This document shows, piece after piece, positions 1 to 33,738 of a stretch of 33,738 nt of DNA (positions are counted from its first letter, which is position 1; the number at the start of each line of letters is the position of its first letter). This DNA is from Ignavibacteriota bacterium (lineage in GTDB: Bacteria; Bacteroidota; Ignavibacteria; UBA10030; UBA6906). Position numbers and translations under genes: made by a program. The stretch lies in the NCBI GenBank assembly GCA_003152875.1, contig PMBF01000108.1, forward strand, positions 1,089 through 34,826, in the 5' to 3' direction. Under the pieces are notes generated by a model. The model ran no database searches and was not told where the DNA came from. It was given only the letters and a program-made list of their open reading frames with translations.

Positions 1-1539
1 GATGCCGGTTCCACGCCTGCGCAGCGCCTCGTCGCCGATCAGCAGCAGAGCGTCGTGTCTCGACCAGTCGTTCACGCCGGCATGGAGCCGCTCGAAGGAA
101 GAGCGGACGCAATGCTTCTTTTTCAGAAGGATCTGCAGGAGTCTGATGGAGGTTGCGGTGTCATCGGTGATGCCGATGGAACCCCCCTCGAGGCCCGCCC
201 AGGGCACCCTCGAAAAGAGGAGAACGCTTTTCACTTCGCGGTGGTTGGCGATCGTCCACCCCATGAGCTCCAGCCGGTCCTGCTGAGCGAGATAGTCCAT
301 CAGGGAAAAGGGTCCGGCATCGAGCTGTCCCTCATCGCAGAGGATTCCCATGCGGCGCGGCACGACGGGGAAGAGGCGGAAACGCCCCTTTTCGAAGTGG
401 GCGTAGAAGGGAACCGAGTTCAGGAACGGGATCTGTCCGACGATCCGGTCGCCGTGGAGGTGGACCGGGTTGTAAAAGGCATCCCGTTCGACGGGGATCT
501 TTCCCGCATCACGAATGATGCGGATGATGTTCTCCTTCGCCAGTGTCATCGGGCTCACCGCGCCGGCATCGTGTGCGATCTTCTCCCCTCCCACGGTCCC
601 GTCCATGTCGTCCGCGCCGAAATTGAGGGCCACCGACGCCACTTCCTCCGTCAGCATCACCCAGTAGGCCTTGATGTGAGGGAAGTTGTCCAGCATGAGA
701 CGGGAGACGGCGATGGTCCTGAGGTCGTCGATCGCCGAGGTGAAGCGGTCGCGGGGCTTTATCCCGGTGTCGCCCGGCTGGAACGCAAGCGGGATGAACG
801 TGAGGAACCCGCCTGTCTCGTCCTGCGCTTCCCTCAGGCGCATCATGTGGATCAGCCGCTCCTCCAGAGTCTCGATGTGGCCGTAGAGCATCGTGCTGTT
901 CGTAGGAATGCCCAGCCGGTGCGCGGTCCTGTGGACCTCGAACCATCCCTTTGCGCCGATCTTCTGCGGAAAGAGCAGTCTGCGCACCCGCTCGGAGAAC
1001 ACCTCCGCTCCTCCCCCCGGCAGTGTGCGGAGTCCTGCTTCCTGCAGCCGGCGCAGCACTTCCTCGATGGACATCCTGAATTTCTTGTGAAAGAAATCGA
1101 TCTCCACCGCTGTAAAAGCCTTCACGTCCGCGCCGGGGAGGACCGAGTGGACCGAGCGTACGATGTCGAGGTAGCGTTCCCAGGGCCAGTCCGGGGGCAT
1201 CCCGCCCGTGATGTGCACCTCGCGGATCTCCGGGGTGAGCTTTGCGAGGATCTCCCGGGTCGTCATCTCGTAGGCGCGCGGGTCCCCCTTCTTCGCGGCA
1301 AAGTCACAGAATTTGCACGAGAGCACGCAGACGTTCGTGTGCTCGATCTTCTGATTGAGAACAAAGTAGATCCCGTCGCCGGAGCGGTTCTGCTGGACCG
1401 CATGCGCCATCTTGCCGAGGGCAATGACGTCGGGGCTGCGGTACAGGGTGAGACCGTCCTCGAGCGTCAGCCTCTCGGCGCGCTGGACCTTGTCCCAGAC
1501 GGGAACAAGCGAACGGTCGTGAAAGACGATGTCATGCAT
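1..1539 (-). CDS. mqnE-mqnA: MqnE-MqnA fusion: aminofutalosine synthase plus chorismate dehydratase (partial, runs off left edge)
   Basis: A single open frame of 513 visible codons begins at ATG 1539 (MHDIVFHD...) and has no stop before base 1. Residues 1 to about 357 are a radical SAM MqnE: the cluster motif CVLSCKFC gives the CxxxCxxC cysteines, and the domain ends in the family-typical 'GKIPVERDAFYN'. About eight residues later, with no stop and no ATG, GTG or TTG at the junction, chorismate dehydratase (MqnA) begins with 'GQIPFLNSVPFY', followed by 'DEGQLDAGPFS' and 'GITDDTATS'. About half of MqnA is visible. MqnA converts chorismate to 3-[(1-carboxyvinyl)oxy]benzoate, which MqnE joins to adenosine using SAM, so the fusion unites steps one and two of the futalosine menaquinone pathway. 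It lies 145 bases after the ubiD-type gene on the same strand. No clear Shine-Dalgarno precedes the start. A sequencing deletion of a stop codon is possible but unlikely, because both domains read cleanly in one frame. Confidence 0.92.
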   Translation of the reverse strand, partial: MHDIVFHDRSLVPVWDKVQRAERLTLEDGLTLYRSPDVIALGKMAHAVQQNRSGDGIYFVLNQKIEHTNVCVLSCKFCDFAAKKGDPRAYEMTTREILAKLTPEIREVHITGGMPPDWPWERYLDIVRSVHSVLPGADVKAFTAVEIDFFHKKFRMSIEEVLRRLQEAGLRTLPGGGAEVFSERVRRLLFPQKIGAKGWFEVHRTAHRLGIPTNSTMLYGHIETLEERLIHMMRLREAQDETGGFLTFIPLAFQPGDTGIKPRDRFTSAIDDLRTIAVSRLMLDNFPHIKAYWVMLTEEVASVALNFGADDMDGTVGGEKIAHDAGAVSPMTLAKENIIRIIRDAGKIPVERDAFYNPVHLHGDRIVGQIPFLNSVPFYAHFEKGRFRLFPVVPRRMGILCDEGQLDAGPFSLMDYLAQQDRLELMGWTIANHREVKSVLLFSRVPWAGLEGGSIGITDDTATSIRLLQILLKKKHCVRSSFERLHAGVNDWSRHDALLLIGDEALRRRGTGI

Positions 1540-1684
1540 ATGCGTGAGCGTGCTCCGCTCTACTGTTCTGGCTGAGTTGAAGAGATCATGATTCTCGTGC
1601 CCTGGACGTCATGGAAAGGACACTGTTGCCCACTTGCGCACACGGCGGGTGGTCTCCGGGCGACGGTGCGAGGCGGGGCAGTGT

Positions 1685-3466
1685 TTATTTCCAGTACGTC
1701 TCCCACCTTTCCTCCACGGACTTCCGGATGCTGTCCGTCATGCGCAGCGCCCCGGGGTATCCCGTTTTCCACGTGGCGTCGATGCCCATCACACCGCCGT
1801 ACACGGGGCAGATGCCGATCAGCCGCTGCTCGCTGAACAGGATGTCGCGCTCGCAATCGAACCTGGTGAAGATTCCCCAGATGCGATTCTCCTTGTCCCT
1901 GATGTCCACATCGTCGCTCACCACGGCGACCATGCGAATGTCCTTGGTGTCGGGGTGGCGCAGCAGCGCCTCGAGAATCTCCCTGCCGCTGCCTGAGGTC
2001 CTGACAACCAGCATCGTGTCGTGCGCCAGGACCAGGTCCGAGATTCCCGGGTGCACGCTGCGCAGATGGTCGAACCGTCTGGCGCCTGGCTCCCGTTCGA
2101 GCCGCGGGCGTGGAGGCCGTGCCGGCTTTCGGGTCGCATCAAGGATCATCCGGCTTCCGAGGTTCATGGTAAAGCTGGTGAAATCCAGCGTGTCCAGAGG
2201 CACACGCGGAATCAGCACGAAATCGAAATGGGGATCGAAATTGTCCCGCACTTCCTTCATAACCGCGTCGAAGTCCCGTACGTTCACTCCCTCCGAGACC
2301 AGCACGATGCATTTGGTAAGGGAAAGCTGCGCCATCCCCATAAGGCCCAGCGCGGTTTTCATCGATTCCTTGGCATATCGCTGGTCCACCGCGACGGCCA
2401 GCAGATTGTGGAATCCGGCCTCGTAATACGCCCAGAGTGAGCTGACCTCGGGATGCACCAGACGCGCCAGCGGTCCCAGGATCTGCTGGGTGGCATCGCC
2501 GAGGAACTTGTCTTCCATGGGGGGAATGCCCACGACCGTGGCCGGATAGACGGCGTTTCGCCGGTGCGTGATGCGCCGGAGGTGGAACACGGGAAAGTCG
2601 GCGGCGTGAGAATAGTGTCCGAAGTGATCGCCGAAAGGGCCCTCCGGCCGGCGCTCATGCAGCGGCACCTCTCCCTCCAGGATGAACTCGGCATGGGCAG
2701 GGACGTCGATGCCGATCGAGCTCCCGCGAACCATTTCGGTGCGATGCCTTCGCAGGAACCCGGCGAACATCGCCTCGTCGATGTTTTCGGGGAGCGCGGC
2801 GATGGTGGCCATGAGCAGGGCCGGATCGGTACCCAGCGCAACGGCAAGCTCGAACGGTCTCTCCAGTTTCTCCGCCTGGAAGTAGTGAAACCCGCCCCCT
2901 TTCTGAATCTGCCAGTGCATGCCGGTGGTCCGTTTGTCGAACACCTGCATCCTGTACATCCCCATGTTCCGCTTGCCGGTGCGGGGATCGTAGGTCACCA
3001 CCTGGGGGAGCGTGATGAATCTGCCGCCGTCACCCGGCCAGCAGGTGAGCACGGGGAGGCTGTCGAGGTCCGGCTCCTCGATGATCTGCTGGGCGATTCC
3101 TGACGAGACCCGGCGCGGGGGCGCAGCAAGGAAGCGCCGTGCCAGTGCGCGGTGCTTCCAAAGGGAGCTGGGTTTCGGGGGAACAATGTCGCCGAGGAAT
3201 GAGATCAGTTCCTGTCCGAGCTCGTCCGGGTGGCACCCGAGGGCGAGCTCGCACCGGCGATCGCTCGCCAGCGTATTGATGATGAGCGGATAGGATGAGC
3301 CTCTGACGCGCTCAAACCAGAGTGCGGGCTTCCCTTCCCTGATCGCGCGCGAAGCAATCTCGGTGATCTCGAGGCACGGGTCCACCTCCGCCGTGACCCG
3401 GTGGAGTTCCCCCTGCGTCTCGAGGTAGCGGGCAAAATCACCCAGTGTCCGGAAGGTTGGCTTCAT
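1685..3466 (-). CDS. mqnL: UbiD-family prenylated-FMN decarboxylase of menaquinone synthesis (MqnL-type)
   Basis: The 593-residue protein belongs to the UbiD family, which decarboxylates aromatic acids with the cofactor prenylated FMN. Visible family blocks are 'NMGMYRMQVFDKR' (residues 167-179, cofactor and substrate site with a conserved Arg), 'HWQIQKGGGFH' (184-194) and 'EGPFGDHFGHYS' (275-286). The last holds the catalytic acid Glu275 and, five residues on, Asp280 where fungal Fdc1 has Glu. The protein is about 100 residues longer than E. coli UbiD (497), with the extra length toward the C terminus. Its neighbours are a UbiX homologue 66 bases upstream, a UbiA homologue before that, and an MqnE-MqnA fusion downstream. 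This context points to decarboxylation of the prenylated dihydroxynaphthoate in menaquinone synthesis rather than ubiquinone synthesis. Substrate assignment is inferred from context. Confidence 0.9.
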   Translation of the reverse strand: MKPTFRTLGDFARYLETQGELHRVTAEVDPCLEITEIASRAIREGKPALWFERVRGSSYPLIINTLASDRRCELALGCHPDELGQELISFLGDIVPPKPSSLWKHRALARRFLAAPPRRVSSGIAQQIIEEPDLDSLPVLTCWPGDGGRFITLPQVVTYDPRTGKRNMGMYRMQVFDKRTTGMHWQIQKGGGFHYFQAEKLERPFELAVALGTDPALLMATIAALPENIDEAMFAGFLRRHRTEMVRGSSIGIDVPAHAEFILEGEVPLHERRPEGPFGDHFGHYSHAADFPVFHLRRITHRRNAVYPATVVGIPPMEDKFLGDATQQILGPLARLVHPEVSSLWAYYEAGFHNLLAVAVDQRYAKESMKTALGLMGMAQLSLTKCIVLVSEGVNVRDFDAVMKEVRDNFDPHFDFVLIPRVPLDTLDFTSFTMNLGSRMILDATRKPARPPRPRLEREPGARRFDHLRSVHPGISDLVLAHDTMLVVRTSGSGREILEALLRHPDTKDIRMVAVVSDDVDIRDKENRIWGIFTRFDCERDILFSEQRLIGICPVYGGVMGIDATWKTGYPGALRMTDSIRKSVEERWETYWK

Positions 3467-3532
3467 GCGCCGGTTCGTTTCACCAAGAACATGGGAGTGC
3501 TCTCGCGTGCGGCCGGCCCCCGGGTGCGGGCA

Positions 3533-4084
3533 TCATTCCAGGTCCTCTGCCCGCCACCCGTTCGCCTCTCTCACGCCGATCTGCGCAAGAACCCTGTCGG
3601 TGAAGGCGCCGACATACTCTTCGACGCTGCCGGGAAGGACATACATGGGGGGGGAGATCGGCATGATTACGGCGCCATATCCGGAGAGCTTTGCGCACTG
3701 TTCGAGGGAGACGGTGGACATCGGCGTCTCCCTCACGCAGATCACGAGCTTGAAGCGTTCCTTCAGGCAGACCGCGGCCGTCCGCGTGATCAGCGTGTCG
3801 CCGATCCCCGATGCGATCTTGCCGATCGTCGAGGTGGACGCGGGAATGATCACCAACGCGTCGATGAGGTTGGACCCCGACGCCGTGGGGGCCGTCAGGT
3901 CCTCGTCGGAGAAGATGCGGTGGACGTGCGGCTTCAGGTCCTTCTCGCTGATCCGGAGCTCATCGCGCAGCAGCACTTTGCCCCAGGAGCTGACGATGAG
4001 GAATTTCCGGTCGGGGCATTTCTTCAGGAAATCCACCGCGAAGGCGGCCCCGGAGGAGCCGGTGATCCCGACGACGATGTTCAC
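3533..4084 (-). CDS. mqnM: UbiX-family flavin prenyltransferase (makes prenylated FMN for the UbiD enzyme)
   Basis: This 183-residue protein is a UbiX flavin prenyltransferase, which attaches a dimethylallyl group to FMN to make the cofactor of UbiD decarboxylases. Family features are the N-terminal 'GITGSSGAAFA' loop, 'SNLIDALVIIPAS' with the conserved P-A-S segment, 'CVRETPMS', and 'SPPMYVLPGSVEE' near the C terminus. I place the start at GTG 4084 (VNIVVGITGSSG): it gives the usual family length and shares four bases (GTGA) with the stop of the preceding UbiA-type gene, a translational-coupling arrangement. A longer open frame reaches to 4348, but its extra 88 residues are antisense-like, Arg- and Pro-rich, and overlap the UbiA gene. 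The UbiD-type partner follows 66 bases downstream. Confidence 0.92.
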   Translation of the reverse strand: MNIVVGITGSSGAAFAVDFLKKCPDRKFLIVSSWGKVLLRDELRISEKDLKPHVHRIFSDEDLTAPTASGSNLIDALVIIPASTSTIGKIASGIGDTLITRTAAVCLKERFKLVICVRETPMSTVSLEQCAKLSGYGAVIMPISPPMYVLPGSVEEYVGAFTDRVLAQIGVREANGWRAEDLE

Positions 4085-4911
4085 GCGCGCACCCCGACGA
4101 GGATCATGAGGAAGACCGCAAATGCAGCCGCCGCATTGATCTTGAAAAAGGCCAGCTCGACATCGGAGGCCTTCCTCTGCTCGAGATACAGGAGGTACCC
4201 TGTCAGGAGGAGCAGCGGCAGCGCGAGAAGGGAAAGGATCGATTGCACGAAGAGGACGGCCAGCAGGACGAAGGCGATGACGTGGAAGACCGCGGAGAAC
4301 CGGAGCGCGTCCCGCCTGCCGAACCTCGCCGGAAAGGAGTAGAGACATTCCTTCCGGTCGAACGCCTCATCCAGCGTCGCGTAGATGATGTCGAATCCCG
4401 CCCCCCAGAAGAGTGTAAATAGCGAGAGCAGCGCAGGGGTGAACAATCCGTCGAGCGAAGGGGACACGGCAAACCACCCCCCGAGAGGACCCATGGCAAG
4501 ACCCAGCCCCACTCCGAAATGCGACAGCGGGGTGTACCGCTTCATCGTCGGGTAGACGATAAAGACGGCCAGCGGGATCGGCGAGAGCATGAAGCAGAAC
4601 ATCGAGATGAGCCAGGCCGAGCCGAAATACAGCATCAGGCCTGCCGCCAGGACCCCGAAGCCTTCCGTGAGCGTCATCCGCCCGCTCGGAAGGTCCCTGT
4701 CCGCAGTCCTCGGATTGCGTGCATCGATGTGCCGGTCGATGATCCGGTTCAGGGCGAAGGCGACGGTTCGCGCTCCCGTCGCGGCCCCCAGGACGAGGAG
4801 CAGGAGGCCCGGGCCAGGCACATGCCCGTGCATGCCCAGGAGCACTCCGCTGTAGATCAGCGGGAGTCCGAAGAGCGTGTGCTCAATCTTGATGAAGGAG
4901 AAGTATTTCAT
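4081..4911 (-). CDS. mqnP: UbiA-family prenyltransferase of menaquinone synthesis (MqnP-type), integral membrane
   Basis: The 276-residue polytopic membrane protein belongs to the UbiA prenyltransferase family. The first Asp-rich motif 'NRIIDRHIDARNPRT' lies around residues 55-69, and the second, 'DIIYATLDEAFDRKE', at about 175-190. Both bind Mg-pyrophosphate of the polyprenyl donor. Hydrophobic stretches between and after them fit the usual eight or nine membrane helices. In futalosine-pathway bacteria this homologue (MqnP) prenylates 1,4-dihydroxy-6-naphthoate, and the adjacent ubiX-, ubiD- and mqn-type genes favour that role over 4-hydroxybenzoate prenylation. The gene starts 39 bases after the stop of guaA, and its TGA overlaps the GTG of the next gene. 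Confidence 0.9.
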   Translation of the reverse strand: MKYFSFIKIEHTLFGLPLIYSGVLLGMHGHVPGPGLLLLVLGAATGARTVAFALNRIIDRHIDARNPRTADRDLPSGRMTLTEGFGVLAAGLMLYFGSAWLISMFCFMLSPIPLAVFIVYPTMKRYTPLSHFGVGLGLAMGPLGGWFAVSPSLDGLFTPALLSLFTLFWGAGFDIIYATLDEAFDRKECLYSFPARFGRRDALRFSAVFHVIAFVLLAVLFVQSILSLLALPLLLLTGYLLYLEQRKASDVELAFFKINAAAAFAVFLMILVGVRA

Positions 4912-4950
4912 CGTCCCCTGAATGGTGCTGTTGGTCCTGCGGCGCGCGAC

Positions 4951-6498
<1,548 letters not shown>

Positions 6499-6523
6499 GC
6501 CTGTAGGCTCGTTCGAATCTCTT

Positions 6524-6552
6524 AATATAGGCATTCGCAGAGAGATTCACAA
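6524..6552 (-). promoter_or_regulatory. Predicted sigma-70-type promoter of guaA
   Basis: Read on the minus strand, TTGTGA (6552-6547) is followed after exactly 17 bases by TATATT (6529-6524). The expected transcription start, near 6517, lies between the two candidate ATG codons of guaA and so decides for the ATG at 6498. The same TTG-17-TAT spacing recurs upstream of rpmB, bioY, prs and korA in this window. Confidence 0.6.
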
Positions 6553-6651
6553 AGAGGAGGGCGCCACCCGAGCGAGCGGCCGGCCGGATGCAAGACGTTC
6601 AGCAATACTCCTTCGCGGACCGGTCATCCCGCTTCGCGATTTTGCCACTTC

Positions 6652-6672
6652 GCGGCTTTGCCGCTCAGCGGC
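6652..6672 (-). repeat. Three-armed alternating inverted repeat over the stop codon of the CPGS-like gene
   Basis: On the minus strand the sequence reads GCCGC-TGA-GCGGC-AAA-GCCGC. The central arm GCGGC can pair with either neighbour, giving two mutually exclusive 5-bp hairpins. The stop codon TGA forms the loop of one of them. No T-run follows, so this is not a classical intrinsic terminator. It may be a weak transcript-end structure. Confidence 0.45.
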
Positions 6673-8029
6673 GGAGAGTCCTTCCCTTCCGGCGTGAGAG
6701 GCGAGGCGCGTGGTCTTTGAGGAATTTCGCGAGGATGTCGGCGAGATCCGGTTTCGTGGTCTCCTCCAGAGAATACTGCACGCGGGCAGAGGGGTGTTGA
6801 ATAACAACCACCCTTCGCAGGTCGATGGGCGTGCCGATGATCACGGCATCGCAGGGAACCTGGTTGATCGTCGATTCGAGATCTTTCATCTGTTCGGGCC
6901 CGTACCCCATGGCGGGAAGAAGCACGCCGATCCGGGGATATTTCCCGTAGGTGGCAGCGATCGACCCCACGGCATACGGACGGGGATCCACAATCTCCGC
7001 GGCACCAAACTGGCGCGCAGCCAGGGTCCCCGCCCCGAACTGCATGTCGCCGTGCGTGAGGGTCGGACCGTCTTCCACCACCAGGACGCGCTTCCCTCTG
7101 ATCACCTCGGGGTCATCGACGCTGATGGGAGAAGCAGCCCTGACGATCAGGGCGGAGGGGTTCACGCGTGTAACGTTTGCGATCACCGTGTCGGTGTTTT
7201 CCGGCGCGGCGCTGTCCACCTTGTTCACGACGATCACGTCGGCAAGACGGACGTTTGTTCCCCCCGGATAGTAGCTGAGCTCATGCCCGGGCCTGTGAGG
7301 GTCGACGACGGTGATCGTGAGGTCGGGCCGGTAGAAGGAGAGATCGTTGTTCCCACCGTCCCACACGATGATGTCCGCCTCCTTCTCGGCCTGCCGCAGG
7401 ATTGCGGCGTAGTCGACGCCAGCGTAAATCACCCCGCCTTCCACGATATGCGGCTCGTACTCCTCCATCTCCTCCACGGTGCAGTTGTGCCGCTGCAGAT
7501 CATCGAGGGTGGCATAGCGCTGCACATTCTGTTTCACCAGATCGCCGTACGGCATGGGGTGGCGCACTGCCACCACCCGTGCCCCCCGGCTTCTGAGAAA
7601 GGAACAGACTCTGCGCGAGGTCTGACTTTTCCCAGCTCCTGTGCGGACGGCCACGACTGCAACCACGGGGACCTTCGATTCGAGCATCGTCTTCCCCGCC
7701 CCGAGCATGATGAAGTCCGCCCCGCAGGAGTTGACCAGGGCGGCGCGTTCCATCACGTACTGGTTGGACACATCGGAATAGGAGAACACCACCTCGTCAG
7801 CCTTGTACTTCGCGATCAGGCGAGGCAGGTCGGCTTCCGGAAAGATCGGGATCCCTCTGGGATAGAGCCTTCCGGCAAGCTTCGCCGGATACTTCCGCCC
7901 GTCGATGTTGGGAATCTGCGTTGCCGTGAACGCGATGACTTCGTAGCGCCTGTTGCCGCGGTACACGCTATTGAAGTTGTGAAAGTCCCTCCCCGCAGCC
8001 CCCATGATGATCACGCGGATTCTGGACAT
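6665..8029 (-). CDS. P-loop protein resembling cyclic 2,3-diphosphoglycerate synthetase (bacterial function unknown)
   Basis: The 454-residue protein resembles archaeal cyclic 2,3-diphosphoglycerate synthetase and its bacterial homologues, often annotated as 'GTPase'. The N-terminal third has a Rossmann-like start, 'VIIMGAAGRDFHNFN', and 'DEVVFSYSDV'. A P-loop 'RTGAGKSQTSRR' sits at about residues 129-140, 'IVWDGGNND' follows in the middle, and 'VIVVNKVD' gives an NKxD-like nucleotide motif. Length matches the archaeal enzyme (about 460). The start ATG 8029 has a good ribosome site (GAGGAG, nine bases away). Upstream on the same strand lie ornithine carbamoyltransferase and carbamate kinase, separated by 360 gene-free bases. 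Cyclic diphosphoglycerate is known as a thermoprotectant in methanogens; a bacterial role beside carbamoyl-phosphate enzymes is not established. The shared context suggests work on an acyl-phosphate or ATP-linked step, but that is inference. Confidence 0.8.
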   Translation of the reverse strand: MSRIRVIIMGAAGRDFHNFNSVYRGNRRYEVIAFTATQIPNIDGRKYPAKLAGRLYPRGIPIFPEADLPRLIAKYKADEVVFSYSDVSNQYVMERAALVNSCGADFIMLGAGKTMLESKVPVVAVVAVRTGAGKSQTSRRVCSFLRSRGARVVAVRHPMPYGDLVKQNVQRYATLDDLQRHNCTVEEMEEYEPHIVEGGVIYAGVDYAAILRQAEKEADIIVWDGGNNDLSFYRPDLTITVVDPHRPGHELSYYPGGTNVRLADVIVVNKVDSAAPENTDTVIANVTRVNPSALIVRAASPISVDDPEVIRGKRVLVVEDGPTLTHGDMQFGAGTLAARQFGAAEIVDPRPYAVGSIAATYGKYPRIGVLLPAMGYGPEQMKDLESTINQVPCDAVIIGTPIDLRRVVVIQHPSARVQYSLEETTKPDLADILAKFLKDHAPRLSRRKGRTLRR

Positions 8030-8389
8030 ACAGGTGTTCTCCTCAATCGATGCGAATCAAGAAAATCCGTTCAATTCCGTCGACGCGGCCCGGCCCACAC
8101 TGATTTCAGGCAGGTGAACGCAATCATCGGGCCCGTGCAATTCAACTGATCCACCGCCTACCGGGTCGAGTCGACCCAACAGAGCCCCCGACTTCAGCCT
8201 TGTAGATGCCATACTGGAGAGCGTCGGACCTACAGGTGTCGTGGCAATCCGGGAATATCGAGGCGACCCTGCGGGCCGCGTTATTCCGTAAAGCCGTCGT
8301 CGGCGAGCAGAATCGATGTCATCCGCAGGAAACGAAGGGTTTGCCGGGCTTCAGTGTGGACTTCCATCTGCGAATCGGGTCAGCCGACT
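8030..8389. other. 360-base gap between the carbamate kinase and CPGS-like genes
   Basis: Apart from the ribosome site of the downstream CPGS-like gene (about 8035-8045 on the minus strand), I see no convincing gene, tRNA, terminator or strong promoter here. Short open frames in it lack a recognisable family. TTGAAC followed after 18 bases by TCGATT on the minus strand is too weak to call as a promoter. The gap suggests the CPGS-like gene has its own transcription signal. Confidence 0.5.
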
Positions 8390-9346
8390 TCAGGGCAGGG
8401 GTTCCTGATCCATCACGATTCTGGTGCCCGCCCTCCCCTGTATGGCTTCGACCAGATGGGCATGGTCGGTGATGACGGCGGTCCCTGCGCCCCGCTCGAG
8501 ATACTTCAATGCCGCGGTGATCTTCGGGCCCATGCTTCCGGCGGGAAACTGCCCGTCGGCCAGATGGCGCCGGCACTCCGAGGCCGTGATGATGTCCAGA
8601 GGCCGGCGGGTCGCCTTCCGGAAATCGAGACAGACCCTGTCGACATCGGTCGAGATGGCGAACACATCCGCTTCCAGCTGCCGGGCAAGGATGGCCGATG
8701 TATGGTCCTTGTCGATGACGGCCTCGACGCCTTTAGTGATATCGTGGTCATTGAAAACCGGCACGCCTCCTCCCCCCCCGGCGATCACCACGAATCCCTT
8801 CTCGACGCATGCTTTAATGGCATCCAGCTCCACGATCGCGACGGGCTCGGGCGAAGGCACCACCCTCCGGAAACCTCCTGAGGGGTCTTCGGCAATCGTC
8901 CAATCGAACAGGTCGCGGTAGCGCTCGGCCACCTCTCTGGTATAGACGGGGCCGATGGGTTTGGTGGGCTTCTGGAATGCCGGGTCCCCGGCGTCCACCA
9001 GCACCTGGGTGATAAGGGACACCACCGGGATTTTCAGCCCTTCGGCCTGCATCATCTGCCACATCGCATACTGAAGGACGTAGCCGATTTCTCCCTGCGT
9101 CCCCGCCACACAGCAGTCCAGCGGGAGGCGGTACGCATGCGCTGCGGCGAGCTCGGACCGGGTGAGTTGCGCTCCGACCTGGGGTCCGTTGCCATGTGTC
9201 AGGACCACCCGGTGGCCAGCGCGGAGCAGCCGGACCACCGCAGCCGCGGTGTCGACCGCATTCTCGAATTGTTCCTGCGCCGTCCCCTTCTGGCCAGCCC
9301 TGATCAGGGCATTGCCTCCGACGGCAACCAGGACGAGGTTGGACAT
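8390..9346 (-). CDS. arcC: Carbamate kinase
   Basis: This 318-residue carbamate kinase interconverts carbamoyl phosphate plus ADP with carbamate (ammonia and CO2) plus ATP, in the cytoplasm. It belongs to the amino-acid kinase fold. Family motifs are 'VAVGGNALI' at the N terminus, 'THGNGPQVG' at about residues 50-58, 'TQGEIGYVLQ', 'IAGGGGGVPVF' near 205-216, 'DKDHTSA', and 'GSMGPKI' toward the C terminus. The start ATG 9346 (MSNLVLVAVGG) follows the stop of the carbamoyltransferase by five bases and has GAAGG just before it, so the two are probably co-translated. The frame stays open upstream to 9991, but that part overlaps argF in another phase and is spurious. Pairing with ornithine carbamoyltransferase suggests ATP formation from citrulline, as in the arginine deiminase pathway, although no arginine deiminase gene is in the window. 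Confidence 0.95.
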   Translation of the reverse strand: MSNLVLVAVGGNALIRAGQKGTAQEQFENAVDTAAAVVRLLRAGHRVVLTHGNGPQVGAQLTRSELAAAHAYRLPLDCCVAGTQGEIGYVLQYAMWQMMQAEGLKIPVVSLITQVLVDAGDPAFQKPTKPIGPVYTREVAERYRDLFDWTIAEDPSGGFRRVVPSPEPVAIVELDAIKACVEKGFVVIAGGGGGVPVFNDHDITKGVEAVIDKDHTSAILARQLEADVFAISTDVDRVCLDFRKATRRPLDIITASECRRHLADGQFPAGSMGPKITAALKYLERGAGTAVITDHAHLVEAIQGRAGTRIVMDQEPLP

Positions 9347-9351
9347 CCTTC

Positions 9352-10308
9352 TCAGCCCCTCATGAGAGCTTGCATGACGGCCTTTTGAACGTGAAGCCGG
9401 TTTTCTGCTTCCTGGAAGACAACCGAATTGGATGAATCGATGATCTCGTCTGTCACCTCTTCGTTTCGGTGTGCGGGAAGACAGTGCATGAAGAGGGCGC
9501 CGGGGTCCGCCATGGAGAAGAGCTCCCGGTTCACCTGGTACGGCGCGAAGATTTTCCGGCGCGCCTCGGCTTCCTGCTCCTGTCCCATGCTGGCCCAGGT
9601 ATCCGTGTACACCACATCTGCATCCCGCACCGCCTCCGCGGGATCCGATGTCCAGGCGATCGCCGCTCCGGTCTCCTCGGCCGCCGCGCACGACCGTTCC
9701 ATCACCCCGGCGTCCGGCTTGAATGTAGCCGGGGTCGCCAGCACCATCCTTGCGCCTAGCCTGGCGGCGGTGAGGACCAGGGAATGCGCCACATTGTTGC
9801 CGTCCCCTACGTAAGCCACCTTCAGCTTTGCGAGGTTTCCCTTGCATTCGATGATCGTGAAGAAATCGGCAAGGGCCTGGCAGGGATGCTCGTGGTCGGT
9901 AAGGCCGTTGATCACGGGGATGGAGGCATGCTCCGCCATGGAGGTACAGATGTCGTGTCCGAATGTCCTGATCATGATCCCGTCGACCCACCGCTCGAGG
10001 TTCTTGGCCACATCATACACCGACTCCCGTTTTCCCAGGTTGATGTCGGCAGGCGTCAGCGTGATCGAGCCCCCCCCAAGCTGGGCGACACCCACCGTGA
10101 ATGTCGTTCTGGTCCGGAGAGAGGGCTTTTCGAATATCAGGGCCACGAATTTCCCCTCCAGTGACTTCCGATACGACTTCGGCCTGGCCTTCATGTCGGC
10201 AGCGAGGGCGAAGACTGCCTTGATCTCTTTCGGGGAGAAATCCTCAACGGAGAGGAAATCCCGTCCACGAAGGTTTTTCAAGCCCGGTTTTTTCCCTGGT
10301 TGTTTCAC
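9352..10308 (-). CDS. argF: Ornithine carbamoyltransferase
   Basis: The enzyme transfers the carbamoyl group between carbamoyl phosphate and ornithine/citrulline. It shows the carbamoyl-phosphate loop 'SLRTRTTF' at about residues 63-70, 'HPCQALADF', the 'GDGNNVAHSL' segment, the ornithine-specific 'DTWASMG' loop and 'MHCLPAHRNEEV'. I start it at GTG 10308 (VKQPGKKPG..., 318 residues), which has AAGGAG seven bases upstream. An ATG at 10362 gives 18 more residues that homologues lack and has no ribosome site. Carbamate kinase follows after five bases. The direction may be catabolic (with arcC) or biosynthetic; no other arginine gene is nearby, so the symbol argF is by family only and arcB is equally possible. 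Confidence 0.93.
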   Translation of the reverse strand: MKQPGKKPGLKNLRGRDFLSVEDFSPKEIKAVFALAADMKARPKSYRKSLEGKFVALIFEKPSLRTRTTFTVGVAQLGGGSITLTPADINLGKRESVYDVAKNLERWVDGIMIRTFGHDICTSMAEHASIPVINGLTDHEHPCQALADFFTIIECKGNLAKLKVAYVGDGNNVAHSLVLTAARLGARMVLATPATFKPDAGVMERSCAAAEETGAAIAWTSDPAEAVRDADVVYTDTWASMGQEQEAEARRKIFAPYQVNRELFSMADPGALFMHCLPAHRNEEVTDEIIDSSNSVVFQEAENRLHVQKAVMQALMRG

Positions 10309-10569
10309 GCCGTAGCTCCTTAGGGTTGGGATGAGTGCGCAACCTTTGACACGCGGCTTCACCTGCCCCTGCCTGCTGTCCGTGAGCTCCCCGCGGAGAA
10401 GCCCGGCCGGTCCGGGCGAGCCAAGGACGCCAACGATGACGCCGGGAAAGGCATCTCCGGAACTGCTAAGGGATGACCTTGTGGCTCTGCCATCATGTCA
10501 ATTATCGTGCCGCACACGGCTGCACTTTAAATCACTTAAACCTTGATTTCGTGTGAAAAATGACCATTC

Positions 10570-10587
10570 TTTCTTATCGATAAGAAA
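10570..10587. repeat. 18-base perfect palindrome, operator-like
   Basis: TTTCTTATCGATAAGAAA is its own reverse complement over all 18 bases. It lies about 35 bases upstream of the pheA start in the divergent argF-pheA region. A dimeric transcription factor site is the most natural reading; I cannot name the regulator. Confidence 0.7.
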
Positions 10588-10591
10588 TGTC

Positions 10592-10609
10592 CGGTTTAAA
10601 CGGTTTAAA
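10592..10609 (+). repeat. Tandem direct repeat of CGGTTTAAA, two copies
   Basis: CGGTTTAAA occurs twice in immediate succession just upstream of pheA. An inverted copy of the core (CACTTAAACC, the reverse complement of GGTTTAAGTG) lies at 10534-10543, about 50 bases upstream. The spacing across the nearby palindrome suggests further protein-binding sites. Confidence 0.65.
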
Positions 10610-10621
10610 CACAAGGCAAGG

Positions 10622-11530
10622 ATGGGAATGGGAATGACCAGAGTCGCGTTCCAGGGGGTTCACGGGGCGTACAGCGAGCTTGCGGCCCGGTTCCTCATCG
10701 ACAAAGGAGGGAAAACGGCGGGAGGCGCCCACACGATTCCATGTGAGAGCTTCGACGAAGTGTTTCGCTCTGTGGAACGGGGGAGCGCCCAGCGCGGCGT
10801 CATCCCGATCGAGAATTCCCTTGCCGGCAGCATTCATCAGAACTACGACCTGCTGCTGAAGCACGGCGTGCACATTACCGGGGAGCTTCATCTGCGGGTG
10901 GAACACGTTCTGATGGCCGGGCCGGGCACGTCGATGAAGAGCCTGCACACGGTGCGTTCGCATCCGCAGGCCCTTGCGCAGTGCAGCCGGTTCTTCGAAA
11001 CGCATCCCGGGATCCGGCCCGAGGCGTTTTTCGACACCGCCGGCGCCGCCCTCTCACTCCGGGGAGCGGGAACGGCCGGCGTCGGCGCCATTGCCAGCGC
11101 CTACGCGGCTGAACTCTACGGTCTCACCGTTCTGAGGAGGAACCTGGAGAACGAGCCGCACAACTTCACCCGCTTCCTCTTGATCGCCCGGTCGCCGTGG
11201 AAGCTTCGCGGAGGCACCCCGACAAAGTGCAGCATCGCGTTCCGCCCCGCCTCCAACACTCCAGGGATCCTGTTCCGGATCCTCGGCGTCTTCTCCCTTC
11301 GCGACATCGACCTGTTGAAAATCGAATCGCGTCCCGACCCGGCATCCCCCTTCGAGTATCTCTTCTATCTCGATCTTGCCGGCAGTCCGCGGGAGCCTCG
11401 CGTGGAGCGCGCTCTTGCACACCTGCAGGAAGTCGTCACGCACTACCGGCTCCTCGGTGCATACCCCATGGGGAGCGGCCGCGTCTACGGTGCAATCAAG
11501 AAACGGAACTTCCGGAGCCGGAGGAAGTAA
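10622..11530 (+). CDS. pheA: Prephenate dehydratase with ACT regulatory domain
   Basis: This monofunctional prephenate dehydratase converts prephenate to phenylpyruvate in phenylalanine synthesis. The catalytic domain begins 'TRVAFQGVHGAYSE', includes 'IPIENSLAGSI', and ends with the hallmark 'NFTRFLLI' (the TRF triad). A C-terminal ACT domain contains 'PGILFRILGVF' and 'IESRP', the usual phenylalanine-binding site for feedback inhibition. No chorismate mutase domain is attached. Three closely spaced ATGs (10622, 10628, 10634) are possible starts; AAGGA at 10618-10622 best suits the second or third, so the N terminus is uncertain by up to four residues. The frame is open upstream to a GTG at 10553, but that extension runs through the palindrome and repeats and is not conserved-looking. 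A radical SAM gene follows 20 bases downstream. Confidence 0.94.
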   Translation: MGMGMTRVAFQGVHGAYSELAARFLIDKGGKTAGGAHTIPCESFDEVFRSVERGSAQRGVIPIENSLAGSIHQNYDLLLKHGVHITGELHLRVEHVLMAGPGTSMKSLHTVRSHPQALAQCSRFFETHPGIRPEAFFDTAGAALSLRGAGTAGVGAIASAYAAELYGLTVLRRNLENEPHNFTRFLLIARSPWKLRGGTPTKCSIAFRPASNTPGILFRILGVFSLRDIDLLKIESRPDPASPFEYLFYLDLAGSPREPRVERALAHLQEVVTHYRLLGAYPMGSGRVYGAIKKRNFRSRRK

Positions 11531-11550
11531 GAACGTGGAGGTGAAGGGAC

Positions 11551-12600
11551 ATGAATGGACGGGGAACCGCAGTCAACACGCCGAACCGCTTCGAACGTCT
11601 CCATCGCGAGCCTCTGGAGCTGGAGGTCGAGTACGAGGACGACCGGCCGCCGTTCAAGACCGTGTTCTATGATGACGCTTCCAGGAGCATCCTGGCCAGG
11701 AACGACAGTCCCGACATCCCCTTCACCTACAGCGTGAATCCCTACCGCGGGTGCGAGCACGGATGCATCTACTGCTACGCCCGGCCGTCCCACGAATATC
11801 TCGGCTTCTCGGCGGGCCTCGATTTCGAGTCGAAGATCATGGTCAAGCGCGACGCACCGGCGCTTCTCGATGATGCCCTTTCTTCTGCGCACTGGAACTG
11901 CCAGATGGTCTCCCTGTCGGGGAACACCGACTGCTACCAGCCGGTGGAGCGGGTGCTCCGGCTGACGAGGGGGTGCCTCGAGGCGTTCCTCAACCATCGC
12001 AACCCGGTCGGCGTGATCACGAAGAATACGCTTGTCACCCGCGACAGCGATCTGCTGGGGTCCATGGCGCGGCACGGGATTGTCCGCGTAATCCTCTCGA
12101 TGATCACCCTCGATCCGGCGCTCACCAGAGTCATGGAGCCCCGCACTGCCACTCCGGCGAAGCGGCTGCTCGCGATGAGGCAGCTTGCGAAGGCGGGCAT
12201 ACCTGTCGGCATAAACGTCGCCCCGGTCATCCCCGGACTCACCGACGAGGAGATCCCGGCCATCCTGACCGCCGCCTGGGAGCACGGCGCCTCCTTCGCC
12301 AGCTGGTCCCCGGTCCGTCTCCCGGGGGCCGTGGAGCCGCTGTTTGTCCGGTGGATCACGCAGACGCTCCCGGACCGCTCGGAGAAGGTGCTCAACCGCA
12401 TCCGCTCCATCCACGGGGGCACTCTTAACGACTCCCGGTTCGGGATGCGCATGCGGGGGAACGGGACAATAGCGGAGATGATCGACGACCTCTTTTCGCT
12501 TCACGCGCGGAAGCTCGGACTCGATGGGGGCGCGCCGGAGCTCTCCACAGCGAACTTCCGCAGGATGGCAAAAGGCCAGATGGACCTCTTCGAGCATTGA
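11551..12600 (+). CDS. Radical SAM protein of the PA0069/Rv2578c-like, SplB-related family
   Basis: The 349-residue protein has the radical SAM cluster motif '[11 protein letters not shown]' with Cys68, Cys72 and Cys75, preceded by 'YSVNPYRGC' as is typical of this family. Further family-like blocks are '[13 protein letters not shown]', '[11 protein letters not shown]' and '[11 protein letters not shown]'. The family resembles spore photoproduct lyase in its core but is widespread in non-spore-formers, and its substrate is not known to me. The start ATG 11551 has a good site (GGAGG, about nine bases away). It lies 20 bases after pheA, so the two are probably co-transcribed. A strong terminator follows at 12665. 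The C terminus ends 'KGQMDLFEH'. Confidence 0.88.
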
Positions 12601-12664
12601 GCGTTCGTTCATCTCATGCTCCCCTTCTCCCCACATCCCGGACCACCCTGAAGCATCTCCCCCG

Positions 12665-12684
12665 GCGGAGCGCCTCCGCTTTTC
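12665..12684 (+). terminator. Intrinsic terminator after the radical SAM gene
   Basis: GCGGAG (12665-12670), loop CGC and CTCCGC (12674-12679) form a perfect 6-bp GC hairpin followed by TTTTCTCTCT. It lies 65 bases after the radical SAM stop and separates the pheA transcript from gcvP. Confidence 0.75.
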
Positions 12685-12708
12685 TCTCTCTGCATTTCTC
12701 GCTATATT
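12680..12708 (+). promoter_or_regulatory. Possible promoter of gcvP
   Basis: TATATT (12703-12708) is a good -10 element placed about 21 bases before the ribosome-site and start region. The hexamer 17 bases upstream is TTTTCT, a weak -35 that overlaps the T-run of the preceding terminator. The location just after a terminator supports it, but the -35 is poor. Confidence 0.35.
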
Positions 12709-12736
12709 TAAGGGACATTGCACAAAAGGACTGTTC

Positions 12737-15616
12737 ATGGCACTTGACTTCTCCCCCTCCCATGCTTTCAAACACCGTCACATCGGTCCCGGCCGCGAAG
12801 ATGCCAGCGAGATGCTGCGAATCCTGCGCGAGCCGGCACTCGAAGCATTCATCGACAAAGTGGTCCCCCCTTCCATCAGGATGCGGAGGCCGCTTCAGCT
12901 GGACGAGCCTCTCGGGGAATCCGCCGTGCTTGAGAGGCTGAAGAAGATCGCCGGCAAGAACACCGTGTATCGTTCGCTGATCGGCATGGGGTATTACGAC
13001 ACGATCACACCGGCAGTGATCCTCCGCAATGTCATGGAGAACCCCGGCTGGTACACCTCGTACACGCCGTACCAGGCGGAGATCGCTCAGGGTCGCCTCG
13101 AGGCACTTCTGAACTTCCAGACCATGGTGCTCGATCTGACAGGGATGCAGGTGGCCAATGCATCATTGCTGGATGAAGGGACCGCCGCCGCCGAAGCGAT
13201 GGCTATGTTCTCTGCCGCCAAGGGGCACCCGGAGCATGGATGGTTCTTCGTGGCCCGGGATTGCCATCCTCAGACCATTGCCGTCGTGCAGACCCGGGCG
13301 CGCTCGGCCGGGATTCGGGTAGCGGTCGGTCCGTGGGAGTCGGCGGAGATCTCCGGGGATTTGCTCGGAGTGCTTGTGCAGTACCCTTCCACCGACGGTG
13401 CCGTCCATGATTACCGCGGGCTGATCGAGCGGGTCCACAGCGCGGGCGCGTTTGCGGCGGTCGCGGCGGACCCGCTGAGCCTCGCGCTCCTGATGTCCCC
13501 CGGGGAACTGGGAGCCGACGCCGCGGTCGGCAGCACGCAGAGGTTCGGGATTCCGGTGGCCTACGGCGGGCCTCACGCGGCCTATTTCGCGACGCGGGAC
13601 AAGTTCAGGCGGTTTGTGCCCGGCCGGATCATCGGGGTCTCGGTGGACGCGCAGGGAAACCGGGCACTGCGCATGGCGCTTCAGACCCGTGAGCAACATA
13701 TCAGGCGAGAGAAGGCGACTTCGAACATCTGCACCTCACAGGTCCTGCTCGCAGTCATGGCGGGGATGTATGCGGTCTACCATGGTCCGGACGGACTGAA
13801 GACCATCGCCACGAGGATTCATGAGCTCACCCGCGTGCTTGGGGCGGGACTGGTGAAGTCGGGGCACAGGATCGCTCACGCGGATTTCTTCGATACCCTC
13901 CGGGTCTATCCCGGGGAAGGGTCAGGCAACGGCATCCTGGCGGAAGCTGAGGCAAAGCGGATCAATTTCAGGTTGTTCGACGACGGCTCGCTGGGCATCT
14001 CGCTCGACGAGCTGAGCACTCCGGCGGAAGTCGACACGCTGCTCGGGATCTTCTCTTCATCCGCCACCGCGGATGTGCTCGGCGGTTCGATGCAGCCAGG
14101 CTACCACGGACCGCTCCGGCGGACATCGCCGTACCTTCAGCACCCGGTGTTCAACCGGTACCATGCGGAAACCTCAATGCTCCGCTATATCCACAGCCTC
14201 GAGCGAAAGGACCTCTCGCTCACCACGAGCATGATCCCGCTCGGCTCGTGCACGATGAAGCTGAACGCGTCTACCGAGATGATCCCCGTGACATGGCCGG
14301 AATTCGGCCGCATCCATCCCTTCGCGCCCCCATCGCAGGCCGGGGGGTACGGCGAGATTCTCGGGGATCTTTCCACCTGGCTGAAGGAAATCACGGGACT
14401 CTCCGCGGTCTCCCTGCAGCCGAACGCCGGCGCCCAGGGAGAGTACACCGGGCTCCTGGTCATCCGTGCATATCATGAGCACAGGGGGGAAGGGCACCGG
14501 GATGTCTGTCTGATCCCGCAGTCCGCGCACGGAACCAACCCGGCCAGCGGCGTGATGGCGGGCATGAAGATCGTCATCGTCCGCTGCGACGCCAACGGGA
14601 ATATCGATCTTGCGGATCTGGCCGCCCTGGCCGCGGAACACCGGGACCGGCTCGCCGCACTGATGGTAACCTACCCCTCAACGCACGGCGTCTTTGAAGA
14701 GGAGATCGGCGGCATCTGCCGCATCGTCCATGAGCAGGGCGGACAGGTCTACATGGACGGCGCGAACATGAACGCGCAGGTGGGCCTCTGCCGGCCGGGA
14801 GACATCGGCGCGGACGTCTGCCACATCAACCTGCATAAGACATTTTGCATACCACATGGCGGAGGGGGCCCGGGCATGGGACCCATCGCTGTCGCGGCGC
14901 ACCTCGCTCCCTACCTGCCGGGCCATCCCGTCGTGAAGACGGGGGGAGATCAGGCGATCGGTCCGGTCAGCTCTGCTCCGTACGGGAGCGCCAGCATCCT
15001 CCTGATCTCGTGGGCCTACATCGCCATGATGGGAGCCGACGGCTTGAAGGAGGCGTCGGAGATCGCGATCCTGAATGCCAACTACATGGCCAGGCGGCTC
15101 GAAGAGCACTATCCCGTGCTCTACCGGGGTGCACGGGGGCTGGTCGCCCATGAATTCATCGTCGACCTGCGCGGTTTCAAGGAGGCCGGGATCGAGGCCG
15201 AGGATGTTGCAAAGCGGCTGATGGACTACGGGTTCCATGCTCCGACGGTCTCGTTCCCCGTCGCCGGCACGCTGATGGTCGAGCCGACCGAAAGCGAGCC
15301 GAAGGAAGAGCTCGACCGCTTCTGCGATGCCATGGTGGCGATCCGGGGGGAAATCCAGGAGGTGCTGGACGGGAGCGCCGACAGGCAAAACAATGTGCTG
15401 AAGAATGCGCCGCACACCGCAGGCCTCATCGCCGGAGACGCGTGGCCATACCCGTACAGCCGAGAAAAGGCCGCCTATCCACTCCCATCTCTCCGCGCAG
15501 ACAAGTTCTGGCCGGCCAGCGCCAGGGTGAACAATGCCTACGGCGACAGGAACCTCGTCTGTGCATGTCCTCCCGTGGAGGAATATTCGGACGCCGTCGC
15601 CGGGAAAACCGCCTGA
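12737..15616 (+). CDS. gcvP: Glycine dehydrogenase (decarboxylating), P-protein, single-chain form
   Basis: The P-protein of the glycine cleavage system decarboxylates glycine with pyridoxal phosphate and passes the aminomethyl group to the lipoyl H-protein. At 959 residues it is the fused single-chain type, with N-terminal and C-terminal halves that are separate subunits in many bacteria. Family features include 'FKHRHIGPG' near the start, 'MGYYDT', '[14 protein letters not shown]', '[11 protein letters not shown]', '[10 protein letters not shown]', and the PLP-lysine region '[20 protein letters not shown]'. The start ATG 12737 has AAAAGGA six bases upstream. The frame extends upstream to 12524 but overlaps the radical SAM gene and its terminator. 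No gcvT, gcvH or lpd is in the window. The leader is too short for a glycine riboswitch. Confidence 0.97.
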
Positions 15617-15674
15617 CGATCCCCCCCGCTCTTTCCGGGTCCAACACCGGCATCACCCATTCAGGAGGAGTCCC

Positions 15675-18125
15675 ATGTCCCGCATCCCTGGCATTCTGGC
15701 CCTCGGCGCCGCTTCGTTCCAGCTTGCGTGCGGCCAGTGGCAAACCATCGGCGACATCGATTCCGTGACCGGCAGCCGCCCCGGTGAGCTGACCGTAAGG
15801 AGCGGTTCCGCGCTCGTCCAGGTCAGGATCCTGAAGCAGGAAGTCGTCCAGGTCCGTTGCGCGCCTTCCGGCTCCCTTGACCCCGGTACCTCATGGGCGG
15901 TCGTCCATCCCCCCGAGCTTGCGCCGGACGCCGTCACCAGGGAGAGCCGCGATGCGCTGACGCTCTCGACCCGGCACCTGAGCGTGGTCGTGAGCCGCAG
16001 GCCGCTGCGTGTGGCCGTGCTGGATTCGGCAGGAGAGGTCCTCGTCAGGGACGACGAGGCGAAGGGGATGGCCTGGTCCGGGACCGAGGTGAGGGTCTGG
16101 AAGACCATGCCACAGGGTGAGCGTTACTACGGGTTCGGCGAAAAAGCGGGGAGCCTGGAGCGGGGCTGCATGGCGATGACCATGTGGAATTCCGACATCC
16201 CCGCCTATGCCGCCGATACAGACCCCCTCTATCAGACCATTCCGTTCTTCTACGGCCTCAGGGGTGGGCGGGCATACGGGATCTTCTTCGACAACACCTT
16301 TCGATCCTCATTCGACATGGGGAAGGAGTCCCGGTCGGCCTATTCGTTCGGCGCCGAGGGGGGAGACTTGAACTACTACGTCTTCCCGGGACCCGGAACG
16401 AGATCGATCCTTTCTCTCTTCACCGGCCTCGTCGGACGTATGCCACTCCCACCGCTCTGGTCGCTTGGGTACCAGCAGTGCCGCTGGAGCTATGCCCCGG
16501 AGAAGCGGGTCCGCGAGATTGCGTCGGGGTTCAGAGACCGGCGGATACCCTGCGATGTCATCTATCTCGACATCGATTATATGGACGGCTACAGGATCTT
16601 CACCTGGAGCCCGAAGAACTTCCCGGATCCGAAGGGGATGATCGATGATCTCGCCCGGCAGGGGTTCAAGGTAGCGGTGATCGTCGACCCCGGAATCAAG
16701 GCCGATTCCGCGTACCATGCATTCCGTTCCGGGCTTGCGGGCGACTGTTTCGTCAGGTATCCCGGCGGGATGCTCTATACAGGAACGGTATGGCCGGGTG
16801 TCTGCGCCTTTCCCGATTTTACGTCGGAGCGGGCGCGAGGGTGGTGGGGAGACCAGTTCGGGGTGCTCGTGGGCGCCGGCGTGCGCGGCTGGTGGAACGA
16901 CATGAACGAGCCGTCGGTGTTCAACGCGCCGACCAAGACCATCGACCTCGGCGTGATCCACGACGACAGCGGCCTCCGGACGCCGCACGCAAGGAACCAC
17001 AACATTTACGGCATGCAGATGACCCGCGCCACGTACGACGGGGTGCGGCGCATACTCCCCGGTGAACGGCCGTTCGTGCTGACCCGCGCTTCCTACGCCG
17101 GCGGCTGGCGGTACTCCGCGTCATGGACCGGCGATAACGTCGCCTCGTGGGAACATCTCGCCATGGCATTGTCCATGTGCCTCAACCTGAGCGCTTCCGG
17201 TCAGCCTTTTGTCGGCTCAGACATCGGCGGCTTCATCGGGTATCCCTCGGGTGAGCTCTTTGCACGGTGGCTGGAGCTCGGTGTGTTCACTCCGCTGATG
17301 CGGGCCCATTCCGTGATCAACGAGAAGAACAAGGAGCCCTGGGAGTACGGCGACCGGTATACGGCCATCAACCGCTCAACCATCGAGCTGCGATACCGGA
17401 TGCTCCCCTACATCTACACCGCCATGCAGCAGGCATCGGAGACCGGCATCGCCCCCATGCGCGCCATGATGCTGGAATACCCCGGCATCGACGTCTACCA
17501 CGACCGCGCAGACCAGTTCCTCTTCGGCGAAAACTTCCTGGTCGCCCCGGTCCTCCAGCCCGGGATCGACAGGCGCGAGGTCTCCCTGCCTCCGGGTGAG
17601 TGGTACGACTGGTGGGCCGACACCGTAATGCTCCGCGGACCCTCGACGGTCAGCGTGGCCGCCCCCGAAGAACGGCTGCCCCTCTTCGTGCGCGCCGGCG
17701 CGGTGGTTCCCTCCCGGCAGGTCGTCCAGTACACGGCCGAGTCCCCCATCGACCCCCTGACACTCAGCGTCTATCCGGGGCCCATCGGGAGTGACCACGT
17801 GAGCTCCTATTATGAAGACGACGGCCGGTCTTTCGCCTACGAGCAGGCCGTCTTCCTGAAACGGACGATGACGCAGCACAGGGGAGAACGATCGACGGTG
17901 GTCCGCCTCTCGGCGTGCGAAGGGAAATTCATGCCTCCTCCCCGCGGTCTCCTTGTCGAGCTGAAGGGCGCCGCCAAACCCCCCGGGCGCGTCACACTTG
18001 ACGGCCGCGTCCTTGAACAGGGCAGGGAGACGGGGAGATGGTTCTACGATGCAGGCAGGAAGGCGGTCCGGGTCATGCTCAAGGACGGGCGGGAGGAGAT
18101 GACCCTGGCATTCGTCGATGAGTGA
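15675..18125 (+). CDS. Glycoside hydrolase family 31 (alpha-glucosidase-like), probably exported
   Basis: The 816-residue protein is a GH31 alpha-glycosidase. A galactose-mutarotase-like N-terminal beta domain contains 'GFGEKAGSLER', the usual subsite-minus-one approach. The catalytic barrel has the nucleophile Asp409 in 'WWNDMNEPS' and the acid/base Asp487 in 'SWTGDNVASWEHL', and the beta-rich C-terminal domains follow. Such enzymes release alpha-glucose, or sometimes alpha-xylose, from oligosaccharides; the substrate cannot be read here. The start ATG 15675 has AGGAGGAG close upstream. The N terminus is hydrophobic and contains 'FQLACG' at residues 15-20, an imperfect lipobox (Gln at -3), so it may be a lipoprotein or a weak Sec substrate. 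It lies 58 bases after gcvP with no terminator visible, an unusual pairing without an evident functional link. Confidence 0.93.
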   Translation: MSRIPGILALGAASFQLACGQWQTIGDIDSVTGSRPGELTVRSGSALVQVRILKQEVVQVRCAPSGSLDPGTSWAVVHPPELAPDAVTRESRDALTLSTRHLSVVVSRRPLRVAVLDSAGEVLVRDDEAKGMAWSGTEVRVWKTMPQGERYYGFGEKAGSLERGCMAMTMWNSDIPAYAADTDPLYQTIPFFYGLRGGRAYGIFFDNTFRSSFDMGKESRSAYSFGAEGGDLNYYVFPGPGTRSILSLFTGLVGRMPLPPLWSLGYQQCRWSYAPEKRVREIASGFRDRRIPCDVIYLDIDYMDGYRIFTWSPKNFPDPKGMIDDLARQGFKVAVIVDPGIKADSAYHAFRSGLAGDCFVRYPGGMLYTGTVWPGVCAFPDFTSERARGWWGDQFGVLVGAGVRGWWNDMNEPSVFNAPTKTIDLGVIHDDSGLRTPHARNHNIYGMQMTRATYDGVRRILPGERPFVLTRASYAGGWRYSASWTGDNVASWEHLAMALSMCLNLSASGQPFVGSDIGGFIGYPSGELFARWLELGVFTPLMRAHSVINEKNKEPWEYGDRYTAINRSTIELRYRMLPYIYTAMQQASETGIAPMRAMMLEYPGIDVYHDRADQFLFGENFLVAPVLQPGIDRREVSLPPGEWYDWWADTVMLRGPSTVSVAAPEERLPLFVRAGAVVPSRQVVQYTAESPIDPLTLSVYPGPIGSDHVSSYYEDDGRSFAYEQAVFLKRTMTQHRGERSTVVRLSACEGKFMPPPRGLLVELKGAAKPPGRVTLDGRVLEQGRETGRWFYDAGRKAVRVMLKDGREEMTLAFVDE

Positions 18126-18165
18126 AACGCCCCGCCGCGTCGATCACGTTGCCGCTCACCGGTCT

Positions 18166-19878
18166 TCATTTCAACTCGATCGCGGCACCCTGGACCCCCC
18201 ATCGTGCGCGGACCTTCACGGTATCGCGGGAGACGCCGAAGGGAGCCGAAGGCGAGAAGGGATGGGGCAGTCCGTACCGGTAGGATCCAGAGGAATCGAC
18301 GTCCGCAAATGCGTCCAGTCTGTAGCGCCCTTCCGGCAGCCTGTCGAAGAGAAACGGGCCGGGGCGGAGCAGCGTGACCGTGTGCTTCACCGGAGGATTG
18401 ATATCCACCGCAGTGGCATCCACCCGGACGCGCCATTGAGTCTCTGCAGGCACCGCGGTCACCGTGCCTTCGAGCGTGCCTGTGGAGCGAAGGTCTGCCG
18501 TGCGGAAGCGTGCAACGAACATCGAATCCCTGTGCCTGTTACCGCTGTAGTCGCGGAGCGAATCGAGCGCCAGCAGCATCGTGTACCACGCTGCGGGGCG
18601 GAACTCGTGCCTGGGGACAAGGGCGGCACCCGCCGCGCCGCGCCAGCGGAAATCGAAAGGGACCGGCACCCGGCTTGAGTCCAGGAGTCTCACCGAGCGG
18701 GCAGCGGGAGCGCTGATGACTGGCTCGCCGAAGGCCATGAGGATCGGGGCATCAACGGGAACTTCACGGGCGCTGTCCCGCACCGAGACCGCGACTGCCG
18801 GAGGGAGGGTGTCGGGAGGAGCCGAGCCCGGGAACGATGCGGAGGCATGGACTGAATCGAGCTGGTTCCCGGCTTCGTCGACAAACCCTGAAGCGCGCAC
18901 CCGGTAGGCGCTTTTCGTGTCCATCGGTTCGCCGGCAATGATGCCTGCCTCGGTCGGGCGGTCGAAGTCCAGGTACCAGAGTGTCTGGGTCAGGACCTTC
19001 CCCGACACGGTGTCGGTAACGGTGAATGAAGCACTGTCGAGCCTGAGCGTATCCACAGGCTCGCTGAACCGCACCGCGATCCTCCTGCTGTTCACCGCGC
19101 GGGCAGAGGTCAGGAAGGGGCGCGCGGTGTCTTCCCGCGTGAGGCGGAACGAGACGTCGCGGAGTTCGGGCTTCTCGCTCGTCAGCGCGATATCGGAGCG
19201 CCAGACGCCGTAGGCATCGACCTGCCGGTCGTAGAGGAGATTGCGGAATTCGTCACGCACGGCAACCACGCGATAGCGGCCGTACGCAAGATGGGAAAGG
19301 GCGTACGTGCCATCCGCCCCGGTCTGCATGATGTAGTCCGGCTTGGTATGCGAAGGGTTCAGCGTGTCCGGGTTGCTGCCCCCCAGGGCATACGCGAAGA
19401 TCATCACGCCCGCGGGTTTCTCATCGAACACCCTCCCGGCAATCAGCCCGCGGTCGATCGAATCCCCCGTCGTGAACGCAAGCGTGAACCCGTGCGCCAT
19501 CTTGTTGCCCGCGCGCACGTCGGCCACGTCAGTTCCGATGTTCACCACGTAGGTGGTGTTCCTCCGCAGCGGCTCCGCAAACGTCGCACGCACGGTCGTG
19601 CCGCGCCAGTCGTACTCCATGGTCCCCACCGGCGGAGAAATGAAGATCGATTCTTCCACGGTCCGTCTGTTGACGTACTTGCTGAACTCCAGCTCGATGC
19701 CGGCGGAAGTTACCCGCGCGGCATTGCTGTCCGGCACGGTCCTGACGATGGCGGGCGGGACCGTATCGACCGGGCCTCCGCCGGGAGCGATTTGTCCGGC
19801 ACAGCCTGCGAGGAGAAGGGCAGGAAGGGTGCAGCGGGCCGCACCGAGGAGGAGTGCTGCAGAGGGATGACGCACCAT
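18166..19878 (-). CDS. Lipoprotein with Ig-like (SbsA/Big_5-type) domains, Bacteroidota style
   Basis: The 570-residue protein starts at ATG 19878 (MVRHPSAALLLG...), chosen because AGGA stands seven bases upstream; an ATG at 19923 has no ribosome site. A signal peptide ends in the lipobox LAGC, so it is likely a lipidated envelope protein. Right after it, 'GGGPVDTVPPAIVRTVPDSNA' followed by 'IELEFSKYV' is the hallmark opening of Ig-like lipoproteins in Bacteroidota. About three Ig-like units are visible, with repeated 'DTLPPAVAVSVRDSA' and 'FGEPV' segments, plus carboxypeptidase-regulatory-like turns such as 'GTYALSHLAYGRYRVVAV'. Its function is unknown. It lies 65 bases after mltG and is convergent with the GH31 gene, with only 40 bases between them and no obvious terminator. 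Confidence 0.88.
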   Translation of the reverse strand: MVRHPSAALLLGAARCTLPALLLAGCAGQIAPGGGPVDTVPPAIVRTVPDSNAARVTSAGIELEFSKYVNRRTVEESIFISPPVGTMEYDWRGTTVRATFAEPLRRNTTYVVNIGTDVADVRAGNKMAHGFTLAFTTGDSIDRGLIAGRVFDEKPAGVMIFAYALGGSNPDTLNPSHTKPDYIMQTGADGTYALSHLAYGRYRVVAVRDEFRNLLYDRQVDAYGVWRSDIALTSEKPELRDVSFRLTREDTARPFLTSARAVNSRRIAVRFSEPVDTLRLDSASFTVTDTVSGKVLTQTLWYLDFDRPTEAGIIAGEPMDTKSAYRVRASGFVDEAGNQLDSVHASASFPGSAPPDTLPPAVAVSVRDSAREVPVDAPILMAFGEPVISAPAARSVRLLDSSRVPVPFDFRWRGAAGAALVPRHEFRPAAWYTMLLALDSLRDYSGNRHRDSMFVARFRTADLRSTGTLEGTVTAVPAETQWRVRVDATAVDINPPVKHTVTLLRPGPFLFDRLPEGRYRLDAFADVDSSGSYRYGLPHPFSPSAPFGVSRDTVKVRARWGVQGAAIELK

Positions 19879-19943
19879 GGGAATCCTGCTTGCTGATACG
19901 CGGTGAACCCGGCGCGTGTCCATAGGCCCCGGGGAGGAGCGGA

Positions 19944-21020
19944 TTACTTCCTTGGGGCGTCCGGCTCTCCCGCTTCTGTCAGCCTCCTCAGCTTCCTCGC
20001 CATGCGCACAAACCGGAGGTGATCCTGATACGTCGCGCTGAACCAGTGCCCCCCGCGACCGTTGGCGACAAAAAACAGGTACTGGTGCCGCGCCGGAGAG
20101 AGCGCCGCAAGGATGGAAGCGCGGCCTGGGTTGTTCACCGGACCGGGAGGAAGCCCGCTGTGCCTGTAGGTGTTGTAGGGACTGTTGAGCCCAAGGTCTG
20201 TATAAGAGAGGCGCCTCGGCCCCCCCTCAACAATGTACTGGATGGTGGGGTCCGCTTCCAGGCGCATTCCGCGGCGCAGCCGGTTGTAGTAGACCCCTGC
20301 CACCAGAGGACGCTCATCGCTGAGATGCGTCTCCCCTTCGACGAGTGATGCCACGGTCAGGACTTCACGCGTCGAGAGGCCGAGGGCGGAAGCCCGCAGC
20401 TGCAGCGAATCTCCATAGAACCGCCGGAACTCTTCGGTGATCCTCCTGATGACGTCGCGCTCGTCCGGCTGCCACCCGAACGCGTAGGTGTCCGGCAGCA
20501 GGCAGCCTTCCAGCGTTTCTTCGTGAAAGCCGAGCGAGTGCGCGAAGGCCGTGTCGCCGGCAAGACTCAGGTACTTCGCGGAATCGATACCCAGTGCGCG
20601 GGCGAGGATCCTCGCCTGACGCCGCGCGGTCAGACCCTCGCGGAGAGTCACCGGAATCATGACCACTCCCCTTCCAGTCCGCAGGCTCTGGAACACGGCG
20701 GCATTCGAAACGCCGCGGGGAAAGATGTACTTCCCCACCTGCAGCCGCGCAATCCCGCCGCGGAGGTTGGCCACGAAGGTGAAGAGGCCCCGACTCCTGA
20801 TGACCCCCTGGATCTCCAGGGAATCGACAATCTGGGTGAACGTTTCCCCGCGCGAGACATAGAACGCCTTTTCGGCGGCGCCCTGGAAGGCGTTCGGCCA
20901 GTAGATCGCATAGAGAACGAACAGTGCGCCCGCGGAGGCAAGGGCAAGAGCGGCCAGCAGAAAAGGGCGGACCTGCCGGGCTTTTCCCCCGGGTCTTTCG
21001 TTCGTGAGGGCGCCGGTCAT
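19944..21020 (-). CDS. mltG: Endolytic murein transglycosylase MltG
   Basis: The 358-residue protein is anchored by one N-terminal membrane helix (residues 18-40, after a short Arg/Lys-containing cytoplasmic tail) and acts in the periplasm. A LysM-like region around residues 55-105 ('VSRGETFTQIVDSL...GKYIF') precedes the YceG catalytic domain. The catalytic Glu is in 'ASLVEGET' (Glu228), followed by 'VAGVYYNRL', 'LEADPTIQY', 'SPYNTYRHSGLPPGPVNNPG' and 'YLFFVANG', all typical of MltG. It cleaves nascent glycan strands and helps set glycan chain length. Its ATG overlaps the stop of tsaD by four bases, so the two are co-translated. Confidence 0.96.
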   Translation of the reverse strand: MTGALTNERPGGKARQVRPFLLAALALASAGALFVLYAIYWPNAFQGAAEKAFYVSRGETFTQIVDSLEIQGVIRSRGLFTFVANLRGGIARLQVGKYIFPRGVSNAAVFQSLRTGRGVVMIPVTLREGLTARRQARILARALGIDSAKYLSLAGDTAFAHSLGFHEETLEGCLLPDTYAFGWQPDERDVIRRITEEFRRFYGDSLQLRASALGLSTREVLTVASLVEGETHLSDERPLVAGVYYNRLRRGMRLEADPTIQYIVEGGPRRLSYTDLGLNSPYNTYRHSGLPPGPVNNPGRASILAALSPARHQYLFFVANGRGGHWFSATYQDHLRFVRMARKLRRLTEAGEPDAPRK

Positions 21021-22039
21021 GCAAGCTCAAGATTGGGGATGGCGGGGAGGTCCATCGGCGACGCCGCCCCGGCCGCGCGCCTCATCCATCCCACGTAGGC
21101 GATCATTGCGCCGTTGTCCATGCAGAATTCCATGCGCGGAGAGAAGAACCTGATCCCCTGTTCCCCCGCAGCGGCCTGCAGGGCCGACCGCAGAGCGGAG
21201 TTCGCCGAAACGCCCCCCGCCAGCGTGATGTCGCGGACATGACACCGTCCGGCCGCGGTCATGGTCTTTCCGACAAGGACATCCACCACGGCCTGCTGGA
21301 AACTCGCGCAGATGTCGGCGGTCTCGGTGGTTGTCAGGGCGCCCGCCGCCGATCCGCCCGGTTGCACCCCGCGGTCCCTCAGATAGTAGAGAACGGAGGT
21401 CTTAATCCCGCTGAAGCTGAAATCCAGGGAGCCGGGCTCCAGGAACGATCGTGGGAAGGGAACGGCGCTCGCATTCCCCTCCTTTGCAAGCCTGTCGATT
21501 GCCGGCCCGCCCGGATACCCCAGGCCGAGCATCTTCGCAACCTTGTCGAATGCCTCCCCCGCCGCATCATCCCGGGTCTGTCCGAGAAGGCGATGGCGGA
21601 ACGGGGCCTCCACATGCACGAGCATGGTATGTCCCCCCGAGACGATCAGGGACAGGAATGGATACCGGGGGCCCTGCTCTCCGAGGAAGTTGGAATACAG
21701 GTGCCCCTCCATGTGGTTGACGCCGACGAAGGGAACCCCCAGCCCGAAGGCAAGGGCTTTGGCGAAGTTGAGCCCCACGAGAAGGGCCCCCGCAAGCCCT
21801 GGTCCATAGGTGGCCGCGACCGCATCGATCCCGGACCTGTCTGTTCCTGCGCGCTCCAGCGCCGCCTGGACGACCTGGACAATGAGCCTCTGGTGGGCCC
21901 GCGATGCCAGCTCCGGAACAACGCCGCCATAGAGCGAGTGGACAAGCTGAGACGAAATGATATTCGAAATCACGTGCCCGTCTCTCACGACCGCCGCAGA
22001 GGTCTCATCGCAGGAAGTCTCGATTCCAAGTATGCGCAT
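21017..22039 (-). CDS. tsaD: tRNA N6-adenosine threonylcarbamoyltransferase TsaD
   Basis: TsaD attaches threonylcarbamoyl to A37 of ANN-decoding tRNAs, working with TsaB and TsaE. The 340-residue protein starts '[18 protein letters not shown]', as family members do. It has the metal-binding 'NHMEGH' with His109 and His113, '[13 protein letters not shown]', '[12 protein letters not shown]', and '[12 protein letters not shown]' toward the C terminus. The start ATG 22039 is chosen by this alignment; a longer frame to 22132 would run into the divergent promoter region. No Shine-Dalgarno is visible, and a TATACT box ends only nine bases upstream, which suggests a nearly leaderless mRNA. It is divergent from rpmB and translationally coupled to mltG. 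Confidence 0.97.
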
Positions 22040-22047
22040 TGCATCAG

Positions 22048-22053
22048 AGTATA
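22048..22053 (-). promoter_or_regulatory. Possible -10 element of tsaD
   Basis: On the minus strand TATACT lies nine bases before the tsaD ATG. TTGCAA stands 15 bases further upstream, shorter than the usual 17. If real, transcription would begin within a few bases of the start codon. Confidence 0.35.
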
Positions 22054-22092
22054 AAAAGGGGGAAAGAATTGCAAGTTTCGGGCACTTTCCGA

Positions 22093-22121
22093 TTGCGGTT
22101 GGCCGCGCGTCTTTGTATATT
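22093..22121 (+). promoter_or_regulatory. Predicted promoter of rpmB
   Basis: TTGCGG (22093-22098) and TATATT (22116-22121) are separated by exactly 17 bases. The inferred leader to the rpmB ATG at 22155 is about 27 bases. Confidence 0.65.
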
Positions 22122-22154
22122 AGCTTGCTCAAGGATCAACAGCGGGAACACGTC

Positions 22155-22346
22155 ATGGCCAGAGTCTGCGACATTTGCGGCAAGAAACCGGTGAGCGGGA
22201 ACAACATCAGCCACGCCCACAATCTCACGCGCCGCCGGTGGCTCCCGAACCTTCAGGAGGTTAGGGCGAATGTGGACGGCCGCACAAAGCGGCTGACCGT
22301 CTGCACCAATTGCATCAAATCGAACAAAGTGCTCAAGGTAGCCTGA
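22155..22346 (+). CDS. rpmB: Large ribosomal subunit protein bL28
   Basis: The 63-residue protein starts '[21 protein letters not shown]' and contains '[10 protein letters not shown]' as in bL28. Two CxxC pairs (CDIC near the N terminus and CTNC near the C terminus) show it is the zinc-binding form. The frame is open far upstream, but the ATG 22155 fits the family and the promoter. An intrinsic terminator follows at 22383-22411, so it is probably a single-gene transcript. It is divergent from tsaD. Confidence 0.97.
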
Positions 22347-22382
22347 CCTCCGTTAGCGGCGGTCTTGCCTCTGAACGATCGG

Positions 22383-22411
22383 AAGCCATCAGCCCTTGAT
22401 GGCTTTTCTAT
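22383..22411 (+). terminator. Intrinsic terminator after rpmB, abutting the pgsA start
   Basis: AAGCCATCA (22383-22391) and TGATGGCTT (22397-22405) form a perfect 9-bp stem with a five-base loop, followed by TTCTATT. The stem ends only nine bases before the annotated pgsA ATG. Confidence 0.8.
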
Positions 22412-22414
22412 TCC

Positions 22415-23041
22415 ATGCCCAAACTCGAGCTGCAGCTCAACCTTCCCAACCAGCTGACCCTGCTCAGGATCGTGCTGACGCCGGTGTTCGTTCTGCTTCT
22501 GCTTTCCTCTTCACCCCTTGCGCTGCAAGCATCGCTGGTGGTGTTCGTGATTGCGGCCCTCACGGACTGGTATGACGGCTGGATCGCAAGGAAGCTCGGG
22601 TACGTTTCGCGGTGGGGGAAATTCCTCGATCCTCTCGCCGACAAAGTCCTCTCCTCGGCCGCACTCCTTGCCTACGTCGCCCTCGGCCTGGTGAGCGCCT
22701 GGATGGTCTGGATCATCGTTGCGAGGGACTTCCTGATCACGGGCCTCCGCGCCTACGCTGAGTTCAGGGACCGTCCCGTGGTGACTTCGCGAAGCGCACA
22801 GGCGAAGACCTTCAGTGAATTCGTCGTGATTTACTACGTCCTGATTCTCTATGTAGCGCGAAGCATTCCCTCGGTCCATGCTGGATTCGGCCCGTGGATC
22901 GACGCACTCATGCACTACGATGTCCTGTTCGGCATGATGCTGCTGGTGACGATCATGACCGTGTGGACAGGCCTCGCCTATCTGCTGGACAACCGCAAGA
23001 CCCTGCGCAACATGTATGAAAGCATCCGCACAGATCGGTGA
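22415..23041 (+). CDS. pgsA: CDP-diacylglycerol-glycerol-3-phosphate 3-phosphatidyltransferase
   Basis: This integral membrane enzyme makes phosphatidylglycerophosphate, the precursor of phosphatidylglycerol. The 208-residue protein has several membrane helices and the CDP-alcohol phosphotransferase signature within 'DWYDGWIARKLGYVSRWGKF' followed by 'LDPLADK', which supplies the four metal-binding Asp residues. An early 'LPNQLTLLRI' is also typical. The ATG at 22415 has no Shine-Dalgarno and follows the rpmB terminator hairpin by nine bases, so how it is expressed is unclear. The next gene, pgpA, encodes the following step and overlaps it by 26 bases. Confidence 0.95.
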   Translation: MPKLELQLNLPNQLTLLRIVLTPVFVLLLLSSSPLALQASLVVFVIAALTDWYDGWIARKLGYVSRWGKFLDPLADKVLSSAALLAYVALGLVSAWMVWIIVARDFLITGLRAYAEFRDRPVVTSRSAQAKTFSEFVVIYYVLILYVARSIPSVHAGFGPWIDALMHYDVLFGMMLLVTIMTVWTGLAYLLDNRKTLRNMYESIRTDR

Positions 23042-23576
23042 CGGCCCGCGCCCGGGATTCCTGGTGCGGCTGATCGCTACCGGTTTTTTCACCGGCTACA
23101 TCCCTTTCGCCTCCGGGACGTTCGGTTCGCTCGCCGGCTGCATTGTGCTTCTCATCCCGGGTTTCTGGAGTCCCGAAATCCTCTGGCCTGCCGTCGCCGT
23201 CGCACTGGGCGCCGGCGTAGTCACCTCTTCTCGCGTGGCACGGTACGAGGGCAACCGGCTGAATCTCCTCGCCGCGCAGACGAAGGCCCTCTTCCAGCCG
23301 GGCGTCCACGCCCACCCCGACCCCTCCATCGTGGTGATCGACGAGATCGTCGGGATGTGGATCTCCGTCCTCCACCTCCCGCCTTCAATCGCGGCCCTTG
23401 GCATCGCGTTCGTGCTCTTCCGGATCTTCGATGTCGTGAAACTCGCCCCCGCCCGCAGCGCCGAGAGCATCCCCGGCGGATGGGGGATCATGCTCGACGA
23501 TGTCGTGGCAGGCGTCTATGCCAACGCGGGCGCCCGGGTCGTGCTGTACGTTCTCGCGCTCCTTCAACTCCCATGA
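23016..23576 (+). CDS. pgpA: Phosphatidylglycerophosphatase A
   Basis: PgpA removes the phosphate from phosphatidylglycerophosphate to give phosphatidylglycerol, directly after PgsA. The 186-residue membrane protein shows 'FASGTFGSLAG', the catalytic-type acidic segment 'VVIDEIVGMW', and 'GGWGIMLDDVVAGVYAN' near the C terminus. The start ATG 23016 lies inside pgsA (26-base overlap) and its stop overlaps the cinA start (ATGA), so pgsA-pgpA-cinA form a tightly coupled unit. A slightly later in-frame GTG (V17) is a less likely start. Confidence 0.95.
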   Translation: MKASAQIGDGPRPGFLVRLIATGFFTGYIPFASGTFGSLAGCIVLLIPGFWSPEILWPAVAVALGAGVVTSSRVARYEGNRLNLLAAQTKALFQPGVHAHPDPSIVVIDEIVGMWISVLHLPPSIAALGIAFVLFRIFDVVKLAPARSAESIPGGWGIMLDDVVAGVYANAGARVVLYVLALLQLP

Positions 23577-24811
23577 ACGCCATCATCATCACCATCGGCG
23601 ATGAGCTGCTTATCGGGCAGATCATCAACACCAACCAGGCTGCCATCGCGCGGAAGCTCAATGCCGCGGGCGTCGCGGCCACGCGGATGCTCACCGTCGG
23701 CGACGAGATGGGCGCCATCCTCGGCGCGTTCCGGGAGGGATGGAGCGTGTATGACGTCGTGATCGCCACGGGAGGCCTCGGACCCACACACGACGACATC
23801 ACCAAGAAGGCCGTCTGCACGTTCTTCGACACCACCCTCGAGAGCCGGCCTGAACTCCGGCTCCATATCGCTGAGCTCATCAGGAAGAGAGGCATCCCCT
23901 GGAGGGTTTCGTACGAGGAGCAGGCCCTGTTCCCGGTCAAGGCGGGAGTCGTCCCGAACCCGCTCGGCACCGCGGCGGGGATTCATGTGCAGGAGGCGGG
24001 AAAGCACTTCTTCGTGCTCCCCGGCGTCCCCTATGAGATGCAGGAAATGATGGACGCCACCATTGCTCCCTTTCTTGCTTCGCTCGTGACCGGAAGCGTC
24101 ATCCGGCACCGGACACTTCGGACGACCGGAGCATCCGAGAGCATGCTTGCTGCGGAGATAGGCGATGTGCAGGGTTTTCTGAACGGAGCGACACTTGCCT
24201 TCCTGCCATCGCCGACGGGAGTCCGTTTGAGGATCTCCGTGCAGGACGCGAACCCCGGGGAGGCTGACCGGCGCGTCTCGGAGATTGAGGCGACGATCCG
24301 TTCGAAGGTCTCCAGGTTCATCTATGGAGTCGACGAAGAGGAGATCCAGGCCGTTCTCGGCGCGCTGCTGCGGGCGCGAAGTCTCACCATGGCGGTGGCG
24401 GAATCGTGCACGGGCGGACTGATCGCCAGCAGGATCACCGACATCGGCGGAAGCTCCGACTACTTCGAACGGGGGGTGGTAACCTACAGCAACAGATCGA
24501 AGGAAGAGCTTCTCGGGGTGAGCTCCGCCCTGCTGGATCGCGACGGGGCGGTCAGCGAGTCCGTCGCCATCGCCATGGCAGAGGGGGTCCGCCGCGCTTC
24601 GGCTGCTGATATCGGACTTTCGACGACGGGAATCGCCGGCCCCACGGGAGGATCGGCCGAAAAGCCGCTGGGGTTGGTCTGGATCGGCTATGCCGATGCG
24701 TCGGGATCGTTTGCCAGACGGTTCCTTTTCGGCGATCAGCGTCTCAGGGTGAAGGAGCGTGCCTCGCAGGCGGCGCTCGAGATCGTCTGGCGCCGGCTCA
24801 TGGGACTGTGA
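23573..24811 (+). CDS. cinA: CinA family protein (competence/damage-inducible; nicotinamide-nucleotide amidase domain)
   Basis: The 412-residue protein has two domains. The N-terminal molybdopterin-binding-like (COG1058) domain starts 'MNAIIITIGDELLIGQIINT' and includes 'TGGLGPTHDD' and 'LPGVPYEMQEM'; homologues have ADP-ribose pyrophosphatase activity. The C-terminal CinA/PncC domain has 'VAESCTGGLIASR', 'YSNRSKEELLGV' and 'TTGIAGPTGG'; homologues deamidate nicotinamide mononucleotide in NAD recycling. The start ATG 23573 overlaps the pgpA stop by four bases. The position upstream of recA recalls cinA-recA operons elsewhere, here with thpR between. Confidence 0.95.
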   Translation: MNAIIITIGDELLIGQIINTNQAAIARKLNAAGVAATRMLTVGDEMGAILGAFREGWSVYDVVIATGGLGPTHDDITKKAVCTFFDTTLESRPELRLHIAELIRKRGIPWRVSYEEQALFPVKAGVVPNPLGTAAGIHVQEAGKHFFVLPGVPYEMQEMMDATIAPFLASLVTGSVIRHRTLRTTGASESMLAAEIGDVQGFLNGATLAFLPSPTGVRLRISVQDANPGEADRRVSEIEATIRSKVSRFIYGVDEEEIQAVLGALLRARSLTMAVAESCTGGLIASRITDIGGSSDYFERGVVTYSNRSKEELLGVSSALLDRDGAVSESVAIAMAEGVRRASAADIGLSTTGIAGPTGGSAEKPLGLVWIGYADASGSFARRFLFGDQRLRVKERASQAALEIVWRRLMGL

Positions 24812-24918
24812 CGCCCGGCCTGCCTGCCGGCCCGGCGGTTCCCCAGGAGGCACCGACAACCGGAGGGGGAGCACCGCGGTCATTATGGGCTTTCACTTCG
24901 AACGGAGAATGAAGAACA

Positions 24919-25518
24919 TTGGCTCCCCTCCGGCTGTTCGCCGCCTTCGATACCCCCCTTCCTGTAAAAGAGCTTGCTGTGCAGGCCATCGAACGACTGC
25001 GCTCCGCGGAGGCGGACGTCTCATGGGAGCGGGCCGGCAAGTTCCATTGCACTCTGAAGTTCCTGGGAAGCGTCGAACCGGGGAGCGTAGAGTCCATCAG
25101 CACTTCACTCCGCGCCTCGGCCGGGCGGTTCCCTCCCTTCAGCGTCAGGTATTCCGGATTCGGCTCTTTTCCCAACCGGCATGCTCCACGGATTCTGTGG
25201 CTGGGGATCCACAACGACGACGGGATCCTCCCGGACCTTCATCGGGGACTTGAGACCGCCCTGGAGGTGCTCGGTTTCCTTAGAGAGGAAAGAGCATTTC
25301 ATTCCCATCTGACTCTCGGAAGAGTCAGAAGCCCCCGCAAAACATTGAAGTTGATTGAGATTCTGGAAAGCCTTACGTTAAGCTCCGGAGTTTATCCCGT
25401 CAGGGAGGTCAAGTTGATGAAGAGCGAGCCGGGCCCGACCGGTTCGCACTACACCGAGATGGAATCCTATCCCCTGCTCGGAAACAGGCTGGGGGGTGGA
25501 GTAATACCGGTAGCATGA
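24919..25518 (+). CDS. thpR: RNA 2',3'-cyclic phosphodiesterase (2H phosphoesterase, ThpR/LigT-type)
   Basis: The 199-residue protein is a 2H phosphoesterase. The two HxT/S-type catalytic motifs are 'FHCTLKFLG' at about residues 43-51 and '[10 protein letters not shown]' at about 128-137. The N terminus '[11 protein letters not shown]' matches family openings. Members hydrolyse 2',3'-cyclic phosphate ends of RNA and can ligate some tRNA halves in vitro. I start it at TTG 24919, since no in-frame ATG fits and GGAG lies about ten bases upstream; the rare start codon suggests modest expression. It follows cinA by 107 bases, which contain a GC-rich hairpin-like stretch without a T-run, and precedes recA by 74 bases. 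Confidence 0.9.
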
Positions 25519-25592
25519 GTTGGGGCGGACGGTCCCGGCAAGCGGACGCCGCGGGTCAAAGGAGGATGACAAGTAGCCAGGAGGGACCAGGA

Positions 25593-26744
25593 ATGGCTGA
25601 CGAAAAGGATGCAAGGGCGCAGGCGCTGAAAATAGCGCTCGATCAGATCGAAAAGCAGCACGGGAAAGGCTCGGTGATGCGTCTGGGCGAGGGGCCGATT
25701 CAGGTGGTCGATGTGATCTCCACCGGATCGATTTCCTTGGATGCGGCCCTGGGTATCGGCGGTATCCCACGTGGCAGGGTCATTGAAATCTTCGGGCCCG
25801 AGTCTTCGGGCAAGACGACCCTTTGCCTTCACGTGATTGCCGAGGCCCAGAAGACCGGCGGCATCGCCGCGTTCGTGGATGCGGAACACGCCATTGACAT
25901 GGCATATGCCAGAAAGCTGGGCGTTGACGTGAACGGCCTTCTCCTGTCACAGCCGGATTTCGGCGAGCAGGCCCTGGAGATCGTCGAGACGCTGGTGCGC
26001 AGCGGGGCGCTGGACGTCGTCGTCATCGACTCCGTTGCGGCGCTGACGCCCCGGGCCGAGATCGAGGGCGAGATGGGGGATCCCAGCATGGGAGTCCAGG
26101 CCCGCCTCATGTCGCAGGCTCTTCGCAAGCTCACTGCGGCCATCGCCAGGTCAAAGACCTCCGTGATCTTCACGAACCAGCTCCGGATGAAGATCGGCGT
26201 GATGTTCGGCAATCCGGAGACCACCACAGGCGGCAACGCCCTGAAGTTCTACGCGTCGGTGCGGCTCGACGTCCGCCGTATCGAGGCCATCAAGGACGGC
26301 ACGAACATCGTCGGAAACCGGACCCGCGTCAAGGTGGTCAAGAACAAGGTGGCACCCCCCTTCCGCGAAGCGCAGTTCGACATCCTCTACAACGAGGGGA
26401 TCTCGAAGCTGGGCGACCTCATCGATGTTGCGGTGGAGCAGAACGTGATCGTCAAGTCCGGTTCCTGGTTCTCCTACCGGGAAGAGAGGATCGGACAGGG
26501 GCGCGACGCCGTGAAGAAGTATCTGCTTGAGAACGAAAAGTCGCTCAGGCAGGTCGAGACGGAGACCCGGAGCAAGCTGGGACTCCCGGTCCGCGCCGAC
26601 GCTGCGGCGGACAAAGGCAACAGCGCCGGGCAGCCGAAAGCGGCACCGGGCCAGGCGAAGACAGAAACGGCCAGGGCTCTCTCCCCTGCCACGGCGGCAA
26701 AGCCCGAGCCCGCAAAGGCCGAGCCTGCCAAGCGAGGCAAGTAG
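25593..26744 (+). CDS. recA: Recombinase RecA
   Basis: RecA forms ATP-dependent filaments on single-stranded DNA, pairs homologous strands and triggers LexA-type self-cleavage. The 383-residue protein starts '[20 protein letters not shown]' and has the Walker A motif 'GPESSGKTT' at about residues 68-76, '[21 protein letters not shown]' with Walker B and loop L1, and '[21 protein letters not shown]' (loop L2 region). The start ATG 25593 fits the family; an in-frame ATG at 25566 directly abuts AGGAGG and is too close. The last 35 residues are an Ala/Pro/Lys-rich tail ending 'EPAKRGK', unlike the acidic tail of E. coli RecA. I see no obvious SOS box between thpR and recA. recX follows. Confidence 0.98.
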
Positions 26745-26748
26745 AAGA

Positions 26749-26821
26749 GGAAAAGGATTGCGCCATCCGCGAGTCTCCGCCGTCCTGCCTGGAAGGCCGC
26801 GGCGCGGCGCAATCCTCTTCC
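26749..26821 (+). repeat. Long inverted repeat between recA and recX
   Basis: GGAAAAGGATTGCGCC (26749-26764) and GGCGCAATCCTCTTCC (26806-26821) match as inverted copies at 15 of 16 positions. The 41-base loop is GC-rich. It starts five bases after the recA stop and ends 20 bases before the recX start. No T-run follows, so it may be an attenuator, processing or stability element that lowers recX expression. Confidence 0.7.
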
Positions 26822-26841
26822 AGGACACTCTCAACCCCGCC

Positions 26842-27525
26842 ATGAGAATCACCCGGATCGCGGTGCAGGAGCGCAATCCTTCCCGCCGGAATCTCTACGT
26901 TGATGAGGCATTCGCCCTCGGCATAGGCACGGAGACCCTGCTCCGGTTCGGCCTTCGTGCCGGCGACGAGATCTCGCACGAAACGCTCCGGGAAATCGAG
27001 AAAACCGAAGAGCTGGTGAATGCGAGGGGGGCCGCTCTGCGGTACCTGGGCGTCCGGCCGAGAACGGAGCAGGAGATTCGTGACAAGTTGAGGGAAAAGG
27101 AGTTCGGAGACGAGGAGATCGCGCAGACGATCAGCGGGCTCAAGACTGCGGGGCTGATCAACGACCAGGAGTTCGCGCGCATGTACGTCCGCGACGCGAT
27201 GCTGAAACACCCTGCCGGGGCGTTGATGCTCAGGCGCAAACTGCTCATTCTCGGCGTCGACCGCGCGACGGTCGATCAGGCAATCACGGAAACCCTCTCG
27301 ACCGTGAACCTTGAGGAGACTGCTCTCGCGCTCGCCCGCGCCTTCATCCGGAAGACGCGGAACCTCAGGCCCGGCGAGACTCCCCGCAGGCTCCGGACCC
27401 GGGTTTCCTCCTATCTCGGCCGCCGCGGCTTCAGCTGGGATCTGATCCAGTCAACGCTCAAGGCAGCCCTGCCGGGATCGTCAGGTTCAGACGAGCAGGA
27501 GGATTCCGATGTGCCCGTGACGTAG
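26842..27525 (+). CDS. recX: Regulatory protein RecX
   Basis: RecX binds RecA filaments and limits their activity. The 227-residue protein shows tandem RecX three-helix units: 'ALRYLGVRPRTEQEIRDKL' with 'GLKTAGLINDQEFARMYV', a second unit around 'GALMLRRKLLILGVD', and a third near 'VSSYLGRRGFSWDLIQSTL'. The start ATG 26842 gives 'MRITRIAVQERNPSRRNLYV', a normal N terminus; no clear Shine-Dalgarno is seen. The frame is open upstream into recA, but that part is spurious. The large inverted repeat between recA and recX may tune their ratio. It is convergent with the outer-membrane protein gene. Confidence 0.93.
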   Translation: MRITRIAVQERNPSRRNLYVDEAFALGIGTETLLRFGLRAGDEISHETLREIEKTEELVNARGAALRYLGVRPRTEQEIRDKLREKEFGDEEIAQTISGLKTAGLINDQEFARMYVRDAMLKHPAGALMLRRKLLILGVDRATVDQAITETLSTVNLEETALALARAFIRKTRNLRPGETPRRLRTRVSSYLGRRGFSWDLIQSTLKAALPGSSGSDEQEDSDVPVT

Positions 27526-27684
27526 AGCGGGTGCCTCCGGGATCCGAGCAACCATCGCCCTGACGCACGGAGCAGCGCATCACGCCAGGAGCGGATGTCT
27601 CCCGTTTCCATGGTCATTCTGAAGGTAAGGCTCATCAGGAAGAAGGTCCGGTTCATCGCCGCTGGGTTACCGGAAATGAGGCTT

Positions 27685-28260
27685 TCACAGAAACACCGTG
27701 AGTCCGAACTGCACGGAGAACAGCGTCACTTCGTATGACTGGGAAGCCGAGCCCTGGGGTGCGACATCCAGCCAGTACTGATTCTGGTACGTACCGCTGA
27801 ACCGCTGATACCGGAACTCGGTCCTTACGGCAACGTCCTCGGAGAAGAGAATCTTCACCCCTGCTCCAAGGTTCAGCACGCCGAATGTCACATCCTTCAT
27901 TCCACCCGTGACCACTCCCTCGATCGGGATGCCGTTCGCGATACCGTAACCGGCCAGGACAAAAACCAGCGCTCTCCCCTGGGCCTTGAAATTGTAGGCG
28001 AGGTTTCCGTTCGCCACATATGCAGGATCCGCTCCCGAGGTGAACATCGAGGTGATCTCCGGCTCGACCTCGAGCCCTTCGGTCACAAAGACCCCGAAAC
28101 GGGGGGACAGGAAGAAGAGTGAGCTGCTGGTGCTCGATCCGCTGGAGAAGTGCTGGTACCCTCCGGAGATGCTCAGTTCGAACTTCTTGCCGGGTAATGG
28201 CTGCGCGAAGGAGGATGCTGCCAGCACCAGGGCGGCCGCAAGACAGAGAGTGGGTCTCAT
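27685..28260 (-). CDS. Small outer-membrane beta-barrel protein
   Basis: The 191-residue protein begins at ATG 28260, with AGGAGA seven bases upstream, and a clear signal peptide 'MRPTLCLAAALVLAASSFAQ'. The mature part alternates polar and hydrophobic residues in strand-like segments ('KFELSISGGYQHFSSG', 'FFLSPRFGVFVTEGLEVEPEI', 'LNLGAGVKILFSEDVAVRTEFRY') and ends 'FSVQFGLTVFL', consistent with an eight-stranded OmpA/OmpW-like barrel in the outer membrane. No ligand or enzyme motif is visible, so the function is unknown. A longer frame to 28428 lacks a ribosome site. It is convergent with recX and 332 bases downstream of bioY. Confidence 0.85.
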   Translation of the reverse strand: MRPTLCLAAALVLAASSFAQPLPGKKFELSISGGYQHFSSGSSTSSSLFFLSPRFGVFVTEGLEVEPEITSMFTSGADPAYVANGNLAYNFKAQGRALVFVLAGYGIANGIPIEGVVTGGMKDVTFGVLNLGAGVKILFSEDVAVRTEFRYQRFSGTYQNQYWLDVAPQGSASQSYEVTLFSVQFGLTVFL

Positions 28261-28592
28261 CGTCAGGTCTCCTGTAGTGAGTGTGAGAGGGCGACTGCCA
28301 TGCGCCCGATGGACAAAGAGCGGCGGCATTGCACCCGCAGGGAAGCCGGGCACGTCAAGCCGGATGACGGGGGGGATTCGCGAAAGGAACGGGGATGCGG
28401 CCGCAGGTCTCCGCGGCCTGCCTGACATCCCGGAGGCTCCTGCATCAGAAGCAAAGGGCTCAGTTGCAGGGAGAAAGGGCTATCGCAGCAAGGCAAGCGG
28501 CGCCCACCTTCGGGCGTCAGGCCGCCTTTCTCCAGAGTTTATGCCTAGGGCTCTTGCGTGCCCCCGGCGGCTTCCGCGGTGAACCTGAAGGT
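28261..28592. other. 332-base gap upstream of the outer-membrane protein gene
   Basis: No gene is convincing here. The gap holds the ribosome site of the barrel gene, a strong GC hairpin (GGCCGC at 28399-28404 with GCGGCC at 28413-28418), a second hairpin around 28500-28517 (GCGCCC/GGGCG) and an inverted repeat at the bioY stop (28580-28595). TTGACG on the minus strand (near 28358) has no good -10 partner. I do not recognise a riboswitch. Confidence 0.5.
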
Positions 28593-28595
28593 TCA
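28580..28595 (-). repeat. Inverted repeat overlapping the bioY stop codon
   Basis: TGAACCT-GA-AGGTTCA is a perfect 7-base inverted repeat that includes the bioY stop codon. No T-run follows on the minus strand, so it is at best a weak transcript-end hairpin. Confidence 0.5.
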
Positions 28596-29174
28596 GGCGA
28601 TGGGAAGGCGGGGCCAGCGTCTGGCGACTTCGTGGTAGATCAGCACGGCGACAGAGAGCTTCAGGAGATCCCACCAGCTGAAGATGAGCACCCCTGAAGC
28701 AATTGCCTGTCGAACGTCGTGGAAATAGACTGCATAGAGCTGGGCAGTCCCGGAAAGGAAAATCAGACAGAGGGCAGCGGCCATGGAGAGAGAACGCCAG
28801 ACCAGGGACTGACCGCGCTGCACAAGGTATCCGGCGATCGCCGCAGAAGCCGGGAAAGCCAGGAGGTACCCTCCCGTCGGGCCGATCAGCTTCGCCAACC
28901 CGAAGGCTCCGCCGGCAAACACCGGAAGTCCTATCATGCCAGCCGCGAGATAGAGCAGCTGGCTCAGCGCCCCGTTCCTGGCCCCGAGAAACGCCCCGGC
29001 GAGGAGTACGATGGGGGTCTGGAGCGTGAAAGGAACAGGTTGATTGGGGATCTCCACCCTTGCACCGGCCGCCGTCGCCGCGGCGAATGCCGCAATCCAG
29101 AGAACTTGTGCAAGGATGCCCCCTTCGGGGACCGCCGCAGCCACAGGAATTGGAGATCTGACTGTGTCGCTCAT
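28593..29174 (-). CDS. bioY: Biotin transporter BioY (ECF S-component)
   Basis: The 193-residue polytopic membrane protein is BioY, the biotin-binding S-component of ECF transporters. Family features are 'ARVEIPNQPVPFTLQTPIVLLAG', here near residues 38-60, followed by 'GAFLGARNG', 'GMIGLPVFAGG' and 'GPTGGYLLAFP', and about six hydrophobic helices. The start ATG 29174 has GAGGAG five bases upstream. No bioM/bioN energising genes lie nearby; a shared ECF module elsewhere, or action as a solitary BioY, are both known possibilities. A promoter is predicted just upstream. I find no clear BirA operator. Confidence 0.95.
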   Translation of the reverse strand: MSDTVRSPIPVAAAVPEGGILAQVLWIAAFAAATAAGARVEIPNQPVPFTLQTPIVLLAGAFLGARNGALSQLLYLAAGMIGLPVFAGGAFGLAKLIGPTGGYLLAFPASAAIAGYLVQRGQSLVWRSLSMAAALCLIFLSGTAQLYAVYFHDVRQAIASGVLIFSWWDLLKLSVAVLIYHEVARRWPRLPIA

Positions 29175-29200
29175 GCAGGCTCCTCACTGAGAGTATAGTT

Positions 29201-29231
29201 CAAACATACCCAACACGGGCCAGAAAATCAA
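29201..29231 (-). promoter_or_regulatory. Predicted promoter of bioY
   Basis: On the minus strand TTGATT (29231-29226), 17 bases, then TATGTT (29208-29203). The latter extends to TATGTTTG, which also matches the Bacteroidota -7 consensus TAnnTTTG with TTG 20 bases upstream. It gives a leader of about 20 bases that includes the ribosome site. Confidence 0.65.
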
Positions 29232-29317
29232 TTCCCGGCCTGCAAGGAACGCACTTCCCTGGCATGGCCTGGCACGGCCCGGCAGGATTGGAGTCGTGGC
29301 AAGAGCCCAGAAGAACC

Positions 29318-29346
29318 TTGCGCATTTTAACGAATTTCCGTATAAT
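29318..29346 (+). promoter_or_regulatory. Predicted promoter of prs
   Basis: TTGCGC (29318-29323), 17 bases, then a perfect TATAAT (29341-29346). The first in-frame ATG (29358) would be about five bases from the expected transcription start, which favours the second ATG at 29382. Confidence 0.75.
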
Positions 29347-29381
29347 GAAAAGCTACCATGGTTTCACAGCCAGCGCCTTCC

Positions 29382-30320
29382 ATGCCCAGCTTGAAAGTAT
29401 TCTCCGGAAGATCAAACCGTCCCCTCGCCGAGAAAATCGCGAATGAGCTGGAGATGCCGCTGGGGCAATGCGAGATCAGGACGTTCAGCGACGGTGAGAT
29501 CTGGGTCAAGTTTCAGGACAATGTCCGCGGAAGCGACGTGTTCATCGTCCAGTCCACCAATCCGCCCGCGGAGAACCTTCTTGAACTCCTGATCATGATC
29601 GATGCCGCGAAGCGGGCATCGGCGCGAAAGGTGATTGCGGTGATCCCCTACTTCGGATACGCCAGGCAGGACCGGAAGGACCAGCCGAGGGTCTCGATCA
29701 CCGCAAAGCTGGTGGCAAACCTGATCAGCAAGGCGGGAACGGACCGGATCATCACCATGGACCTGCACGCCCCCCAGATCCAGGGATTCTTCGACATCCC
29801 GGTCGACCACTTGTATTCTTCGGCGGTGCTGGTGCGTCGTTTCAGGGAGCAGACGATCCCGAACCTGGCGGTGGTCTCGCCGGATGTGGGCGGCATCAAG
29901 ATGGCGAGGGCATACGCCAAGCGCCTCGAAGCCGAGTTGATCGTCATCGACAAGCGCCGGCCCCGCCAGAATGAGGCCGAAATCATGAATGTGATCGGCG
30001 ACGCGCGGGGAAGAAACATTCTGGTGGTGGATGATCTGATCGACACCGGCGGAACGCTCTGCAATGCGGTGGTCGCCCTGAAGAACGCGGGGGCCGCGGA
30101 TATTTATGCGGCATGCACCCATCCCGTCCTCTCGGGCCAGGCCAGGGAGCGCCTCCAGGAATCGGCCATCAAGGCGCTGGTCGCAACCGATAGCATCCCG
30201 GTTCCGTTCGAGCTGCCGAAGCTCATGATCGAATCGGTAGCTCACCTGTTCGCGGAAGCCATCCGAAGAAATTATAACAACGAGTCGATCAGCTCGCTGT
30301 TCGACATCGATAAAGGGTAA
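29382..30320 (+). CDS. prs: Ribose-phosphate pyrophosphokinase
   Basis: Prs makes phosphoribosyl pyrophosphate from ribose 5-phosphate and ATP for nucleotide, His and Trp synthesis. The 312-residue protein (start 'MPSLKVFSGRSNRPLAEKIA') has 'FVQSTNPP'-like segment 'FIVQSTNPPAEN', 'YFGYARQDRKDQPRVSI' with the ATP-binding Arg/Asp, the flexible-loop 'DKRRPRQNEAE', and the PRPP-binding loop 'VVDDLIDTGGTL'. I favour ATG 29382 over ATG 29358, because it matches family N termini and leaves a normal leader after the strong promoter; neither has a clear Shine-Dalgarno. bL25 follows 20 bases later, the common order prs-ctc-pth. Confidence 0.96.
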   Translation: MPSLKVFSGRSNRPLAEKIANELEMPLGQCEIRTFSDGEIWVKFQDNVRGSDVFIVQSTNPPAENLLELLIMIDAAKRASARKVIAVIPYFGYARQDRKDQPRVSITAKLVANLISKAGTDRIITMDLHAPQIQGFFDIPVDHLYSSAVLVRRFREQTIPNLAVVSPDVGGIKMARAYAKRLEAELIVIDKRRPRQNEAEIMNVIGDARGRNILVVDDLIDTGGTLCNAVVALKNAGAADIYAACTHPVLSGQARERLQESAIKALVATDSIPVPFELPKLMIESVAHLFAEAIRRNYNNESISSLFDIDKG

Positions 30321-30340
30321 CGTCAAGGAAAGGTCAGCAC

Positions 30341-31039
30341 ATGTCCGATATCGTTCTGAACGCCGAGCTCCGCGACCCGAAAACCCAGCGTGCGAACGCC
30401 ACGCGCCGGCTGGGGTTTATTCCCGGAGTCTACTACAGCCACGGCGAGGAGAACCTGAACGTCGCGGTCGAACCCCTGAGCCTGAATCCCCTCGTCTTCA
30501 CCGCGCAGACCAACATCATCACGCTCAAGCTCAAGGACGGCACGACCAAGAAATGCGTCCTGCGTGCCGTGCAGTTCGATCCCGTCACCGATCGCCCGAT
30601 CCATTTTGACCTGCTGGGTTTGAAGGAGGAGGAAGAGCTGACGATCGACATCCCGGTCGTTCTGACGGGCGGCATTCCCAAGGGCGTCCGGGAAGGCGGA
30701 ATGCTTCAGCACATGATCCACAAACTGAAGATCTCCTGCCTGCCACGCCACATCCCGTCCAAGATCGAGATCAACGTCGCCGAGCTCAACATCAACGACC
30801 TCGTGCACGTGAAGGACTTGAAAGTGGAAAACGTCACCATGCTCGAGAACGGGGAGAGCGCAGTCGTCGGTGTTCTGCCGCCCGCCGTAGTGAAGGAAGC
30901 CGAGGAGGCGCCCGTGGTCGAGGCAGCGCCTGCCGAGCCCGAGGTTGTGGGAAAGGGCAAGAAGCCTGAAGAGGGCGAGGCCCCCGCAGCCGAGGAGAAG
31001 GAGAAAGACAAGGACAAGGAAAAGGAAAAGAAGAAGTAA
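30341..31039 (+). CDS. rplY: Large ribosomal subunit protein bL25, Ctc form
   Basis: bL25 binds 5S rRNA in the large subunit. The 232-residue protein is the long TL5/Ctc form: an N-terminal 5S-binding domain ('LNAELRDPKTQRANATRRLGFIPG' region with 'RRLGFIPGVYY') and a C-terminal beta domain ('HFDLLGLKEEEELTIDIPV', 'VREGGMLQHMIHKLKISCLP'). The last 45 or so residues are a low-complexity Glu/Lys/Ala tail ending in Lys, probably disordered. AGGAAAGG stands upstream of the ATG. It lies between prs and pth, as in many bacteria. Confidence 0.95.
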   Translation: MSDIVLNAELRDPKTQRANATRRLGFIPGVYYSHGEENLNVAVEPLSLNPLVFTAQTNIITLKLKDGTTKKCVLRAVQFDPVTDRPIHFDLLGLKEEEELTIDIPVVLTGGIPKGVREGGMLQHMIHKLKISCLPRHIPSKIEINVAELNINDLVHVKDLKVENVTMLENGESAVVGVLPPAVVKEAEEAPVVEAAPAEPEVVGKGKKPEEGEAPAAEEKEKDKDKEKEKKK

Positions 31040-31051
31040 TCCCGGCCGTCC

Positions 31052-31651
31052 ATGGAGCCTGCGGCCATCATCGGTCTGGGGAACCCCGGTGTGCCATACC
31101 GGGAAACCCGCCACAATCTCGGCTTCATGGTGGTCGAGGAGCTTGCCAGACGATGGAGCGTGCCATTCCGGCCCGGACGCGGTCCCTATGAGGTCTCCCT
31201 GGCGCGTGAACCCCGGTCGGAGAGAGACGTGATCCTCGTGGCGCCTAGGACGTTCATGAACCTCAGCGGGGAAGCCGTTTCCGATGTCTCCTGCCGGTAC
31301 GGTGTCACCCCCGGTTCGATGCTTGTCGTCGTGGACGACTTCTGGCTTCCGCTCGGCATCCTGCGGTACCGCCCCCGGGGGAGCGACGGCGGGCATCACG
31401 GCCTGGCGTCGATCATCGCGGCCCTGGAAAGCGAGGAGTTCTCGAGACTCCGCCTGGGCATCGGGAAAGCGGTGATGCCCCCGAAGCAGGAGTTGGCCGA
31501 TTTCGTCCTGTCGGCGTTCGACCCGGAGGAGCGGGCCCTGGCCGCCGACATGGTCTTGAGGGCCGCAGACGCGGCCGAGGAATTTGTGAGATCCGGGCGG
31601 GCCCTCCCCAGGAATCCACCCGGTCCGGAAGACGGCGAAAACGCCGGCTGA
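31052..31651 (+). CDS. pth: Peptidyl-tRNA hydrolase
   Basis: Pth releases tRNA from prematurely dropped peptidyl-tRNA. The 199-residue protein has 'IGLGNPGVPYRETRHNLG' with Asn and the catalytic His, 'RTFMNLSGEAV', and 'VVVDDFWLPLG' with the conserved Asp. The second family signature, normally H-N-G-L-K/R, reads 'GGHHGLAS': the Asn that contacts substrate in E. coli (Asn114) is His, and the basic residue is Ala. Activity is still likely given the other motifs. The ATG at 31052 follows bL25 by 12 bases and lacks a clear Shine-Dalgarno. A Pro/Glu-rich C-terminal tail is present. Confidence 0.93.
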   Translation: MEPAAIIGLGNPGVPYRETRHNLGFMVVEELARRWSVPFRPGRGPYEVSLAREPRSERDVILVAPRTFMNLSGEAVSDVSCRYGVTPGSMLVVVDDFWLPLGILRYRPRGSDGGHHGLASIIAALESEEFSRLRLGIGKAVMPPKQELADFVLSAFDPEERALAADMVLRAADAAEEFVRSGRALPRNPPGPEDGENAG

Positions 31652-31712
31652 GCAGACTGTTCATTGCACACGGTGCCTTTCACATACCTCAGTCCTGGAA
31701 GGCTGCCTCTCT

Positions 31713-31748
31713 GCTCTTCAGTTCACCGCACGGTGAGTACTGGAGGGC
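31713..31748 (+). promoter_or_regulatory. Probable S6:S18 autoregulatory mRNA leader
   Basis: A hairpin with a 10-bp lower stem (GCTCTTCAGT at 31713-31722 with ACTGGAGGGC at 31739-31748, including two G-U pairs), a GT bulge at 31737-31738, and an upper stem TCACC/GGTGA whose apex carries CCG. It lies 37 bases upstream of rpsF. The S6:S18 complex is known to bind a CCG-containing bulged hairpin in rpsF leaders; position and shape fit, but I have not matched it against the covariance model. Confidence 0.6.
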
Positions 31749-31785
31749 CATCTCTATCATCATGGAGTCCACAGGGAGAAGACAC

Positions 31786-32217
31786 ATGGACAAACCCAAG
31801 CGTCTGTACGAAACCACCTTCATCGTGAACGCGTCGCTCGATGACACACAGATCGACGGCGTGGTCACCCGCGTCCAGGATTTCATCACGCGCAACGGCG
31901 GGACGGTGACGGCGGTAAACAAGTGGGGACGCAAGCGTCTGGCGTATTCCATCAACAAGAAGACGAACGGTTTCTACGTCAACCTGGAGATGGAGGCGCC
32001 GGGCACCCTTCTGGCCGCGCTCGACCGGGCATACCAGCTCGACGAGATGATTCTCCGCTACCTGACGATCATCCTGGACCGCAAAGCCATCGCCTCGCGC
32101 AAGGCCACAGCCGAAGCCGCGGCGGCAGCCGCTGCGGCACAGGCCCTGGTCGCGGAGCCCGCCCCCGTGCAGGCCCGCGAGCCTGAACCTGCGCCCAGTG
32201 AAGCCAAAAAAGCCTGA
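31786..32217 (+). CDS. rpsF: Small ribosomal subunit protein bS6
   Basis: bS6 binds bS18 and sits on the 30S platform. The 143-residue protein shows '[15 protein letters not shown]', '[20 protein letters not shown]' and '[13 protein letters not shown]', which are canonical S6 segments. The start ATG 31786 (MDKPKRLYE) has GGGAGA six bases upstream; an ATG at 31762 has none. The C terminus is extended by about 45 residues rich in Ala, Pro and Glu, probably disordered. rpsR follows after 38 bases; no single-strand binding protein gene is inserted between them. A leader hairpin upstream suggests feedback by S6:S18. Confidence 0.95.
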
Positions 32218-32255
32218 CGCACCGAACCTCACGAATTCCCAGGAGACCAGACATC

Positions 32256-32516
32256 GTGTTCACACCACGCAGGACCCGCCGCGACAAGGACCAGACACCG
32301 CGCAAGAAGCGTACATGCCGCTTCTGCGATTCCAAGGACATCTACATCGACTACAAGGACGAAAAGCGCCTGCAGCGCTTCGTCACTGAGCAGGGCAAGA
32401 TCATCCCGAAACGGATCACCGGGACCTGCGCAAAACACCAGCGGCAGCTGGTGAAAGCCATCAAACGGGCACGCCACCTGGCGCTGCTGCCGTTCGTCTC
32501 CGACACCGTTCGCTAA
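32256..32516 (+). CDS. rpsR: Small ribosomal subunit protein bS18
   Basis: bS18 pairs with bS6 in the 30S platform. The 86-residue protein contains '[17 protein letters not shown]', '[21 protein letters not shown]' and '[13 protein letters not shown]', all typical. A CxxC plus a later Cys-x2-His suggests the zinc-binding (C+) form. The start is GTG 32256 with AGGAGA nine bases upstream. It lies between rpsF and rplI, 23 bases before the latter. Confidence 0.96.
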
Positions 32517-32539
32517 ACCATGCCAGAGAGGTTGCCTCC

Positions 32540-32983
32540 ATGAAAGTCATCTTGCGGAAAGAACAGGAAAAACTCGGCGCGGTAGGCACGCTGGTCGAAG
32601 TGAGCGACGGCTATGCCCGCAATTTCCTGATACCGAAGGGAATTGCCTTCCCCGCGAACGAGGGAAATGTCCGCGCGCTGGAAGAGGAGAAGAAACAGCT
32701 GCATCGCCGTGAAAACAAGCAGCTGAAGACGAGCCAGCATCTTGCCGCCGAGCTCGAGAAGCTCTCCCTGACGATCAAGGTGAAGGTCGGTGAAGACGAG
32801 AAGCTCTTCGGCTCGGTCACCTCGCAGGACATCGCCGACGCGGTCAAGGAAAACGGGATCGAGCTCGACAAGCGGATCATCGAACTGCCGGAACCGATCA
32901 AGGCGCTCGGCTTCTATACGGTCGAGGCCCGCCTCCACCCCACCGTGACGGGGAAAATCAAAATCTCCGTAGTCCACGAGTAG
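32540..32983 (+). CDS. rplI: Large ribosomal subunit protein bL9
   Basis: bL9 binds 23S rRNA domain V and extends from the L1 stalk base. The 147-residue protein starts 'MKVILRKEQEKLGAVGTLVEV', with the N-terminal signature 'GYARNFLIPKGIA', a long charged central helix, and a C-terminal domain containing 'KLFGSVTSQDIADAV' and 'LGFYTVEARLHPTVTGKI'. The ATG has GAGAGG eight bases upstream. It ends the ribosomal group; a very stable hairpin follows. Confidence 0.97.
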   Translation: MKVILRKEQEKLGAVGTLVEVSDGYARNFLIPKGIAFPANEGNVRALEEEKKQLHRRENKQLKTSQHLAAELEKLSLTIKVKVGEDEKLFGSVTSQDIADAVKENGIELDKRIIELPEPIKALGFYTVEARLHPTVTGKIKISVVHE

Positions 32984-32991
32984 CGTCCGCG

Positions 32992-33015
32992 GTCCATGGC
33001 CTCCGGGCCGTGGAC
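32992..33015 (+). terminator. Very stable hairpin with TCCG loop after rplI
   Basis: GTCCATGGCC (32992-33001), loop TCCG, and GGCCGTGGAC (33006-33015) form a 10-bp stem with one G-U pair, closed by a C(UNCG)G-type tetraloop. There is no T-run, so it may end transcription poorly but could protect the transcript's 3' end. Confidence 0.5.
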
Positions 33016-33052
33016 AGTCAGTGGGAGAGCCGGCTGGGGGCTGAAGAGAATC

Positions 33053-33081
33053 TTGACTTTCAGCCGGAAAGAGCCTATAGT
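33053..33081 (+). promoter_or_regulatory. Predicted strong promoter upstream of korA
   Basis: TTGACT (33053-33058), exactly 17 bases, then TATAGT (33076-33081): five of six consensus bases in each box. The expected transcription start, near 33088, is about 280 bases before the korA ATG. Confidence 0.75.
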
Positions 33082-33370
33082 AGAATGATTGTGCAGCGAG
33101 ACGGCCGGCAATGAGCCGCCCGGGAGGACGATGCACTGCAGGGATGCCGGTTCGCGCCTCCGGGCGCGGACGCAGGACGTTTGACCGACCGATGCCAACG
33201 CGCGCGTTCGTTTTTGACCTTCCCGTTCACCCGACAGACGGCGCGAGTTGTTCCCAGCCGCGGCGCGGCGCTGCGCGGCGTCCGACCACTCCGCCGCACC
33301 GCGGCCGTCCCTCACCCCATTCCGTACACAACGCTCGCCTGTCATTCATCATTGATCAGAAGAACAGCGT

Positions 33371-33738
33371 ATGGCGATGAAAGAAGTCAAGACCCTCGAC
33401 GATGTCACGATTCGCTTTGCCGGCGACTCGGGCGACGGCATGCAGCTGACGGGGACCCAGTTCACGAACACCTCGGCGGTGCTGGGGAACGACCTCAGCA
33501 CGCTCCCTGACTATCCTGCCGAGATACGCGCGCCCGCAGGCACCACCTACGGCGTGAGCGGTTTCCAGGTGCGCTTCGGAAGCCAGGACATCCTCACCCC
33601 GGGGGACACCTGCGACGTGCTCGTGGCCATGAACCCCGCGGCCCTTGTCACCAACCTGAAGATCTTGCGCGACGGGGGCACGGTCATCGTTAACGAAGAC
33701 GCCTTCACGGACAAGAACCTGCGCCTGGCCGGCCTCGA
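33371..33738 (+). CDS. korA: 2-oxoacid:ferredoxin oxidoreductase subunit alpha, 2-oxoglutarate type (partial, runs off right edge)
   Basis: The first 122 codons are visible from ATG 33371 ([18 protein letters not shown]...). '[15 protein letters not shown]' is the opening of the gamma-type domain fused at the N terminus of KorA-like alpha subunits, followed by '[23 protein letters not shown]' content and '[12 protein letters not shown]'. With its beta subunit, expected downstream outside the window, it would interconvert 2-oxoglutarate and succinyl-CoA with ferredoxin. The 2-oxoglutarate assignment rests on the fused gamma-alpha layout and sequence resemblance; another 2-oxoacid is possible. 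No clear Shine-Dalgarno precedes the ATG. A second ATG lies two codons later. Confidence 0.88.

Follow-up and report, generated by a model that had tools for sequence, protein, structure and literature searches.

Helicobacter is an example of a pathogen that makes menaquinone (vitamin K2) through the alternative, futalosine pathway. Because it is used by some pathogens, this pathway has been proposed as an antibacterial target (PMC13280913). The known MqnE structure, that of the Pedobacter heparinus enzyme (6xi9/6xig), is of a stand-alone protein, and characterised MqnA, from S. coelicolor (SCO4506; 2nxo/7ahr) and D. radiodurans (DR0370; 2i6e/6o9a), is likewise separate. A precedent for the fusion of consecutive enzymes of a cofactor pathway, including a radical-SAM enzyme of the CofH/MqnC/MqnE family, is CofGH, the bifunctional FO synthase.

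Here, we analyze a gene of an Ignavibacteriota bacterium in which MqnE and MqnA are joined in one frame. Both enzymes are known, and what is new is their joined architecture: a literature search, with most subscription journals outside its scope, found no description of an MqnE-MqnA fusion, which may nonetheless be annotated automatically in databases such as UniProt or InterPro.

The fusion gene and its menaquinone neighborhood

The fusion gene occupies the left edge of the window, by which we mean the whole 33,738-nucleotide stretch of DNA analyzed (G000:C48:1089-34826; Table 1). Translation of the minus strand gives a single frame from the ATG at position 1539 to base 1, 513 codons without a stop. 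In profile searches, the product matched TIGR03700, the MqnE equivalog, at residues 15-359 with 463.5 bits (cut-off 434.55; profile positions 2-351 of 351), and PF02621 (MqnA/MqnD) at residues 367-508 with 78.3 bits (cut-off 26; profile positions 3-149 of 252); NF006687 (CofGH) was also among the profile matches. The solved structures closest to the MqnA part are those of S. coelicolor MqnA (2nxo/7ahr). The borders of the profile matches leave a linker of 5-8 residues, and a codon scan found no in-frame ATG, GTG or TTG at the junction of the window gene. The first-pass annotation, which had described an uninterrupted in-frame fusion with a linker of about eight residues and no usable start at the junction, is thus confirmed: the window gene is a genuine MqnE-MqnA fusion, a complete MqnE running into MqnA.

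Table 1. Features of the fusion gene, its pathway neighbors and the stand-alone paralog (positions in the window unless a contig or locus is named)
Feature	Position	Strand	Basis or remark
mqnE-mqnA fusion gene	1..1539	-	513 codons in the window; ends inside MqnA at the scaffold gap left of base 1
MqnE domain (aminofutalosine synthase, radical SAM), residues 1-359	463..1539	-	TIGR03700 above equivalog cut-off, PF04055, PF19288
Radical-SAM cluster motif CxxxCxxC (C71, C75, C78)	1306..1329	-	invariant in the alignment
Junction/linker, residues ~360-364	448..462	-	profile match borders; no stop or start codon
MqnA domain (chorismate dehydratase), N-terminal part, residues 365-513	1..447	-	PF02621
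N374, counterpart of S. coelicolor MqnA active-site Asn	418..420	-	alignment
S438, counterpart of S. coelicolor MqnA active-site Ser	226..228	-	alignment
UbiD-type menaquinone decarboxylase (MqnL-like)	1685..3466	-	TIGR03701, 506.5 bits (cut-off 495.9)
UbiX-type flavin prenyltransferase (MqnM-like)	3533..4090	-	TIGR00421 above cut-off
UbiA-type prenyltransferase (MqnP-like)	4081..4911	-	TIGR01475 above cut-off
Stand-alone MqnA-like (PF02621) paralog	G000:C71:39002-39736 (L002:1471-2310)	+ in L002	also L135-L140

The two bases that precede the window (C48:1087-1088) are an NN scaffold gap within the MqnA domain, at which about 55 residues are missing by alignment with relatives. Leftward extension of the contig, a check that the first-pass annotation had proposed for finding a full MqnA domain, recovered the MqnA C-terminus (HGRRIGMSPAEVADYLGGF...) past the gap in another frame, followed by mqnC, which slightly overlaps the end of MqnA; the full domain is present in relatives. 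A frame of 875-898 codons that spans mqnE through mqnC on the window's contig (L003:3-2696, minus strand) is artefactual and reflects the 2-N placeholder; a triple MqnE-MqnA-MqnC fusion was rejected, as the stretch past the gap is nonsense in that frame and the true MqnA C-terminus lies in a different one. Gene callers could report a false mqnE-mqnA-mqnC triple fusion from such a placeholder.

Neighboring genes complete the futalosine pathway. MqnC, partial at the contig end, adjoins the fusion (386.2 bits against a TIGR03699 cut-off of 428.1; profile positions 1-294 of 342), and UbiD-, UbiX- and UbiA-type genes lie on its other side (Table 1). The listed ORF of the UbiX-type gene starts upstream at 4348, with the TIGR00421 match beginning at ORF residue 91, and the MqnP models match the UbiA-type prenyltransferase below their cut-offs. 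The end of the window's contig (C48) overlaps that of a second contig (C109) by 152 bases at 99.3% identity, and the latter carries mqnD, ubiE-like and aroB-like genes, identified from their translations, so that the pathway genes lie together. The set present in the window's genome comprises MqnC, an MqnD-like protein and the UbiD, UbiX and UbiA types. A profile search of this genome gave no match to the futalosine hydrolase model TIGR03664; because both this genome and all 20 relatives encode PF01048 nucleosidases, we make no claim that the hydrolase is missing. One PF01048 match of this genome (G000:C91:78310-78791) is split across two frames, one of them with a TGA, and a second, intact PF01048 protein is encoded on C1.

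Distribution and single origin of the main-clade fusion

A fusion of about 620 residues, encoded in one stop-free frame across both domains, was found in 44 of the 60 genomes of the window's order, the window's own included; the remaining 16 gave no match, mqnC alone or a fragment, and no intact unfused mqnE was found among the 60. Close relatives with two separate genes and an indel, which the first-pass annotation had named as the refuting case, were thus sought in the order and found absent, each intact mqnE being fused. A search for the same two-domain architecture in other genomes extended its range to the class and to KSB1. Another 16 genomes of the class, from families f13, f15 and f16, carry the fusion (cut short in one), families f12 and f20 have mqnE unfused, and no fusion was found in the members of the phylum sampled outside the class. 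A search of the KSB1 phylum gave matches in 7 of 82 genomes; the fusion is intact in five of these and broken or truncated in two. By taxon label, the fused set falls in Ignavibacteria/Ignavibacteriota and Bacteroidota MAGs, candidate division KSB1 and one MAG labelled Deltaproteobacteria (L058). The fusion in the latter is of the Ignavibacteria type, at 59% in MqnA, and may reflect a misbinned contig, a misnamed genome or gene transfer.

Trees were built for each domain alone and for the joined alignment, with 25 sampled fusions in each. The fusions formed one clade in the joined tree (bootstrap/SH-aLRT 100/100) as well as in those of MqnA (SH-aLRT 93) and MqnE (SH-aLRT 99); the main-clade fusion has a single origin, with the full support of the joined alignment. 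In the nearest unfused lineages (Latescibacterota, Omnitrophota and Dehalococcoidia), mqnE lies directly before, or overlaps, mqnA, and tandem mqnE-mqnA genes with a single in-frame stop between them are present in Gemmatimonadota and, within the window's phylum, in families f12 and f29. The first-pass annotation had pointed out that MqnA, which acts before MqnE, is C-terminal in the protein. This reversal is real and matches the gene order of the unfused sister lineages, from which it follows that the domain order was inherited from the ancestral gene order and needs no functional explanation. The fusion would have arisen when the stop or boundary that separated neighboring mqnE and mqnA genes was lost, in one event before the divergence of the sampled Ignavibacteria-type families and the KSB1 group or with spread between them, and would have been retained afterwards.

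Another MqnE-MqnA fusion, with a longer linker, is encoded in the Gemmatimonadota MAG B16T1B5 (L081:4721-6712). A constrained tree test rejected a shared origin with the main clade (p-AU 1.7e-47), and the two fusions are separate. No stop-free fusion like it was found in the rest of its class as sampled, and the Gemmatimonadota fusion may be a one-off event or else an error. In several relatives, mqnE and mqnA lie in frame and are separated by one stop. In the MqnE part of this fusion, the region of the cluster motif has the sequence CILRKTCTFC, with an insertion within the motif. By the logic of gene fusion, the retention of the main-clade fusion in several families of the class and in KSB1, together with this separate event, is evidence for joint action of MqnA and MqnE.

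A probable single polypeptide with a candidate chorismate dehydratase

The AlphaFold2 model of a 620-residue fusion (L041), built from a 23-sequence alignment, has a pLDDT of 83.3 and a pTM of 0.84, with pLDDT values of 88-94 around the junction (residues 341-380). It matches the MqnE structure 6xi9 over residues 1-366 (Z 37.4) and the MqnA structure 7an9 over residues 364-618 (Z 31.3), so that the domain matches stand back to back and the C-terminus of MqnE leads nearly straight into the first MqnA strand. Of 46 sequences, 43 have a junction of 26 residues (VERD to LNS) and the other three one of 29. This constancy and the model would suit a fixed arrangement of the domains.

Since the window belongs to a draft assembly with an NN gap inside the very gene, the fusion might be an assembly, frameshift or binning artefact in which sequencing error joined separate genes, but the stop-free frame and near-constant junction recur in the 44 genomes of the order, the 16 others of the class and the five of KSB1. 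Conservation across these independent assemblies refutes an artefact, and its presence in dozens of genomes excludes chance; we give such an error practically no weight. Alternatively, internal initiation or proteolysis could free a separate MqnA and leave the fusion nominal. Some in-frame GTG, TTG or ATG is indeed found in 36 of the 46 junctions, but the candidate codons sit at differing positions, the other 10 junctions, that of the window included, have none, and the junction is predicted to be ordered rather than a loose, cleavable loop. No Shine-Dalgarno-like motif precedes any of the candidates, although in this phylum such motifs may carry little evidential weight. With no conserved start and no Shine-Dalgarno motif across the 46 junctions, an internal start was rejected, and release of a separate MqnA by either means appears very improbable.

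The same genomes offer a competitor for the role of the fused MqnA domain. Order members typically hold three PF02621 proteins, namely MqnD, the fused MqnA and a stand-alone third, and if the fused domain were a non-catalytic relic, regulatory or substrate-binding, this third protein (Table 1) could be the real chorismate dehydratase. It is full-length and conserved across the order, but it lacks both the Asn and the Ser of the MqnA pocket, which are invariant in the fused set in every family sampled; we take both to be catalytically important, the Asn because it is altered in the deposited S. coelicolor variants 7an6 and 7an7 and the Ser from work on the S. coelicolor enzyme. The paralog also persists in five genomes (G029, G035, G043, G055 and G058) in which MqnE, MqnC and MqnD were not found, and in most loci examined its gene lies near trmD and/or recN, away from the mqn genes (with an rplS-like gene in between in the window's own genome). 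Beyond the order, two fusion-bearing genomes lack it; in one, the KSB1 genome checked, MqnD and the fusion are the only PF02621 proteins. Possibly, the paralog is a ligand-binding protein. No other canonical MqnA was found in the fusion-bearing genomes, and the fused domain of complete relatives matches PF02621 along almost its entire profile, at about 145-185 bits. Since the fusion has kept the pocket Asn and Ser and the paralog has lost both, the fused domain very probably serves as chorismate dehydratase in these cells and is the best candidate for their only such enzyme, and we consider it very unlikely to be a relic. Its identity to characterised MqnA is only about 22-29%, and its activity is therefore one that we infer.

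Possible coupling of two steps and comparison with known enzymes

A bifunctional MqnA/MqnE enzyme is the best reading of the fusion from sequence comparison, with a probability that we put at roughly 0.87, and both domains are presumably active. The C-terminal MqnA would dehydrate chorismate to 3-enolpyruvylbenzoate, and the N-terminal radical-SAM MqnE would then form aminofutalosine from this product and the adenosyl moiety of SAM; a single protein would carry out the two initial committed reactions by which the futalosine pathway leads to menaquinone. The fusion suggests that these steps are physically coupled. A handover of the intermediate within the protein is speculative; putative channeling of 3-enolpyruvylbenzoate, plausible and compatible with the structure prediction and conservation, is a tentative proposal that we hold to be rather less probable than its opposite. 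Similarly doubtful is a rigid assembly of two active sites in which the MqnA cleft would hand 3-enolpyruvylbenzoate, unreleased, to the barrel of MqnE, across an interface that copies a transient MqnA-MqnE complex of bacteria with separate enzymes. The fused enzyme is a natural single protein in which channeling of this intermediate in the futalosine pathway can be probed.

Compared with known systems, the MqnE domain is matched over its whole length by the P. heparinus enzyme and TIGR03700, with the CxxxCxxC motif in common, an equivalog-level score and 38-39% identity to the solved structure, but it carries a second enzyme at its C-terminus. The MqnA domain shares the fold (Z 31) and the pocket Asn and Ser of the S. 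coelicolor and D. radiodurans enzymes, which are proteins of their own, whereas here MqnA is joined to MqnE. The adjacent mqnE-mqnA pairs of Latescibacterota, Omnitrophota, Dehalococcoidia, Gemmatimonadota and families f12 and f29 have the same order as the domains of the fusion, in several cases with an overlap or one in-frame stop between the genes, but they encode two polypeptides. In CofGH, which belongs to the F420 pathway, the fusion partner is another radical-SAM enzyme, whereas the fusion described here joins MqnE to MqnA.
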